A stretch of DNA of 57,560 nt, from IMG/VR virus record IMGVR_UViG_3300027763_000005, positions 1-57,560 of that record; one strand, given 5' to 3'. Below the pieces are notes generated by a model. That model worked only from the letters and a program-made list of their open reading frames with translations, searched no databases and was not told the origin of the DNA. This DNA comes from a virus. Positions within the stretch are counted from its first letter, which is position 1, and each line of letters starts with the position of its first letter. Of this stretch, positions 1 through 57,560 are shown in pieces. The translations under genes and the position numbers were made by a program.

Positions 1-96
1 GACTTCGTAACCGATAACCTTTTAGTTAAAGGATACGAGCGCTACTCGTTCGGCTATTATAACTTCCGTTCTATCTTCGGGTCGTTCCCAACCTGA
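1..96 (+). CDS. Major capsid protein, 3' end (duplicate of 57434-57529)
   Basis: This is the last 31 codons and the stop of the major capsid gene that starts at 56618. The frame begins DFVTDN and ends GSFPT before a TGA at 94-96. It is partial only because the contig was opened here. The complete gene is described at 56618-57529. Confidence 0.9.
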   Translation, partial: DFVTDNLLVKGYERYSFGYYNFRSIFGSFPT

Positions 97-127
97 TGAT
101 ATTACAGGGGTTTTAGCCCAAGAAGGA
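1..127. repeat. Terminal direct repeat (circular assembly overlap), copy 1
   Basis: These 127 bases are identical to 57434-57560. An exact 127-base overlap at contig ends is what a k=127 assembly graph leaves on a circular or circularly permuted molecule, so I read it as an assembly overlap and not as a biological terminal repeat. The genome should be treated as a circle of about 57,433 bp. Confidence 0.9.
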
Positions 128-131
128 AAAC

Positions 132-215
132 TTCCATAGTCGCCCTACAAGACCTCTTAGAAAGGATATAAAAACAATATCCCCGTTTAAGAGGTTGAGG
201 AGCGCGACTATGGAA
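132..215 (+). promoter_or_regulatory. Nested RNA hairpin over the start of the HNH endonuclease gene
   Basis: Three nested perfect helices can be drawn: 132-143 with 204-215 (12 bp), 152-159 with 188-195 (8 bp) and 164-169 with 177-182 (6 bp, A-rich loop). The Shine-Dalgarno GAGGAG (197-202) lies between the two outer helices. The ATG (210-212) is paired inside the outermost one. This layout would shut off translation on a read-through late transcript from the capsid gene, like the hairpin that hides the I-TevI start in phage T4. The control is inferred; the pairing is seen directly. Confidence 0.7.
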
Positions 216-947
216 TACCGCAAGACTCTTACCCGCGACCACGTTTCGTCGATTCTTCGGCATGATGAGGAGACGGGCAAGTTTTACTGGCTTATCAGTC
301 CCTCCAGAAATGTTAGGGCTGGTAGTGAAGCTGGGGCGGTTAAGGCAACGCGCAAGGCTAAGGAAGGCGTTTCAGCATCTTATCGGTATATCCGATATAA
401 TGGTTGGACAATCCCGGCTACGCAGATTGCTTGGCTTCTTTCTTACGGCGAATGGCCGATTGGTCGTATCACGTGCAAGGACAACAATACGTTGAACCTT
501 CGCGTGGACAACCTAGAGATGCAGAATGTAGTTGAGGGTAAGTTTGATTACAGGGACCAAGAGGAGCGGAAAGCCTACTCGAAGGCCCACCGCAAACAAA
601 ACCCTCTGGTCTGGAAGAATTCTCACCTTCAGAATTCATATGGCATTTCGCTCGCTGATTATGGGGATATGCTTGTCGCGCAGGGTGGTAAATGTGCCAT
701 TTGCGACCGGCCAGAGACCCATATAAGGAATGGCACGGTTAAGGCTCTTGCTGTTGACCATGACCACAAGACGAATAAAGTCAGGGCTCTTCTTTGCTCT
801 GAGTGCAACACGGGTCTTGGCAAGTTCCAAGATGATCCAAAGGTTCTGTTATCGGCGGTTGAGTATCTTACAAAACATTCCGATAACGGCAGTTCTAGGT
901 GCTTGATCACGCAGACCGGCCTAGCGGACTCTGCACAGACGGCGTGA
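210..947 (+). CDS. HNH / endonuclease VII-type homing endonuclease
   Basis: This free-standing homing nuclease sits just after the capsid gene. The N-terminal half (about residues 1-110) has the DNA-reading pattern of phage HNH homing enzymes, including NLRVDNLE. The C-terminal half (about 140-225) is a recombination endonuclease VII fold: CAIC, then the catalytic DHDH, then CSEC, giving a Cys4 zinc site around a His-Me finger. The ATG at 210 is chosen over an upstream TTG at 195 because GAGGAG lies 7 bases before it. Start and ribosome site are buried in a nested hairpin. It probably cuts phage genomes lacking the insertion and has no role in the virion. The domain order is clear; the target is unknown. 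Confidence 0.85.
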   Translation: MEYRKTLTRDHVSSILRHDEETGKFYWLISPSRNVRAGSEAGAVKATRKAKEGVSASYRYIRYNGWTIPATQIAWLLSYGEWPIGRITCKDNNTLNLRVDNLEMQNVVEGKFDYRDQEERKAYSKAHRKQNPLVWKNSHLQNSYGISLADYGDMLVAQGGKCAICDRPETHIRNGTVKALAVDHDHKTNKVRALLCSECNTGLGKFQDDPKVLLSAVEYLTKHSDNGSSRCLITQTGLADSAQTA

Positions 948-969
948 TCTTATCGTGCAGGAGGCTCTT

Positions 970-1422
970 ATGAGCATTGTTACATTCACTGGGCCTATTA
1001 AGGCGGGTGATGTTCTGAATACGACCGGCACCACTGCTGGTACGATCAAGAACGTCGGCTTTGTCGTGATGGCACAAACGGTTCCGATTACTCAGGCTGG
1101 TACTGCTACGGCCCTTGCCACAAGCATTGTCATCCCTGCCAACAGCCACATCGTCAACATTCAGGTGCTTGTCACGACTGCGTGGGACGGCGCGGCTTCA
1201 ACATTCAGCCTTGGTACCTCTGCAACATCGACCGAGCTGGTTGTTGCTGGGGCCGGTGGCACCATTGGTCTTTCCGCGCTTGCCCCCGGAGCAAATGCTA
1301 CCCGCACGGCAAAATGGACAAATGTTGGCACGTCTGATGTGATCATCTACGCACTGTCAGCAAATACTGGCAATGGTGTCGGTGACTTGGTCGTTCGTTA
1401 CATCCAAGCTGAAAATGCTTAA
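970..1422 (+). CDS. Virion-associated protein, putative head decoration or head fibre
   Basis: The product is 150 residues, rich in Thr, Ala, Val and Gly and predicted mostly beta, with no charged catalytic motif. That composition fits a capsid surface or fibre subunit. It starts at an ATG 5 bases after AGGAGG (959-964); an in-frame GTG at 955 lacks such a site. It was presumably next to the capsid gene before the HNH gene came between them. I do not recognise the family with certainty. Confidence 0.6.
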   Translation: MSIVTFTGPIKAGDVLNTTGTTAGTIKNVGFVVMAQTVPITQAGTATALATSIVIPANSHIVNIQVLVTTAWDGAASTFSLGTSATSTELVVAGAGGTIGLSALAPGANATRTAKWTNVGTSDVIIYALSANTGNGVGDLVVRYIQAENA

Positions 1423-1442
1423 TCAAGCCATAGGAGGCGAGC

Positions 1443-1724
1443 ATGAAGGGTCGTTCTAAGCGTAATTCTGGCGGCGTTGCTGTCAAAGACGAAGCCCCAT
1501 CGGATATCTATGCCGGTGCCGGTTCCCCCACTGCCAAGGCAGCCGTTGAGCGCAAGCGTGGCGGTAAGACTGTTGGCAAGGTTGCTGGCATGAAGGCTAT
1601 GGCAAACATGGGTCGCGCACCTCGTAAGTCGGGTGGCCGTACAGGTTCGAACATGAACCCACTGTCCTCGGCGGCGAGTGCCACTCCTGCTCCGGGTCGA
1701 AATGTCACGGGTAGCCTGAACTAA
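1443..1724 (+). CDS. Small basic virion-type protein with KSGGR motif
   Basis: A 93-residue, Lys/Arg/Gly-rich protein of low complexity. Its centre reads RGGKTVGKVAG then NMGRAPRKSGGR, which closely matches a segment of the 455-residue protein at 51608 (GGKVMGAKAAVNMGRKPRKSGG). It follows TAGGAGG with good spacing and is followed by a strong hairpin. I infer a packaged or scaffold-interacting protein. No enzyme motif is present. Confidence 0.6.
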   Translation: MKGRSKRNSGGVAVKDEAPSDIYAGAGSPTAKAAVERKRGGKTVGKVAGMKAMANMGRAPRKSGGRTGSNMNPLSSAASATPAPGRNVTGSLN

Positions 1725-1730
1725 AGTCGG

Positions 1731-1748
1731 TGGGGGCTTCGGCCCCCA
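1731..1748 (+). terminator. UUCG-capped hairpin, probable terminator
   Basis: TGGGGGC-TTCG-GCCCCCA forms a perfect 7-bp stem with an ultra-stable UUCG loop directly after the stop at 1724. Only a weak T-rich tail follows (TCTTCCT), so partial termination or transcript-end protection is likely. Confidence 0.6.
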
Positions 1749-1769
1749 TCTTCCTATCTGGAGGGGCAA

Positions 1770-2015
1770 ATGGCAAAAACTCCCGTTTGGCAACGGTCTG
1801 CCGGGAAGAGTGAATCCGGCGGGCTAAACGATAAGGGTAGAGCCTCTCTAAAGGCAGCGGGCCACGATATAAAGCGTCCGCAACCAGAAGGCGGCTCGCG
1901 CAAAGACAATTTTTGTAGTAGGATGACAGGACTCAAGCGTAAGCTGACAGGGTCTGCCAAGGCTGCTGATCCAGATAGCCGGGTGAATCTAGCCCTTAAA
2001 AAGTGGGACTGTTAA
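1770..2015 (+). CDS. DUF6321-family small phage protein
   Basis: The 81-residue product shows the hallmarks of the DUF6321 family, common in aquatic phages: an N-terminal WQRSAGK...GGLN, a central PQPEGGSRKDNFCSRM and a C-terminal DPDSRVNLALKKW. The function of the family is unknown. A GGAGGGG site precedes the ATG. It is followed by its usual partner, the 53-residue gene at 2017, so the pair travels together. Confidence 0.8.
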   Translation: MAKTPVWQRSAGKSESGGLNDKGRASLKAAGHDIKRPQPEGGSRKDNFCSRMTGLKRKLTGSAKAADPDSRVNLALKKWDC

Positions 2016-2016
2016 A

Positions 2017-2178
2017 ATGGACAAGCCCTTTTGGGAAACCAAAGCACCTAAAGATGCCGAGAAAAAGCATTTGAGCCGCAAACAGACTCAATCGGCCAAG
2101 GCTATGGCAAGGGCTGCTGGGCGACCTTATCCCAATTTGGTTGACAACGCGGCTGCTGCCCGCGCGAAAGGGAAGTGA
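2017..2178 (+). CDS. 53-residue partner of the DUF6321 gene
   Basis: Translation gives MDKPFWETK... with the conserved tail GRPYPNLVDNAAAARAKGK, a signature I know from small proteins next to DUF6321 genes in aquatic phages. The start lies 1 base after the upstream stop, so translation is probably coupled. It is very basic (many Lys/Arg), which suggests nucleic acid or capsid interior contact. The role is unknown. Confidence 0.75.
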   Translation: MDKPFWETKAPKDAEKKHLSRKQTQSAKAMARAAGRPYPNLVDNAAAARAKGK

Positions 2179-2179
2179 A

Positions 2180-2500
2180 ATGCAATACACACCAATTACA
2201 AAAACGGGTACTGGTCGTAGTTCAATCTGCGTGGTTGATGACTTTCAAGCACCATTCAACATCGGCGTTGCGGTCTCGATCAGTTCGACGGCAACATTTA
2301 CTGTTGAATATTCGCTAGATGACCCAACTGCTTCGGGCTACTCAGCCGCCTCTGCCGCATGGTTCGTTGCTCCAAACTTTACTTCTGGGTCTGCGGCCAT
2401 TGCTGGGGCCATTACCATCCCCTGTCGAGCAATTTCGGTGAATGCGTCGGCTAATGCTGGCACGATCACAGCTAAGATTGTTCAATCTGGCCCCGCGTAA
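2180..2500 (+). CDS. Small beta-rich virion-associated protein
   Basis: A 106-residue product beginning MQYTPITKTG. The ATG begins one base after the upstream TGA. It is Ser/Thr/Ala-rich with short hydrophobic strands and resembles small structural proteins encoded between capsid and neck genes. The gene at 14060 encodes a product of similar size and composition. No specific family is recognised. Confidence 0.6.
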   Translation: MQYTPITKTGTGRSSICVVDDFQAPFNIGVAVSISSTATFTVEYSLDDPTASGYSAASAAWFVAPNFTSGSAAIAGAITIPCRAISVNASANAGTITAKIVQSGPA

Positions 2501-2502
2501 AA

Positions 2503-3243
2503 ATGGCAAACGGTGAAACCTTTTACGTATACGAGCATTGGCGGCTAGACCGCGATGAATGCTTTTACGTGGGTAAGGGTAGGGCCGGTCGTGCGTATTC
2601 CATGAAAGGCCGGAACCGTCACCATAAGGCTATCGTTGCCAAATTGTCGCGTATTGGCTCGGCACTTGAGGTGAGGATGGTGGCAACTGGGCTGTCAGAG
2701 GCTGATGCGTTTGCGCTAGAGATTGAGCGTATCAGTTTTTGGCGGGAAGCTGGCGTTGACTTAGCAAACGTTACAGATGGCGGGGAGGGTGTTACCGGGT
2801 TGAGGATGTCTGATGCCTCTAAACAAAAAATGTCAGACAAAAAAATAGGCGTCAAGCGAGGCCCGCATTCAGCTGAACATAGGTTAAGAATAGGTTTAGC
2901 CCATCGTGGTAAAAAATTCTCGCCTGAGCACATTGAGAAGCTTTCAAAAGCCAGAAGGGCGAGGGTAACTTCTTCCGAAACAAAAGAAAAAATGTCGCAA
3001 TCAATGACAAAGTTTTATAAAGAAAATCCTGAAGCGCGTCAGGCTGTTTCTGTTGCGCGCAAGGGTATGCGGCATTCAGAAGCTACTAAAAAATTAATGT
3101 CCGAAAAATCAAAAAATAAAATAATATCAAAAGAACAGCGTGCAAAAATCTCTCAAACCCTGACAGGAAAAAAACAATCTAAAGAAACCATTGAAAAAAG
3201 AGTTGCCTCTATAGCCAAAAGAAGATTGGAGTCGGCAAAATGA
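2503..3243 (+). CDS. GIY-YIG homing endonuclease with NUMOD3 repeats
   Basis: Residues 1-100 form a GIY-YIG nuclease: FYVYEH (the GIY position), then CFYVGKG (the YIG position), then an E-rich helix. Residues 105-240 carry several NUMOD3-type DNA-binding repeats of the pattern G.(K/R)HS.E...K.S. The 3' half is far more A/T-rich than its neighbours, suggesting recent transfer. It has no clear ribosome site and starts 2 bases after an upstream stop. It overlaps the next gene by 4 bases (ATGA). It is a selfish element inserted between head and neck genes. Confidence 0.88.
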   Translation: MANGETFYVYEHWRLDRDECFYVGKGRAGRAYSMKGRNRHHKAIVAKLSRIGSALEVRMVATGLSEADAFALEIERISFWREAGVDLANVTDGGEGVTGLRMSDASKQKMSDKKIGVKRGPHSAEHRLRIGLAHRGKKFSPEHIEKLSKARRARVTSSETKEKMSQSMTKFYKENPEARQAVSVARKGMRHSEATKKLMSEKSKNKIISKEQRAKISQTLTGKKQSKETIEKRVASIAKRRLESAK

Positions 3244-3932
3244 CAACGTCGGGAACTTATAATTTTTCGCCGTCATTGGGAGAAATCGTACTTTATTCCT
3301 ACAACCTCGTCGGCTTGAGAAACACTTCTCTGCTTCAAGAGCATATGGAGTCGGCGCGCATGGCGTCGAACATGCTGTGTGCTAGGTGGGCCAACATGGG
3401 TGTGAACCTCTGGAAAGTGGACCTTGTCACCACAACACTGGTTACTGGCACGGCGACCTACCTAGTGGACTCCAAGACTGTCATGATTTTGGATGCGTAT
3501 GTGTCAAATAACCAAAGTGGTGCCGACATCGACCGCATCATTATGCCAGTGTCACGCACAGAATATGCCTCATACCCAAACAAAAATCAGCAGGGGTTTC
3601 CAACGGTTTTCTGGTTTGACAGACTTCTGTCACCCACTATCACGCTTTGGCCGGTTCCGAATGTTGATAACGGACCCGCAACCCTCAGTTATTATCGCGT
3701 CACTCAGATGCAGGATTCTGAGTTAAACAACGGTACCACGGTCGATATTCCGTATTTGTGGATGGAAGCATTTGCCTTTGGGCTGGCTTCTCGCCTTGCC
3801 ATGATCTGGGCTCCAGATAAGGTTACTCTCCTGAAGCCACTGGCTGATGAATCGTACCAGATTGCTGCGGATCAGAACATTGAAACCGCGCAACAGTACA
3901 TTTCCCCGATGATTTCCGGTTACTTCAGGTAA
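3240..3932 (+). CDS. Head-to-tail adaptor, P22 gp4-like packaged-DNA stabilisation type
   Basis: The 230-residue sequence has the pattern of a large family of podovirus neck proteins: SLGEIVLYSYNLVGLRN near the N-terminus, ESARMASNMLCARW, then SRTEYASYPNKNQQGFPT and a WPVP segment. These proteins sit between the portal and the tail nozzle and help close the capsid after packaging. It overlaps the GIY-YIG gene by ATGA. The family assignment comes from sequence memory; the exact ring position is inferred. Confidence 0.7.
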   Translation: MTTSGTYNFSPSLGEIVLYSYNLVGLRNTSLLQEHMESARMASNMLCARWANMGVNLWKVDLVTTTLVTGTATYLVDSKTVMILDAYVSNNQSGADIDRIIMPVSRTEYASYPNKNQQGFPTVFWFDRLLSPTITLWPVPNVDNGPATLSYYRVTQMQDSELNNGTTVDIPYLWMEAFAFGLASRLAMIWAPDKVTLLKPLADESYQIAADQNIETAQQYISPMISGYFR

Positions 3933-3941
3933 GGAATTGTC

Positions 3942-4673
3942 ATGGGGTACGCATCCCGTTCGGGCCGAGCCAAAACAGACCCTAAGAACCCGCGCGCTCA
4001 CGCCATATGTGATCGTTGCGCTTTTCGTTACAATCATTCGGACCTCAGTTTCCAATACGACTGGGCCGGTGCGTCTCTGATCAACAAGAAGATGTTGGTC
4101 TGTCAAACTTGTTATGATGAGCCTCAGCAGCAACTTCGTGCCATTGTCGTTCCTGCCGATCCGATGCCGGTGATGAACCCGCGTGTCGAGCCGTATGCGT
4201 GGGATGAGACTGACCGCAGACAAGTTTCTGGCGCGGATATTGTCAGTCCGACAACAGGCATCCCGGTTCCCCGTGGTGATACCCGTGTCACAACTGCTGG
4301 AAGTTCTGCCACAAGCAACAATCGTGTTACCCAGCAGACCGGTGAAGCTCCCGGTGGCAAAAACCAGCTTCCGGGCACCGACCCCAATGCTGTCAGTTAT
4401 CGGGTCATCACCAACGTCTTCAATACCGGCGGCGTGATCTATCTGACCGTGGTAAACACCAATGGGTTCATCACAAACCAAAATGTCATCGTGGGTGGCG
4501 TTTTGGGTGTCACTGCGGCCAACGGCTCATGGGTCATCACGGTTGTGGACCTGACCACAATCTCCCTGAACGGTTCAGTGTTCTCCGGTGCATACACTTC
4601 CGGTGGCTATCTCATCAATGACCCCAGTGTGCCGTATGGGTTCACTGAGATTCCTAAGACTGGAACCCTTTGA
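3942..4673 (+). CDS. Structural protein with Zn-ribbon N-terminus and FCCH-like beta domain
   Basis: A probable neck or tail structural protein. Residues 23-26 (CDRC) and about 54-57 (CQTC) form a likely four-Cys zinc site. A linker rich in Pro and Thr follows. The last 90 residues form a beta domain with the pattern ITNVF...VYLTV..NGF..NQNVIVGGV.GV...NGSW, which I associate with the FCCH-type insert first defined in ubiquitin-activating enzymes and often seen in phage neck proteins. The same kind of domain recurs at 10764 and 11985. A ribosome site AAGGA precedes it. Confidence 0.6.
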   Translation: MGYASRSGRAKTDPKNPRAHAICDRCAFRYNHSDLSFQYDWAGASLINKKMLVCQTCYDEPQQQLRAIVVPADPMPVMNPRVEPYAWDETDRRQVSGADIVSPTTGIPVPRGDTRVTTAGSSATSNNRVTQQTGEAPGGKNQLPGTDPNAVSYRVITNVFNTGGVIYLTVVNTNGFITNQNVIVGGVLGVTAANGSWVITVVDLTTISLNGSVFSGAYTSGGYLINDPSVPYGFTEIPKTGTL

Positions 4674-4737
4674 TAAATGGGGTGAAAGTTTCAGAAATTA
4701 GGGTATAGTACGTTCAAACCGTTGACGAGGTAGAACC

Positions 4738-6975
4738 GTGGCTTCAGTGCAAATCCCGAACCTCCCCGTTGCTACTTCCCTCACCGGAACAGAGCAGCTT
4801 GAGGCCGTCCAGTCTGGAACCTCTGTCCGCGTCACCTCCCAGCAAATTGCGAATCTAGCTCCTGCCGCGCCAACAGGCCCAACCGGCCCCATCGGTGCAA
4901 CAGGCCCAACCGGCCCCATCGGCGTTACCGGCCCCACGGGCGCTCAGGGCGCTCAAGGAAACGTTGGACCTACCGGCCCCAATGGCCCGACTGGCCCCAC
5001 GGGCATTATTGGACCCACTGGCTCTACAGGACCGCAGGGTGCTCAGGGTGTTGCCGGTGCAAATGGCACAAACGGCCCAACAGGTCCGACCGGCTCTGCT
5101 TCATTTACTCCGGGACCGACTGGTCCGACCGGCTCCCAAGGTGGGACCATTGTATATAAGGGGTCTGTTGCTACCGTTGGAGCACTTCCCCCAACAGGAA
5201 ACACGGTTAATGACGCCTACCTAGTTCTGTCAGACAGCCATCTGTACGTTTGGAATGGCACGGCGTGGATTGATAGTGGTGCGTTTACTTCCATTACCGG
5301 TCCTACCGGCCCTGCGGGAACTACCGGTCCAACCGGAGCCGCCGGTCCAACTGGTGCCGCATCGACTGTTGCTGGTCCTACCGGTCCTGCTGGAACTACG
5401 GGTGCAACGGGTGCAGTTGGAGCAACTGGTCCAACAGGTGCGGCCTCAACTGTTGCGGGTCCTACTGGTCCAACGGGTGGAGGCGTTACAACTGTATCGG
5501 TTTCGCCAAATGCTGGCGTCTCCGGTACGGTCGCTAACCCCACAACGACACCCGCCATCAGCCTGACTCTCGGTGTGATTACGCCCACCAGTGTCAACGG
5601 CCTGACCCTAACAGCGGCTGCAACCGGATTTACTGTTGCCGGTGGCACGACTTCGAAGACATTGACCGTCAGCAACACGCTGACATTGGCGGGCACTGAT
5701 GCCTCGACGCTGAATATTGGCACGGGTGGAACGCTTGGGACTTTGGCATTTCAAAGCTCAGTAGCGGGATCGGCCCTTACCGGACCGTCGCTTAATTCTG
5801 GCATTGTCACTTCCTCTCTGACAACCGTTGGAACCATTGGCGCGGGTGTATGGAACGGCACTACCATCGGCATCGCATACGGTGGCACAGGACAATCAAC
5901 CGCCCTCACCCAATACGGCGTTATCTATGGTTCGTCTACGACGGCTATGGGCAATACCGCAGCCGGAACTACGGGTCAGGTTCTCATCGCGACAACGAGC
6001 GCCGCGCCCTCTTGGGGTCAGGTTCCGATTGCCGGTGGCGGCACCGGGCAGACAACCACGGCACTTGGAACCATAGTTGTCGGCGCGAGTGGCAGCACGA
6101 CCACAAACCTCGCCATTGGCACAACTGGACAAGCTTTAACCGTTAGCGGCGGTACTGCCGCATGGGGTCTGGTTCCGATTGCCGGTGGCGGCACCGGCCT
6201 CTCCTCTACGCCCGCAAACGGCGCGCTGGACATTGGCAACGGCACAGGGTTTACCCGCACAACGCTGACGGCGGGCAGTGGCATTACGATTACCAATGGT
6301 GCGGGGTCTATTTCTATTGCGGCAAGCGGCGGCGGGGGTGGTACAGTCAATTCCGGCACATCAGGCCAACTCACCTACTACGCGGCGACCGGCACTGCGG
6401 TGTCGGGCAACCCCAATGCCACGATCAGCACCGCAGCACTGACCCTTGGTGTGCAAAACTCAGTGGCGGGCTCCCTTGTACTTGCCAATCTGGCTGCGGC
6501 GGGACGCTCCACGACCATTCAGTCCAGCGCGTCTGCTTCGGCGGCTTGGACCATGACCTTGCCAGTTTCGGCGGGGACGAGCACCTACGTCCTTTCCACG
6601 GACGGGGCTGGCGTCACAAGCTGGGCTGCTCATGTAACGTCACTGGTTGCGGGCAACGGCATAACTGTTTCCGGGGCGACGGGCGCGGTGACTGTCAGCC
6701 AAGATTTTTACACAGGCACCACGCAAAACAACACAAGTTACCCGATTGGGTCTTATATAGCCGTTATTAACACTAATGTTAGCCGACTGGTTAACGCAAG
6801 CCAGACGATTTGGTCGCCCCCAACTACTGGGGGAGGCGGGTCTTTTGCTGATAGCTCTACAGGCTCTGGTTCTGCAACCTTGACTGGAACTTGGAGAAGT
6901 CGCGGCGCGACCGCCACAGCTAGAACAGTAGGCTGCGACACTTACACTCAATATCTGTTTCAGCGCACAGCGTGA
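4738..6975 (+). CDS. Collagen-like tail fibre protein
   Basis: A 745-residue probable fibre. Residues 1-40 ([22 protein letters not shown]) match a common phage fibre leader. Two collagen-like blocks of Gly-Pro-Thr triplets follow at about 43-135 and 188-258. They flank a short domain containing YVWNGTAW. The rest is low-complexity beta sequence with repeated IAGGGTGQ/S units (about 380-500), typical of fibre shafts. It starts at GTG with GACGAGG upstream. The collagen blocks would make a trimeric rod. Receptor binding by its C-terminus is inferred. Confidence 0.8.
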
Positions 6976-6983
6976 GGGGAAAA

Positions 6984-7250
6984 ATGGATAATGTAAAAAA
7001 TCTCACGGTCATTTGTCGGTGGCAGGATGGTGCATATAATTGCACCATTGATCTATTTGATGATTGGACCAAAACTTGGGAAAATGCAGTTCCCTATACG
7101 GCGCGCAGCGGTGACCCTGCGCCCGTAAACATCTGGATAATTGATCAGATCAATACGGGTGCATATGACCCAATTGATGCCTGCCCTATCCCTCCAACCC
7201 CTATTCCTCCCTCTGAAGTGCTGGGTGGCAATGGGCCAACGGTGGCCTGA
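6984..7250 (+). CDS. Small protein, possible tail-fibre assembly factor
   Basis: An 88-residue acidic protein, MDNVKNLTVICRW..., with a Pro-rich C-terminus. The ATG at 6984 is chosen over an in-frame GTG at 6972 because GAGGGGA lies just before it. Its place directly after the fibre gene and its size suggest a fibre chaperone, but no motif proves it. Confidence 0.45.
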   Translation: MDNVKNLTVICRWQDGAYNCTIDLFDDWTKTWENAVPYTARSGDPAPVNIWIIDQINTGAYDPIDACPIPPTPIPPSEVLGGNGPTVA

Positions 7251-7525
7251 TGCTCCAGACAAAGCCCCTCACCTACGGGAGCCTAAACGGTGCAATCTAT
7301 GACGCACCGGAGGTGGGCGATATTCTCCCCATGCACGATCATGGCGAGGACGATGTCCACATCACAATCGTGGCGCGTGGCTCTTTCAGGGTACACGGCA
7401 ACGGGTGGGAGATGGTTGGCAGGGCTGGGGACGTTATCGACTGGAGGTCCGGCCAAGCGCATGAATTTATTGCGTTGGAGCCGAATAGCCGGTTTGTGAA
7501 CATCGTGAAGGGTGCGCCGGTCTGA
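7250..7525 (+). CDS. Cupin-fold protein
   Basis: A 91-residue single-domain cupin. Motif 1 is seen as GDILPMHDHGEDDVHITIVARG (metal-binding His in HDHG) and motif 2 as GDVIDWRSGQAHEF, with the second-motif His at AHEF. Small cupins in phages may bind sugars or modify fibre glycans. The start overlaps the upstream stop as TGATG. The glycosyltransferase two genes on makes a surface-glycan role possible but unproven. Confidence 0.75.
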   Translation: MLQTKPLTYGSLNGAIYDAPEVGDILPMHDHGEDDVHITIVARGSFRVHGNGWEMVGRAGDVIDWRSGQAHEFIALEPNSRFVNIVKGAPV

Positions 7526-7562
7526 CGCTTGCGTGTCGCGGCGATGCGGGTAGAAATAAACC

Positions 7563-7577
7563 GCCCAATGGTTGGGC
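7563..7577 (+). terminator. Short hairpin, possible terminator
   Basis: GCCCAA-TGG-TTGGGC forms a 6-bp stem followed by CTTTG, after the cupin gene stop at 7525. The tail is weak, so termination is probably partial. Confidence 0.45.
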
Positions 7578-7596
7578 CTTTGAAAAGGGGAAGAGC

Positions 7597-7776
7597 ATGG
7601 AGCTGAATTTCAAATTCTTGGTGGAAGAGGTCAACGCCATCCTTCAGGCTTTGGGTGGACGCCCATATGCAGAAGTTCAGGTTCTAATTGAACGAATCAA
7701 GGCAGAGGGTGACGCTCAGATTGCGGCCAAAACCCCGGCTGTCATTGAAGAAACACCGGCCCCAGACGCCGAATAG
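7597..7776 (+). CDS. 59-residue hypothetical protein
   Basis: The frame gives MELNFKFLVEEVNAILQALGG... ending TPAPDAE. The N-terminal two-thirds looks like one or two amphipathic helices, and the tail is Pro/Ala/Glu. It follows GGGGAAGAGC with good spacing. Short proteins of this pattern occur beside fibre or lysis genes of many phages. No function is known to me. Confidence 0.65.
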   Translation: MELNFKFLVEEVNAILQALGGRPYAEVQVLIERIKAEGDAQIAAKTPAVIEETPAPDAE

Positions 7777-7822
7777 CTATTTGTCACACCGACAAGTCTG
7801 ACTTAACTTTGGGGGGTTAAGA

Positions 7823-8905
7823 ATGAAAATCTGTGTCTACGCAATCAGCAAGAACGAAGAGCAGTTTGTCGAGCGGTTCATGGAGTCGGCAAGGGGGGCA
7901 GACCTCGTCCTCATTGCTGACACAGGCTCTACAGATGGCATGGTAGAGAAGGCACGTTCTTTTGGCGCGGTGGTCCATAGCATCTGCATTACTCCTTGGC
8001 GCTTCGATCACGCTCGCAACTCTGCTTTATCCTTGATTCCTCGTGACATTGATGTCTGTATCTCATTAGACCTTGATGAGTTGATGGAACCGGGTTGGCG
8101 CGAGGAGATTGAGCGTGTTTGGGAACTTGGAAAAACCACCCGTCTCCGGTACATGTTCGACTGGGGCTGCGGAATCCGATTCAAGTACGAAAAAATCCAT
8201 GCGCGACACGGATACCACTGGCATCACCCGTGCCATGAATATCCCGTACCTGACGGAAGAATCGAGGAAGTCTGGGCCGATACGGACTTTCTGCTCGTTT
8301 CTCATCACCCAGACCCGACCAAAAGCCGTGGGCAGTATCTTGATCTGCTGGAGTTGTCGGTCAAAGAAGACCCCGATTGCCCGCGAAACGCCTTTTATTA
8401 CGCTCGTGAACTGACGTTCCATGCCCGGTGGGATGACGCCATTGCGGCCCTTCACAGCTACCTAAAGCTGCCCCGTGCCACATGGCAGAACGAACGCTGC
8501 TATGCCATGCGTCTTTTAGGCAAGTGTTATAACGAGCTTGGTCAGACTGTTGATGCTGAAAAATGGTATTACATGGCTTCTGGCGAGGCACCCAATACCC
8601 GTGAGCCGTGGTGTGAACTTGCCATGATCATGTACCGTCAGGGCCGCTGGGCGGAGTGCTTTGCGGCATCCATGCGGGCGCTTCAGATCATTGACAAGCA
8701 ACTGGTGTACACCTGTGACCCTGCGGTTTGGGGCTATTGGGCGCACGACCTAGCCAGTATCTCTGCTTGGCACCTTGGGATGAAGGATTTGGCATTAGAA
8801 CAGGCCAAAAAAGCACTAGATTTTGAGCCGGATGACCTTCGCTTAAAGGGTAATTTAGAGTATATTCAAGCCGAAATGCACCCGGATGGTCAAAAGGCTG
8901 GATAG
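7823..8905 (+). CDS. Family 2-type glycosyltransferase with TPR-like C-terminus
   Basis: Residues 1-200 are a GT-A glycosyltransferase: the N-terminal ISKNEEQFVERF nucleotide-sugar region, DTGSTDG, and the metal-binding DxD in SLDLDELM (about residue 78). Residues 200-340 contain TPR-like helical pairs (e.g. LGKCYNELGQTVDAEKWY, LAMIMYRQGRWAE). The fold resembles SunS or LPS-modifying enzymes. It may glycosylate a virion or host-surface component. It lies between fibre and lysis genes, with a GGGGGG run 10 bases before the ATG. The substrate is unknown. Confidence 0.82.
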   Translation: MKICVYAISKNEEQFVERFMESARGADLVLIADTGSTDGMVEKARSFGAVVHSICITPWRFDHARNSALSLIPRDIDVCISLDLDELMEPGWREEIERVWELGKTTRLRYMFDWGCGIRFKYEKIHARHGYHWHHPCHEYPVPDGRIEEVWADTDFLLVSHHPDPTKSRGQYLDLLELSVKEDPDCPRNAFYYARELTFHARWDDAIAALHSYLKLPRATWQNERCYAMRLLGKCYNELGQTVDAEKWYYMASGEAPNTREPWCELAMIMYRQGRWAECFAASMRALQIIDKQLVYTCDPAVWGYWAHDLASISAWHLGMKDLALEQAKKALDFEPDDLRLKGNLEYIQAEMHPDGQKAG

Positions 8906-8906
8906 T

Positions 8907-9140
8907 ATGGATATGCAGACCACCATAAACTTGTCACTGGGTGTGGCCTTAGCAACTCTTGGGTGGCTTGCTAGGGAACTTTGGGGGGCTGTGAAGTCCC
9001 TTCAAAGCGACCTTCACCGAATTGAGGTAGACCTACCCAAGTCGTATGTATCAAAAGATGACTTCAACATAACAATGAAACATATAGAGGACATGGTTCA
9101 GCGAATCTATGACAAGTTAGACGCGAAGGCCGACAAATGA
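8907..9140 (+). CDS. Small membrane protein of the lysis cassette
   Basis: A 77-residue protein with one N-terminal membrane segment (LSLGVALATLGWLARELWGAV) and a charged, probably coiled C-terminal part (LPKSYVSKDDF... DKLDAKADK). That layout is common in small proteins beside phage holins and fits an accessory holin or spanin-like role. The start is 1 base after the glycosyltransferase stop; a second ATG at 8913 is possible. Confidence 0.6.
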   Translation: MDMQTTINLSLGVALATLGWLARELWGAVKSLQSDLHRIEVDLPKSYVSKDDFNITMKHIEDMVQRIYDKLDAKADK

Positions 9141-9607
9141 TCGAAACCGACGCCATCATCAAACCTGTTGCAGCCGTGACTGCGATCATGGCGATGATTG
9201 GCGGTGGTTATTCCCTATACGATAAGGTAAAGTTGCCACCCAAGGACATTCTTAAGTGGGACGCTGATCACTTCAGCATCACCAGCGGTCCAGCTTCCGG
9301 GCAGTTTAAGGTTATCGTAGCCCGTCAGAAAATTCGTGACGACTGCACGGTTGAAGATTTTAGCCTTGAGGTGCGCGACTCAGATTTCATGGTTCACAAG
9401 GCGTTCCCGTCCGTCGCAAAGTTTTCTGGCCCGGCTAGTCCAACCGTGGACAAGTTCGGCTACACGATGACCGTTGAAAGCCCCGAAAGCGTCGCTCCCG
9501 GCAACGCGAAGTTGATTGCTCGCATCATGTACAAGTGCCCAGAAGGCAATGTTGTGATTGCGTACCCGGACCACAAAAACCTGACATTCAGCATTGAGGG
9601 GAAATAA
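9137..9607 (+). CDS. Membrane-anchored protein in lysis cassette
   Basis: A 156-residue product with one N-terminal membrane segment (residues 8-25, KPVAAVTAIMAMIGGGYS) followed by a soluble beta domain with two Cys. It overlaps the upstream gene by 4 bases and abuts the holin gene, so it belongs to the lysis operon. A periplasmic role is likely from the topology, but the family is not recognised. Confidence 0.55.
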   Translation: MIETDAIIKPVAAVTAIMAMIGGGYSLYDKVKLPPKDILKWDADHFSITSGPASGQFKVIVARQKIRDDCTVEDFSLEVRDSDFMVHKAFPSVAKFSGPASPTVDKFGYTMTVESPESVAPGNAKLIARIMYKCPEGNVVIAYPDHKNLTFSIEGK

Positions 9608-10135
9608 ATGGACCTGTTGAAAACATTTGGACCCCTCCTTGGACAAGTTGCACCCACGATTGCGACTGCTCTTGGCGGACCATTAGCTGGAATGGCAGTT
9701 AAGACATTGTCCAACGTCCTCTTAGGCCACGAAAGCGGCACAGCAGAAGACGTAGCCACTGCCATCCAGTCAGCGACACCGGAGCAATTGTCCGAGATCA
9801 AGAAAATTGACGCCGATTTCAAAGTTCGCATGAAAGAACTAGACATTGACCTCGAACGCATCAGTTCCGGGGACCGCGACAGTGCTCGCAAGATGCAGAT
9901 GCAGACGAATGACTGGATACCCCGCATTCTCGCGCTGATCATCACGGTCGGTTTCTTTGGTATCCTTATCTGGATGCTCATCAATGGTATGCCTAAAAAT
10001 GGCACGGAAGCCCTCTTGATGATGCTTGGTGCGCTGGGGACGGCTTGGACGGGCGTGGTAAACTTCTATTATGGATCGTCGGCTGGCTCAAAGGCCAAAA
10101 CTGACGCAATGGCAGCAAGGTCGGGAGACAAGTGA
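9608..10135 (+). CDS. Holin
   Basis: A 175-residue protein with hydrophobic stretches at about 6-40, 113-132 and 140-155. The segment RDSARKMQMQTNDWIPRILA before the middle helix and ALLMMLGALGTAWTGVVNFYYGSSAGSK near the end are typical of a widespread phage holin family. It would form inner-membrane holes that release the muramidase encoded next. Its stop overlaps that gene's start as TGATG. Confidence 0.85.
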   Translation: MDLLKTFGPLLGQVAPTIATALGGPLAGMAVKTLSNVLLGHESGTAEDVATAIQSATPEQLSEIKKIDADFKVRMKELDIDLERISSGDRDSARKMQMQTNDWIPRILALIITVGFFGILIWMLINGMPKNGTEALLMMLGALGTAWTGVVNFYYGSSAGSKAKTDAMAARSGDK

Positions 10136-10728
10136 TGGACTTCACGGGCGCAGCACGGAAACTAGACCAGTCTGAAATTGATAGCATTGCCAAGGACTTA
10201 GGTGTTGAACCCGCAGCTTTCCGGGCGGTGATCGCTGTTGAGGCCGCTGGCTCTGGATTTGACAAGGCCGGTCGCCCAAAGGCTCTCTTTGAACGCCACC
10301 ACTTCTATAAACATTTAAAGGACGCTCCGGGTCTCCGTGCCAATGCAGAGGCTGAAGGGTTGGCTTATCAAAAATGGGGAACAAAACCGTACCCAAAGGG
10401 CTCAGATGCGGTTTACTCAGAAATTGAACGCGCTTGCGCTATCGATGAAGAGGCTGCTCTTTTGTCAACTTCGTGGGGTCTGGGTCAGATCATGGGGTCA
10501 AATTACAAGTTGGCTGGATGTGCGTCAGTCCGCGAAATGGTGTCTGAAGCTTGCGAGAGCGAGGCGGGACAGGTGCGCCAAATGGCGTCTTTCATTAAGA
10601 ATGCCGGTCTTCAAGACGAGCTTGCCTCAAAGAACTGGGCGGGTTTCGCAAAGGGCTATAACGGCCCTCAGTACGCCAAGAACCAGTATGATCAAAAACT
10701 GGCTTCAGCGTATGCTAAATTTGCTTAA
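10135..10728 (+). CDS. Endolysin, N-acetylmuramidase (DUF3380 type)
   Basis: The 197-residue product matches the single-domain N-acetylmuramidase family: VIAVEAAGSGFDKAGRPKALFERHHF carries the probable catalytic Glu (AVEAAGSG), followed by LLSTSWGLGQIMGSNY and the C-terminal FAKGYNGPQY. It would cut peptidoglycan glycan strands once the holin opens the membrane. No signal peptide is seen, in line with holin-dependent release. The start ATG is used in preference to a GTG one codon earlier. Confidence 0.88.
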   Translation: MDFTGAARKLDQSEIDSIAKDLGVEPAAFRAVIAVEAAGSGFDKAGRPKALFERHHFYKHLKDAPGLRANAEAEGLAYQKWGTKPYPKGSDAVYSEIERACAIDEEAALLSTSWGLGQIMGSNYKLAGCASVREMVSEACESEAGQVRQMASFIKNAGLQDELASKNWAGFAKGYNGPQYAKNQYDQKLASAYAKFA

Positions 10729-10763
10729 ATGTGTTATAGGTCACAAAGACTGGAGTTACCGAT

Positions 10764-11981
10764 ATGACAACCCCTATGTCCTATGATGGCACTGTGGCTG
10801 GATCAACCAGCTACATTACGCAAATCGCGACAATGGCGGTTGTTGAGGAGACGGACCCGGCCTTCCTGACGATTCTACCGCAGATGATTTCCTACGCCGA
10901 AAACCGGATGTATCGTGACATTGACTTTATGTTCACCTCCACATCCCTGCACGGTGCCAGCTTTGTTTTGACTCCGGGAAATAGAAACCTGTCGTTCAAC
11001 ATCAATCTGTCCTCCAACAGTGACGCCGCTACGGGGACTTTTGTTGTCAGTGAGCAAATCAACCTGTTGACCGGTCCACCCGTTTTAAACGTGACAGGCG
11101 CTTCTGGGAACGGAACTAACGCCACCCTCACATACTCCAGCACTTATGTGTTCTCTGCCGGTCAAACAATCGTTGTCTCTGGGATGGTGCCTTCTGGGTA
11201 CAACGGTACCTACCTCGTGGTGAACTCGTCGGCTGGGTCTGTGTCATATGCCAGTACAACCACTGGCAGCATGACAACTGCTGGGACGATTGACGGAAGC
11301 AGCAACGCATCGACCACTAACGACCCAGATTTGTGCGCCCGAACCCCTCTCCTTCCCACAACGAAGGAGTTCCTTGACGCCGTTTACGGGTCCTCCTTTA
11401 CGGCTAACAGAGCCGCGCCAAAGTACTTCGTGCCGTTTAACGAGACTTTGTTTTTCGTCGGGCCAGTGCCGGATCAAGCATATCCCGTTGAGGTTGTGGG
11501 CACCTACAGACCGAACTCTCTCGGATATATGCCTGCGATCATTTCTGCGACGACTGGCGGAAATATCACATTCGCCTCGAACCACGGTCTGACAACTGGT
11601 CAGACCATCTGGCTGTCCAGCTTCTCGCCGACAGCATGGAATGGATCCTTCACTGTGACCGTGACTGGCCTCACGACGGTCACGGTCTCGACGTCAGCCA
11701 CGACGGCGACCACAGTTGGATCTGTGGCGAAGGGCGCATCGACAACCTTCATCAGCCTCTACCTGCCCGAGACCTTCATCATGGCCTCGATGATCTACGT
11801 CAGCGCCTACCAACGGAACTTTGGCCGCGCCAATGACGACCCGCAAATGGCCGTTTCATACGAAAGCCAGTATCAAGCTTTGCTGAAGAGTGCCGTTATT
11901 GAAGAGGCTCGCAAGAAGTTCGATTCTTCAGGTTGGTCTTCGCAGTCCCCAGCGACCATCGCAACACCATCGCGGGGCTAA
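10764..11981 (+). CDS. Neck adaptor (phiSU10-type) with two inserted beta domains
   Basis: The N-terminal FLTILPQMISYAENRMYRDIDF and the C-terminal FGRANDDPQMAVSYESQYQALLKSAVIEEARKKF mark the adaptor ring that binds the portal in phiSU10-like podoviruses. Two Thr/Ser-rich beta modules appear inserted at about residues 100-165 and 255-315, each with the pattern G.NGT/S..V.. seen in FCCH-like domains. Without them the core would be about 280 residues. The product would sit between portal and nozzle. Confidence 0.75.
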   Translation: MTTPMSYDGTVAGSTSYITQIATMAVVEETDPAFLTILPQMISYAENRMYRDIDFMFTSTSLHGASFVLTPGNRNLSFNINLSSNSDAATGTFVVSEQINLLTGPPVLNVTGASGNGTNATLTYSSTYVFSAGQTIVVSGMVPSGYNGTYLVVNSSAGSVSYASTTTGSMTTAGTIDGSSNASTTNDPDLCARTPLLPTTKEFLDAVYGSSFTANRAAPKYFVPFNETLFFVGPVPDQAYPVEVVGTYRPNSLGYMPAIISATTGGNITFASNHGLTTGQTIWLSSFSPTAWNGSFTVTVTGLTTVTVSTSATTATTVGSVAKGASTTFISLYLPETFIMASMIYVSAYQRNFGRANDDPQMAVSYESQYQALLKSAVIEEARKKFDSSGWSSQSPATIATPSRG

Positions 11982-11984
11982 CAC

Positions 11985-14060
11985 ATGCCACACAGCGCCT
12001 TTAAGATTCTTCCGGGGGTTGACCAGACGAAGACACCGGCTCTCAACGAGGCGGCTATCTCGGAAAGTCAGCTTATTCGTTTTGTCCCGGACAGGACTTT
12101 GGGCGGGTTAGTTCAGAAACTTGGTGGCTGGACAAAGTTTTATGCGAATACCATCGGCTCCATTGTTAGGTGCCTTTGGGCATGGGAAGATACAAATGGC
12201 AACTCTTATCTCGGCGTTGGGGCAGAAGGCGTCCCGGCTGGCGGCGGCGGCGCGCTTGAAGCTATTGTTTCTGGTGGCGCGGTTGACCTCACTCCTCAAA
12301 CAACTACGGTCAATGTTGCCTTAAAAGCAGAAACAGTTTCCGGTAGCAATGAAGTCACGATTACCGATGCGGGGCGTAACGCAAACGCATACACCGTCGT
12401 AGACATCCAGACGCAGATCAGCGTCGGCGGGCTAATTTTGTTTGGTCAGTACCAATGCTACAATCCCGGTGGTGCAGCAAACACTTATAAAATTCTTGCC
12501 ACAAATGTTTTGGGTGAGCCAGATTACGCAACGTCTACCACAACGGTAGCGCCCTTTGGCTTGGTTCCACAATTTGCCACAACAAGCTCATCCAGTTCGG
12601 TAACAGTCACGCTGGCTAACCACGATTATTTCCCCGGAGCTACCTTCCCGGTTCTTGTCGCAACGACTGTCGGCGGCATTACATTCTATGGAAATTACAC
12701 AGTCTTAAGTGTGACAACGAACACGTTTGTCATCACAGCCCAAAACAAAGCCTCATCGACAACAACTGGATACATGAACGGCGGCAACGCCCATTACGTC
12801 TACTATATCGGCATCGGCCCTCTTCCTGCGGGGACTGGATACGGCATCGGTGGGTATGGAAGAGGCAGTTATGGCACGGGTATACCGCCAATAGCTATCA
12901 CCGGTACTCCGATCAATGCCACAGATTGGACCTTGGACAACTGGGGCCAAATCCTCATCGCAAACCCCAAGGGCGATCCAATTTTCCAATGGGACCCTAC
13001 AAGTGGGAACCCAACAGCCCAGATCATTGTAAATGCACCGTCTACCAATCAGGGCGCGTTTGTTGCCATGCCGCAGCGTCAAATTGTGGCATGGGGCAGC
13101 ACCTTTACCGGCATATCGGACCCTCTTTTAATCCGTTGGTGCGATGTTGAGAACTATGACCAGTGGATTCCGGCGCTTACGAACCAAGCTGGGTCCTACC
13201 GCATTCCCAAGGGATCGCGCGTCATCCAGTGCATCCAAGCAGCCCAACAGGGACTTGTCTGGACAGACCTTGGTGTCTGGGCGATGCAGTACGTCGGACA
13301 GCCGTACATCTATCAATTCAATGAGTTAGGGACCGGATGCGGCCTAATCGGTGAGAAAGCTGCCACATCAATGGGCGGCATCGTTTATTGGATGGGCCAA
13401 AGCCAGTTTTATCGGATGAGCGGTAGCGGCCCGGAGCCAATCAGGTGTCCAATTTGGGATGTCATTTTCCAAGACCTTGATACGGCGCAATATGACAAAA
13501 TCCGAATTGCTGCCAACAGCCGGTTTGGCGAGATTTCTTGGTTCTACCCGACCAAGAGCAACGGCGGCGAGGTCAGCCATTATGTCAAATATAACGTAAT
13601 TCTTGATCAATGGGATTTCGGGTCGCTTGCCCGGACGGCATGGATCAATGAGTCGGTTCTTGGACCGCCTATTGGCGCGGATACGAGCACCTATATATAC
13701 CAACATGAAACATCGACGGACAGTGACGGCACTGCAATGACATCGTCATTCCAGACCGGATATTTTGTCCTGAACGAAGCAGACATGAAGATGTTTGTGG
13801 ACCAAGTTTGGCCGGATATGAAGTGGGGCTACTACGGTGGTGCCCAAGGAGCTAACGTCCTTCTGACATTCTATGTGACGGATTTTCCGGGCCAGACACC
13901 GAAACAATATGGTCCGTATACGCTGATTGAGGCCACAACTTACATCACCCCTCGTTTTCGGGGTCGCCTTGTGTCAATCAAGATTGAAAGCAACGACATC
14001 GGGTCATTTTGGCGTCTTGGGAATATCCGTTATCGCGTACAACCTGACGGGAAATACTGA
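11985..14060 (+). CDS. Tail nozzle / tail tubular protein B-like
   Basis: The 691-residue product begins AFKILPGVDQTKTPALNEAAISESQLIRF and LGGLVQKLGGWTKFY, the signature of a large family of podovirus nozzle proteins. Two beta inserts with FCCH-like character lie at about 105-180 and 200-265. The C-terminal two-thirds is a beta-propeller-like region with WD-like strands (VAWGSTFTGISDPLLIRWC, GEISWFYPTKS). It would form the distal tube through which DNA leaves. It overlaps the following ATG by 1 base. Confidence 0.75.
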   Translation: MPHSAFKILPGVDQTKTPALNEAAISESQLIRFVPDRTLGGLVQKLGGWTKFYANTIGSIVRCLWAWEDTNGNSYLGVGAEGVPAGGGGALEAIVSGGAVDLTPQTTTVNVALKAETVSGSNEVTITDAGRNANAYTVVDIQTQISVGGLILFGQYQCYNPGGAANTYKILATNVLGEPDYATSTTTVAPFGLVPQFATTSSSSSVTVTLANHDYFPGATFPVLVATTVGGITFYGNYTVLSVTTNTFVITAQNKASSTTTGYMNGGNAHYVYYIGIGPLPAGTGYGIGGYGRGSYGTGIPPIAITGTPINATDWTLDNWGQILIANPKGDPIFQWDPTSGNPTAQIIVNAPSTNQGAFVAMPQRQIVAWGSTFTGISDPLLIRWCDVENYDQWIPALTNQAGSYRIPKGSRVIQCIQAAQQGLVWTDLGVWAMQYVGQPYIYQFNELGTGCGLIGEKAATSMGGIVYWMGQSQFYRMSGSGPEPIRCPIWDVIFQDLDTAQYDKIRIAANSRFGEISWFYPTKSNGGEVSHYVKYNVILDQWDFGSLARTAWINESVLGPPIGADTSTYIYQHETSTDSDGTAMTSSFQTGYFVLNEADMKMFVDQVWPDMKWGYYGGAQGANVLLTFYVTDFPGQTPKQYGPYTLIEATTYITPRFRGRLVSIKIESNDIGSFWRLGNIRYRVQPDGKY

Positions 14061-14416
14061 TGGCTGCATCACTTGATGACATTCTTACCGCCCAAAAGAA
14101 CGGCGTCGTTGCCATCAATACGCTTGGTCAGGCAACCCTGCGTGGGCTTGGCACGGTCACATCAGCCACAGTCACCGCAGCAACGCTTGTGGTTACCGGC
14201 AAGGGCTACCTCGTGAATGTTTCTGTGGTGGTGGCGGGGAGCGCGTCTGGTCTGGTTTCCAACTACACGGCATCGACATCCGTGCCAGCGTCGTCTGCGC
14301 TTATGGCAACGCCAGCCACGGTTGGCATCTATCGATCCGGTCAAGTGTTCACAAGCGGACTTGTCATTACGCCCGGCACCGGGCAGTCCATCAATGTCAC
14401 TTACTCGTTGGGATAA
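14060..14416 (+). CDS. Small beta-rich tail-associated protein
   Basis: A 118-residue Ala/Thr/Val/Ser-rich protein, MAASLDDILTAQKNGVVAINTLGQ..., with a repeated short-strand pattern. The N-terminal helix followed by a beta sandwich-like stretch is common among small virion proteins beside nozzle genes. The start overlaps the nozzle stop (TGATG), so expression is coupled. The exact role is unknown. Confidence 0.6.
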   Translation: MAASLDDILTAQKNGVVAINTLGQATLRGLGTVTSATVTAATLVVTGKGYLVNVSVVVAGSASGLVSNYTASTSVPASSALMATPATVGIYRSGQVFTSGLVITPGTGQSINVTYSLG

Positions 14417-14419
14417 GCC

Positions 14420-14986
14420 ATGCCACTCGCCAAAGGACATTCCCAAAAGGTTATCAGCGCCAACATTGGTGAACTGGTCCAGTCTGGCCGACCGCAAAAA
14501 CAGGCGATAGCAATTGCCCTGAGCGAGGCTAGGAAGCCCCGAAAGGCATTTGGCGGTTCTTTTGGCACGGCTAAGGTCGCTCCTCAGACTGCCAAAGTGA
14601 CACCACACGTTGGTCCGATTCACAGTCCGGTCGCCGGTCGCACTGACCATCTCCCCATGCACGTTCCGTCAGGAGCTTATGTCATCCCTGCTGACATTAT
14701 TTCCGCGATGGGCGAAGGGAACACGATGGCTGGGTTCAAGATCATGAACAATATCACAAACCAGTATGGCGGTACGCCAGCATCCTTTGCTGCCGGTGGG
14801 TATACCGGGGAGCTTGTACCAATTGTTGCTGCCGGTGGGGAATTTGTCATTTCTCCAGAAGTCGTGACAAGTATGGGAAATGGGAATATTGATAACGGCC
14901 ATGAGGAACTGGATGATTTTGTAAACAAAATGCGGGCGATGACGATCAAAACCCTGCAAAAGCTTCCGGGGCCAAAGCGTGACTAG
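14420..14986 (+). CDS. Virion-associated protein with DUF6496-like N-terminus
   Basis: The 188-residue product opens MPLAKGHSQKVISANIGELV and continues QSGRPQKQAIAIALSEAR, a known short phage module (DUF6496-like). The centre reads GPIHSPVAGRTDHLPMHVPSGAYVIPADIISAMGEGNT, and two FAAGGYTGELVP / VAAGGEFVISPE segments follow. These GG-(x)-V stretches resemble those in other virion proteins of this genome. It probably belongs to the internal or neck components. Confidence 0.6.
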   Translation: MPLAKGHSQKVISANIGELVQSGRPQKQAIAIALSEARKPRKAFGGSFGTAKVAPQTAKVTPHVGPIHSPVAGRTDHLPMHVPSGAYVIPADIISAMGEGNTMAGFKIMNNITNQYGGTPASFAAGGYTGELVPIVAAGGEFVISPEVVTSMGNGNIDNGHEELDDFVNKMRAMTIKTLQKLPGPKRD

Positions 14987-15000
14987 GAACAGGGGATACT

Positions 15001-15492
15001 ATGTCAGCACAGCCAGAAATTCGAATGGGAACACCAAGTGACGTACACAAGGTTATGGACCTTGCCATGTCAGCTTGCGACGAAAATGGGTTCGTAGCCC
15101 CAAATCCGGCACGGTTACTGAAGGAAATTTGGCCCGCACTCAATCTGGACAAGGGTCTGGTCGGCGTAATCGACGGCAAAGACGGGTCTTTGGAGGGCGC
15201 TGTCCTTCTCAGGATTGGTATTATGTGGTACAGTGATAGCCAAGTTCTTGAGGAGAAGGCGATTTTCATCCACCCTAACTTTCGAAGCGCAAAAGGGGGC
15301 CGGGCTAGGCATCTTTGTGAGTTTTCGAAGCAAGTGGCTGATACGCTTGAGATTCCTCTCATTATCGGGGTTTTGTCCAATCATCGGACAGAAGCCAAAG
15401 TTCGCTTATATGAACGTCAATTTGGAAAACCAAGCGGTGCGTTTTTCCTGTATAATGCTCGTACAGGATCGAACCGGGCGGCTGCGGAGTGA
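15001..15492 (+). CDS. GNAT-family acetyltransferase-like protein
   Basis: A 163-residue GNAT fold: beta strands around GLVGVID, then EEKAIFIHPNFRSAKGGRARHLCEF as the acetyl-CoA pyrophosphate loop region, and LYERQFGKPSGAFFLY at the end. The usual Q/RxxGxG/A is degenerate (RSAKGGRA). Proteins of this type are frequent between tail and ejection genes of podoviruses, where their substrate is unknown. AGGGG lies 7 bases before the ATG. Confidence 0.7.
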   Translation: MSAQPEIRMGTPSDVHKVMDLAMSACDENGFVAPNPARLLKEIWPALNLDKGLVGVIDGKDGSLEGAVLLRIGIMWYSDSQVLEEKAIFIHPNFRSAKGGRARHLCEFSKQVADTLEIPLIIGVLSNHRTEAKVRLYERQFGKPSGAFFLYNARTGSNRAAAE

Positions 15493-15497
15493 ACTAA

Positions 15498-18400
15498 ATG
15501 AGCGGTGGCGGCAAGACAACTCAATCCACGCAGTCTGTCCAAATCCCACCAGAAGTTCTGGCTCGGTACAACGCGGTCAATGCGAGGGCTGAGACTGTTG
15601 CTCAGACTCCATTCCAGCAATATGGCGGAGAGTTTGTTGCGGGGCTGACCCCAACGCAGACTTCTGCCATTGGAGATATCAATAACTCATCGAACCTAGC
15701 CCAAGGATACTTTCAGGCTGGTACGGACCTGACGTTAGGTGGCATAAAAGATGTCGGCCCGTTAACCCAGCAGCAAATTCAGTATTACCAGAATCCATAC
15801 ACTCAAGCCGTTGTTGACCCGACGCTTAAAGCTCTCCAGCAGCAACAGGGCCAAGAGCGTTCAACCCAACAGTCTCAGGCTATTCGTGCCGGTGCCTTCG
15901 GTGGCGACCGCGTTGGTTTAGAGCGGGCAAATCTTGGTCGTCAGCAGGAACTTGCAACAGCACAGGCTATCGCTCCACTGTACCAACAAGGGTACAATCA
16001 GGCTGTTCAGACGGCAACTGGACAACAGGGCGTTGTGGCGTCCGATCTTGCCCGTAGATTGCAAGGTGGTCAGCAAATTGCGGCTCTTGGCACGGGTGCT
16101 CAGGGCGCGGCTCTCCAAGGCGCTCAGGCAAAACTGGCTGCCGGTACTGCGGAACAGCAAACAAACCAAGCCTTGGACACTGCCAAGTATCAACAATTCC
16201 TTCAGGAGCGTGGGTATCCGTACCAACAGGCTCAATTCCTTGCCAATATCGCGATGGGAACTGGTGCTCTTTCTGGTTCGACCACGACCACGACGCAGCC
16301 GGGTTCGATCTTCTCTGACGAACGCCTCAAAGACAACATTGAGCATGTCGGTGAGCTTTACGACGGCCAGCCGATCTATCGGTTCGATTACGGTGATGGC
16401 AGAACACAACTGGGTCTGATCGCGCAAAATGTGCTGGATCGGAAGCCGGAAGCTGTCGAGCAGGACCCCCAGAGTGGGTACCTCAAGGTTGACTATCGGA
16501 ATGCCACGGATGATTCGGCTGAAATGGCCCATCAGTCTATGGGCGGTGCGGTCAATGCTCCGGGTGAGTTCTCTCGTGGCGGGTATGCTGACGGCGGCGG
16601 GTTGGTCAGCGGTGAAGACCTTCGTGCCATTCTTGCAGCGCAGCAGCAGTCTTTTGGTCCGTTTGGACAGTCTGGCCTGTATGGGAGCAAGGGTGCCGGT
16701 GCCGGTACTCCGGGTGGGAGCGGGATCATCCCATCGGCAAACCTTCCCGTGCCAAAACTTGCCACTGCTGGCGGACTCCCGGCTCAACGTCAGTCTGACT
16801 TGGCGTCTGCTATTGGCACGGGTAAGGGCATTGCCGACATGTACAAGTTTGGCAAAGAGGCCAAGACTGACATTGGTAAGCTTTTTGAGAAGAAGCCAGA
16901 AGAAACCGCAAAAACTCCTGCCCCAGCAGCGACCACTGTGGCAAAGACCGAACCCGCCAAGGTTAACCCAGATGTACGGGCGGAAGGCGCAGTTAAGACC
17001 AGTTCTGACTTGTACGAGCCAAATGCGTTTGACAGCACTGGCGCGGGTTTTTACATCCCCGGAGAAGATTTCTATCGCGGCGGCTTGGTCCCACAAGGGT
17101 ATGCTCTTGGCGGAGACATCAATCCTTACGCACCCAGCAGCGACCCACTTGGTAGTGCCATCCAGAGCGGAGCACCAGCCAGTCATCAACTGATTAAGCC
17201 GGGTCAACTTCCTTCCCAAAGCACAACAATGGGAGACATCAAGGATGCTGCCGGGGTCGTTAACGCGGCCAAGGGCGTCAAGGATATGGGTAGCGCGGCG
17301 GGTGATATCGCTGGGAAGGCTACTGACTTCTTTTCTGCCATGTTTGCTCAGGGTGGCCTTGTGCCACGCGGTTATGCTGACGGCGGTGAAATCAACCCAT
17401 ATGCACCGAGTGCCGACCCGCTGGCGGATGTCCTTAAGGACGGTGATAAAGAGTACGAGATGATCAAACCCGGACAGCTTCCGGGCCAACAAAGCAGCAC
17501 GATGGGTGACATCAAGAATGCAGCCGGGGCCGCTAGTGCGGTAGCCAGTGCCGGTAGTGCCATCATGGAATTCCTGCCAATGCTCATGGCAATGTCAGAC
17601 GAGCGTGTCAAACATAACAAGGAACAGGTTGGCGAGCTTCACGACGGTCAGCCTATCTATCGTTACGACTTTGGCGATGGCAAAACCCAACTGGGGCTTC
17701 TGGCCCAGAACGTGGAAAGGACCCACCCTGAAGCAGTGGCGGAAGACCGTCGCGGCCTGAAGATGGTCGATTATCATCGTGCCACACAGGATGCGGCTAA
17801 CCAAAACAGCTACTACCAAGGTGGTCTGGTGCCGCGCGAGCACCATGACGGTGAGGACGGGAACGTCGTCGGTAGTTCTCCAGCTACGGTTGAAGCTGTC
17901 ATCCCTGATTATTCTGCGGAAGCTGACTTGCCAGCGGTTGGCGCGGTTGAGGCTTCTGCTCCGGTAAAAGTGGAACCGGGTCTTGTTGTTCCTGCCGAGG
18001 ACCGAGAAGCCGCACCACGGTACAAGATTGCACCTCAGAACAAAGAAGACATGCCCGCTCATCGCCAAGAGATGATCAATGCCATCTACGGCCCCGAAAG
18101 TGGTGGCCGTTATGACATTCGAAATGGCGGAGAGGAAACTTTTGACATCAACGGGCCACATCCGGGTCGGAAGCCCGCAAAGGGCGGAACGTCATCAGCT
18201 TCTGGCGCTGGTCAGTTTATATACGACACATGGAACCGCACCACTGGTGGCGCTCCTATGACAAAACCGTATCAAGATGCCGCAACTTGGGCTCTTGCGT
18301 CTAATGATTATAAAGCAAACACCGGTCGCGATTTAGATGAAGACCTTCAGAAAAACGGTGTCACACCAGAAATCAAAAGAGCCTTGTCCTCAACGTGGGC

Positions 18401-20063
18401 AGCTCTCAAAAAACCGGGTGTATCATCTGGTAATGCTGACCGTCCGGCAGAGGGTGCAAGCGAAGCTCAGTACCGCAATAAAGAGCCGGGTCTCTTTGAC
18501 TCGATTGGCGACAAACTGACATCTTCAAATTATGTGGTTCCTGCCCTGTCATTCATAGGGTCAATGCTGGCCTCCAAGAGTCCGTTTCTTGGCACGGCTA
18601 TCGGTGAAGGTATCCTCGGCGGTGTCGGTGGGTATACGGAAAACCGTAAACAGAACATGGAGATGGCTAAAAACATCTTTGATATCGTTAAGAATCAATA
18701 TGCTGAGAGCCTTGATGCCAACAACAATGTGGTGTTCCACAACAAGTTGACCGGCGCAAATGCTACCCCAGATCAGATTCGGTCCTCAACGGCCATTATG
18801 TTTAAGAAAATGGGCCTTGATCCAGAACAGTACGGATTGGGTCCAGTCTCGGATTCCCGCGTCGGCCCCCCTGTCACACAAAAACCCGGTCAGCAAACGG
18901 TTAAACCGGGTACGCAACCGCAGGGTACCGTGGAACCGACAACGGGGACAGAAAAGCCGGTAGAGCCCGGAAAGCAAAAGGAAGGCGCTGCAAGCACTGA
19001 GGGAACAAGTACCGGTGTCGTTGACTTGTCCACAATGAACTTGGGACAATTGCGCGACTATTATGCCAAGAACCCCAAAGAGGCTGGAATCAACGCGGCT
19101 GAGATTCAGCAAAAGATTGATTTCTTTAAGGATCGGTCTGCCAAACTGTCGTCAATGGGTAACTCTGCGGGGGCAACACAGGCTGACGCCCTTGCCCAGC
19201 AAGAACGGACCCGGCTGGATACCCTTCTTGACAAGGCGGCGGACTACCAAGGAGACATTAACAAGGAAACCAATCGTCAAGTTGTCGCTCAATCCGGCGA
19301 TTATTTGAAGGAAATTACAAAACGTAACGAGGGATACGCTTTACGTCGTGCAAACCTTGAACGGCTTGCTGACATTTATAGCCAGTATGCTGGTGGCCGT
19401 GCTGCTCCTGCAATGGCTGAACTTAATAGTTGGGGTAAAGGAATCTTTGGATCAAACTTTGCCAAATCAGCCGATGCTGGCAATTTTGACGAAGCAATGA
19501 AAATTGCAATGACAGAAGTTGTCAGTCAGATTGCTCAAGACAATCTCCTTCGTGCTCCAAAGGCCGGTATGGATACCTTGAAACAAACGGTAGCTGCGCC
19601 GACTCTTGATCCGGGAGCAACATATGCCCTAATCGGTAGGACGCTTGGCGAAATGGACTACATTCACCAACGTGATACTGCCTACACAGATAAACATTCT
19701 CGGATGTCCCCGGCTCAATTCCTTACGCAATATGATCGGAATAATGCACCGAACATCAAAACACACGTTGCTCAAGGATTGAACAGCATTCCCTCATTTA
19801 AGGACATGTCACCTGATATCAAACGTAGTCTGTATCAGACATACGGTGAGTATGGGTACGATCCTACGGGTGGTAAAAAGACTGGGGCTACTGCACCGGC
19901 AACCCCGGCCACTACGACTGCAAGACCAGCTTCGCCCGCAGCATCGAACGAGCCCGCAGCACCGGCAGCACCTGTTCAGGTAAAATCAGTTGAGGATGCC
20001 AAAAAGCTTCCCAGCGGCACCGTGTTCATTGATCCAAATGGCATTACTCGAAAGGTTCCATAA
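15498..20063 (+). CDS. Giant internal/ejection-type virion protein with muramidase-like domain
   Basis: At 1521 residues this is the longest product. Residues 1-250 are Gln/Ala-rich helices. Two copies of an S74-chaperone-like module follow, with SDERLK at 273-278 and SDERVK at 700-705, each continuing to YGDG/FGDG.TQLGL.AQNV. Between them lies a near-duplicate block of about 92 residues. At about 855-960 a lysozyme-like domain shows YGPESGGRYD (probable catalytic Glu867) and GAGQFIYDTW. The remainder is helical. I infer a T7 gp16-like role: ejected with the DNA and cutting peptidoglycan. It overlaps the next gene by 1 base. Confidence 0.75.
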   Translation: MSGGGKTTQSTQSVQIPPEVLARYNAVNARAETVAQTPFQQYGGEFVAGLTPTQTSAIGDINNSSNLAQGYFQAGTDLTLGGIKDVGPLTQQQIQYYQNPYTQAVVDPTLKALQQQQGQERSTQQSQAIRAGAFGGDRVGLERANLGRQQELATAQAIAPLYQQGYNQAVQTATGQQGVVASDLARRLQGGQQIAALGTGAQGAALQGAQAKLAAGTAEQQTNQALDTAKYQQFLQERGYPYQQAQFLANIAMGTGALSGSTTTTTQPGSIFSDERLKDNIEHVGELYDGQPIYRFDYGDGRTQLGLIAQNVLDRKPEAVEQDPQSGYLKVDYRNATDDSAEMAHQSMGGAVNAPGEFSRGGYADGGGLVSGEDLRAILAAQQQSFGPFGQSGLYGSKGAGAGTPGGSGIIPSANLPVPKLATAGGLPAQRQSDLASAIGTGKGIADMYKFGKEAKTDIGKLFEKKPEETAKTPAPAATTVAKTEPAKVNPDVRAEGAVKTSSDLYEPNAFDSTGAGFYIPGEDFYRGGLVPQGYALGGDINPYAPSSDPLGSAIQSGAPASHQLIKPGQLPSQSTTMGDIKDAAGVVNAAKGVKDMGSAAGDIAGKATDFFSAMFAQGGLVPRGYADGGEINPYAPSADPLADVLKDGDKEYEMIKPGQLPGQQSSTMGDIKNAAGAASAVASAGSAIMEFLPMLMAMSDERVKHNKEQVGELHDGQPIYRYDFGDGKTQLGLLAQNVERTHPEAVAEDRRGLKMVDYHRATQDAANQNSYYQGGLVPREHHDGEDGNVVGSSPATVEAVIPDYSAEADLPAVGAVEASAPVKVEPGLVVPAEDREAAPRYKIAPQNKEDMPAHRQEMINAIYGPESGGRYDIRNGGEETFDINGPHPGRKPAKGGTSSASGAGQFIYDTWNRTTGGAPMTKPYQDAATWALASNDYKANTGRDLDEDLQKNGVTPEIKRALSSTWAALKKPGVSSGNADRPAEGASEAQYRNKEPGLFDSIGDKLTSSNYVVPALSFIGSMLASKSPFLGTAIGEGILGGVGGYTENRKQNMEMAKNIFDIVKNQYAESLDANNNVVFHNKLTGANATPDQIRSSTAIMFKKMGLDPEQYGLGPVSDSRVGPPVTQKPGQQTVKPGTQPQGTVEPTTGTEKPVEPGKQKEGAASTEGTSTGVVDLSTMNLGQLRDYYAKNPKEAGINAAEIQQKIDFFKDRSAKLSSMGNSAGATQADALAQQERTRLDTLLDKAADYQGDINKETNRQVVAQSGDYLKEITKRNEGYALRRANLERLADIYSQYAGGRAAPAMAELNSWGKGIFGSNFAKSADAGNFDEAMKIAMTEVVSQIAQDNLLRAPKAGMDTLKQTVAAPTLDPGATYALIGRTLGEMDYIHQRDTAYTDKHSRMSPAQFLTQYDRNNAPNIKTHVAQGLNSIPSFKDMSPDIKRSLYQTYGEYGYDPTGGKKTGATAPATPATTTARPASPAASNEPAAPAAPVQVKSVEDAKKLPSGTVFIDPNGITRKVP
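17079..17594 (+). repeat. Internal tandem duplication in the ejection-type protein gene
   Basis: Two protein blocks start with GGLVPQGYALGGDINPYAPS (near 17079) and GGLVPRGYADGGEINPYAPS (near 17352). Both continue with SDPL/ADPL, IKPGQLP, STTMGDIK/SSTMGDIK and an Ala-rich helix. They lie about 92 residues apart. Divergence at the DNA level shows the duplication is not recent. Confidence 0.75.
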
Positions 20064-22465
20064 TGGCCGATGATTGGAATGCCTTCCCTGAAGTTCCTGC
20101 TGAACACAACGATTTTGCTTCATTTCCAGAAGTAAAAGAGGACCGTCGCTCATCGCGCATATCATCGGCGCTGTCCAACATCCCCAGCCTAGCTATCCCG
20201 CAAGGTCCAATCCCACTTGGCGAGGGAGAAAAACACTTTGTTGAGGATCGGGCGCTTCTAGACAAAAGTGCTGGGTACGTTCCAGAAGGTGTTAAGGCGT
20301 TCCTCTATCCTCTTGCTAATACTGCACTTTTTGAGGCTCCGTCGCATGTTGTTGCAGCGGGTACATCCCTCTTGGAGGGCAAACCGTATCTTGAAACGTA
20401 CAGGGCTCAGAAAGAATACGAAAAGGCTTTAGCCCGTCAAAACCAACTCGCGTCAACGGTGGGCACGGCTGGTGGTCTGATAGGTGGGCTGGCTGTCCCG
20501 TTGGGGCCACTTGGGACTCTTGGGAAGACGGCTGAAACTGCCGCAACTGCGAAGTTTGGTGAAACGGCAGGGAAGGCGGCTGGTATTGGCGCATCGGGCC
20601 TGACTTCTGGTGTTCTTAGCGGCGTGTCATCTGGCATTGAAAGCCTCGATCCGATGAAGGCGGTTAAGGACGCTGCTATTGGCACGGGTATCGGCGCTGC
20701 TGCAAGTTTAGTAATCCCTACTTTGGGTCGGTATTTTCGAAACAACCCGTCACCGGTTGACGCTGCGGGCAATCTTACTGCGGAAGCTGAACGGGCAATC
20801 CAATCGGCGTTTAAAGGCAAGATGTCACCGGAGGACATTGACTCGTTTAAGTCAAACCTCGTTGATACATTTAACAAAAAGGGCGTCAGTGAAGCGGCTG
20901 CGCGTGAGGCACTCCTTGCCAAAGAGGGCGTGACCCCAACCAAAAGTCTTGTCACAGGTGAGGCACCACCAGCTTCTGCTGCCAACATTGGCGAGACTGC
21001 GGCCACTAGAGGTCAAGAAACCCTTACTGAGACAGCCGACCGGCTTGCGGGTGCGGCACCGGCATCACCAACGGCTGCTGCTGAGATTCTTCATGCTGCT
21101 GAACGGGCTGAGCGTAAGGCTGCTCAGGCACAATATGGCGTTGCAGAAAAAATACCCGGACAGTTTGCCGCAAATGCTGCTGACGAGTTTTTGCCATCTA
21201 TTGATCGAAAGCTTAGTGCGAAGGGAATTCCAACTTCTTTTGAAAATGCGGGAAGCCTTTTTTCTGAAACCGAGAAAGCTAGAAAGTTTATTGAAAATGG
21301 CGTAGCCGCTGGTAACCTTCCTAATGCTAGTAAGCCATTTGACATGAAAAACCTTGGTTTAGTCAGAGAACAACTGAATATCCATTTAAGCGATGCAGTG
21401 GGCAAAGATGCAAAGGGTGTGCGTCAGGTCATTGATGGGTTTGATGATGCCATCAACAATGCCGTCCAGAAGAACCTATTTACCGGAAACGGAAGAGATG
21501 CCGTAGACCAGCTTCGCAAAGCACGGAGCATGTGGGAGGACTACCGTGGCAAGTTCTATGACAACAAGGGCGCAGGAAAGGCTGGAAACCAATTCGGCCA
21601 GATGATGGCTGAGATGGTTGATCAAAAAGCCCGGTCAATGACAAACAACCTATCTCAGGGGTCAGCCGAGGCCGCAAATGGAATTTTGAATGCCAGCCTT
21701 TTAAACAAGACCACTGGTCTGGATATGTACGAGCGTTTACAGCGCGCACTGTCCAACAACCCACAAGCAATGGACACGGTAAACCAGCAAATTCGCAGCC
21801 GCGTGTTTAACACTAGTGGCGATTTGTCAAAGTTGTCGTTGTCGATTGACAAGTTTCTTTCGGAAAACGGGTCTATCGCAAAGAAGGTGTTTACTGGCAC
21901 GGGTAGCAATCCATCCGTATCAGACCTTCGCCGGTTGTCCGAATCCATCAAGATTATCAATGCCAAGAAGGTTCCTGATCAAGACAAAAGTAGCTTGATC
22001 CTGAAGGCTCTTTGGCGGGCCGGGGCGGCTGGAGCGTCTGCTATTGTTGGATACCATAATGCTTCGGGTGTTGTCGCAGCGGCAACATACCTTGGATCAG
22101 AGGCTCTGAGCGGCACAGCTAATGTTTTAAGAACAGGTTTTGCCAGAAGTTCAGAGCGTTACGGTGCTCCAAAAGTGCGCCCTGAAGCCAAGCCGGGTAT
22201 TTTTGTCAGAAACCCGGAGGCGTGGGAACTGCCCGGAGAAGCCGTCACAGGTGGTCCCGGACAACCTGAGCCGTACTATCAGGCTCCAAAGCCGCTGACA
22301 ATTCGTCCCGGTCGTAAGTCCGGTGGCCGCGTGTCAGATCGGTTGATTGCCGAGGTAAGCCGTGCCAAAAAGAGCATCGACAGTGGGACCGAAAAGCTCC
22401 TGAACGTAGATGACGAACGTATCGCTCGCGCGCTTCAAGTCGCCAACCAAAACCTTGAGGGTTGA
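20063..22465 (+). CDS. Internal virion / ejection-type protein
   Basis: An 800-residue, largely helical Ala/Glu/Lys-rich protein with a Gly/Ala-rich membrane-prone stretch (about 130-230, GTAGGLIGGLAVPLGPLG and GTGIGAAASLVIP) and a second near residue 650. The end carries RPGRKSGGRVSDRLIAEV and a helix with NVDDERIARAL, the KSGG tag shared with other virion proteins here. Its position after the muramidase-bearing giant protein fits an ejectosome subunit. No enzyme motif is seen. Confidence 0.65.
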   Translation: MADDWNAFPEVPAEHNDFASFPEVKEDRRSSRISSALSNIPSLAIPQGPIPLGEGEKHFVEDRALLDKSAGYVPEGVKAFLYPLANTALFEAPSHVVAAGTSLLEGKPYLETYRAQKEYEKALARQNQLASTVGTAGGLIGGLAVPLGPLGTLGKTAETAATAKFGETAGKAAGIGASGLTSGVLSGVSSGIESLDPMKAVKDAAIGTGIGAAASLVIPTLGRYFRNNPSPVDAAGNLTAEAERAIQSAFKGKMSPEDIDSFKSNLVDTFNKKGVSEAAAREALLAKEGVTPTKSLVTGEAPPASAANIGETAATRGQETLTETADRLAGAAPASPTAAAEILHAAERAERKAAQAQYGVAEKIPGQFAANAADEFLPSIDRKLSAKGIPTSFENAGSLFSETEKARKFIENGVAAGNLPNASKPFDMKNLGLVREQLNIHLSDAVGKDAKGVRQVIDGFDDAINNAVQKNLFTGNGRDAVDQLRKARSMWEDYRGKFYDNKGAGKAGNQFGQMMAEMVDQKARSMTNNLSQGSAEAANGILNASLLNKTTGLDMYERLQRALSNNPQAMDTVNQQIRSRVFNTSGDLSKLSLSIDKFLSENGSIAKKVFTGTGSNPSVSDLRRLSESIKIINAKKVPDQDKSSLILKALWRAGAAGASAIVGYHNASGVVAAATYLGSEALSGTANVLRTGFARSSERYGAPKVRPEAKPGIFVRNPEAWELPGEAVTGGPGQPEPYYQAPKPLTIRPGRKSGGRVSDRLIAEVSRAKKSIDSGTEKLLNVDDERIARALQVANQNLEG

Positions 22466-22468
22466 TTC

Positions 22469-23680
22469 ATGGCTTCCTCGTATACGCCAAACAAAACCAT
22501 CGAAAAACCCGCCAACGGCGATGCTGTTGATACATGGAGCACCCCTGTCAATTTGGACTGGGACATTATCGATCAAGCGTTCGGCGGGGTCACCCTCCTG
22601 ACCGCAACTTCTGGCTCGGTTACTTTGGCGGCTGCGGATTACAGGTCACTGTCGCTGTCAATTTCTGGCGTTATAACAGGAAATGTTACATATACCCTCC
22701 CAATAATCCCATCTTCTTCTCCACCTAGGATAGTCGGTGGGCAGTGGATCGTCAGCAACACAACAACTGACAGCGGCAGCACTGGCCCGTGGACAGTTAC
22801 GATTGCGTCGGCTGTTGGCGGGACAAGTGTTGTCATTCAGAGAAACAAGCCAACAATCATATCCAGTGACGGAACCAACATCAGGTCCGTGTATGCGGAA
22901 GCCGCTGGCGGTGTCATTACCAGCGTAACTGCCACAGCCCCGATTACGTCCACGGGTGGATTGACACCGAATATTGCTTTGACGACGCCGGTAACTGCCG
23001 CATATGGTGGGACGGGACTCTCTGCGGTTGGCACATCCGGGAACGTACTTACCAGCAACGGTTCGGCGTGGGTCAGTTCGGCTGCCGCATCGTCAGTTTC
23101 TAGCATTCAGGCGTTTACATCCAGTGGCACATTTACTGTCCCGGCTGGCGTTACAAAAGTTAAGGTTACTGTCGTCGGTGGCGGTGCGGGTGGCAGAACA
23201 GCATCCAACAGCACATCTCAAGGTGGCGGTGGCTCTGGTGGCGCAGCCATCAAGGTAATTACGGGTCTTACACCGGGCGGTACGGTTGCTGTCACTGTTG
23301 GAACGGGCGGTGCGGCTAACACGGACGGAGTCACTTCATCTTTCGGCGCTTATTGCTCGGCAACGGGCGGAGTGTCTCCCGGAGTTTTTAGCAACAATCC
23401 CGGACCCGGTGGTGCTGGCGGAACAGCAACAGGAGGTGACATTAATTTCACTGGCGGCGCGGGTGGGGGTGGTAGTGGCGTCAGTGGAACTGTGGCGGGT
23501 AACGGGGGTGGTGGCGGCTGTTCAATATTTGGCGGCGGTGGTCTGGGGGCGGTTGGTACAAATGCTGTTAACACTGCGGGTGCGGGTGCTCCCGGCACAG
23601 GCGCGGGTGGTGGCGGCGGCTGTGGTGGCCCCGGCACTGGCGGCGCTGGCGGGTCCGGTATCGTGATTGTGGAATATTAA
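22469..23680 (+). CDS. Tail fibre/adhesin with polyglycine-rich tip
   Basis: A 403-residue fibre. The N-terminal MASSYTPNKTIEKPANGDAVDTW is an attachment-type leader shared by many phage fibres. The middle is Thr/Ser-rich beta sequence with AYGGTGLSAVGTSGNVLTSNG. From about residue 218, SGTFTVPAGVTKVKVTVVGGGAGG opens a glycine-rich domain with many GGG runs ending GIVIVEY. Such domains fold into packed polyglycine-II helices in S16-type adhesins, where loops bind the receptor. It is the last gene of the late block before a hairpin. Confidence 0.78.
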   Translation: MASSYTPNKTIEKPANGDAVDTWSTPVNLDWDIIDQAFGGVTLLTATSGSVTLAAADYRSLSLSISGVITGNVTYTLPIIPSSSPPRIVGGQWIVSNTTTDSGSTGPWTVTIASAVGGTSVVIQRNKPTIISSDGTNIRSVYAEAAGGVITSVTATAPITSTGGLTPNIALTTPVTAAYGGTGLSAVGTSGNVLTSNGSAWVSSAAASSVSSIQAFTSSGTFTVPAGVTKVKVTVVGGGAGGRTASNSTSQGGGGSGGAAIKVITGLTPGGTVAVTVGTGGAANTDGVTSSFGAYCSATGGVSPGVFSNNPGPGGAGGTATGGDINFTGGAGGGGSGVSGTVAGNGGGGGCSIFGGGGLGAVGTNAVNTAGAGAPGTGAGGGGGCGGPGTGGAGGSGIVIVEY

Positions 23681-23689
23681 TGCAATCGA

Positions 23690-23717
23690 CCTTGAGGAAC
23701 CATTAAACTCCTCAAGG
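23690..23717. terminator. Hairpin between convergent operons
   Basis: CCTTGAGGA (23690-23698) and TCCTCAAGG (23709-23717) form a perfect 9-bp stem with a 10-base loop. It lies between the stop of the late block (23680) and the stop of the leftward early operon (23731). No strong T-run follows on either strand. Its place suggests a two-way terminator or transcript-end stabiliser. Confidence 0.6.
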
Positions 23718-23730
23718 CCGACTAAGTAGG

Positions 23731-23961
23731 CTAGGTGTGTTCTTTGTAACTTGGGTCTGAGATTTTACTGGTGCTGAGGTGTGTGCTTGGCCTGTCGTGG
23801 AACCTCATTCCCAAGGCGGTCAGCCGCTTTCTACAGCCGCCCTTGCCAAGGGATTTCTCCCCCATAGCCTCCATTGCGTCGGACAGTGACCCGTTCCTAC
23901 GGTATACCTTCCTCGCTGCCACGATCTGTTCTGGTGTCCATGCGGGTAAGTTTGATGACAT
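23731..23961 (-). CDS. Small HTH-like protein, weakly GcrA-like
   Basis: A 76-residue product, MSSNLPAWTPEQIVAARKVYRRNGSLSDA..., with two predicted helices and GGCRKRLTALGMRF, which recalls the helix-turn-helix of GcrA/homeodomain-like regulators. The ATG at 23961 has GAGAGGA upstream; a longer frame to 23994 lacks a site. It is the last gene of the leftward operon. The regulatory role is inferred. Confidence 0.6.
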   Translation of the reverse strand: MSSNLPAWTPEQIVAARKVYRRNGSLSDAMEAMGEKSLGKGGCRKRLTALGMRFHDRPSTHLSTSKISDPSYKEHT

Positions 23962-24103
23962 TCTTTTTCCTCTCTGCGTTTTTGCAGTTTTCAATAAACT
24001 TGATGGCCGCTTCAGCCTGACGGGAACACGTTATGCAAGGGTCCTCGCATGACGAGAGCATATCGATGTTGAAGCAGATTATCTTAGCAAGCTCATCAAC
24101 CAC
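23897..24103 (-). CDS. 68-residue Cys-containing hypothetical protein
   Basis: The proposed start is a GTG (24103) overlapping the upstream stop. The product reads VDELAKIICFNIDML then CEDPCITCSRQAEAAIKFIENC, with five Cys, three of them in CEDPCITC, that might bind zinc. The reading frame runs on over the start of the next gene, giving a 65-base overlap. It belongs to a chain of coupled small genes. No family is recognised. Confidence 0.5.
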   Translation of the reverse strand: MVDELAKIICFNIDMLSSCEDPCITCSRQAEAAIKFIENCKNAERKKNVIKLTRMDTRTDRGSEEGIP

Positions 24104-24203
24104 GAATCCATCCCCAAAGTGCTGCCACGATGAAAAGAATAATAGCCGCGCCAAGCATCCATGCGGCGACAATCAGGGGAGTAAAAAGCAGAATTTCAAT
24201 CAT
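24096..24203 (-). CDS. 35-residue single-span membrane peptide
   Basis: Translation gives MIEILLFTPLIVAAWMLGAA... ending WGWIRG, almost wholly one membrane helix. The start overlaps the stop of the upstream peptide gene in ATGATTGA, and its own stop overlaps the next start. This tight coupling and the hydrophobic design support a real membrane peptide. The role is unknown; inner-membrane targeting during early infection is possible. Confidence 0.55.
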   Translation of the reverse strand: MIEILLFTPLIVAAWMLGAAIILFIVAALWGWIRG

Positions 24204-24303
24204 TGAAAAAGTCCCTCCAAGCCATGCGACAAACGACAACCGCCGCAACCCAAACCATGATTACAAACGGGATAGCAAAAGCCAGATAAAGATATTCAAT
24301 CAT
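24196..24303 (-). CDS. 35-residue single-span membrane peptide (paralogue-like)
   Basis: The product MIEYLYLAFAIPFVIMVWVA... ends RDFFND. It has one membrane helix followed by a charged tail and starts with MIE like its neighbour, so the two may be old duplicates. Start and upstream stop share ATGATTGA (8-base overlap), and the same overlap is used again for the next gene. No function is known. Confidence 0.55.
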   Translation of the reverse strand: MIEYLYLAFAIPFVIMVWVAAVVVCRMAWRDFFND

Positions 24304-24508
24304 CACATTTCTCCATCAGTTGACGCCGCAGTTCATCCCGCTGGTGGCGGACCCTGACCAGTTTGCGCCGGAGATTCTCCGCATAGTCCCTAGAGCTGGT
24401 AAGTTGTTTTTCGATGTACTCGATGTAGCCAGCAGCCCGCTTGGACGCCTCACACCCGTCCTGTTCGGCCAACGCCCTCAACACAACTTTGTGATCAGTT
24501 GGTTTCAT
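24296..24508 (-). CDS. Small coiled-coil protein
   Basis: A 70-residue, very charged protein with heptad-like helices (YIEYIEKQL, YAENLRRKLVRVRHQRDELRRQL). The ATG at 24508 follows TGGAGG and overlaps the dCTP deaminase stop by ATGA. Its stop overlaps the next start in ATGATTGA. A partner-binding adaptor is plausible; nothing more can be said. Confidence 0.6.
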   Translation of the reverse strand: MKPTDHKVVLRALAEQDGCEASKRAAGYIEYIEKQLTSSRDYAENLRRKLVRVRHQRDELRRQLMEKCDD

Positions 24509-24960
24509 GTTTTAACCTCCATAATCGCACTGATTGGGCGATCTGGTTGGTTCTGATACTTGCCCCGGTAGGGTGTCTGCGTCTCGCTCTCAAGGCGCAT
24601 GAAGATGATCTGGGCAATAGGGCATCCGGCGGGAATCTTGATCAAGTCGATGCTGTTGTTGACTAGTTCCAGCGTCAGGTAACCCTTCCAGCCCGGTTCA
24701 ATCACTGTGTTGAACAAAGACAGACCACGACGCGCCCATGTCGATTTGTCATGCACGAATGCAATGATGTCATTTGGCATGTCGAACTGCTCTAACGTGA
24801 CGCCCAGCGCAAAGTTACCGGGCCAAAGAACCGTGGCATCTTTGATCCTGACATCATATCCAGCAGGGCCGACACCATAGCTCATGCCGTGCGCGACTGT
24901 ACGTTCAGTGAATGGCTGTATGGCCCGTAGACCTTCAATCTTCTGTCCGGGAATGATCAT
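24505..24960 (-). CDS. dcd: dCTP deaminase / dUTPase-family enzyme
   Basis: The product deaminates dCTP to dUTP (or hydrolyses dUTP) and so feeds dTTP synthesis. Seen motifs: SYGVGPAGYDVRI, HDKSTWARRGLSLFNTVIEPGWKGYLTLEL (substrate loop and catalytic Glu) and AGCPIAQIIF. At 151 residues it is shorter than the roughly 190-residue bacterial Dcd, as in many phages. STWAR replaces the usual RSS(L)AR. It fits the nucleotide-supply part of the early operon. Confidence 0.85.
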   Translation of the reverse strand: MIIPGQKIEGLRAIQPFTERTVAHGMSYGVGPAGYDVRIKDATVLWPGNFALGVTLEQFDMPNDIIAFVHDKSTWARRGLSLFNTVIEPGWKGYLTLELVNNSIDLIKIPAGCPIAQIIFMRLESETQTPYRGKYQNQPDRPISAIMEVKT

Positions 24961-24961
24961 C

Positions 24962-25150
24962 TTATTTCCTGCCGAATGTTACGTTTGTTTCTGCACGGAT
25001 ATCTTGGTTGCGCCATGTCCAGCATTGGCTGTCATCTTGAAAGACGACCCAGCATAAATCGAAATCGACCCCATAATCAATCAGGACATGCGCCATACCT
25101 TTCCCTTTTGGCGTCACGACGGGCAGCGGCGGGTCAAGTCTCAGCATCAT
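24962..25150 (-). CDS. Small conserved phage protein
   Basis: The 62-residue product MMLRLDPPLPVVTPKGKGMAHV... LCWVVFQDDSQCWTWRNQDIRAETN matches a small family I know from phages of Alpha- and Gammaproteobacteria; its function is unknown. The start at 25150 is chosen because GGAG lies 7 bases upstream. It overlaps the end of the preceding gene by 17 bases. Confidence 0.75.
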   Translation of the reverse strand: MMLRLDPPLPVVTPKGKGMAHVLIDYGVDFDLCWVVFQDDSQCWTWRNQDIRAETNVTFGRK

Positions 25151-25412
25151 CTGTCTTCTCCATAGTATCGTTAAGCGGCCCATCGGTGAACCCGTAAACG
25201 CCGTATCCTTCAACGATAACGATATAAGTGTCCCATCCAATGCGGTTGTCGTAACAGTATGGCTTAATGGTTACTTGATCTTTAGCAATGTCTCGGTCAA
25301 AAAAGCGCAGCCCTTTCTGCAAATCAAGTATTAAATCATCAATGCTCGCCACCTCTCGCACGGTATCCATAGAGTCCTCAAGCCAGTTTCGGTGGTCTCT
25401 AAACAGGGCCAT
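25134..25412 (-). CDS. Hypothetical early protein
   Basis: A 92-residue product starting MALFRDHRNWLEDSMD and ending TMEKTDDAET. AGAGGAAAA precedes the ATG. The last codons double as the ribosome site and start region of the next gene, a pattern repeated at several junctions here. Central beta strands (WDTYIVIVEGYGVYGFTDG) suggest a compact domain of unknown function. Confidence 0.65.
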   Translation of the reverse strand: MALFRDHRNWLEDSMDTVREVASIDDLILDLQKGLRFFDRDIAKDQVTIKPYCYDNRIGWDTYIVIVEGYGVYGFTDGPLNDTMEKTDDAET

Positions 25413-25650
25413 TTTTCCTCTCCCCCTCAAGCGCGGCGCGGGCAATCAGCACAGCCTCTTCGTGACCATCCGCGCAGTAGACTTTACCATGCGGGGCGTG
25501 AGCAATACGGCGCAGAGCCGTTTCCAGCTCTTTGATGCGATATTCCGCTTCTTTGAACTTGTTGTTGTACAGAAGCTTGAAGTGCATCCAGTTTTTGTGT
25601 GACATGTCTTCTGCTACTTGCAGAATATTGAAGGCTTCTTCGTCAGTCAT
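25399..25650 (-). CDS. Small helical protein with ALEGE tail
   Basis: An 83-residue product starting MTDEEAFNILQVAEDM and ending IARAALEGERKNGPV. It is mostly helical with many Glu/Lys residues and one Cys. GGAGAAGGCCG precedes the start. The tail nearly repeats that of the upstream gene (IARAALEGEKADD), at DNA level too, so this junction was probably duplicated or exchanged. Confidence 0.65.
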   Translation of the reverse strand: MTDEEAFNILQVAEDMSHKNWMHFKLLYNNKFKEAEYRIKELETALRRIAHAPHGKVYCADGHEEAVLIARAALEGERKNGPV

Positions 25651-25969
25651 CGGCCTTCTCCCCTTCAAGCGCGGCGCGGGCAATCTTGCCAAAGTCTCCA
25701 ACGAAAACCGTTTCTCCGGTTAACGCATCTTTTTGAATAATTTCTAACAGCCCCGCCCGCAACCGCTCGATCTCGTCCCGTAGTTTTTCGTTTTCGCAGT
25801 TACGACATTCTTCGTTGGGGAATTTCATGCGCCAACCGCACTTGTCACACAAGTTCGCTGCGCCCTGCTCGATCAGCAACAATCGCTCGATCTCAGGTTT
25901 CAGGCTGTCCTTCCCGTTTTTATAGCCAAACATATAGACCAGCGTCAGATCGTCCTGTTCTTCTTTCAT
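25643..25969 (-). CDS. Zn-ribbon-containing hypothetical protein
   Basis: A 108-residue product starting MKEEQDDLTLVYMFGYKNGKD. A CDKC...CRNC pair around residues 41-59 makes a probable zinc ribbon, followed by a helical region (KLRDEIERLRAGLLEI) and the IARAALEGEKADD tail. It overlaps both neighbours by 4-8 bases. Similar modular small proteins fill phage early regions; the function is unknown. Confidence 0.65.
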   Translation of the reverse strand: MKEEQDDLTLVYMFGYKNGKDSLKPEIERLLLIEQGAANLCDKCGWRMKFPNEECRNCENEKLRDEIERLRAGLLEIIQKDALTGETVFVGDFGKIARAALEGEKADD

Positions 25970-26304
25970 AGCCCATCGCCCTTCTCGCAATCGATCTCGA
26001 CCTTAACACAAGCGAGGCGAGAAGACCCGGAGTAGATATCTGCGTCCTTTTTGTGCAAATACACTGTTGTCGCATTGGGGAACACATTGACCCACAGCGT
26101 CCGCTGGATGCGCGGCTTTACTTCAATCAAGTCGCCACAGTTTTCGTCGCATGTGATACGTCCATCGGAAGGCCAAGTGAAAGAACGCCAGCCATCACTA
26201 GTTTTAATTGAACCGTGGACAGAGTGCATCCCGCCACCATCCACCGCGTAGATGCGAACCTCGCGACCGTCGCGTGTGCGGTATTTCTTATTGATATCGA
26301 TCAT
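25966..26304 (-). CDS. Hypothetical early protein, MIDINKKYRTRDG family
   Basis: A 112-residue product starting MIDINKKYRTRDGREVRIYAVD, an N-terminal pattern (a small beta barrel-like start) seen in many phage hypothetical proteins. GSSRLACVKVEID near the end forms further strands. The start at 26304 has AAGGA 7 bases upstream. The frame extends to 26517 but without a start site. Confidence 0.65.
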   Translation of the reverse strand: MIDINKKYRTRDGREVRIYAVDGGGMHSVHGSIKTSDGWRSFTWPSDGRITCDENCGDLIEVKPRIQRTLWVNVFPNATTVYLHKKDADIYSGSSRLACVKVEIDCEKGDGL

Positions 26305-26341
26305 ATCTGATCCTTTCTTGCCATAAATGCTGGGTAATGGG

Positions 26342-26707
26342 TCATATGTCACCCCTAGACTTCTTCTCTTGCCAACGCTTCCGGGCATGTATCCGTTTGC
26401 GAGATAGTTCTTTGTATTCTGAACCTTGGAACAGGTGGTCCAGCAGCTTGACACCGTGATGGACTGTTGTGTGATCCCTGCCCCCAGACCACACCCCAAG
26501 TTGCGGGTAACTGGCATCCATAGACTGCCTTGCTCGCCACCATGCCAAACGCCTAGCTGCTGCTATGGCTCGGCTTCGATCAGGGCTGTCGAACAACTCC
26601 ACTGGAAGGCGGAACTCTTTGCAGACCTGAATTTTTATGTCATTGAAAGTAGATGCTTTTGGCACGGCCCCTAAAAGCCAAATAGTGGATAGGTCGCTTT
26701 CTGACAT
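26342..26707 (-). CDS. Stand-alone DnaA domain IV (DNA-binding) protein
   Basis: The 121-residue product matches only the C-terminal DNA-binding domain of the replication initiator DnaA. Seen are FNDIKIQVCKEFRL, the basic helix SRAIAAARRLAWW and the signature GGRDHTTVHHGVKLLDHL, whose D-H-T-T residues read the CAC part of DnaA boxes in the family. The AAA+ and oligomerisation domains are absent. It could mark the phage origin, compete with host DnaA, or act as a repressor. It sits directly downstream of the GcrA gene, so both are expressed early. Confidence 0.85.
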   Translation of the reverse strand: MSESDLSTIWLLGAVPKASTFNDIKIQVCKEFRLPVELFDSPDRSRAIAAARRLAWWRARQSMDASYPQLGVWSGGRDHTTVHHGVKLLDHLFQGSEYKELSRKRIHARKRWQEKKSRGDI

Positions 26708-26713
26708 TCTGTT

Positions 26714-27193
26714 TTACCATTTAGTGTCTCGGTACGATTTAGCTCTCAATGTTGAGTTTGGAACGTAACAGAGATTGTGATGATGTTGGCAGTATGAGCC
26801 TTTTTCTTTAGTTGCCCCACAGAATAGATACTCGGCTGCACTCCCCTCGTTTATGACGTATCGGCACGACTTACTGGTTAGCCCGTCGTATCCTACATGC
26901 CCTCCCTTGCTTGGGTTCAGACTATCAAAAGCTGCACGGAGCGCAATAGGGTTTTGGTTGAAACGTGAAGTTGTTTTATTTTCACTGTTTTCCTTTGCAA
27001 CAAGCGCCCTGATGGCATCCATGCGAGCATCAAGGATCGGCCCGTTGATGATTTTTTTGGCACGGAGTTTTGATATCCGGCTCATAACAGAGCTTCTGGT
27101 AAATCCAATCTCCGCAGAGATCATAAGGCCGGTGCTGCCCTCACTCCACATTTTTATGATGGTAGCGTCAAAGTCCCTGATATTGATTTTCAT
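26714..27193 (-). CDS. gcrA: GcrA-family cell-cycle regulator
   Basis: GcrA is an alphaproteobacterial sigma70 partner that acts at GANTC-methylated promoters. The 159-residue product shows the N-terminal helix-turn-helix (MWSEGSTGLMISAEIGFTRSSVMSRISKL) and the C-terminal Cys/His segment CRY...FCGATKEKGSYCQHHHNLCYVP with the family spacing. The ATG at 27193 follows AGGAG. A phage copy could redirect host cell-cycle promoters or drive phage genes. It is the best host marker in the window. Confidence 0.88.
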   Translation of the reverse strand: MKINIRDFDATIIKMWSEGSTGLMISAEIGFTRSSVMSRISKLRAKKIINGPILDARMDAIRALVAKENSENKTTSRFNQNPIALRAAFDSLNPSKGGHVGYDGLTSKSCRYVINEGSAAEYLFCGATKEKGSYCQHHHNLCYVPNSTLRAKSYRDTKW

Positions 27194-27247
27194 TGGTTTC
27201 TCCTGTCGGGAAGTTGGTGGCGACATGTTAGCCGCCACCATGTTTTT

Positions 27248-27625
27248 CTATTTTGACTCCATGACAATTTTTATGTCAGCCGGTTTTACGTCTATCTTTG
27301 CCGTGCCAATATTCACTACCTTGGACTTGATATCGTCCTCGACCGCGACCCCAATCGACTCTTCAGAAGAAGCAAACTGGGCAGCGAACGCTAGGTAGTT
27401 AATCGCGTCCACATAATTGTCATCGTATGTTCTGGATTCCTGCATACGAGCCAGCTTCAACGCAACCATGATCATGGAAACATCGTAGGCCGAGATTGGC
27501 TTGTTAAGGATAACGCTGGCAAGGATGCTGATCCGGTCAAACATCGAGTCGGCTGGTCCGTACTGCTCCCCGCGCTGCTTCAAGACTGCGTCGGCGGATG
27601 CCAAAACGTCCTTGTGATTCGTCAC
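27248..27625 (-). CDS. DUF6378-domain protein
   Basis: The 125-residue product carries the phage DUF6378 pattern: RGEQYGPADSMFDRIS, then ISAYDVSMIMVALKLARMQ and DDNYVDAINYLAFAAQFA. The family is small and helical, resembles all-alpha MazG-like folds, and has no proven role. The only supported start is a GTG at 27625 with GGAGG 9 bases upstream. It lies within the end of the preceding gene (89-base overlap). Confidence 0.78.
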   Translation of the reverse strand: MTNHKDVLASADAVLKQRGEQYGPADSMFDRISILASVILNKPISAYDVSMIMVALKLARMQESRTYDDNYVDAINYLAFAAQFASSEESIGVAVEDDIKSKVVNIGTAKIDVKPADIKIVMESK

Positions 27626-27881
27626 TTCCGTGTTCCTCCATGTCGATAAATTCTTGCACTTTGCCGATGTGATGCGTGTTGATGATAGTTTCGCCACGAT
27701 CTTCCCACCAGCTTTCACCGGTTTCTGTTTTCCGGCGGTAGTGCATTTGGAACAGCAGGAACTCCTCACTGTTCATGGACCGTAGCAGAGCCTCGCATGA
27801 CTCTGAGGGGTGGTCCAGAGTTAACTGATGCACCATAGCGCCGCTCGCGGCTGGCATATTCATCGTTACAAGAAACCTCAT
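27537..27881 (-). CDS. Conserved hypothetical early protein
   Basis: A 114-residue product beginning MRFLVTMNMPAASGAMVHQLTLDHPS. The segment YRRKTETGESWWEDRGETIINTHHIGKVQEF is typical of a small phage family encoded beside recombination genes. The last 30 codons overlap the DUF6378 gene in another frame, so the C-terminus may be free to vary. Function unknown. Confidence 0.7.
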   Translation of the reverse strand: MRFLVTMNMPAASGAMVHQLTLDHPSESCEALLRSMNSEEFLLFQMHYRRKTETGESWWEDRGETIINTHHIGKVQEFIDMEEHGSDESQGRFGIRRRSLEAARGAVRTSRLDV

Positions 27882-27893
27882 TTTTCTCCTCTT

Positions 27894-28247
27894 TCAGTTT
27901 TCGTTTCGTCTGACAACTGTGCCGTCCATTTTCCGCTTCCAGAGAGACTTTCTGCTCCCCGGCATCGGTGATTTGGATGGCGTTTTGGCACCAAGGTGTT
28001 TTGCTCTCTGCCGCTTCACCTTGGCGATAAGAGGCATGTCTACCTTAGAAGTGTGTTCACGATGGCAAGTGCGATGAGCGACAAGCCAATTATTGGCGTC
28101 GTCAGAGCCTCCTGCCTCAAGAGGTATTTCATGTGAAACATCCCATTCTTGGCCCGGTATTACTTTTGTTTTACACATATGGCATATGCCATCATGTCTC
28201 AAAAATATATCGACGCGCATTTTAGCGGTGAGGCGTACCCTCTTCAC
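27894..28247 (-). CDS. HNH endonuclease-like protein
   Basis: A 117-residue HNH nuclease: CHMC (21-24 region), the catalytic WDVSHEIPLEAGGSDDANNWLVAHRTCHREH, and a basic tail. The D-H...N...H order is intact. The start is a GTG overlapping the upstream TGA (GTGA), a coupled start. In an early operon next to recombination genes it may process DNA ends or packaging substrates; a homing role is also possible. Confidence 0.8.
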   Translation of the reverse strand: MKRVRLTAKMRVDIFLRHDGICHMCKTKVIPGQEWDVSHEIPLEAGGSDDANNWLVAHRTCHREHTSKVDMPLIAKVKRQRAKHLGAKTPSKSPMPGSRKSLWKRKMDGTVVRRNEN

Positions 28248-28510
28248 TGGACTGGGTAGTCCTCATGCCAACGGCACACCCGACCCTTATCCGCCTTTAT
28301 GATAACATCTATCAGAGAGAGCCCGATGGAGGTTGCTGCTTCAAGAGCGGCTGCTAGGTTCGGTGCGGTTAGGCAAATAAGCTCGACCATAGCTGCTGCC
28401 AAAGCCGTGACAGATTCCTCAGTTAACTCCCCTCCGAGAGTTTCAAGAATCTCGTCCTTAAGCTGGATTTCGTTGTCGCTGAGTGTACGCTCTTCCCTAT
28501 CTTTGCTCAT
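28244..28510 (-). CDS. Hypothetical early protein
   Basis: An 88-residue product starting MSKDREERTLSDNEIQLKDEI. It has a helical, Ala-rich middle (VTALAAAMVELICLTAPNLAAALEAATSIGLSL) that could be membrane-prone or a buried helix pair. AGGGGG precedes the ATG. Its stop is shared with the HNH start. No family is recognised. Confidence 0.6.
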   Translation of the reverse strand: MSKDREERTLSDNEIQLKDEILETLGGELTEESVTALAAAMVELICLTAPNLAAALEAATSIGLSLIDVIIKADKGRVCRWHEDYPVQ

Positions 28511-28519
28511 TGTGTCCCC

Positions 28520-28849
28520 CTAAAGTTTCATTTCGGCGCGACGGGTAGCTTCCGCAGATTGCCATTCGTGGAATTTCATCCTGATGTATTCAAGCTGGAC
28601 CTTTAGTTTTAGGGCCGCTTCCCTAGCGGCAACCATATCCCTTAAAAATTCACGCCACGACTCAGACGCTTTGGACTTCATCTCTGCCCTACTGACAGGG
28701 ATGTCGCCTTGCTGAATCATCATATTGGCAAGGAGGCTGGATTTTGTCTCCTCAAGGATAGACGCCGCAGATTCTGCGTCTACCCACTTTTTGGCAATTA
28801 TCCGATACTGCTCTGATATAGGAAGGTTCTCATCCATTTTTGTTACCAT
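28520..28849 (-). CDS. Conserved helical protein of the recombination operon
   Basis: A 109-residue product with the pattern YRIIAKKWVDAESAASILEETKSSLLA ... AREAALKLKVQLEYIRMKFHEWQSAEATRRAEMKL, which I know as a family next to single-strand annealing genes in many phages. It is all helix with strong heptads. A structural or loading role in recombination is plausible but unproven. Confidence 0.7.
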   Translation of the reverse strand: MVTKMDENLPISEQYRIIAKKWVDAESAASILEETKSSLLANMMIQQGDIPVSRAEMKSKASESWREFLRDMVAAREAALKLKVQLEYIRMKFHEWQSAEATRRAEMKL

Positions 28850-28859
28850 TGTTTCAAGA

Positions 28860-29129
28860 CTAGAAGGGGATGTCCTCGTCCCCTAGATTGGATGCGGTGC
28901 TCTTTTTGTCATCCCATCCGCCGGTAGTGGACTCTGATGCCCTAGGTTCCTTCTTCTTAAAGCTCAGACTTACCCATGTGTCGCTGTTTTTGTCTTTCTT
29001 GGTCCATCCGCTGACCCAGTACTCGACCCCATCGATCAGGGCCTTGCCAGTAAGTTGCGGGTGGTTGTCGGTTGTGCGCTTTTCGTTCTTGAAGATTGCG
29101 CCGCTGAGATCACGCTGTTCGTATGCCAT
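28860..29129 (-). CDS. Single-stranded DNA-binding-like protein
   Basis: An 89-residue single beta domain (GAIFKNEKRTTDNHPQLTGKALIDGVEYWVSGWTKKDK...SLSFKKK) followed by a linker and the acidic tip DEDIPF. That tip matches the SSB tail that recruits partners. The position between the exonuclease and other recombination genes supports an SSB function on recombination intermediates. The domain is shorter than a classical OB-fold SSB. Its stop is one base from the next gene. Confidence 0.75.
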   Translation of the reverse strand: MAYEQRDLSGAIFKNEKRTTDNHPQLTGKALIDGVEYWVSGWTKKDKNSDTWVSLSFKKKEPRASESTTGGWDDKKSTASNLGDEDIPF

Positions 29130-29761
29130 TAGAAGTCTCTCCCATACTTAGCCTTGAGGCCATCAATCTTAGCGTCAAGCTCTGCCAAAAACTTGGAAAC
29201 TTCAGTCTCCATGTTGGAAATCATAGCCTCGTCACGAAGAACCCGGCAGGAAAAGGTTCGGAATTCTGCCGGTACACGAGGATCATAGCTGACAAAATCG
29301 CACCACTTGCGACCTGTACAGGCCATCTGCCACTGCATTTGCGCCATGTATTTGGGTGGAACCTCGTCACTGGCTAGGGTGTCGAGGTGAGTGGATGTAG
29401 TGGGGCACTTAATCTCTATCAGTCCATCATCCCCGACAAGGCCGTCTGGTGACGCTCCCGACATTGGGATGGTAGGGTGAGGGACGAATCCGGTTTCAAT
29501 GACAAGGCTGCCCGTGTCAGTCTCGTATACCTCTCTGGCATACGGTTCCGTTTCCGTCCCCCACGCCATTGCGGCGTTCTTAAAGAAGTCCCCCTGCCTT
29601 CTTGTCAGACGCTCGCAAAGCAATTCGGCCATGTATTTGGCGCGGTTGGCAGAGTACCCAGATCGGGTCTTGGTGATAACATCAAAAACCCGTGATGCTG
29701 TCACCTTTCCAAGTCTGGCATTGTGCCACTCGTCGGTGTGTTGCTCCATAAACTGGTTCAT
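29129..29761 (-). CDS. YqaJ / lambda-exonuclease family nuclease
   Basis: The 210-residue product is a PD-(D/E)xK exonuclease. Seen are TDEWHNARLGKVTASR at the N-terminus, GTETEPYAREVYE, and the catalytic core GASPDGLVGDDGLIEIKCP (Asp, Glu-x-Lys), then the helix YMAQMQWQMACTGRKWCDF. It would resect double-stranded ends to supply 3' single strands to the ERF protein encoded upstream. The two genes overlap by 4 bases, so the pair is a Red-like recombination system. Confidence 0.88.
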   Translation of the reverse strand: MNQFMEQHTDEWHNARLGKVTASRVFDVITKTRSGYSANRAKYMAELLCERLTRRQGDFFKNAAMAWGTETEPYAREVYETDTGSLVIETGFVPHPTIPMSGASPDGLVGDDGLIEIKCPTTSTHLDTLASDEVPPKYMAQMQWQMACTGRKWCDFVSYDPRVPAEFRTFSCRVLRDEAMISNMETEVSKFLAELDAKIDGLKAKYGRDF

Positions 29762-30387
29762 TGTTCGGACGCCTTTTTGGCACGGGCTTTATCAGAACCG
29801 GTGGCAATGGCCTTAAGGACAGCACGGGCATCCGCAGAGATCAGGTCTTTATCATCTTTGTGGAGTTCATCATGCCATAGACGCAAGGCGGTCATACCTT
29901 GTTTGGCGTGGACGGTACCTTCCTCCATCAGTTCAGGAGGCGTGACAACTGCCTCGGCCTTTACAGCCGGTGCCTTGATTGGGTTAACACCGGGGCCAGC
30001 GGTAACAGCCGCATTGCCGTCGTCATCGTCAGAAGCCACACACAGAATGCCCATGATCCCATAACGCCGAGCATAGGTAATACCCGAGCCAATACCGTGC
30101 GCGTCATACTTTGACACCGGCATAAACAGGACTTCAGAGAAATACTCACCCGATTTATGGGTCAGCATCGTCTCAACCTCGACCCCGCCCTGTATGGCAC
30201 GGGGAAACTGGAGGATAGCCAAGTCGTTGACGGCCAGTGGCTCCCGAATGGCGGCGCGGACAGATGCCAGATTGGCATACTTTGACTTGAAGTGCTCGTT
30301 CTTGGAGTCCTTGGTGGCGTCCTCAATCAAGCCTTGGGCCTTGGAGAGTGCGGTTGCGATCTCACAGATCGTCTCTGACATTTTCAT
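29758..30387 (-). CDS. erf: ERF-family single-strand annealing protein
   Basis: The 209-residue product matches ERF recombinases: KAQGLIEDATKDSKNEHFKSKYANLASV, a PLAVNDLAILQFPR segment, LTHKSGEYFSEVLFMPV and GSGITYARRYGIMGILCVASDDDDGN. These proteins anneal complementary strands and help circularise permuted phage DNA. It is followed by its exonuclease partner. The C-terminal third is a lower-complexity Ala/Lys tail. Confidence 0.88.
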   Translation of the reverse strand: MKMSETICEIATALSKAQGLIEDATKDSKNEHFKSKYANLASVRAAIREPLAVNDLAILQFPRAIQGGVEVETMLTHKSGEYFSEVLFMPVSKYDAHGIGSGITYARRYGIMGILCVASDDDDGNAAVTAGPGVNPIKAPAVKAEAVVTPPELMEEGTVHAKQGMTALRLWHDELHKDDKDLISADARAVLKAIATGSDKARAKKASEQ

Positions 30388-30398
30388 TGCTGTTTTCC

Positions 30399-30686
30399 TT
30401 AGCCGTTAAACGGAGATGCGTTGCGCTCATATTCGACGCAACATGCCTCTTCTATATCTTCCATCAAATCTTCATCATTTTGGATAACGCGCATCAACAT
30501 GACTATGAAGGCAAAAGGCAGATTCTCATTGCCGATGCCCCGGTTGGGGAAGTTGATGTCAGTGACCACCGGCTCGTCATCATAGCCGATTTCGATGCTT
30601 AGGCTGGCTTCAAGGACCATGATCCCGTTCATGCCCGGAGGCACGTATTCTTCTATGACGTATGTGGTCGGTGCTAGTTTTCTCAT
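30399..30686 (-). CDS. First gene of the leftward early operon, hypothetical
   Basis: A 95-residue acidic protein starting MRKLAPTTYVIEEYVPP. A beta-rich N-terminal half and a helix with NDEDLMEDIEEACC follow. The start at 30686 has GGGAGATGGG upstream and lies about 30 bases downstream of a good promoter. A longer frame to 30743 would start inside the promoter. Function unknown. Confidence 0.6.
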   Translation of the reverse strand: MRKLAPTTYVIEEYVPPGMNGIMVLEASLSIEIGYDDEPVVTDINFPNRGIGNENLPFAFIVMLMRVIQNDEDLMEDIEEACCVEYERNASPFNG

Positions 30687-30714
30687 TTCCCATCTCCCGT
30701 AGTAGGGTGAACCT

Positions 30715-30743
30715 AACATAGGGCTGCCACACATATTCGTCAA
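30715..30743 (-). promoter_or_regulatory. Leftward early promoter
   Basis: Reading the bottom strand, TTGACG (30743-30738), a 17-base spacer and TATGTT (30720-30715) make a good sigma70-type promoter for the recombination operon. ATAGGG (30718-30723) and CCCTAT (30747-30752) form an inverted pair around it and could be operator half-sites for the adjacent repressor. Confidence 0.75.
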
Positions 30744-30750
30744 CCCCCTA

Positions 30751-30778
30751 TTTACTTTTTAACCAAAAATTGTATATT
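30751..30778 (+). promoter_or_regulatory. Rightward early promoter, predicted leaderless transcript
   Basis: TTTACT (30751-30756), a 16-base spacer and TATATT (30773-30778) form a sigma70-type promoter back to back with the leftward one. The expected start point (about 7 bases after the -10) falls on or beside the ATG at 30785, and no ribosome site precedes that ATG. The mRNA is therefore probably leaderless. Confidence 0.65.
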
Positions 30779-30784
30779 GCGTTC

Positions 30785-30985
30785 ATGAAGATGGATCGAC
30801 ACCCTGTCCTTATGGACGTTATCCGCCGGTTTGGAACAGCCTCGGCCTTGGCCGCGTACCTCCAGATCACCGATCAGGCAGTCTCCCGCTGGACCAGAAT
30901 CCCGGTGAGACATGCTCTGGCTATCTCGCGACACACAGGAATCCCGTGCCATGTACTGAGACCTGATATCTATGAAAAAACGTAG
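30785..30985 (+). CDS. Cro/YdaS-like repressor
   Basis: The 66-residue product is a single helix-turn-helix domain: MDVIRRFGTASALAAYLQITDQAVSRWTR-IPVRHALAISRHTGI with the YdaS/Cro ending LRPDI. It is encoded at the head of the rightward operon, between two divergent promoters, as expected for an early switch protein. The ATG at 30785 is taken as the start because the -10 box ends 6 bases before it. Expression would be leaderless. Confidence 0.82.
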   Translation: MKMDRHPVLMDVIRRFGTASALAAYLQITDQAVSRWTRIPVRHALAISRHTGIPCHVLRPDIYEKT

Positions 30986-31175
30986 GCCACGCATACGGCT
31001 GAAGATTATCCTTTCATGGTTCCGTCAGGGCATGGATACCAGCCAGATTGCATTCCTTCTGAGGACCGACGAGGCGCATGTCGCCAACACTCTTCACCTC
31101 GCAAGGGAGGCCGAACGTGCTGAAAATCTTGATGCCATACCCTCCCAGCATAAACCGGCTGTGGAGGGCCAGTAA
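30972..31175 (+). CDS. Small HTH-type protein
   Basis: A 67-residue basic protein, MKKRRPRIRLKIILSWFRQGMDTSQIAFLLRTDEAHVANTLHLAR, which reads as a helix-turn-helix of the sigma-like or resolvase type (GMDTSQIAFLL..DEAHVAN). It overlaps the repressor gene by 14 bases. A regulator or replication accessory role is possible. Confidence 0.6.
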   Translation: MKKRRPRIRLKIILSWFRQGMDTSQIAFLLRTDEAHVANTLHLAREAERAENLDAIPSQHKPAVEGQ

Positions 31176-31473
31176 GCGCGGGGGCGTATACAAATCACAG
31201 GAGTACCGGGACTGGCAGACGGAGGCCAAATGGGAGATTTATAAACAAATCAAAAAACAACGTGTCTCAGGTCATTACAAATTGACAATTTTGGTAGTCC
31301 GTCCCGACAAGCGTAGGCGCGATTTGGGGAACCTAGAAAAAGCCATCAGCGACATTCTTGTCATGACAAATACCATAGACGACGACTGTCTATGCGACTG
31401 GATTGATATCAGGTGGGCTGAAAATGGTCCCGACTGCATGGTGATTATTGAACCTATGGGAGAGATAAAGTGA
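31117..31473 (+). CDS. rusA: RusA-family Holliday junction resolvase
   Basis: A 118-residue RusA nuclease. Seen are PYPPSINRLWR near the start, YRDWQTEAKWEIYKQIK, and the metal-binding Asp cluster in RPDKRRRDLGNLEKAISDIL and DDDCLCDW. It would cut four-way junctions before packaging. The start is a GTG at 31117 with GGAGG 6 bases upstream. It lies inside the end of the preceding HTH gene. Confidence 0.88.
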   Translation: MLKILMPYPPSINRLWRASKRGGVYKSQEYRDWQTEAKWEIYKQIKKQRVSGHYKLTILVVRPDKRRRDLGNLEKAISDILVMTNTIDDDCLCDWIDIRWAENGPDCMVIIEPMGEIK

Positions 31474-31691
31474 CAAAAGTGCCCCTGAAGCATCAGGCAG
31501 ACGCAGTTGAACGGGCCGTTGTGAACCTTAAGGGTTCCATTGCGACATTGCAGGATATGGCACGGTTAAAGAATGCTGACCCCACGATGGTCAGAATCCG
31601 GGAGGCGTACCTCGTCGATCTGGAAGCAGCCTACAAAACGATGCGCTGGATTGAAGCCAATGAGGATAAAATCAAGGTTGCGTTGAAGTAG
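31470..31691 (+). CDS. Small helical hypothetical protein
   Basis: A 73-residue protein, MTKVPLKHQADAVERAVVNLKGSIATLQDM..., with two long helices. It starts with GTG overlapping the RusA stop (GTGA), with GGGAGAGA upstream. Proteins like this follow rusA in several phages. Function unknown. Confidence 0.65.
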   Translation: MTKVPLKHQADAVERAVVNLKGSIATLQDMARLKNADPTMVRIREAYLVDLEAAYKTMRWIEANEDKIKVALK

Positions 31692-31749
31692 GTTGACAGC
31701 CATCAATTCATGGCGTAGTGTCAGTGTGCTAACCGGATATGGAGGCATG

Positions 31750-32001
31750 ATGTCGAGCGTAAAAGCTAGGTTCAGGCTGGCTCATTCTTTGGAGGAGGCT
31801 GCAAAGCTCATATATTCACCGGCAAAAGGTAAGCAAAAGGGGTCTTTAAGGAATTACAGAGGAGCCCAGAAACTTTGGGACAAGGGGGTGTATGAAAACT
31901 CAAATCTAAGTGACGACCTCTTTTCACTTCCAAGAGGTAAGAAAACAGTAACCCTTCCAAAACTTAAGTTCATGGAAACAAAGGACAAAGACAATGGCTG
32001 A
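31750..32001 (+). CDS. Basic hypothetical protein
   Basis: An 83-residue Lys-rich product, MSSVKARFRLAHSLEEAAKLIY..., ending ETKDKDNG. Two adjacent ATGs (31747, 31750) follow GGAGG at 31741-31745; the second has better spacing. Codon use is more A/T-rich than its neighbours. It overlaps the next gene by 8 bases. No family is recognised. Confidence 0.55.
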   Translation: MSSVKARFRLAHSLEEAAKLIYSPAKGKQKGSLRNYRGAQKLWDKGVYENSNLSDDLFSLPRGKKTVTLPKLKFMETKDKDNG

Positions 32002-32395
32002 TAGGCACACACGCGGATTTGAACAGAACCGTACTAAAGGACGCCGGATTGGCACCTTGTGGTGGGACGACGATATGGGGGAAGCAGATGTTACCATTGC
32101 GGAATACTTTGAAAGTTTGGGTACGATGGAACGGGTCGATGCCATGAGTGACATTGTCGGCCTGTTAGAGCGTGAAAACAGTTTTTGTTATGAAGATTAT
32201 TCTGGCAAAAAGCCAGAAAGTGAAGAAGACGAAACAAAAGCCTTCGTTAAACTTTTGACAGATAAGGATGACGAGATTGAGCGGCTGCGGGAAGCATTGC
32301 TCTTGGCTGATGCGGCCTTAAGCGGGGCAAATATGAATATGAAGGTTGTACAGAGGGTAGTTCGCACCGCATTAAAGGAGAAAACAAATGACTGA
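31994..32395 (+). CDS. Hypothetical protein with EKTND tail
   Basis: A 133-residue acidic protein starting MADRHTRGFEQNRTKGRRIGTLWWDDDM, with a coiled segment (LTDKDDEIERLREALLLADAAL) and a C-terminus EKTND. The final codons are shared with the ribosome site and start of the next gene in a junction sequence that recurs downstream. Function unknown. Confidence 0.65.
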   Translation: MADRHTRGFEQNRTKGRRIGTLWWDDDMGEADVTIAEYFESLGTMERVDAMSDIVGLLERENSFCYEDYSGKKPESEEDETKAFVKLLTDKDDEIERLREALLLADAALSGANMNMKVVQRVVRTALKEKTND

Positions 32396-32729
32396 CATTG
32401 TTACTGAACTGCGCGACCTTGCCGACAGCAGAACTTTTAATCCATTTGCATATCGCAAGGCGGCTGACGTAATCGAGCAGCAGCGGTTAGTCCTGCAAGA
32501 GTGGGATGCACTGATAAAGCATCAATACAACGGCTCTCAACAGGCAATGTCCGACATGACAGATGCCGCACAAGCCACGGCTCACCTTCTGCATGGCAAA
32601 GAACCATATCCCGAACCGCGCATTGTGGTGTTGGAAGCGGCATTGCGGCGTATAATTGATTACGGACTTGTCAGTCTTAACGATCTTGAACGCGCTTGCG
32701 TCGTACTGGGGGAGAAAACAGATGACTGA
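32388..32729 (+). CDS. Hypothetical protein with EKTDD tail
   Basis: A 113-residue helical product starting MTDIVTELRDLADSRTFNPFAYRKAADVIEQQRL, a pattern common among small phage and prophage early proteins. It overlaps both neighbours by 8 bases at near-identical junctions. The C-terminal EKTDD comes from the reused junction. No function is known. Confidence 0.65.
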   Translation: MTDIVTELRDLADSRTFNPFAYRKAADVIEQQRLVLQEWDALIKHQYNGSQQAMSDMTDAAQATAHLLHGKEPYPEPRIVVLEAALRRIIDYGLVSLNDLERACVVLGEKTDD

Positions 32730-32952
32730 ATGGCAGCCGATTGAGACTGCTCCCAAGCCTGTCTACAACGAAGAGACATGGGAGAATGGACAAGTCTCGT
32801 TTCTGGTATGGGACGGAACGCAAGTCTGGTGTGTAGACCCTGTTCTATATCCTCATACAAACGGATGCGGGTGCTGTGCTTATCAGGTCGAAGCTACCCA
32901 TTGGATGGCGCTACCAAAACCACCTGTGACATTGGAGAAAACAAATGACTGA
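32722..32952 (+). CDS. DUF551-like protein
   Basis: A 76-residue product beginning MTEWQPIETAPK, the DUF551 signature, and ending with the HWMALPKPP motif plus EKTND. The ATG at 32722 sits in the junction GGAGAAAACAGATGACTGA. A second DUF551 protein is encoded at 43232. The family is common in phage early regions and has no known role. Confidence 0.75.
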   Translation: MTEWQPIETAPKPVYNEETWENGQVSFLVWDGTQVWCVDPVLYPHTNGCGCCAYQVEATHWMALPKPPVTLEKTND

Positions 32953-33130
32953 CAACCTTTTGAAGCGTGAAAAGTTGAGCCAAGCCATTGAGTTGTCAGG
33001 AAAGACTCGTGCCGAGGTAGCAGAATATCTTGGTGTCCATGACAGGACTTTGTATCGTTGGATTTCTGGCGAAACGCCCGTGCCAAAAATGGTCCTGCTG
33101 TCTATGGAGTTGCTGACCCTGCCCCGATAG
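32945..33130 (+). CDS. Small XRE/YdaS-type HTH protein
   Basis: A 61-residue DNA-binding domain: LSQAIELSGKTRAEVAEYLGVHDRTLYRWISGETPVPK. This is a compact helix-turn-helix like plasmid and phage Cro proteins. It overlaps the DUF551 gene by 8 bases at the repeated junction. A hairpin follows directly, so it may end the first part of the rightward operon. Confidence 0.78.
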   Translation: MTDNLLKREKLSQAIELSGKTRAEVAEYLGVHDRTLYRWISGETPVPKMVLLSMELLTLPR

Positions 33131-33147
33131 GGTATGATAGACAAATG

Positions 33148-33178
33148 GAAGCCCGGTGTTTGTGAGGCACCGGGCTTC
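33148..33178 (+). terminator. GC-rich hairpin before the initiator gene
   Basis: GAAGCCCGGTG (33148-33158) and CACCGGGCTTC (33168-33178) form a perfect 11-bp stem with a 9-base loop. It lies between the HTH gene and the replication initiator gene. No T-run follows, so it may be a partial terminator, antitermination target or RNA-processing site. Confidence 0.55.
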
Positions 33179-33272
33179 TCCCAACAACGCGGCTGCAACG
33201 CGCTTTGGACTTGAACTGGTTTTACCCGTTTTCCGTCTGAACTGCAAGCCCGCCCATTCAGGGTTTGGCAAA

Positions 33273-33611
33273 ATGTCATTTAATGCAATTATCTGGGCGT
33301 TCAAACAAGTCGCCCCATCCCGCGAGAAGCTTGTCCTTCTGGCGTTAGCAAACCGGGCCAATGACAGGGACGAATGCTGGCCGTCGATGGGCAAGGTCGC
33401 CATTGACTGCGGCATGTCTCGGCACACCGTCTTACGCGCCGTCGCCAAACTCAAAGAGCTAGGGCTGATCGAAACCCGGCAGAATTCCCGCAAACATGGG
33501 AAGTCTAGCCTGACATATCGCCTTATCCGCAAGCCGGGCCACAGCTTTGAGGATGTAGCAGATTGCTACACCGATGTGTTGCAGATTGCTACATCGCCTG
33601 TAGCAGTCTGA
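33273..33611 (+). CDS. Winged-helix replication initiator (lambda O-like role)
   Basis: A 112-residue product with a helix_turn_helix_36-type domain: SREKLVLLALANRANDRDECWPSMGKVAIDCGMSRHTVLRAVAKLKELGLIETRQNS. The 3' end of the gene contains three spaced palindromic iterons (33554-33615), the arrangement known from lambda O, in which the origin lies inside the initiator gene. Helicase and primase genes follow. The ATG at 33273 has AGGG upstream. The initiator role is inferred from domain plus iterons. Confidence 0.75.
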   Translation: MSFNAIIWAFKQVAPSREKLVLLALANRANDRDECWPSMGKVAIDCGMSRHTVLRAVAKLKELGLIETRQNSRKHGKSSLTYRLIRKPGHSFEDVADCYTDVLQIATSPVAV

Positions 33612-33615
33612 TACA
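33554..33615 (+). repeat. Three iterons, candidate replication origin
   Basis: TGTAGCAGATTGCTACA (33554-33570, a perfect palindrome with a 3-base centre), TGTTGCAGATTGCTACA (33577-33593) and TGTAGCAGTCTGATACA (33599-33615) lie 23 and 22 bases apart, about two helical turns, in the end of the initiator gene. CAGTCAC occurs twice just after, in the non-coding gap before the helicase gene. Confidence 0.75.
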
Positions 33616-33732
33616 TAGAAACAGTCACCTATAACCAGTCACTAGAAACAAGGTACCGTGCCAATAAGGAACTCTTAAAGGCTAGGTATATCTAGAAGCA
33701 CCCTACCAACGACAAAGCGCCAGAGGCCAGCT

Positions 33733-35202
33733 ATGAAGCTCAGGGACTATCAGGAAGAAGCTATCGTCAAGCTCAGGGTTTGCCTTGGCACGGGTAAACG
33801 CCGACCAGTGCTCCAGTCACCAACAGGCAGCGGGAAGACGGTTCTGGCCGCAGCCGTGGTCAAGATGGCAAGGGAGAAGGGCAAGCGGGTTCTGTTTTGC
33901 GTCCCGGCCCTGTCGCTGATCGATCAGACCGTCGAGCGGTTCAGGGAGAACGGCATCCACGACATCGGGGTCATCCAAGGGATGCACGAGATGACAGACT
34001 ACCGGCAGCCGGTTCAGGTCTGTTCGGTTCAGACTCTGGCGCGGCGTAAGATACCGGCGGCAGATTTGGTGATCATCGACGAGTGCCATGTCCGGTTCAA
34101 GCTGTACGATACATGGATGAATTTGCCAGAATGGCAGACGGTCCCCTTTATCGGCCTGACAGCCACCCCTTGGGCCAAGGGCATGGGTACGATCTGGGAT
34201 GATCTGATCATCGGGATCACCACAGCCGATTTGATCAAGAGTGGGTCGCTGTCAGACTTCAAGGTTTTCGCCCCGGCGCATCCTGACCTGTCCAACGTCA
34301 AGACGGTTCTGGGTGACTATGAGGCCAAGGGTCTCGGTGAGGCCATGAACCAAGGAAGTCTCGTTGCTGACATTGTGTCAACTTGGCTGGAGCGTGGCAA
34401 GAACAGTGCGACCATCGCCTTCTGCGTTAATCGCGTCCACGCCAAGAACGTCCAACAGCAGTTTGTCGAGGCCGGGGTCGCCGCCGAGTACATGGATGCT
34501 TACACCGATATCGCAGACCGGAATGACATTGTGTCACGGTTTGCGGCGGGTGTGACAAAAATCATCTGCAACGTGGGGGTGCTGACGACTGGGTTCGATG
34601 CTGACGTTCGGTGCATTATTTTGGCACGGCCCACTAAGTCTGAAATCCTGTATACCCAGATGTTCGGTCGGGGGCTCAGGACCGCCGAGGGCAAGGAATG
34701 CCTGATCGTTCTGGATCACTCAGACACGACGCTGCGTCTGGGGTTTGTCACGGACATCCATCACGACACGCTGGATATGGGGGTGAAGGCCACAGCCGCG
34801 CCAAGGAAAGCTCCGCTGCCCAAGGAATGCCCCAAGTGTGCGTTTGTTAAGCCGGTCAAAGTCCACGAATGCCCGTCATGTGGCTTTAAGCCAGAAGCAT
34901 CTGACAAAACTCAGGTGACTGACGGGGAACTCTACGAAATCACCAAAGCGAAGACGATCAAAAAAGAGACTTGGGGCTGGGATATGAAACAGAAATTCTA
35001 CTCAGAGTTGATTTTCTATGCAAAGCTGCGAGGATACAAGAGCGGGTGGGCTTACTGGGCCTACCGGGACAAGTTCAAAGAGCCGCCGAACCGTTCGCTA
35101 CTGAATACCCCCGCAAGGGACATATCCCCGGAAACATCGGGGTGGATTACCTCTAGAAACATTCGACAAGCCAAAAGCAAAAAGAGAGGAGCCGGGGCAT
35201 GA
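33733..35202 (+). CDS. Superfamily 2 DEAD/DEAH helicase
   Basis: A 489-residue helicase: Walker A SPTGSGKT (29-36), DECH (116-119), motif III LTAT (about 142), and motif VI QMFGRGLR. A CPKC...CPSC zinc ribbon follows near residue 365. The C-terminal 110 residues carry a WGWDMKQKFYSELIFYAKLRGYKSGWA module. It probably unwinds the phage origin or forks with the adjacent primase. GAGG precedes the ATG; the stop overlaps the primase start (ATGA). Confidence 0.88.
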   Translation: MKLRDYQEEAIVKLRVCLGTGKRRPVLQSPTGSGKTVLAAAVVKMAREKGKRVLFCVPALSLIDQTVERFRENGIHDIGVIQGMHEMTDYRQPVQVCSVQTLARRKIPAADLVIIDECHVRFKLYDTWMNLPEWQTVPFIGLTATPWAKGMGTIWDDLIIGITTADLIKSGSLSDFKVFAPAHPDLSNVKTVLGDYEAKGLGEAMNQGSLVADIVSTWLERGKNSATIAFCVNRVHAKNVQQQFVEAGVAAEYMDAYTDIADRNDIVSRFAAGVTKIICNVGVLTTGFDADVRCIILARPTKSEILYTQMFGRGLRTAEGKECLIVLDHSDTTLRLGFVTDIHHDTLDMGVKATAAPRKAPLPKECPKCAFVKPVKVHECPSCGFKPEASDKTQVTDGELYEITKAKTIKKETWGWDMKQKFYSELIFYAKLRGYKSGWAYWAYRDKFKEPPNRSLLNTPARDISPETSGWITSRNIRQAKSKKRGAGA

Positions 35203-36089
35203 GCACGGCAGCTATTATGGCACGGGGAAACTGGAGTCAGCTTCTAAAACATTTCGGGGTGATCGTACCAGACAACCCCAAGAAGCACGGACCATGCCCG
35301 ATTTGTCAGGGAAAGGATCGGTTCCGTTGGGACGACCAGAACGGCCTTGGTGGATACATCTGCAACCAGTGCGGGGCCGGTGACGGGTTCGACTTGGTCA
35401 AGGGGGCCACGGGTCGGCAATTCAAAGAGATCGCAACCGAAATCGCGGCAGTGCTGGGAAAGAGCGAAGAATTCCGGCAGAAACAGGCCGAAACCGAGGA
35501 GGAGTCCCAAAGACGCTATTTAAAACGCCTGTGGGATGCCTCAGAGCGGCAAGTCGGGGGTGATCTGGTAGGGGTGTACCTGAAAAAAAGAGTTGGCCGT
35601 CTGTGGGCTTCTAATGCGTTGCGGTTCAATACAGAGAAAACCGCGATGGTTGCCAAGATTATCAGTCACGAAGACCGGGCCGTGAACCTCCACCTGACGT
35701 TTTTGACATCCGAGGGTGAGAAGGCCGACGTTGCCATCCCAAAGAAGGTCATGCCCGGAAAGTTGCCGGACGGTTGTGCCATCCGGTTGGGGATTGCTGC
35801 ACCGAGGATGGGGGTGGCCGAGGGGATTGAGACTGCCATCTCGGCGTCGATCCTGTTCGGGATTCCTGTCTGGGCTTGCGTGAATGGCAACCTACTCGCC
35901 AAGTGGATACCACCGGCCATTGCCAAACAGGTCACGGTGTTCGGTGACAACGACGCCAGCTTCACGGGACAGGCACGGTCTTACGTTCTGGCAAATCGTC
36001 TGGCGGTTCAATTTAAGCTGGATGTTGATGTCAAAATCCCGACTGTGGCGGGTCTGGATTGGAACGATGTCCTGATGACCAAGTTCTGA
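35199..36089 (+). CDS. DNA primase with zinc finger and Toprim domain
   Basis: A 296-residue primase like the N-terminal part of P4 alpha. The zinc finger is CPIC (33-36) and CNQC (55-58) with the classic GKDRFRWDD between. The Toprim core shows GVAEGIETAISAS and VFGDND. No helicase domain is fused; that activity is encoded by the gene just before. It would lay down primers for the host polymerase, since no phage DNA polymerase is visible. Confidence 0.88.
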   Translation: MSTAAIMARGNWSQLLKHFGVIVPDNPKKHGPCPICQGKDRFRWDDQNGLGGYICNQCGAGDGFDLVKGATGRQFKEIATEIAAVLGKSEEFRQKQAETEEESQRRYLKRLWDASERQVGGDLVGVYLKKRVGRLWASNALRFNTEKTAMVAKIISHEDRAVNLHLTFLTSEGEKADVAIPKKVMPGKLPDGCAIRLGIAAPRMGVAEGIETAISASILFGIPVWACVNGNLLAKWIPPAIAKQVTVFGDNDASFTGQARSYVLANRLAVQFKLDVDVKIPTVAGLDWNDVLMTKF

Positions 36090-36097
36090 CAAATAAA

Positions 36098-36117
36098 AAA
36101 GGGGCCGGAGCCCCTTT
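36098..36117. terminator. Bidirectional terminator after the replication genes
   Basis: AAAGGGGC-CGGA-GCCCCTTT is a perfect 8-bp stem with a 4-base loop. It has T-rich tails on both strands, the bottom-strand one continuing to TTTTTT. It separates the rightward replication operon (stop 36089) from the leftward gene ending at 36120. Confidence 0.85.
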
Positions 36118-36119
36118 CT

Positions 36120-36407
36120 CTACATCCGTTCGCTGCCGTCTGTGGAAGCGTAGACCTTTCGACCATTAGAAGTCCAAACCTCGTGCCATTCCCACCGATC
36201 TGGATGGTCTCTGTCGCGGGGTGGCTTTTGTCGCCCACTGGGGCAGCAAAGATATTCATAGTCTGGTCCGTCTGTGTTTCTGACAGAGATGCCATAGACA
36301 TATGGACTTTTGAATTCGGTCGGCTGGTAAATCATGTCTGTGACATCGTTTATATCCCAGCAGAGGTATTCAGCGATAATATGGGCGGCTGTGTATCTTT
36401 TTGTCAT
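36120..36407 (-). CDS. Hypothetical early protein, TAAHIIAEYL family
   Basis: A 95-residue product starting MTKRYTAAHIIAEYLCWDINDVTDMIYQPT, a pattern common in small phage proteins. Two Cys lie in YLCCPSGR, and the end reads GRKVYAST. The start at 36407 has AAGGA upstream; a TTG at 36425 is less likely. Function unknown. Confidence 0.65.
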   Translation of the reverse strand: MTKRYTAAHIIAEYLCWDINDVTDMIYQPTEFKSPYVYGISVRNTDGPDYEYLCCPSGRQKPPRDRDHPDRWEWHEVWTSNGRKVYASTDGSERM

Positions 36408-36421
36408 ATTGTCATATTCCT

Positions 36422-36679
36422 TCAAAGGAATGCGCGGGTTATTGAGGCGACGACAACCGATAACATTAAACCCGCAATGAATCCGATGATGACCCCACGC
36501 TTCAGATACCGTTGCAGGATGTGTGACACGAATTCTGCCACCAGCATTTCGTCTATATAGGCTCGGCCTAGCTGGGCTCCACCTAGACGGGTGTTAACGA
36601 TCTTTTCCCACTCGGTTCGGTCGGTAATCATGATATTTGGCAGACGGTCGTTGATGAAGGTGTTTGGTGCGTTTGTCAT
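36422..36679 (-). CDS. Small membrane protein
   Basis: An 85-residue product with a soluble N-terminal helix region (TEWEKIVNTRLGG) and one membrane span at the end (VIIGFIAGLMLSVVVASI). AGGAG precedes the ATG at 36679. The tail-anchored layout suggests an inner-membrane effector. No family is recognised. Confidence 0.65.
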   Translation of the reverse strand: MTNAPNTFINDRLPNIMITDRTEWEKIVNTRLGGAQLGRAYIDEMLVAEFVSHILQRYLKRGVIIGFIAGLMLSVVVASITRAFL

Positions 36680-36688
36680 TTTGATCTC

Positions 36689-36964
36689 CTACTGCTTCAT
36701 GTTGTCGATGATGGCTTCCGCGATTTCCTGCCAATTTACGTCCACCAAAAACCCAAGGGCAAATTCTCTAGCAACTCCGGGATTGCTTGCATCGATAATG
36801 TTTTCTTGCGACAGGTCCTTTAAGTACCGTGCCAAATGTTTCGTTTGCTCTGCTTCGTTTTGACCGTCTAATAACATCCAACTGGCATCGTAATCCTGAA
36901 ACATTTCAAACCAGACGCGAAATGTAGCGTAATTTGTCCAGCCGTTGTATTTTGTATCGGACAT
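36689..36964 (-). CDS. DUF7249-like protein
   Basis: A 91-residue acidic product starting MSDTKYNGWTNYATFRVWFEMFQD. YNGWTNYATFRV is the hallmark of the DUF7249 family found in phages and in conjugative elements. The rest is helical. GAGG precedes the ATG. It is the first gene of a short leftward operon with a promoter at 36999-37027. The role is unknown. Confidence 0.75.
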   Translation of the reverse strand: MSDTKYNGWTNYATFRVWFEMFQDYDASWMLLDGQNEAEQTKHLARYLKDLSQENIIDASNPGVAREFALGFLVDVNWQEIAEAIIDNMKQ

Positions 36965-36998
36965 GGTGTTTTCCTCGCTTGTAAATCAGAACGAATTC

Positions 36999-37027
36999 AG
37001 GATATGATGGCAACGCGCCACAGTCAA
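36999..37027 (-). promoter_or_regulatory. Leftward promoter for the 36.1-36.96 kb genes
   Basis: On the bottom strand, TTGACT (37027-37022), a 17-base spacer and TATCCT (37004-36999) match sigma70 boxes well. It lies 35 bases upstream of the ATG at 36964. Confidence 0.65.
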
Positions 37028-37038
37028 CTGTGGTTTTT
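37018..37038 (+). terminator. Short rightward hairpin with T-run
   Basis: CCACAG-TCAA-CTGTGG followed by TTTTT makes a compact intrinsic terminator on the top strand. It overlaps the -35 box of the leftward promoter, so it might block rightward read-through into the 37 kb region. Confidence 0.5.
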
Positions 37039-37069
37039 AGGCTAAGATGCTCAAAATGGGGGACATGAT

Positions 37070-37249
37070 ATGACAGAATTCCAGCTTATGTGCTTTGCGG
37101 CTTTCGTGGTTGCTGGCGTTCCGGCTTTGACCATCGCAGCGGTTGTGCTGTTTCCTGCCAAGGTGACCACCGAGAGTGACGACACCGGCACGATGGGCTC
37201 GCAGGATGTTGACCACCGACTCACCGCCGACCACCGACCACCGACCTGA
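37070..37249 (+). CDS. Possible 59-residue membrane protein
   Basis: The frame gives MTEFQLMCFAAFVVAGVPALTIAAVVLFP..., one clear membrane span. A tail then runs into the CACCGA repeat (HRLTADHRPPT). GGGGG lies about 7 bases before the ATG. The membrane span looks real; the tail encoded by repeats suggests the gene end was altered by repeat expansion. It is the only candidate top-strand gene in this stretch. Confidence 0.4.
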   Translation: MTEFQLMCFAAFVVAGVPALTIAAVVLFPAKVTTESDDTGTMGSQDVDHRLTADHRPPT

Positions 37250-37340
37250 TACCACCACCGACCTACCACCACCGACCCACCACCGACCTAATGTCACCAC
37301 CGACCACCGACCTACCCCCAGTGACCACCGATCTGGGGGT
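37213..37340 (+). repeat. CACCGACC short tandem repeat tract
   Basis: About ten copies of CACCGA or CACCGACC lie in 37213-37330, at irregular 8-15 base spacing. From about 37340 to 37560 the top strand becomes G/T-rich with many TTTGGG and TTTTGGG words. No gene is visible in 37250-37593. The tract could be slippage-made or protein-binding. Confidence 0.6.
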
Positions 37341-37593
37341 AACCACCCATTTTGGGCCGATGCTCACTTTGGTGTGCCAAACCCATTATAGGGCCGGCCC
37401 CCTATTATGGGGTTCCGGGCTTATTTTGGGCATTTGCTCAATTTGGGGTTGTGTTTGGGTTTTTGGGCGATGGTGCCTGTTTTGGGTTTATGCCCTAGTT
37501 GGGCATTGACTGAGGGTTTTTGGGTTCCGGCAAGGTTTATTGGCACGGGCAAAGTATATCCGGTGCCCCGTTAAAGAGGCACCGGGGCAAGGT
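37250..37593. other. Non-coding stretch with TTTGGG words and a CCCATTATAGGG palindrome-like pair
   Basis: No supported gene lies here. The stretch holds the end of the CACCGA tract, CCCATTATAGGG and CCCCTATTATGGGG around GGCCGG, at least six TTTGGG words on the top strand, and one TTGGCACGG copy at 37540. Its words resemble those of the larger non-coding region at 40.9-42.2 kb. Confidence 0.6.
37560..37585 (-). terminator. Hairpin after the leftward MoxR/VWA operon
   Basis: CCGGTGCC (37560-37567) pairs with GGCACCGG (37578-37585), an 8-bp stem with a 10-base loop, just past the stop at 37594 on the bottom strand. The tail (ATATACTTTG) is weak. It probably ends the operon. Confidence 0.5.
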
Positions 37594-37878
37594 TTAGTAT
37601 TCTTCCGGGGTTAGGACAGTCGTTTGATGCCTATCGGCTTCCGTTATCACCCATACCTTTTGCCCATCGATAATGTATGCGCTTAGAAGCCTTGCCCCGT
37701 GCTGCAAAGCTTCCTCATTAGTTGCGGCGTCTTCTTCGTCGATATTGCCCCATTGCCCGCGCGCGTGAGCCTCTAGAACCCGTGCCAAGGTGCCGGAGCC
37801 GAACCCCAGAACGCTCATCGCCCCCGGAGTCGCGAGAATATGCCCTAAACGGAATAGCTGGCCCTCAATGTGAAACAT
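37594..37878 (-). CDS. Conserved phage protein, LTPEEY family
   Basis: A 94-residue product starting MFHIEGQLFRLGHILATPGAMSVL. RGQWGNIDEEDAATNEEAL, ARLLSAYIIDGQKVWVITEADR and the end TTVLTPEEY match a widely spread family in phages, plasmids and integrative elements, whose function is unknown. The start at 37878 follows a GGGAAAG site. It is the last gene of the operon with the AAA+ and VWA genes. Confidence 0.78.
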   Translation of the reverse strand: MFHIEGQLFRLGHILATPGAMSVLGFGSGTLARVLEAHARGQWGNIDEEDAATNEEALQHGARLLSAYIIDGQKVWVITEADRHQTTVLTPEEY

Positions 37879-37982
37879 GGCTTTCCCTTTCTTTTGATGC
37901 CCCATAGCGGGGTTTAAAGGCCCTTGGATGGCCTTTGCGATACTAGCAGGTAGAACCCCTGCTAGTACTGGCAAAGGGCGCC
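37879..37982 (-). promoter_or_regulatory. Structured intergenic leader
   Basis: The gap between the VWA gene and the 94-residue gene holds a long hairpin: 37941-37950 pairs with 37958-37967 (10 bp), closed outside by 37932-37938 with 37971-37977 (7 bp). An alternative stem AAAGGCC / GGCCTTT (37916-37922 with 37930-37936) shares bases with it. Two exclusive folds before a gene look like a regulatory leader or an RNA-processing site. Function is inferred. Confidence 0.5.
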
Positions 37983-38843
37983 CTAGGGGGCCTTAGAATC
38001 GCTTTCGAGCGCGTTTAGGGTTTCCTCGAGCCAAGCCTCCGGGTTTTTGGACATAGGGTCTTTAAGGTGAGCTCCGGGCACACATAGGGCATCTGTCACA
38101 TGGGGCATCGCGGGCAGGAATATATCTTTCATCAAGGGCCTTGAAACCTTGTCATTCACATAGGGCCAGCGGCCTTGAAACCCGCCTAAAGCGTATCCCA
38201 GCGCAAACCCGATTTGACGGGGCATTGATTGACTGGAAAGCACATGCGCCGCCCGTGCCAGATCAAGCGGAGCCGTATCGATACGGGCGAAAAACGCGCA
38301 AGCGTCCATGCCAGCGGGACCGCCTTGAAGGAAGGCTCCGGCCCACAATTCGACGGGGCGTCGGGCAGATAGAACCCGAACTAAGGCCAGAATCGCCGCC
38401 CCGCGCCGTTCCATGATATCGGCGGGAATTCCTTCGCTTGCGGTCAGATCGACAATGATTGCCAAGGGCGCGCTGTCGCTTTCGACAATGGTTCTACGCC
38501 GCATTGATAGAGGCTGCCCGGCAATGTATGCGGGCACGTCAGGGCATCCTCCGGCAATATCATTGCGCCATGTTCTTTTATTGGATTCGAAAGCATACTT
38601 TTCCATTTTGGAAAGCATTGCGTCACTAGCTGCAACGCGCGACATATCTCCGAAAGTCGCGCGTTTCACGGCTTCCTCAGGTGACAGGCCCCCGTCCCAA
38701 TTCGTGCCTTGCTTAAGCTTGCCAGCGCATAGCGCCGCGATCGCCATTTCGCCGGGGCTATCGTAAAACCAAAAATTGGTCACGGCTTTGCGGCCCAATG
38801 CTTTGGTTACGTTCTTAGGTGTGGTTTGTGTGATATGTAACAT
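37983..38843 (-). CDS. VWA-like protein paired with a MoxR-type ATPase
   Basis: A 286-residue product with a von Willebrand A-like core: IIVDLTAS at about 130-136 is a DxTxS form of the metal (MIDAS) motif, followed by AILALVRVLSARRPVELWAGAF. The N-terminal 110 residues are helical (FWFYDSPGEMAIAALCAGK). It lies 5 bases after the AAA+ gene. MoxR/VWA pairs assemble or activate metal sites and large complexes; phage CobS/CobT-like pairs are known. The target here is unknown. Confidence 0.7.
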   Translation of the reverse strand: MLHITQTTPKNVTKALGRKAVTNFWFYDSPGEMAIAALCAGKLKQGTNWDGGLSPEEAVKRATFGDMSRVAASDAMLSKMEKYAFESNKRTWRNDIAGGCPDVPAYIAGQPLSMRRRTIVESDSAPLAIIVDLTASEGIPADIMERRGAAILALVRVLSARRPVELWAGAFLQGGPAGMDACAFFARIDTAPLDLARAAHVLSSQSMPRQIGFALGYALGGFQGRWPYVNDKVSRPLMKDIFLPAMPHVTDALCVPGAHLKDPMSKNPEAWLEETLNALESDSKAP

Positions 38844-38848
38844 TTTGC

Positions 38849-40078
38849 TTAACCTTCGATTTGTTTGCGTTGCTCGATAGAAAGGCCCGCCAAATATGTC
38901 ATGTCAGCGGCTTCGTCATATGAGAAACCCGCCTCGATCAATGCGGCCCCGGCCTGTGAGTCGCGCGGCGTTATCATGATCTTTAAACCGTTAACCCGTG
39001 CCCGTGCCCGTGCCCCGATAACACGTTGCGCCCACATTTCATTGCCGGAAAGGGCAATCTCTAAAGCCGCGTCATAATCCCATGCAAGCTTTACGAAACG
39101 TGACAGAAAAGCCGCGTCAATTCTGGAACGTCCTACATAATCAGCCGTGCCCCCTAATCCGAAGGTGTTAGCACATGCGATAATGACACAGTCTTTATGG
39201 CGCGGGATAACACCATCTGGAAACGTTGCCAAACCATTTGACGTTGCAGCATTCAAGGCCAGCAAAACCCCGTTATCCCATGCGTCGACTTCGTCTAACA
39301 TCAAAACGCCCCCATGCTCGAAAGCCTCACGAAAGGGCGTTCTATGGTACGTGCCCCCTGCGTCTTTATATCCAAGTATCTCATGCGGCATCGCCGTCGC
39401 GCCATGTATATGAAAAGGGAGCCCTAGGGTTTCAGCTAGCATGGTTCCGCCGTGCGTTTTGCCGGAGCCAGCGGGGCCTGTTATCCAAACATTTGGAACA
39501 AAGCCGTTTGGAAGCCGAACGGAACATGCGCGCAACAGGCGATTAAAAGAAGGGTGAATATGCCCGCGCGTTTCACGCTTGGTTCCATCAAAGCCGGAGC
39601 ATTCTATTTTGATGGACGGGGCGTTTTTAAAAGCTAGGGCAATCCTTTCATCAACAATTCGCGCAACTTGATCAGCGTCAATTGCATCTGCCAATGCGGC
39701 TTCTATTGCCAGTGCAATGGCATTGATGCCGGAACCCGTCTTTAAACGCGGGGTTTCCACGATAACACGCGGGGTTTCAGTTTCACTGTCATGTGCCATT
39801 GTTTCTTTTTCCTGATTTGTGGTGATTTTATACGTGGTTTTATATTCGCTGGTTTCTGCCCGATATTCTGTTTTGCCGGAAGATGCCCTTGCCGTGCCAT
39901 AATCAGCGGGGTTTATGCCTAAAACATGCGCCGCATTGATCATTTCAGAAACTGAAAAGCTTGCGGAATTGATGCCATTGGCACGTCTAAAATCTTTCCA
40001 TCCTTCGTGATTTGTTATTGCGGCGCGGAAAGCCTGTTTTTGTTCCGCGTTAAAAGCATAAGGCGCATCGTATGCCAT
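38849..40078 (-). CDS. MoxR/CobS-type AAA+ ATPase
   Basis: A 409-residue protein. Residues 1-190 form a variable N-terminal part with a helix-rich start (YAFNAEQKQAFRAAI). Walker A is GPAGSGKT (201-208), Walker B is LMLDEVD (259-265), sensor 1 lies in ACANTFG (Asn304), and SRIDAAFLSRF follows with a candidate Arg finger. The arrangement is that of MoxR/CobS ATPases. It forms an operon with the VWA gene and has its own promoter upstream. Confidence 0.85.
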   Translation of the reverse strand: MAYDAPYAFNAEQKQAFRAAITNHEGWKDFRRANGINSASFSVSEMINAAHVLGINPADYGTARASSGKTEYRAETSEYKTTYKITTNQEKETMAHDSETETPRVIVETPRLKTGSGINAIALAIEAALADAIDADQVARIVDERIALAFKNAPSIKIECSGFDGTKRETRGHIHPSFNRLLRACSVRLPNGFVPNVWITGPAGSGKTHGGTMLAETLGLPFHIHGATAMPHEILGYKDAGGTYHRTPFREAFEHGGVLMLDEVDAWDNGVLLALNAATSNGLATFPDGVIPRHKDCVIIACANTFGLGGTADYVGRSRIDAAFLSRFVKLAWDYDAALEIALSGNEMWAQRVIGARARARVNGLKIMITPRDSQAGAALIEAGFSYDEAADMTYLAGLSIEQRKQIEG

Positions 40079-40141
40079 TTGTCACCTGTTTAGTTACGTA
40101 CCCATTTTGGGCGAATCACGCGCGGTAGGGGCGCGGGTTGA

Positions 40142-40170
40142 ACGATAGCAAAACAAGCTTGGCATGACAA
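40142..40170 (-). promoter_or_regulatory. Leftward promoter of the MoxR/VWA operon
   Basis: On the bottom strand, TTGTCA (40170-40165), a 17-base spacer and TATCGT (40147-40142) form a sigma70-like promoter about 65 bases before the ATG at 40078. Confidence 0.6.
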
Positions 40171-40236
40171 GATGCCAGCGCAATAATCACGAAACCGTGC
40201 TATGATTTATTTGTCTAATGTTTTCAGGGGCTTAGC

Positions 40237-40920
40237 ATGGCAAACAAGGCAAAGGTTAAGGATTCCGCACCCGTTATTGGCACGGAAAGTCAAGATGAGG
40301 CGTTGAAGCTCGCAATGGGCAAAGGAACCAAAGATGAGCGAAGGGATGCGGCATCGGCTTTCATGCTGATAGAAGAAAGGGCGGCGCGTAAGGCTATACA
40401 GGATAGGGGCAAGGCATTGATGGAAAGGCCAAAGAAGGGAAGGCCCACAACATACAATCCCGACATGGGTGAGGCTATCTGCGAGAGGCTTGCAAGGGGC
40501 GAGAGCCTTGCCAGTGTGTGCGAAGGGAAGGGGATGCCCGGAGTATCGACAGTGTTTCAATGGATAGCAGCAAACCCTGTTTTTGCGGAAGGCTATGCCC
40601 GTGCGCGCGATATCATGGCACATGCCATATTTGATGAGTGCCTCGCGATAGCAGATGAGGCAAAGGATGACATGGACAAAGAGGGAAACCCCAATAACGT
40701 CAATGTCCAAAGGGCAAAGCTTAGGATCGATACTAGGTTCCGCATGGCAGGAAAACTGAATCCAAAGGTGTATTCAGACCGGATGGAGCAACTAGGTGCG
40801 GTTCCTGTTACAATCAATAACAATACAATGAACATTGACGCGCGCTCATTAGACGCGGGGCAGCGTGACAGCTTGCGCCAGTTGCTGCTGTCTGCCCAGA
40901 ATGGGGCGAAAGACTCATAA
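40237..40920 (+). CDS. terS: Small terminase subunit (Sf6-type)
   Basis: A 227-residue protein. Residues 65-160 match the Sf6-type small terminase: KGRPTTYNPDMGEAICERLARGESLASVCEGKGMPGVSTVFQWIAANPVFAEGYARARDI, a helix-turn-helix plus oligomerisation helices. It would bind the packaging site and form a ring that recruits the large subunit. The large-subunit gene lies 3.3 kb away, past a non-coding repeat region, which is unusual. AGGGG precedes the ATG. Confidence 0.85.
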   Translation: MANKAKVKDSAPVIGTESQDEALKLAMGKGTKDERRDAASAFMLIEERAARKAIQDRGKALMERPKKGRPTTYNPDMGEAICERLARGESLASVCEGKGMPGVSTVFQWIAANPVFAEGYARARDIMAHAIFDECLAIADEAKDDMDKEGNPNNVNVQRAKLRIDTRFRMAGKLNPKVYSDRMEQLGAVPVTINNNTMNIDARSLDAGQRDSLRQLLLSAQNGAKDS

Positions 40921-41129
40921 TATCATAGACTTAGGTCGCATGCCCTAGGACGCGTTTTAAAGGGGTCTACACGGCGAAGTCTCGCGAGAGCTACCTTGGC
41001 ACCTAAAAAACAATGTTCCGCATTTGTTCACGTTGCGCCCAGTCCGGGCGTAGGTCTGGCATCCTAAAATGGCAGGATTTCTTGCCTAGGTTTCTAGGGC
41101 GTTTCCCTCTAGAGACTGGCATTCTGTCC

Positions 41130-41775
41130 TAGTATGACAAACTGGCATGGTTTGCATAACAGGATCGGCGTCCTAGGAGATGCCCGGAATGGGCAGGAAG
41201 CGGGTTCTTTTGGCACGGAAACCCGCCAAGCGCCGTCATGCTCACCTTGGGCAAAGGCTCATGTTGGGTGCTGTCACCCATTTTCGTTCTTTATAACGAA
41301 CGGTGGGCGGAGAAACTCGTTTAGAATCAGTGGGCCTGTTTTGGGTTCTGTCACCCGATGCGGGAAATCACGGGTTTTTGTTCTTTATAACGAACGATTC
41401 GTCCGGCCTGACTCATAGTGGGCGTCCGTGCCAATAAGCGGTGACAGACTCCAGACTGGTTTGTCATGACCGTTGTGGTTGTCTGTGCCCAAGTCAGGCG
41501 GATACCTGTTGTGGGTTGTCATGACAAATACGAACGCTTAGAACCGTTCTAAGTTGTCATGCCCATTGCGAGTGTGACAAACTCTGGCGTGGTGCCAGAC
41601 TCATAGTGGGGTTCAATCCGGTATGACAAACCCATCGTGGGTCGTGGCATGTCATAACAGGCGGGATTTGCGCCCATTGTGGGTGTGACAACCCATGACA
41701 GCGTGCTGTGCTCAGTCTGGGGCTCGTTCTGGGTCTGGCAAACCATTCCGGGTGTGACAAACCGCTTTGGGGTAC
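41130..41775. repeat. Degenerate TGACAAAC / CCCATNGTGGG repeat array
   Basis: TGACAAAC or its complement GTTTGTCA, with close variants, recurs near 41132, 41460, 41512, 41550, 41570, 41623, 41685, 41738 and 41754. It is often joined to a palindrome-like word of the form C(C/T)CAT(N)GTGGG: CTCATAGTGGG, CCCATCGTGGG, CCCATTGTGGG. The unit is about 25 bases and its spacing is irregular. Copies occur in both orientations. This looks like an iteron or packaging array. Confidence 0.65.
41286..41396 (+). repeat. 17-base direct repeat with inner dyad, two copies
   Basis: GTTCTTTATAACGAACG occurs at 41286-41302 and at 41380-41396. Each contains a dyad (GTTC with GAAC). Each is preceded by GGGT-N6-ACCC style words (41265-41280 and 41343-41356). 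TATAAC in the centre resembles a -10 box, but no good -35 box is seen. A protein-binding site is likely. Confidence 0.6.
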
Positions 41776-41925
41776 CTCGCCCACAACCACCGTAGGGGGC
41801 TATATAGGAATGGCCGCCCCGGTCTGAGACTCCAAGCCCCTCCCTCAAACATCCCCAAAATCTACAGATTTCCTATCCAAACCTTTGGGTCCCTAGAAAA
41901 CATTTAGAGGTATACCCCCCCCCAT

Positions 41926-41950
41926 AAAAAAAGGGTCCCCGGAAGGACCC
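41926..41950 (-). terminator. Leftward intrinsic terminator
   Basis: On the bottom strand GGGTCC (41950-41945) and GGACCC (41938-41933) form a stem around a 6-base loop, followed by seven T. It would stop transcripts coming from the bottom-strand genes at 42.25-44 kb. Confidence 0.7.
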
Positions 41951-42103
41951 CCCACCTACCCATATCTGTATAGACCCTGTAGGTACCTGTATCTCCCTAG
42001 GTAGGTACCCCCCCTATGTTCTTTGGGTCCCCCTGTAGGGTATTTGGCTTATGGGTCCCCCTGTATGGACTACCTCCTTTGGGTCCCCTCTACCCGTGCC
42101 AAC

Positions 42104-42138
42104 AAAAAGCCGCCAAAGGATTTCTCCCCTGACGGCTT
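42104..42138 (-). terminator. Leftward terminator after the 42.25-43.5 kb genes
   Basis: On the bottom strand AAGCCG (42138-42133) and CGGCTT (42112-42107) form a stem with a 20-base loop, followed by TTTTGTTGG. It lies 115 bases past the stop at 42254. Confidence 0.6.
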
Positions 42139-42253
42139 AAGTTTGTTTGTTGCACTTCCCAATCCAACTCAACCACTATAGCACATCAGCATCCGCGCCA
42201 CAACGCAATCAGCCAGCCGATGACGGAATCTCCCGTGTCAGGTCCGTGGGCTG

Positions 42254-42772
42254 TCATGCACACCCTGTGTGTTTACGCTGCAATGCAACGTGTTCATGTG
42301 CCCACTCGCTGCTGTAAACACCATTCAATTCCGGCCTTTGGGAGCTTCTCCAGATATTTAACTCTTCAAAAGAAGTGATGTTGGTTGTTCCATCAGCATA
42401 CACCTGAACCGGACGCGCCAAGTGGGTTGGGAGAGGAGACTGGACGTACTGGTCTGAGGGAGCAAGCATCTCGTAATTTTTTGGCACGGAATGCCAGTGA
42501 TCTGACGGAGATTGCCCAGATGACTCTACGGGAAATCCGTACACCCACTGGGTGACCTCCCGAAACTGGTCAATGGCACCACCCGGTTCACCAAACTGGG
42601 CCACCGACATCGGCTCCCATACTTGATGCTCAATAACCTCTAAGTCCCAACCCACACCCCACACCGTGGCATATGGTTTGATAATAGACCGAACTGGCAT
42701 TAACCGTGCCATAGCAATTACCGCCGGGGCAGCAATTAAACCTGTTAAAACAAAACGTCTGGTTAAACTCAT
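42254..42772 (-). CDS. Exported protein with Tat-like signal
   Basis: A 172-residue product whose N-terminus, MSLTRRFVLTGLIAAPAVIAMARL, has the twin-arginine motif followed by a hydrophobic segment, a Tat-type signal or signal anchor. The same start is common in small phage proteins of unknown role. The rest is a periplasmic-type domain (TQWVYGFPVE, WRSSQRPELNGVYSSEW). It may be an envelope factor acting late or during superinfection. Confidence 0.7.
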   Translation of the reverse strand: MSLTRRFVLTGLIAAPAVIAMARLMPVRSIIKPYATVWGVGWDLEVIEHQVWEPMSVAQFGEPGGAIDQFREVTQWVYGFPVESSGQSPSDHWHSVPKNYEMLAPSDQYVQSPLPTHLARPVQVYADGTTNITSFEELNIWRSSQRPELNGVYSSEWAHEHVALQRKHTGCA

Positions 42773-42799
42773 TTGAGGTGTCCCTTGTTTTTGATTGCG

Positions 42800-43015
42800 T
42801 TAAACAACCTTTAACTCTGCGGTTGATGGCGTCTTGATGGACATAACAACCTTCCTCATCATGGAAAGGGTAATCTCTTGAACCGTCCCATCCGACACTG
42901 TCTCTGAAAACCGTGCCAATAAAACAAACGCAACAACTCTCTGTGCTATGGCGTCACTGAAGTCCGCTACGTCCAAATCGTCCAACAGGGAAGCGTTATC
43001 GTCGTCCTCACTCAT
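42800..43015 (-). CDS. Small acidic hypothetical protein
   Basis: A 71-residue product, MSEDDDNASLLDDLDVADFSDAIAQRVVAFVLLARF..., with an acidic head and a helical tail. The start overlaps the upstream stop by 8 bases. Function unknown. Confidence 0.6.
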   Translation of the reverse strand: MSEDDDNASLLDDLDVADFSDAIAQRVVAFVLLARFSETVSDGTVQEITLSMMRKVVMSIKTPSTAELKVV

Positions 43016-43226
43016 TGATCGGCTCCTGCCTTGGAGGGTCGCGATGGAATGCCAGATGCCGGTCTTTTAGAAGCGTTCTAATGTCAGCCTCCTGTTCTAG
43101 AAGCATTAGGTTCAAAGCAATCAACTCTTCTGCCATTCGAAACTCAGTGTCGGAGCCACCCCATTTTACACGAAATTCATTAACAAGATCATGAATTAAC
43201 TTTTCGCAGGGATGCAACCCAGACAT
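43008..43226 (-). CDS. Small helical hypothetical protein
   Basis: A 72-residue product, MSGLHPCEKLIHDLVNEFRVKWGG..., made of two or three helices. The start at 43226 has AAGGAGG 8 bases upstream; the longer frame to 43265 has none. It is coupled to the next gene by overlap. No family is recognised. Confidence 0.65.
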   Translation of the reverse strand: MSGLHPCEKLIHDLVNEFRVKWGGSDTEFRMAEELIALNLMLLEQEADIRTLLKDRHLAFHRDPPRQEPINE

Positions 43227-43231
43227 AAAAG

Positions 43232-43468
43232 CTACCTCCTTGGCTCTTCCGGCAGCAGCATCCAATGTGTGGGGTCCTTAACGATCTGGTTGTCTTTTGA
43301 CCCAAAGAACCAGTACCCACCTAACTCAGGACGCCGCTCGGTAAGAAGGTAATACGCCACTACAGCATACCGATGACTAACTGTTTTTTCCTTGCCAAGC
43401 CGAAACCCCGAAACCAAAATCCAAGTCCCGTCTTTTGGCGCGGATTTTATTGGTTGCCAATCTGTCAT
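43232..43468 (-). CDS. DUF551-like protein
   Basis: A 78-residue product starting MTDWQPIKSAPKDGTWILVSG and ending THWMLLPEEPRR, the DUF551 pattern. It is a second member besides the gene at 32722; the two share the WQPI..APK head and HWM.LP tail but little between. AGGGG precedes the ATG. Confidence 0.75.
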   Translation of the reverse strand: MTDWQPIKSAPKDGTWILVSGFRLGKEKTVSHRYAVVAYYLLTERRPELGGYWFFGSKDNQIVKDPTHWMLLPEEPRR

Positions 43469-43484
43469 GTGACATCCCCTGATT

Positions 43485-43560
43485 TGGTTCGGGAGGAAGG
43501 GCTCGAACCTTCAACCTTGGGATTCAAAGTCCCCTGCGCCACCAGTTGCGCCACTCCCGA
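43485..43560 (-). tRNA. tRNA-Gln (anticodon TTG)
   Basis: The bottom strand folds as a cloverleaf. The acceptor TCGGGAG pairs with CTCCCGA, the anticodon stem GGGGA/TCCCA encloses the loop CTTTGAA (anticodon TTG), and the T-loop is TTCGAGC. The discriminator is A and CCA is encoded (43487-43485). It reads CAA/CAG. Confidence 0.9.
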
Positions 43561-43570
43561 TAATTACCAA

Positions 43571-43646
43571 TGGTGCCTGTGATGGGACTCGAACCCACAC
43601 TCTGGAGATTTTAAGTCTCCTGCCTCTGCCGTTGGGCTACACAGGC
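43571..43646 (-). tRNA. tRNA-Leu (anticodon TAA), short variable arm
   Basis: Cloverleaf on the bottom strand: acceptor GCCTGTG/CACAGGC, anticodon stem GGAGA/TCTCC with loop CTTAAAA (anticodon TAA, codon UUA), T-stem GTGGG/CCCAT, encoded CCA. The variable region is only five bases (AGAGT). Bacterial tRNA-Leu normally has a long variable arm, so this is a class I body with a leucine anticodon. Confidence 0.85.
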
Positions 43647-43659
43647 CCTACCTACAGGC

Positions 43660-43971
43660 TTAACCCTGTGACAGTTTTTCCCGCAACAGGTACCCCTCAT
43701 GGGACCAGATTTGCTCGAAGGCATCCTCATAGGCGTATCGCTCGCCTACCTGTCGGTCAAAGTTTTCCGAATATGCCGGAGCCGCCGTGCCAACAAAAAC
43801 AAACCCGTTTGCCATGCGAATGAAACACAAGGTTAACATTGCGCTTCCAACAGACAAAAGCTCGTAGCTGACAAAGTCTATTTTGGCACGGATGCTGTTT
43901 TCAGTGACCTTTGGTGCTGGCTTGTCTGCCACAATGGCATTGGCAGTCTCTAAGCTGATGCTCGGTTCCAT
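43660..43971 (-). CDS. N4 gp49 / Sf6 gp66-family protein
   Basis: A 103-residue product starting MEPSISLETANAIVADKPAPKVTENSIRAKIDFVSYE. The family pattern is clear in MLTLCFIRMANGFVFVGTAAPAYSENFDRQVGERYAYEDAFEQIWSHEGYLLRE. The function of the family is unknown, though it is widespread in podoviruses. The start at 43971 has AGGGGG upstream. It lies between tRNA genes. Confidence 0.82.
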   Translation of the reverse strand: MEPSISLETANAIVADKPAPKVTENSIRAKIDFVSYELLSVGSAMLTLCFIRMANGFVFVGTAAPAYSENFDRQVGERYAYEDAFEQIWSHEGYLLREKLSQG

Positions 43972-44060
43972 GCTTCCCCCTTGAATGAGCGTGGGGAGTG
44001 GGGTTATCACCCACACCTTCCGACGTTTGCTCGCGGTGCTCTCTTTAAGCTATCCCCACA

Positions 44061-44138
44061 TGGTCAAGATGGCAGGATTTGAACCTGCGACCTACTGCTT
44101 CCAAAGCAGCCGCGCTGACCAGACTGCGCTACACCCTG
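44061..44138 (-). tRNA. tRNA-Pro (anticodon TGG)
   Basis: Cloverleaf on the bottom strand. The acceptor CAGGGTG pairs with CATCTTG (two G-U pairs), the D-arm GCGCAGTCTGGTCAGCGC is typical of proline tRNAs, the anticodon loop is TTTGGAA (anticodon TGG), the T-loop TTCAAAT, and CCA is encoded. It reads CCA. Confidence 0.88.
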
Positions 44139-44241
44139 CTACCTCGTCATACTCATGACAGCCGGTATGATTAAATATACCATCATGCCATTGGCTATGG
44201 AAGCAAAAAGGTTTACTTTGTAAGCTTACGGGGATTTTTTA
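44139..44241. promoter_or_regulatory. Divergent intergenic region, probable promoters
   Basis: The gap between leftward tRNA genes and the rightward large terminase gene must hold starts for both. A fair top-strand promoter is TTGGCT, 17 bases, TACTTT (44190-44218). GGTATGATTAAATATACC (44163-44180) is an imperfect dyad containing a bottom-strand TATATT. Matches are moderate. Confidence 0.4.
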
Positions 44242-45963
44242 ATGACAACGCTTGATCTGGACGGTCGGTCGATTGATATCGAACGGCAGCTTATGGAGTT
44301 GGACAGGGCCGACTGCGAGGACGACCTGTACACCTTTCTCAAACACGCTTGGCGGTACATTGACTCCTCAGAGTTTACTGAAGGCTGGCCGATTGAGGCC
44401 GTAGCCGAACACCTTCAAGCTGTGGTTGATGGTGACATCCGGCGTCTGATCATCAACATCCCGCCTCGGTGTGCCAAGTCTACCCTGACATCCGTTGCCT
44501 TCCCCGCATGGACATGGGCTCAACCTTGGGCCAGCCCTACCTCTGGTCCCGGTGTTCAATTCCTCCACGCCTCATACGCTCAACAACTTTCTCTTCGTGA
44601 CAGCGTAAAATGCCGTCGCCTGATTGAGAGCCCGTGGTATCAAAAGATGTGGGGTGATCGGTTCAGCCTCACGAGTGATCAAAACACCAAAACTCGGTTT
44701 GACAATGACAAGAATGGCTCGCGGCTTTCAACGTCTGTTGGCTCGGCTCTTACTGGTGAAGGTGGCTCTATCATTGTGGTTGATGACCCCAACGCCGCCC
44801 AAGAAGCCCACTCGGAAGCTACCATTGCGACAACAATCGAATGGTGGGATTCGGCACTTTCAACTCGCCTCAACGACCCAAAGACCGGCGCGTTCGTGGT
44901 CATTCAGCAGCGTCTTTCAGAAGAAGACCTTACCGGGCATATCACTTCAAAAGATCACGGCGAGTGGACCCATCTGTGTCTCCCGATGCGTTATGAATGG
45001 CAACGCCATTCTTATACCTCTATCGGATGGAACGATCCTCGTGGCCTCGCGGACAATGAAGAACCCCTAGTCGAGGTCCTAGAAGACGGCGAGCGCATCC
45101 CCGTTAGCCCGGAAGCTCAAGTTGAACTTGAATCCAGAGAAGGAACCTTGCTCTGGCCGGAACGATTTGGCGAGCGGGAAGTTACAATCCTCGAAAAGCA
45201 ACTGGGTCCGTGGGCCGCTGCCGGTCAACTCCAGCAAAGACCCGAGCCAAAGGGCGGCGGTGTCATCAAACGAGACTGGTGGCAGCCGTGGGATAACAAA
45301 AACTACCCCATCATGGACATGATCATTGCCTGTGTGGACACAGCCTACACCTCAAAGACAGAGAATGACCCGTCTGCCATGACCGTCTGGGGAATTTTTT
45401 CCTCTACAACATCCGTCCAGTCCCCAAATCACGCCGGAGATAGGCACGGGGGTCGCTCTTCCTACACCCGCAACTACACCGAGACAAATCCGCGCGTCAT
45501 GCTGATGCATGCTTGGCAAGGAAGATACGAGCTTCATGATCTGGTCCAGCGCGTCTCTAAGGAATGCCGTGACATGGCAGTCGATGTTCTGCTGATTGAG
45601 AACAAAGCAGCCGGTCACTCGGTCGCCCAAGAGATAAAACGCATGTACGGAGCAGAGAAGTTTTCGGTTCAAATGTTTGATCCCAAGTCTCAGGACAAAT
45701 TGGCACGGTTATACTCCGTCCAGCACTTGTTTGCTGAAGGGTTGGTGTTTGCCCCCAACATGACATGGGCCGAAATGGTCATTACTCAGGTCGGTCAGTT
45801 CCCTAAAGGCAAGCATGACGACTTGGTGGACACCGTTTCTATGGCAATGCGCCACTTCCGTGATACTGGAATCCTTATGCGCGGTGAAGAGTGGGCTGCG
45901 GAGGCTGAAGATGCCGTCCAGTTCCGTGGAAACAACCAATGGGCACCTCTCTATCCAGTCTGA
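44242..45963 (+). CDS. terL: Large terminase subunit
   Basis: A 573-residue packaging motor. The ATPase shows a Walker A-like IPPRCAKST (73-81), Walker B SIIVVDD (176-182) and a Gln-rich coupling region (VVIQQRLSEEDLTGH). The RNase H-like nuclease domain shows ACVDTAY, VLLIENKAAG and KHDDLVDTVSMAM. GGGGAT precedes the ATG. With an Sf6-type small subunit, headful packaging is expected. It is the first gene of the late block. Confidence 0.92.
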   Translation: MTTLDLDGRSIDIERQLMELDRADCEDDLYTFLKHAWRYIDSSEFTEGWPIEAVAEHLQAVVDGDIRRLIINIPPRCAKSTLTSVAFPAWTWAQPWASPTSGPGVQFLHASYAQQLSLRDSVKCRRLIESPWYQKMWGDRFSLTSDQNTKTRFDNDKNGSRLSTSVGSALTGEGGSIIVVDDPNAAQEAHSEATIATTIEWWDSALSTRLNDPKTGAFVVIQQRLSEEDLTGHITSKDHGEWTHLCLPMRYEWQRHSYTSIGWNDPRGLADNEEPLVEVLEDGERIPVSPEAQVELESREGTLLWPERFGEREVTILEKQLGPWAAAGQLQQRPEPKGGGVIKRDWWQPWDNKNYPIMDMIIACVDTAYTSKTENDPSAMTVWGIFSSTTSVQSPNHAGDRHGGRSSYTRNYTETNPRVMLMHAWQGRYELHDLVQRVSKECRDMAVDVLLIENKAAGHSVAQEIKRMYGAEKFSVQMFDPKSQDKLARLYSVQHLFAEGLVFAPNMTWAEMVITQVGQFPKGKHDDLVDTVSMAMRHFRDTGILMRGEEWAAEAEDAVQFRGNNQWAPLYPV

Positions 45964-45988
45964 CAGGTGTGTGGTATCATTTTAAGAT

Positions 45989-46064
45989 GCTATCGTAGCT
46001 CAGAGGTCAGAGCGTCCGCTTTGTAAGCGGAGGGTCGTGGGTTCAAATCCTACCGGTAGCTCCA
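45989..46064 (+). tRNA. tRNA-Thr (anticodon TGT)
   Basis: Cloverleaf on the top strand: acceptor GCTATCG/CGGTAGC, D-arm GCTCAGAGGTCAGAGC, anticodon loop TTTGTAA (anticodon TGT), T-loop TTCAAAT, encoded CCA at 46062-46064. It reads ACA. It lies inside the late operon, 25 bases after the large terminase stop, and must be cut from a long transcript or have its own promoter. Confidence 0.9.
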
Positions 46065-46079
46065 TTTTAGAGGTTTGGC

Positions 46080-46292
46080 ATGTCACAGGTTCTTGCAAGC
46101 GCGGTTGTCAGTGTTGTCAAAGCCGCTACCCCAATCAATCTTGGCTTGTTTTTGGTCGAAGTCTGGGGCAAAGAGCCATATGACTATACCCGGCGCTATG
46201 AAATTCAGGCAAAATCAGATACAATGGCCGCTCAAGAAGGCATCCGTCGCTTTGTCAGCGAGATGGAAGCGATGGACGCTGCAAAGGGGTAA
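46080..46292 (+). CDS. Small hypothetical protein between terminase and portal
   Basis: A 70-residue product, MSQVLASAVVSVVKAATPINLGLFLVEVWGKEPYDYTRRY.... It has an amphipathic or membrane-prone N-terminal helix and a charged tail. GAGG precedes the ATG, and 3 bases separate it from the portal gene. Its role is unknown; small proteins here may help portal assembly. Confidence 0.6.
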   Translation: MSQVLASAVVSVVKAATPINLGLFLVEVWGKEPYDYTRRYEIQAKSDTMAAQEGIRRFVSEMEAMDAAKG

Positions 46293-46295
46293 TCT

Positions 46296-48620
46296 ATGTC
46301 AATGACGCCCGGCCTCGTGCCAAATATTCGTCAACCGGCACCTGAACAGGCCGCTATTGGCGCGGCTGATGTCATTGTAGAGGTTGTTGAGGACGGCAAA
46401 GACCTCATTGAGACTGATGAAGACAACAATATCCTTCAAATTGAACATCCTGACGGCTCAATCACCATTTCCTTGGATGGTAAGCCAATTGATGACAAAA
46501 AAGAAGAACGCGATGAGGACAATTGGTATCGAAATCTGGTTGACGACATCGCAGAGTCAAATCTATCCAGCGTTGCTCAAGACCTTCTTCGAGGAATCCG
46601 AGATGACATCCAGAGCCGTCAAGAATGGATTGACGACCGTGCTCAGGGTATCAAACTTCTTGGATTGAAGCTAGAGGTTCCGGGCCTTCAGGGTACTTCT
46701 GACGGTGCTCCCATTGAGGGCATGTCAAAAGTTCGCCATCCGTTGCTGTTGGAAGCCGTCTTGCGCTTCCAAGCTAATGCACGGTCTGAACTGCTGCCCA
46801 CGGACGGGCCGGTTAAGATTCGGAATGATTCTAACAATGCCACATTGGCACAGGATCAACTGGCAAATGCTCTGGAGAATGATTTAAACCATTACTTGAC
46901 TTCTACGGCTACGGAATACTACCCGGACACGGATAGAATGTTGCTGATGTTAGGTTTTGGTGGGACCAGTTTTAAAAAGGTTTACTTTTGTCCGCTTAGA
47001 AACCGTCCGGTGTCTGAGAGTGTGGATGCTGATGACCTGATTGTAGACAACTCGGCCACCGACCTTCGCAATGCCAAGAGAATCACCCACCGGACCTATA
47101 TGCGCCCATCGACCGTCAAGCGGTTGCAAATCCTTGGTGTTTATAAGGATACTAGCCTTTCGGCCCCCAAGCAGATTGATCAGGACTCCCTAAAGCTGGA
47201 GAAGGATGCCCAGCAGGGTATCAACCGCAACAGCATGAACCCGGATGACCGCGACCGGCTCATCTATGAGGTTTATTGCGAGTTGGACCTCATTGGCTTT
47301 GAACATCGCCATAAGGGTAAGCCGTCCGGGTTGGAAATTCCGTATATTGTCACCATTGACGACTCCGCTCAGGAGATTCTGTCAATTGTCAGAAACTATT
47401 CCGAGGATGACAAAGAACTGCCAACTGCCAAACGCAGGTTTGTCAAATACACGTTTGTTCCGGGTCTGGGGTTCTATGACATTGGCCTTTTGCATATTCT
47501 CGGCAACACGACCAACGCAATCACAGCCGCGTGGCGTGAGCTTTTGGATGCCGGGATGTATAACAACTTCCCCGGATTTCTCATGGCAGATACCGGAGCC
47601 CGTCAGAACACAAACATCTTCCGTGTTCCTCCGGGTGGCGGCGCACTGGTCAAGACCGGCGGGATGCCAATTACCCAAGCCATCATGCCCTTGCCATATA
47701 AAGAACCGTCAGGCGCGTTGATGAACCTTGTTACGCAAATGGCGGAAACAGGGATGCGCGTGGGTGGCACCAGTGAAGTCATGGTCATGGAAGGTAAGGC
47801 TGACGCTCCAGTCGGCACCACTCTGGCTATGATCGAGCAAGCCCAGAAGGTTATGAACTCGGTCCACAAGCGCCTTCATGCGTCACAAGCTGAAGAATTT
47901 GAACTGCTGACAGAATGCTTCCGGGACCACCCAGAGAGCTTTTGGCAGAAGCGCCGCCGGTCGGCATACCCTTGGGACGAAAAGACTTTCTTGGATGCCT
48001 TGGACAATTATTACTTTGTCCCACAAGCTGATCCAAACACCTCTTCCCAGTCCCAGCGCCTCATGAAGGTTCTGGCCCTGAAGCAGTTGGTGGCCTCAAA
48101 CCCATCCCTGTACGATCCAATCGCGGTCGATACAGCCGCCCTACAGGCCCTCGGCTGGTCAAACCCGCAACAGTTTATGATTCCCAAGCAAGCTCAGGGT
48201 AATCCGCCGCCGGAACTCATCAAGGCGATGGCTGACATGAAGAACGAACAGATGTCGGCTGAAGCCCGCATGATGGATTCTCAGACACGCGCTGCGGAGT
48301 CTCAAGCTAAAACAGCAATGGACATGGCCCGCCTTCAGGCTGAGTTGGGTCAAGGTGGTGCTGATCCGGCTAGGATGATGGACCTTCAAGTCCGTCAGAA
48401 TGAGATTACGCAGAAAGAGCAGGACACCATGCTCGACGCTATTAACCGCAAGCGTGACCGTGAAAGCCGCGAACGCCTTGCTGCAATGCGAATGGCAGAA
48501 CAGGTTGCTCAGAACCCTCAATCTCTGGGTTTGATTAACCAGATTGTTGATCCTGAAATGCTCAAGCGCCTTGAAAGCAACGAGCCGACTCTGGACGGCA
48601 CCCAGACTGGAGAACTGTAA
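46296..48620 (+). CDS. Portal protein
   Basis: A 774-residue portal of the podovirus/SU10-like type. Helical wing and stem features are visible: SKVRHPLLLEAVLRFQANARSELLP, DTDRMLLMLGFGGTSFKKVYFCPL, then the tunnel-loop region LLDAGMYNNFPGFLMADTG and GTTLAMIEQAQKVMNS. The C-terminal 120 residues are a Gln/Met-rich coiled barrel-like helix. It would form the dodecameric DNA gate. Its stop overlaps the next start (TAATG). Confidence 0.88.
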   Translation: MSMTPGLVPNIRQPAPEQAAIGAADVIVEVVEDGKDLIETDEDNNILQIEHPDGSITISLDGKPIDDKKEERDEDNWYRNLVDDIAESNLSSVAQDLLRGIRDDIQSRQEWIDDRAQGIKLLGLKLEVPGLQGTSDGAPIEGMSKVRHPLLLEAVLRFQANARSELLPTDGPVKIRNDSNNATLAQDQLANALENDLNHYLTSTATEYYPDTDRMLLMLGFGGTSFKKVYFCPLRNRPVSESVDADDLIVDNSATDLRNAKRITHRTYMRPSTVKRLQILGVYKDTSLSAPKQIDQDSLKLEKDAQQGINRNSMNPDDRDRLIYEVYCELDLIGFEHRHKGKPSGLEIPYIVTIDDSAQEILSIVRNYSEDDKELPTAKRRFVKYTFVPGLGFYDIGLLHILGNTTNAITAAWRELLDAGMYNNFPGFLMADTGARQNTNIFRVPPGGGALVKTGGMPITQAIMPLPYKEPSGALMNLVTQMAETGMRVGGTSEVMVMEGKADAPVGTTLAMIEQAQKVMNSVHKRLHASQAEEFELLTECFRDHPESFWQKRRRSAYPWDEKTFLDALDNYYFVPQADPNTSSQSQRLMKVLALKQLVASNPSLYDPIAVDTAALQALGWSNPQQFMIPKQAQGNPPPELIKAMADMKNEQMSAEARMMDSQTRAAESQAKTAMDMARLQAELGQGGADPARMMDLQVRQNEITQKEQDTMLDAINRKRDRESRERLAAMRMAEQVAQNPQSLGLINQIVDPEMLKRLESNEPTLDGTQTGEL

Positions 48621-50044
48621 TGGCTTCGATTGCGGACCAAGTCTATGAATACCTTATCAGCAACGGGTCTTCTCCAGAGGCTGCAAGAACACAGGCTGAC
48701 CGGGTAGAGCGCACTCAGTCAAGGCAAGCTGCTACCACACCAGCAATCCTTGGCGGCGCTGGATCGTTGTCGGGTATGGCTCCTGCGGGACTGCGTTTGG
48801 CACGGCAAATCTTTGGTGGCTCCAAGCTTGTAGAAGGTGGTCAGCAATACCTCCCGCGCCCAGATCGCGGTAACGCCAGACTCCCAGAAGAGATGCTGCA
48901 ACCAGCCCCACCGTCCCCACAGGCCCAGCAACTTTTGCCACCATCTCGTTCTCTGGAACGTCTTGAGTATTCTCCGTCTGCCCGTCCGCCCCGTGATGAC
49001 CGTATGCGCCGCCTTGAAGGTGAGGGTGGCCTTACAGATGATGCCGTCCAAATGGCAAGAGATGTTCATAACCGCCGGGTCGCCCAAGAGCGTGATCTGA
49101 AGCAGATGGAAATGGACCGAATGGTAAGCGAAGGGGGCCGCGAAGGCCGATCCTTCAGCCGCGACTTCACGTTTGAGGGTCCCTCCTATTACCCTTACCC
49201 GCCGCCGGTTAAGTTTAATCAGGCTGGTATTCCTGTCGGCGGTGGGCGTCCTGCGGCAAATGACATGCCGTTGTTCACTCAAGTTGAGGGTGGGATGCCG
49301 TCACTGTCGTACTCTCCTAGGGGACCCGGTACTGCAATGGAGCGTCCGCAGTCGTCGTACTCTCCTAGTAACTCCGGGGCTATGATGGAGCGCCCGGCTT
49401 CTGACATGATGCCGCCCCCTCGTTTGGCTGGGGCGCAGGGTGCCGGTGAGTCCACGGGACCGTTCTTTGGCGCGGGTTCTGCCAATCTTGAAACGATGCT
49501 TGCGCGTCCAAACGTTCAACGGATGCTCTACAGCACCGGCACGGCTGAAACAGGTCCGGGCCAAGGCAGTCCTACTTCAAACGCTCCTGCCGTTACCCCG
49601 GCTGATTTGTTCGACATGCGCGCCCCGGCAATGACCCCGGCAGACCTGTTTGACATGCGTGACGCTCCGCTTCCACCACCCAGACCCGCTGGCCTTGGTG
49701 CAACACCGGCCCCACAACGCGCCACTGCCCCTAGGTCTGTGGTTACGACGCCTCCCCCGGCTGAAGGTAATGACAGCATCCTTGGCCGCATCTTCTCTGG
49801 CAAGGATTACCAGTCTGCTCGTGGTCCGGTTGAGCAGTCTACCCCAGAAGGCCGAAAGGCTATCAACTGGGGTGACCCGGAAAGCGCCGCTGACTTCTTC
49901 CGTGCTGATAAGGCAATGCGCGGATCAAGGGAACGCGGTGAGGATTTTACCGGCATGGCAGCCGGTGGTTCCGCAAAGCCGCACAAGGATGCTTCGTTGC
50001 ATAAGGCATTGGAAATCATTCACAGCCTTATCTCCAGCCGGTAA
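48620..50044 (+). CDS. Proline-rich internal/cargo-type virion protein
   Basis: A 474-residue low-complexity protein. After a helical head (SIADQVYEYLISNGSSPEAARTQADRVE) the sequence is Pro/Arg/Gly-rich with internal repeats: SYSPRGPGTAMERPQS / SYSPSNSGAMMERPAS and TPADLFDMRAPAM / TPADLFDMRDAPL. The end has AAGGSAKPHKDASLHKALEIIHSLI, a GG-tag plus helix like other virion proteins here. A packaged internal protein is likely. No enzyme motif is seen. Confidence 0.6.
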   Translation: MASIADQVYEYLISNGSSPEAARTQADRVERTQSRQAATTPAILGGAGSLSGMAPAGLRLARQIFGGSKLVEGGQQYLPRPDRGNARLPEEMLQPAPPSPQAQQLLPPSRSLERLEYSPSARPPRDDRMRRLEGEGGLTDDAVQMARDVHNRRVAQERDLKQMEMDRMVSEGGREGRSFSRDFTFEGPSYYPYPPPVKFNQAGIPVGGGRPAANDMPLFTQVEGGMPSLSYSPRGPGTAMERPQSSYSPSNSGAMMERPASDMMPPPRLAGAQGAGESTGPFFGAGSANLETMLARPNVQRMLYSTGTAETGPGQGSPTSNAPAVTPADLFDMRAPAMTPADLFDMRDAPLPPPRPAGLGATPAPQRATAPRSVVTTPPPAEGNDSILGRIFSGKDYQSARGPVEQSTPEGRKAINWGDPESAADFFRADKAMRGSRERGEDFTGMAAGGSAKPHKDASLHKALEIIHSLISSR

Positions 50045-50050
50045 GCTGCC

Positions 50051-51592
50051 ATGACAAATCAGCGGGTAATCAAGAACGCCTTGCAGATTGCCAGACGGCA
50101 TTATTCGACGGACGGCTCTGTGCCTTACCCAAAGTTTACTTCGCGCACCATTGCTGAAAACTGGACTCCGCCAGAAGATGTAGACCCGCGTTTGGGCAAG
50201 TTTATGGAAGAATACCCAGCCAAAATGGCAGAGGGTATTGCGGGCATCCCCCAAGCAATCTGGGACACGGTCAAATACCCCGGCCAGCTTCTGTATGGTG
50301 AGAAGCAATTTGATACTGATGAGGCGGTCAAGAAGGCGGTTGACATCACAGGTGCCGCCATGACGGGCAGCTTTCCATTCGCTCGTGCTGCGGCTGGTGA
50401 AGCGGTTCTTGGGTCTGGGCCGATTCGTGCTAATGCACCAGCAACATCTATTGAACATGAAGGTTCTGGAATTTTTCGTGTGCGTCATGGGGGTGAGCCA
50501 GCCGGAACAATTAGCGTGGCTAAAAATGGTTCTGGAAATTTTGTTTCCGCAGCTAACCTTGATGAGCCTTTTATTGGCAGGGGCATTGGCAGTGAAGCAT
50601 ATAATTTAATTGAAAATGAAATTGGTAGAAAACTTGCACCAAGTCCTCTTGGCATCTCTCCAACAGCAACAAAATTTTGGCAAAAACGATTAAAGGAGAT
50701 GTCGCCAGAAGACAGATCAAATTTGTTTGCACAAACACGAGAAGCGGGGGCATCTTACAATTTGCCAGAACGAGATGTTAATATGCGCCTTTATGGAATA
50801 GGCGGTCCTGAAAGTCTTCCTCCCGTTAAAACAAACAACCCTCGCATTGATATGGATTTCCGTGATGTGACTAAACGGGTTCCTGAGCTTCAAGAGGCCG
50901 CGCCAAAAGTTGCGTCGGGAGAGATGTCATCCGCCCAATATCAAGAGTTGGTTAATAAATACAAACCCGTCAGTGAGTGGGCGTCCGTTCCCAAACCGGC
51001 TTCATATGAAGAAATGTCCAATGCCTTGCGTTCTGATCAGGTTGCGAATATTGGCAAGGGCGGTTCTATCCCAGAGGGCCATCCTGTCGGTTTAAGATTG
51101 GACATCCCAGCATATCGCGATTATGGTGTCTGGGTGCCTACAATTCACGACAAAATCAAATCCGGGTCTCAGCCTGTTATGACGCATGAGCCAACTGCAT
51201 TAATCTCCAATGCGGTTTTTTCTATTCCTGAAAACAAAGCGTTAAACGTGGCTAAGGGTGGGCCAAAAAGTCCATTTGCAACCATCAATGGTCAATGGGT
51301 CCCCTTCAGTCAAGAAAGCGCAACCGCATTAGCCCAGCAAGCCCTGAAGGATAAAAACTGGCGTCAGGTTGGTATGGACCCAGAACGTCACAGCCATTTC
51401 TATGACAGAGCCACACAACAACCTATAATCGGAGCAGAGCAAGTTCTTCAAGTCGGCCCGCTGGTCTTGGCAAAAAACCCTCAGTATGGGTCAAAAAAAG
51501 ACTTTAAGTACAAATCAGGTGGTCCTGTTGTCGAACGAGCACTTGTGTTATTGTCAAAAAAGGTCGCAAGCCGCCGGGGACGCCCGGATTAA
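50051..51592 (+). CDS. Virion-type polyvalent protein with GNAT-like insert
   Basis: A 513-residue mosaic. Residues 1-130 carry DPRLGKFMEEYPAKMAEGIAGIPQAIWDTVKYPGQLLYG. Residues about 140-245 look like a GNAT acyltransferase (FRVRHGGEPAGTISV, GRGIGSEAYNLIENE) and are encoded by markedly A/T-rich DNA (50440-50870). Residues about 270-490 match a phage polyvalent-protein module (ALRSDQVANIGKGGSIPEGHPVGLRLDIPAYRDYGVWV ... DPERHSHFYDRATQQPI). The tail is YKSGGPVVERALVLLSKK. The GNAT part seems inserted later. Activity is unknown. Confidence 0.6.
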   Translation: MTNQRVIKNALQIARRHYSTDGSVPYPKFTSRTIAENWTPPEDVDPRLGKFMEEYPAKMAEGIAGIPQAIWDTVKYPGQLLYGEKQFDTDEAVKKAVDITGAAMTGSFPFARAAAGEAVLGSGPIRANAPATSIEHEGSGIFRVRHGGEPAGTISVAKNGSGNFVSAANLDEPFIGRGIGSEAYNLIENEIGRKLAPSPLGISPTATKFWQKRLKEMSPEDRSNLFAQTREAGASYNLPERDVNMRLYGIGGPESLPPVKTNNPRIDMDFRDVTKRVPELQEAAPKVASGEMSSAQYQELVNKYKPVSEWASVPKPASYEEMSNALRSDQVANIGKGGSIPEGHPVGLRLDIPAYRDYGVWVPTIHDKIKSGSQPVMTHEPTALISNAVFSIPENKALNVAKGGPKSPFATINGQWVPFSQESATALAQQALKDKNWRQVGMDPERHSHFYDRATQQPIIGAEQVLQVGPLVLAKNPQYGSKKDFKYKSGGPVVERALVLLSKKVASRRGRPD

Positions 51593-51607
51593 CTCCTAGG
51601 AGCAAGC

Positions 51608-52975
51608 ATGTCTGAGATGGCAAAACAGGCCCGAGCGGCCATGAAATCAAAAGCTAAGAGCCTCGCGGCTGGCGGTTCGGAAAAGGTTGACTCGTCTGAC
51701 TGGTCTCCCTCTGACCCGATTCATGCAGAAGCTAAAACCGGTATGCGTCCTATTAGCCGCCGCGCTTTCAAAAAGGGCGGCAAGGTTATGGGTGCCAAGG
51801 CTGCGGTGAATATGGGTCGTAAACCCCGCAAGTCCGGTGGTTCTGCCCTGTCAGCCAACAGCCTGATCAATCGCAATGCCAAAGACGCAAACGAAGAGCG
51901 TGAAGGCATCAAGCACATCGGCGGCATGAAAAAGGGTGGCCGCATCAAGAAACAAGGTGCTGGTGCCGTAACCGGTGACGCCATCAATGATCTTCTGGCT
52001 GCAAACCCCGGCCCGTCCGATGCCCCGGTGGATACCACACCGCGTTCGGCTCCCAATGCCCCGGAAAATCAGAAAATCACTCCTGAGATGCTGGCTAAGA
52101 TGAAGGCTGCTGCGGCGGCGCAAGCTGCGGCTTCGCGTCGTAAGGACGGTGGCCGTACCAAGCACGAAGACGAGGCAATGGACACGGCTCTCATTAAGAA
52201 GATGGTTAAGCCGTCTGCGCGCACTAAGAAAGAAGACGGCGGTGGCCTTTCGGGAGCGTTGGGTGGTCTGTTGACTTCTGAAATCCTCAAGGGTAACAGC
52301 CCGCTTTCGACCAAGGGCATGATTGATATGCTCTCCCCTAAGAAGTCCGGTGGCCGTGCCAAAAAGGCTGGCGGTGGATTTCTAAAGGATGCAGCTTCCG
52401 AATTGGCTAAGGATGAAACCAAAACATTCATGAAGTCCAAACTTGATGATGTTATGGGTAATTCTGGCGCAAGCGGCATGACAAACTTTAAGAAGGGTGG
52501 CCGTACCAAGAAACAGACCGGTGGCGGCGTCTTCACTGGCCCCGGATACCCCGGTAAGGTCCCCGGCGTTGTTTCCGGTGGGCGCACTGCTCACGCGGCT
52601 GGCGGTAAAGCGAAGCGTCACGGCAAGACAAATGTCAATATTGTCATTGCTGCTGGCAAACCGGCTGGTATGGATGGCATGGCAAATCCAATGGGTGGGC
52701 CGACTTCTCCCCCAGAAGGGATGCCAATTGCGGTTCAGGCTGGCCCCGGTGGTCTTCCTGCGGGCGGGATGCCTCCTGCTGGGCTGCCTCCGATGCCTCC
52801 GGGTCTCCCGACTGGTGCTCCGGGTGGGCTTCCTCCGATGCCACGTAAGTCTGGTGGCCGCGCGGCTCGCAAGGCTGGTGGCGGTGTTTATAAATCCTAC
52901 AAGGACATGGATGCTGGCGCGGGTTCTGGTTTAGGTCGGTTAGAGAAGACCGAAATCCAGAGGCGAGCAAAGTAA
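51608..52975 (+). CDS. Lys/Gly-rich protein with repeated KSGGR/KKGGR motifs
   Basis: A 455-residue highly basic protein with at least eight copies of a K(S/K)GG(R/K) motif: FKKGGKVMG, PRKSGGS, MKKGGRIKK, RKDGGRTK, KKSGGRAKKAGGG, FKKGGRTKK, PRKSGGRAARKAGGG. A Met/Pro-rich collagen-like stretch lies near residues 370-420. It is expected to bind DNA or the capsid lumen. AGGAGC precedes the ATG. Related motifs occur at 1443, 20063 and 50051. Confidence 0.6.
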   Translation: MSEMAKQARAAMKSKAKSLAAGGSEKVDSSDWSPSDPIHAEAKTGMRPISRRAFKKGGKVMGAKAAVNMGRKPRKSGGSALSANSLINRNAKDANEEREGIKHIGGMKKGGRIKKQGAGAVTGDAINDLLAANPGPSDAPVDTTPRSAPNAPENQKITPEMLAKMKAAAAAQAAASRRKDGGRTKHEDEAMDTALIKKMVKPSARTKKEDGGGLSGALGGLLTSEILKGNSPLSTKGMIDMLSPKKSGGRAKKAGGGFLKDAASELAKDETKTFMKSKLDDVMGNSGASGMTNFKKGGRTKKQTGGGVFTGPGYPGKVPGVVSGGRTAHAAGGKAKRHGKTNVNIVIAAGKPAGMDGMANPMGGPTSPPEGMPIAVQAGPGGLPAGGMPPAGLPPMPPGLPTGAPGGLPPMPRKSGGRAARKAGGGVYKSYKDMDAGAGSGLGRLEKTEIQRRAK

Positions 52976-53010
52976 TTCATGGGAGTGCTGTCATAGCCCT
53001 ATGAATACGG

Positions 53011-53040
53011 ACGGAGGCGTGACCCCCTTCACGCCTCCGT
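53011..53040 (+). terminator. Strong hairpin, probable terminator
   Basis: ACGGAGGCGTGA (53011-53022) and TCACGCCTCCGT (53029-53040) form a perfect 12-bp stem with a 6-base loop, followed by CTAATCTT. It lies between the basic protein gene and the gene at 53075, so it would lower expression downstream. Confidence 0.7.
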
Positions 53041-53074
53041 CTAATCTTACAAAGGGGGCCGCAAAGGGGGCGGT

Positions 53075-53293
53075 ATGGTCGTTACAGGACAAGCATACTA
53101 TGAGTATGAGTTGAAGAAACTCATGAATCAAGCGATTGACGAGCTAACAGCCAATCTCGTGACAGCTTATAGAATTGAAGGTTTTGATTATTCATCCTAC
53201 CGACACCATGTTGGTAAGATTGAAGGTCTCCGCGCGGCTTTAGAACTGTGTGATGAGGCTCAAAGTGTCGTCAACGGCAAGGATAGGGGTTAA
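53075..53293 (+). CDS. Small helical protein before GroES gene
   Basis: A 72-residue helical protein, MVVTGQAYYEYELKKLMNQAIDELTANLVTAYRIEG..., ending VVNGKDRG. AAGGGGG precedes the ATG. Proteins with the VGKIEGLRAALELCDEA pattern are frequent beside capsid assembly genes in podoviruses. The role is unknown. Confidence 0.65.
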   Translation: MVVTGQAYYEYELKKLMNQAIDELTANLVTAYRIEGFDYSSYRHHVGKIEGLRAALELCDEAQSVVNGKDRG

Positions 53294-53295
53294 CA

Positions 53296-53688
53296 ATGCC
53301 GCCAATGATTATGGAACATCCAGTAGACCCGGCTGAAGTCTTGAAGAAGGAGATTGGGGATACCTCCAATGTCGAGGTCTTCAATAACCAGATTTTGGTT
53401 GCGGTTTATATTCGCCCGCAGAAGACCAAGAGTGGAATCTTTCTGACGGAAAAAACAACTGATGAGGACCGGTACCAGTCCAAGGTCGGCCTTGTTATCA
53501 AAAAGGGTCCAGAAGCGTTTAACGACGAATCTGGCATCTGGTTCAGCGACACTGAGATCAAAGAAGGCGAGTGGGTGGTCTTTCGACCGTCTGACGGCTG
53601 GAGCATTACGGTCAATAACGTCCTGTGCCGCATGATTGATGATGTGAACGTGAGGGCTAGGATCGACCAGCCTGATCGCGTTTGGTAA
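53296..53688 (+). CDS. GroES-like co-chaperonin
   Basis: A 130-residue Cpn10-type fold: ILVAVYIRPQKTKSGIFLTEKTTDEDRYQSKVGLVIKKGPEAF, then IKEGEWVVFRPSDGWSITVNNVLCRMIDD. The mobile loop region (TKSGIFLTEK) that contacts GroEL is present. As with T4 gp31, it would replace host GroES so that the GroEL cage folds the phage capsid protein. It lies just before scaffold and capsid genes, in keeping with this. Confidence 0.85.
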   Translation: MPPMIMEHPVDPAEVLKKEIGDTSNVEVFNNQILVAVYIRPQKTKSGIFLTEKTTDEDRYQSKVGLVIKKGPEAFNDESGIWFSDTEIKEGEWVVFRPSDGWSITVNNVLCRMIDDVNVRARIDQPDRVW

Positions 53689-53699
53689 TGGAGCTAAAA

Positions 53700-54632
53700 A
53701 TGTCAGATAATGAAGAAATCATTGAAATTGACCTCAATGTTGAGCCGGTTTTAGACAAACACGGTAACCCTGAGCCGGTTATTGAGGTTGTTGAAGACCC
53801 ATCCACGTTAGACCCGCCGTCAAACAGCCGGGATAACCCCAAGGATGTTGATAAGGCTCTGAAAAAGCTGAACAAAAAGCTTGAGGAAGAGCGCGCAGCC
53901 CGCATTGAGGCCGAAAACAACGCCCGTGTTATGGCAGCACGGGCCAATCAGGCCGCAAACGAGGTTTCAGATACAAATCTGCACCTTGTTAACGGCGCGA
54001 TTGATAGTCTCAAGCGAGATCAGGACATTCTGAAGGCACATCTTCGGGATGCCATGACAATCGGGGACTATGACAGGGCGGCTGAACTTCAAGAGGGTAT
54101 GGCTTCTAACTTCACCAAGCTCAACAGCCTTGAGCGCGGCTTGCATGAGATGAAAAATGCTCCGCGACAGCCGGTTGGCCCCGTTTCCGTGCCAAAAGCC
54201 GACGTTTCGGTGGACTCCCTCATTGAACGGGTTACCCCTAAGTCCGCAGAATGGCTGGATCGGAACCGTGACTCCCTTCCTGATGCCAGATCAATTCGTG
54301 TTATGGCACGGGCTCATGAAGATGCTGTTGACTATGGCATTGCGCCAGAATCAGAAGCTTACTTCCAGTTTGTTGAGAACCGTCTGGGGATCAATAACAA
54401 TAATCGTCGCAGCATCCCGGAAGTGGATAATGTCATGTCTGGGGCATCAAACTCCACCCAAAAGCGGTCTTCTGCTCCGGCGTCGGCTCCTGTGTCACGG
54501 ACTCCCGTTGGAAGCAATTTCCGTCCGGGGGTGGTCCAACTGACTGCTTCTGAGGTCGAAGCTGCCAAAATCAGCGGTATTTCCCCACAGGAGTACTACC
54601 GTAACAAGATGCGCGAACAGAACCGCAGTTAA
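53700..54632 (+). CDS. Scaffolding-type protein
   Basis: A 310-residue acidic then helical protein: an acidic head (MSDNEEIIEIDLNVEPVLDKHG), a long coiled coil (KALKKLNKKLEEERAARIEAENNARVM), a disordered Ser/Pro stretch and a C-terminal helix (TASEVEAAKISGISPQEYYRNKM) of the sort that binds the inner capsid. Its place between GroES and the capsid genes supports a scaffold. The ATG at 53700 has GGAGC upstream. Confidence 0.75.
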   Translation: MSDNEEIIEIDLNVEPVLDKHGNPEPVIEVVEDPSTLDPPSNSRDNPKDVDKALKKLNKKLEEERAARIEAENNARVMAARANQAANEVSDTNLHLVNGAIDSLKRDQDILKAHLRDAMTIGDYDRAAELQEGMASNFTKLNSLERGLHEMKNAPRQPVGPVSVPKADVSVDSLIERVTPKSAEWLDRNRDSLPDARSIRVMARAHEDAVDYGIAPESEAYFQFVENRLGINNNNRRSIPEVDNVMSGASNSTQKRSSAPASAPVSRTPVGSNFRPGVVQLTASEVEAAKISGISPQEYYRNKMREQNRS

Positions 54633-54646
54633 AAGGAATCTGACAA

Positions 54647-55288
54647 ATGTCTGAAGCAATGAAAGCCGCCCCCAAGCGTCGTGGCCGTCCGCCCCGCCCA
54701 ATTGTCAAAAAGGCTGAACCAAAGATGGAAGCAGCCGGTGATTTTGACAATGTTGTCATGACAGAAGTTGTCATTGAGGACTCGGTCGCCTTTGAACGTC
54801 CGCCCATGCGTCCGTCTATCCGGGATGAAGACCCGCGTCTGACAGCCGCCAAGCGCGCTGCTGAGATTCGTGGTCACCTTCTGGGTAGCATGGACGACGG
54901 CACGGATGAGTTTGCCGCCCCACGCCCGCCGGATGGCTGGACGTATGAGTGGAAGAGGAAGACCGTCCTTGGGCAGGAAGACCCTGCTTACCAAGTACAT
55001 TTGGCACGGATGGGTTGGGAACCAGTTCCCACTCGCCGTCACCCAGAAATGATGCCGGGACAGGGTAGCCACCCAGCAATTGAGCGTAAGGGTATGACCC
55101 TGATGATGCGCCCGACTGTGATCTCTGAAGAAGCCCGTGACATTGAAAAGCGCCGTGCGCGCGATCAGGTCCGTGCCAAAGAAGCACAATTGAATGCCAC
55201 CCCGGATGGTACGTTGACCCGTGACGATCCGCGTGTTCGCCCGAACATCAAGAAGGGGTTTTCCCCAATTGAAGTCCCAACAGACTGA
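54647..55288 (+). CDS. Conserved phage structural protein with AT-hook-like head
   Basis: A 213-residue product. KRRGRPPRPIVKK near the start is an AT-hook-like DNA-binding tag. The centre, RPPDGWTYEWKRKTVLGQEDPAYQVHLARMGWEPVPTRRHPEMMP, and RKGMTLMMRPTVISEEARD are typical of a family encoded just upstream of podovirus capsid genes. It could link capsid and DNA. The function is not established. Confidence 0.7.
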   Translation: MSEAMKAAPKRRGRPPRPIVKKAEPKMEAAGDFDNVVMTEVVIEDSVAFERPPMRPSIRDEDPRLTAAKRAAEIRGHLLGSMDDGTDEFAAPRPPDGWTYEWKRKTVLGQEDPAYQVHLARMGWEPVPTRRHPEMMPGQGSHPAIERKGMTLMMRPTVISEEARDIEKRRARDQVRAKEAQLNATPDGTLTRDDPRVRPNIKKGFSPIEVPTD

Positions 55289-55313
55289 TGTCTGTCATCT
55301 TGTCACGAGGAGG

Positions 55314-55343
55314 GGGTCGCCATGTGCGGCCCTTTTCTTTTAT
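55314..55343 (+). terminator. Intrinsic terminator before the structured region
   Basis: GGGTCGC (55314-55320) pairs with GCGGCCC (55326-55332) around a 5-base loop, followed by TTTTCTTTTAT. It ends transcripts from the scaffold operon 25 bases after the stop at 55288. Confidence 0.8.
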
Positions 55344-55368
55344 GGGGAAGTGTGTATTATAAAAAAAT

Positions 55369-55850
55369 GAACCCGGCAGAGTTTGTCGCTCTGCCGGGCT
55401 CACTGAACCTTCCGCCGCAAACGGAGAGGAGCAGCTTAGGGACGATTATATATCTCATCCCCCAGCAGTCAATCTCACCAGAACGTCGGAGAACAAATAA
55501 CCTCACCCGGCAATGCCGATTGAGTGAGTTTTTGTTGGTTCGGCGGTGAGCCTTCGGGGATGGTCCGTTATCCGTTGCCCGCGACTGCTGGTGGTCTACA
55601 TCACCAGATAAGTTTCCTGCGGGTTTTTGCCCTCCGACCGTCCTGACGCCGGGTAGGCTAAGGAGCAACACCGATCTACATACCCCCTAGAGTAGTGCCC
55701 TAAAGGTACTAGGGAGCGTTCTGGCCCAACGACAGGTGAGAATATCACCAAGGCATCGGTGCTATACGGGAAACAAGAGCCCTCCCCCGACCGTGACCCC
55801 CGTAAGGGTCCTTCCCAAGCAAGGGAGGGAGGGTAGACGGAGGGCGGAGC
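55369..55850 (+). ncRNA. Candidate large structured non-coding RNA
   Basis: Stable local and long-range pairing is dense here. The 5' hairpin CCCGGCAGAG/CTCTGCCGGG (55372-55381 with 55389-55398) is perfect. A long-range 9-bp helix joins CCAGCAGTC (55462-55470) to GACTGCTGG (55583-55591) and encloses an extended hairpin with CTCACC/GGTGAG (55474-55479 with 55545-55550), CTCAC/GTGAG and CGGC/GCCG. A second closed domain, CACCGAT/ATCGGTG (55669-55675 with 55755-55761), holds CCCTAG/CTAGGG and GGTGA/TCACC hairpins. GCCCTCC/GGAGGGC (55779-55785 with 55839-55845) closes a third. Size and multi-domain form recall ornate phage RNAs such as GOLLD or ROOL, but identity is not shown. Confidence 0.6.
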
Positions 55851-55879
55851 TTTACATTTATCTAGAAATGGTTTACTTT
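55851..55879 (+). promoter_or_regulatory. Candidate promoter of the capsid operon
   Basis: TTTACA (55851-55856), a 17-base spacer and TACTTT (55874-55879) form a plausible sigma70-like promoter at the 3' edge of the structured region, about 120 bases before the first capsid gene. Confidence 0.5.
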
Positions 55880-55971
55880 CCTAAAATAGAGTCCTTCTGG
55901 GGCTTTTAATCGTCCCCCGGCGTGGACGATCAATCTTTTCCGGTTCTAAGTCGCCCCGGTGTGCGATGATG

Positions 55972-55990
55972 AACTTCCTGAAAAGGAGTT
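55972..55990 (+). promoter_or_regulatory. Hairpin over the ribosome site of the capsid operon
   Basis: AACTTCCT (55972-55979) and AGGAGTT (55984-55990) pair with one bulged T around a GAAA tetraloop. The Shine-Dalgarno AAGGAG (55983-55988) for the ATG at 55997 lies in the stem. Translation would depend on melting this short hairpin, or on an RNA or protein partner. Confidence 0.55.
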
Positions 55991-55996
55991 TCCATC

Positions 55997-56602
55997 ATGG
56001 CGAACACAAACGCCCCATATGGATTTCGTCAGTATGCTGGTACGGGCTCGTCCCCTACCTACGAACAGGTGGCTGTTGCCATTGCGTATGATGCTACGGC
56101 TCTCTTCTTTGGTGACCCCGTTGTCCCGACCACCTCTGGCACGGTTGCTAAGGGTGACATTGCGGGCGCTCCCACGGTTCAGATCGCTGGCATCTTTCAG
56201 GGATGCAAGTACCTCTCGGTGTCGCAGAAGCGCACTGTTTGGTCGAACTATTGGCCCGGTTCTGATGTCGCTTCCGGCAATGTTGTCGAGGGCTACATCA
56301 TCAATGACCCGAATGCCAAGTTTGTGGCTCAGATCGGTGGTTCTTCTTCAGTCGGCGCGGTTGCCGGTGATGTGAATGCCAACGTGCAGTTTGCTTATGG
56401 CACGGGTAACACCGCCAACGGCATCTCTGGTGCTTACGTTGACATCTCTGTCACCCCGACCACAACCAACACGCTTCCCTTCCGTATTGTCAGCCTTGTC
56501 ACGCAACCTCCCGGTGCCCCCGGTACGGAAGCTGGCGCTTACAACTACGTCGTGGTCGCGTTTAACAACGTCTCCACCAAACAACTTCTTTCGGTGGGCT
56601 AA
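55997..56602 (+). CDS. Capsid-associated (decoration-type) protein
   Basis: A 201-residue beta-rich protein, MANTNAPYGFRQYAGTGSSPTYEQVAVAI..., with FGDPVVPTTSGTVAKGDIAGAPTVQIAGIFQGCKY. This pattern is common for proteins encoded just before Mu gpT-like capsid genes and fits a capsid-surface stabiliser. It is first in the capsid operon. AAGGAG lies 8 bases upstream, within a hairpin. Confidence 0.7.
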   Translation: MANTNAPYGFRQYAGTGSSPTYEQVAVAIAYDATALFFGDPVVPTTSGTVAKGDIAGAPTVQIAGIFQGCKYLSVSQKRTVWSNYWPGSDVASGNVVEGYIINDPNAKFVAQIGGSSSVGAVAGDVNANVQFAYGTGNTANGISGAYVDISVTPTTTNTLPFRIVSLVTQPPGAPGTEAGAYNYVVVAFNNVSTKQLLSVG

Positions 56603-56617
56603 GAGGAGTCTTGAACT

Positions 56618-57529
56618 ATGGCTGTTAACCTTTCTGCCATTAAGGACCTTCTCCTCCCCGGCCTCCGTGGGGTTGAAGGCAAGTACGAGCAAATTCCGGC
56701 ACAGTATGACAAGATTTTCACGAAGCATGACTCGAAAATGGCGCTTGAGCGCACAGCCGAGATGCGTTTCTTGGGTCTTGCCCAACTGAAGACTGAAGGC
56801 GGTCAGACCGCTTTCGACAACAGTGCTGGCGAACGCTTCATCTATAACCAAGAGCACACTGAAATTGCTCTGGGTTACGCAATCACCCGCAAGGCGATTG
56901 ATGACAACCTCTACAAGACTCAGTTCGCTCCGTCGAACCTCGGCCTGATCGAATCTTTCGGCCAGACCAAGGAAATCTACGGTGCCAATATCCTCAACAC
57001 TGCGACGACGTACAACTCGTCCATCGGTGGTGACGGTAAGGCTCTTTGCGCGACTGACCATCCTATCGATGGTGGCACGGTCTCAAATCGTCCGGCGACA
57101 GATGTTGATCTCAATGAGTCAACACTACTCAACGCTATGATTTCGATTCGTACCAACTTCAAGGATCAGGCTGGCCTCAAGGTGTTTGCGCGCGGTCGCA
57201 AGCTCGTTGTCCCGCCGCAGCTTGAACCGGTTGCCATTCGTCTGACAAAGACTGAACTGCGTCCGGGCACTGCCGATAACGATGTCAACGCGATCATGTC
57301 CACTGCTGGCGGTCTGCCAGAAGGATATCTGGTCAATGACTTCCTGACATCGGCTCGTGCTTGGTTCCTCCTGACAAACATTGATGGTTTGTCGTACATG
57401 GAGCGGGTTAAGTTTGAAAGCGATATGCAAGTCGACTTCGTAACCGATAACCTTTTAGTTAAAGGATACGAGCGCTACTCGTTCGGCTATTATAACTTCC
57501 GTTCTATCTTCGGGTCGTTCCCAACCTGA
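56618..57529 (+). CDS. Major capsid protein, Mu gpT-like HK97 fold
   Basis: The 303-residue product matches Mu gpT-type major head proteins: YDKIFTKHDSKMALERTAEMRFLGLAQLKTEGGQTAFDNS at the N-terminus, a spine-helix region (TEIALGYAITRKAIDDNLY), FGQTKEIYGANILNTA, LLNAMISIRTNFKDQAGLKVFARGRKLVVPP, and the end YERYSFGYYNFRSIFGSFPT. About 400 copies would be expected per T=7 shell, which agrees with its strong AGAGGAG ribosome site. It is repeated in part at 1-96. Confidence 0.9.
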   Translation: MAVNLSAIKDLLLPGLRGVEGKYEQIPAQYDKIFTKHDSKMALERTAEMRFLGLAQLKTEGGQTAFDNSAGERFIYNQEHTEIALGYAITRKAIDDNLYKTQFAPSNLGLIESFGQTKEIYGANILNTATTYNSSIGGDGKALCATDHPIDGGTVSNRPATDVDLNESTLLNAMISIRTNFKDQAGLKVFARGRKLVVPPQLEPVAIRLTKTELRPGTADNDVNAIMSTAGGLPEGYLVNDFLTSARAWFLLTNIDGLSYMERVKFESDMQVDFVTDNLLVKGYERYSFGYYNFRSIFGSFPT

Positions 57530-57560
57530 TGATATTACAGGGGTTTTAGCCCAAGAAGGA
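57434..57560. repeat. Terminal direct repeat (circular assembly overlap), copy 2
   Basis: Exact copy of 1-127, covering the end of the capsid gene and the first bases after it. See the first copy for interpretation. Confidence 0.9.

Follow-up and report, generated by a model that had tools for sequence, protein, structure and literature searches.

A non-coding phage insert with RNA structure conserved on opposite strands, located ahead of the capsid genes

An RNA insert between two late operons

A non-coding insertion of ~500 bases (about 55345-55857) lies just ahead of the capsid genes of a freshwater phage, and, judged by the substitutions that separate it from its relatives, RNA structure is conserved within it on both strands: on the minus strand in the left quarter (55358-55475) and on the plus strand in the right three quarters (55476-55858). 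The window, i.e., the whole stretch analysed, is a virus record of 57,560 bases. The same insert occupies the same place in two other phage records, L099 and L105, making three copies in total, and it is the comparison of these sequences that supports the insertion itself, the use of two strands, the structures, a minus-strand promoter and terminator, and an unusual degree of conservation. Predicted features are collected in Table 1.

By blastn, the element is 83% identical to those of L099 and L105 over 509-510 bases, and by global alignment the nucleotide identity is 85%; the L099 and L105 elements are 92% identical to each other, and the three copies thus amount to essentially one comparison between two lineages. 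The C-terminal part of the upstream scaffold gene and the downstream 201-aa gene are each only 69% identical to those of the relatives, the capsid leader is 70-75% identical, and the capsid gene is 84% identical. An element that, on these alignments, changes less than its coding neighbours would be either recently exchanged or strongly constrained. The longest ORF differs from one copy to the next (104 aa minus, 62 aa minus, and 72 aa plus), and a protein-coding reading was dropped because no ORF is shared; the first-pass annotation was thus right to see no gene in this stretch.

A blastn search of phages and plasmids for distant homologues found none, and DNA-pattern scans of viral contigs (five words) and genome contigs (one word) recovered only L099 and L105 as true homologues. 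Other exact-word matches, including those in L082-L085, were judged to be chance as they had no wider similarity; those in L084 and L085 fall within ORFs. A covariance model of the minus-strand RNA, run on 41 sources and ten further phage or MAG records, gave no additional copy.

Table 1. Predicted features in and around the insert (window coordinates)
Feature	Position	Strand	Description or basis
Rho-independent terminator of upstream (scaffold) operon	55314..55341	+	GGGTCGC-CATGT-GCGGCCC plus T-tract, read from sequence
Weak candidate plus-strand promoter (putative)	55333..55360	+	TTTTCT-16-TATTAT, 8/12
Predicted sRNA (~80 nt) of two hairpins, ending with the terminator	55358..55438	-	Promoter, terminator, folding, and structure conserved on minus
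sRNA terminator hairpin (the earlier 5' hairpin)	55366..55404	-	Pair-keeping substitutions
Inverted repeat (8 + 8 bases) around the -10 box	55438..55462	-	Arms 55438-55445/55455-55462
Near-consensus sigma-70 promoter of the sRNA	55445..55472	-	TTGACT-16-TATAAT, 11/12 positions
Predicted large plus-strand RNA	55367..55857	+	Putative 5' end; structure support 55485-55850
Domain I	55485..55544	+	GTCGGA/TTCGGC, AACAAA/TTTGTT, CTCAC/GTGAG, CGGC/GCCG
Most conserved stretch (GTGNGCCTTCGGGGATGGTCCGNTATCCGTTGCCCGCGACTGC)	55545..55588	+	Alignment
Domain II	55557..55644	+	GGGATGGT/ACCGTCCT, GCCCGCG/TGCGGGT, hairpin CTGGTG/CACCAG
Domain III	55669..55761	+	CACCGA/TCGGTG around hairpins TAGTGCC/GGTACTA and GGTGA/TCACC
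Domain IV, 3' composite hairpin	55777..55857	+	Structure to 55850, then T-tract (weak in the window)
Capsid-operon leader, separate element	55904..55996	+	Two hairpins, each loop CCCGGYGY, before Shine-Dalgarno

The scaffold-capsid gap

Downstream of the insert, the plus-strand genes encode a 201-aa phage protein and then the major capsid protein (56618-57529; PHROG major head protein). For the latter, identity is 90% to the version in an uncultured Caudoviricetes genome from Manatee Spring and ~40% to those of Pelagibacter and Roseobacter phages. The upstream gene (54647-55288) is without a PHROG match and is called scaffold from its position only. The immediate neighbours of the element are a plus-strand terminator upstream and the promoter region and leader of the capsid operon downstream. 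The terminator (stem 55314-55332), which was also found by scan as the same hairpin in L099 and L105, bears out the earlier suggestion that the element has its own upstream terminator. A phage-encoded GroES-like co-chaperonin (PHROG 3188) is found at 53296-53688, upstream of the capsid module.

Relatives with both flanking genes were gathered from viral contigs and MAG contigs, yielding 239 measurable scaffold-capsid gaps, which are loci and not independent genomes. In 181 of these, the gap is at most 250 bases, and the short gaps inspected contain terminator, promoter region, and leader only; the remaining 58 have inserts or longer spacing. Inserts elsewhere comprise ~160-aa minus-strand ORFs resembling homing genes of the HNH type and a methyltransferase-like ORF (both assigned by eye), small ORFs, and tRNA-Met genes; gaps with other inserts include L040, L050, L057, L135, L142, L172, L194, and L230. 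Given these inserts, the scaffold-capsid gap is an insertion hot spot, and the element is one cargo among several. The inserts of L190, L182, and L180 contain ~300 non-coding bases with nested hairpins 3' of tRNA-Met; double changes exceed those in shuffles (P 0.006-0.008), the fraction of kept pairs is mixed between strands, and they may represent a further RNA cargo of this gap.

Structure is conserved on different strands in the two parts

Pairs were first defined using only the window sequence, and each substitution in L099 and L105 was then scored for whether it keeps them; the null shuffles substitutions among positions with the same base, is not tree-aware, and applies to three sequences with one deep split. 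On the minus strand of the left part (55358-55475), 12 of 14 variable pairs are kept and two are broken, with seven double changes, and 0/1000 shuffles were as good; on the plus strand, only four of 12 are kept and eight are broken. The right part (55476-55858) behaves in the opposite manner: 14 of 26 variable pairs are kept and 12 broken on the plus strand (again, 0/1000 shuffles as good) vs. ten of 31 kept and 21 broken on the minus (P 0.32). About half of the varying pairs in the window's minimum-energy plus fold are thus broken, making the exact fold uncertain. Consensus energies against column shuffles favour the plus strand in the right part (z -4.8, vs. -2.8 on the minus); the left part is strong on both strands (minus z -10.4, plus z -9.4) because of its long hairpin. 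A comparison of homologues for covariation, as the first-pass annotation had proposed, therefore does reveal pair-keeping changes, although from two relatives only and split between strands.

The asymmetry arises because G-U pairs exist on one strand only, which speaks against DNA palindromes alone as its explanation. A DNA-level element (inverted repeats bound by a protein, or a site for recombination or packaging), or an insert that is decaying and lacks RNA function, would suit both the inverted repeat around the minus-strand -10 box and a site that accepts other inserts, e.g., HNH-like ORFs. However, palindromes do not explain pairs kept through G-U on one strand only, with that strand differing between the two parts, and conservation of the element is above that of the flanking genes; we consider such a reading very improbable. 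Single-sequence folding of this stretch (plus z -3.0, minus z -2.3; -1.7 and -1.0, respectively, when the 5' hairpin is left out) is only modestly above chance and would not by itself establish the element, whereas the comparison with relatives does.

A predicted minus-strand small RNA

The predicted sRNA folds with z-scores of -5.9, -6.1, and -4.6 in the three copies. All 16 pairs of its terminator hairpin are kept on the minus strand, seven of them varying and four changed at both bases. The "perfect 10-bp 5' hairpin" described earlier therefore exists, but belongs to the opposite strand as a rho-independent terminator (55404-55366, minus). Similarly, a possible promoter had been noted; the strong one (55472-55445) is on the minus strand and has the same spacing and 11/12 matches in the window, L099, and L105, whereas the plus-strand candidate is weak (8/12). 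In a minus-strand model of 38 pairs, 98% of cells pair and seven pairs have changed on both sides, a number of double changes reached by 1/500 shuffles (slid controls, 0-2). A small RNA gene is expected to have a promoter and an intrinsic terminator to itself, and to retain them from copy to copy; both are present in all three here. Complementarity of the sRNA to the starts of flanking genes was not consistently above shuffled controls across the three phages.

The inverted repeat around the -10 box has eight pairs, of which four vary; all are kept on the minus strand, two by both-side changes. Either the repeat serves as an operator, in which case its specificity may have changed, or it forms an RNA hairpin within a longer minus transcript beginning further to the right.

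A predicted large plus-strand RNA

The plus-strand part would be about 375 nt by structure, or about 490 nt were transcription to begin at the weak upstream promoter. That sequence is the only plus-strand promoter candidate kept in position across the three copies, but it overlaps the T-tract of the minus-strand terminator, and this overlap could explain its conservation. The candidate is placed just upstream of the sRNA 3' end; were transcription to start near 55367, the sRNA would be antisense to the 5' end of the large RNA.

Four plus-strand domains are consistent across the three sequences, although the pair counts that follow rest on hand-picked helices, and the unbiased figure is that of the strand test with structure taken from the window only. 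In Domain I, the variable pairs of GTCGGA/TTCGGC and AACAAA/TTTGTT are kept on the plus strand via G-U and broken on the minus; helix CGGC/GCCG was taken from the alignment. Domain II has five variable pairs, all kept on the plus strand and two by both-side changes. Its hairpin CTGGTG/CACCAG reads CCAGTG/CGCTGG in L099 and L105, through two double changes and one G-U pair, and is the best evidence for plus-strand structure; MAFFT misplaced this hairpin, and the alignment was corrected by hand ahead of the test. Domain III has three variable pairs, all kept on the plus strand and one by both-side changes. Identity is 0.92 over 55545-55594, vs. 0.52-0.88 in the left quarter. The T-tract after Domain IV is clear in L099 (TTTGACCTTTTTT) and L105 and weaker in the window.

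The first-pass annotation had envisaged a single ~480-nt plus-strand RNA with three long-range-closed domains. This does not hold as stated, since in the first ~110 bases it is the minus strand that carries the structure, and of the closing helices listed, one is not conserved: the 9-bp helix 55462-55470/55583-55591 is present in the window, but three of its pairs are broken in both relatives. The 7-bp helix 55669-55675/55755-55761 is also present in the window, and the six pairs kept in the relatives are all invariant, hence uninformative on pairing. Helix 55779-55785/55839-55845 forms in the window but loses its first pair in L099 and L105, where a longer, slightly shifted helix forms instead. 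Loosely speaking, the plus-strand part could still count as a large phage RNA.

Comparison with known RNAs

No family matched the element region at the Rfam gathering threshold, in line with the earlier description of a structured RNA outside known families; matches below threshold were short plasmid ctRNA-like or sRNA matches, and noise. The suggested Rfam covariance search for GOLLD, ROOL, group I intron, tmRNA, and RNase P was run and matched no family: GOLLD and ROOL are found neither at gathering nor, under permissive filters, at E values of up to 5, and the last three gave no match to Rfam or ARAGORN models. The phage-encoded GOLLD and ROOL, the function of which is unknown, assemble into homo-oligomeric RNA cages and are often near tRNAs (PMC12286853). 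The element resembles them as a large structured RNA encoded by a phage, but it is shorter, partly on the opposite strand, present in few copies, and has no tRNA neighbour; the closest tRNA in the window (45989-46064) is about 9.3 kb away, and none was found in L099 or L105. Size class, phage location, and a multi-domain plus fold would be expected if the element belonged, even remotely, to GOLLD, ROOL, or a known RNA such as group I intron, tmRNA, or RNase P. Given the searches above, the missing tRNA neighbour, and a part structured on the opposite strand, we regard this as highly unlikely, and the proposed likeness to GOLLD and ROOL does not hold in the form given.

The nearest resemblance is on the minus strand, where ctRNA_pGA1 (RF00236) aligns to 55356-55432 at 30.4 bits (E 5e-4), below its cut-off of 45 bits; the resemblance stems from a shared two-hairpin, terminator-ended layout. 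Like the ctRNAs of pGA1- and repABC-type replicons (RF00236, RF00489), the predicted sRNA is a short minus-strand RNA with an upstream hairpin and a terminator hairpin; unlike them, it has no rep gene opposite, whereas plasmid ctRNAs are antisense to a rep gene leader. In ColE1, the two RNAs start upstream of the origin and run opposite ways, RNA II from 555 bp and RNA I from 445 bp (PMC11012335). The element would be similar to that pair in having a short RNA antisense to the 5' part of a long structured RNA, with the sRNA clearly placed and the plus-strand 5' end taken from one weak promoter candidate. In pairs of the ColE1 type, the long RNA primes replication at an origin further downstream; the element differs in lying in a phage late region with a capsid leader downstream, in having neither a replication origin nor a Rom gene among its identified features, and in having no Rfam match. 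There is precedent in kind for large non-coding transcripts from phage gaps: an orf-less gap of ICP1 yields a ~800-nt transcript, the most abundant of that phage, and the IIR transcript of the PLE satellite has antisense homology to leaders (PMC7567579). These abundant RNAs are likewise non-coding and come from orf-less gaps, but of other phages and at other positions.

A possible antisense-controlled RNA cargo

The explanation we prefer, to which we give about an even chance, is that the insert is an RNA-only cargo in which the sRNA is antisense to the 5' end of the large plus-strand RNA and controls it. Transcription, the plus-strand start, the antisense pairing, and the effector role of the large RNA are all what we infer. 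This cargo (an "RNA moron") would sit in the variable site between the terminator of the scaffold operon and the promoter of the capsid operon. On the minus strand, the strong promoter would yield the ~80-nt sRNA (about 55438 to 55358), ending at the strong terminator; on the plus strand, the large multi-domain RNA would be made, perhaps from near 55367. As a countertranscript, the sRNA would pair with the large RNA while the latter is being made, altering its folding or stopping elongation and thereby setting its level, and the effector carried by the module would be the large RNA. The control proposed is akin to that of ctRNA on repC leaders and RNA I on RNA II. Against this count the finding of only three copies, the weakness of the plus promoter, and the lack of a rep gene or known target; in addition, the inverted repeat at the -10 box suggests a longer minus transcript, and the promoter model does not account for it unless it is an operator.

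Alternatively, the two RNAs may be independent products, a trans-acting minus-strand sRNA and a structured plus-strand RNA, neither regulating the other, any overlap being only compact packing. The sRNA shows every sign of a stand-alone gene, and support for plus-strand structure begins only at about 55476, beyond the sRNA. However, the only conserved plus promoter candidate would make both RNAs overlap, and no other conserved one is found between the two structured parts; we view independence as possible but the less probable outcome. A cis-acting role is also conceivable, with the plus structure as a conditional terminator or attenuator tuning read-through from the scaffold into the capsid operon and the sRNA as its switch. 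The position between two operons and the T-tract after Domain IV in L099 and L105 would suit this, and there is a precedent in the ctRNA on the repC leader, the pairing of which induces an intrinsic terminator (PMC3155836). Yet an operon terminator is already present upstream, the capsid operon retains its own promoter region and leader, and in most relatives the same operons do without such an element, so attenuation seems improbable.

Returning to the antisense-controlled cargo, we suggest, tentatively and at somewhat less than even confidence, that the element represents a new ~490-nt class of large phage RNA under its own countertranscribed antisense RNA, a protein-free module moving between freshwater phages. 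If true, this would be a pair like RNA I and RNA II without a plasmid, in the scaffold-capsid gap. Annotation is geared to ORFs and so easily overlooks protein-free cargo modules in phages. An antisense pair with a large structured partner, conserved between late operons, would provide a compact model for how large phage RNAs, with functions as open as those of GOLLD and ROOL, are carried and dosed.

The capsid-operon leader

The leader of the capsid operon contains a second, more widespread RNA motif. Its second hairpin stands on a lower stem, and the Shine-Dalgarno sequence can pair with an upstream CTCC. In an alignment (A5) of 70 non-redundant leaders, the window and 69 other loci, 14 of 15 pairs change on both sides; both-side changes number 228 cells vs. 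74 in shuffles, and 0/500 shuffles reach that number. The motif was not found in Rfam, and a model of it gave no match in five distant relatives, a single match in the window (87 bits), and one match in each of 16 further loci. As a new RNA motif it has stronger support than the insert, and it probably controls translation, a role directly testable for capsid production. The self-complementary CCGG in each loop would let the two loops kiss.
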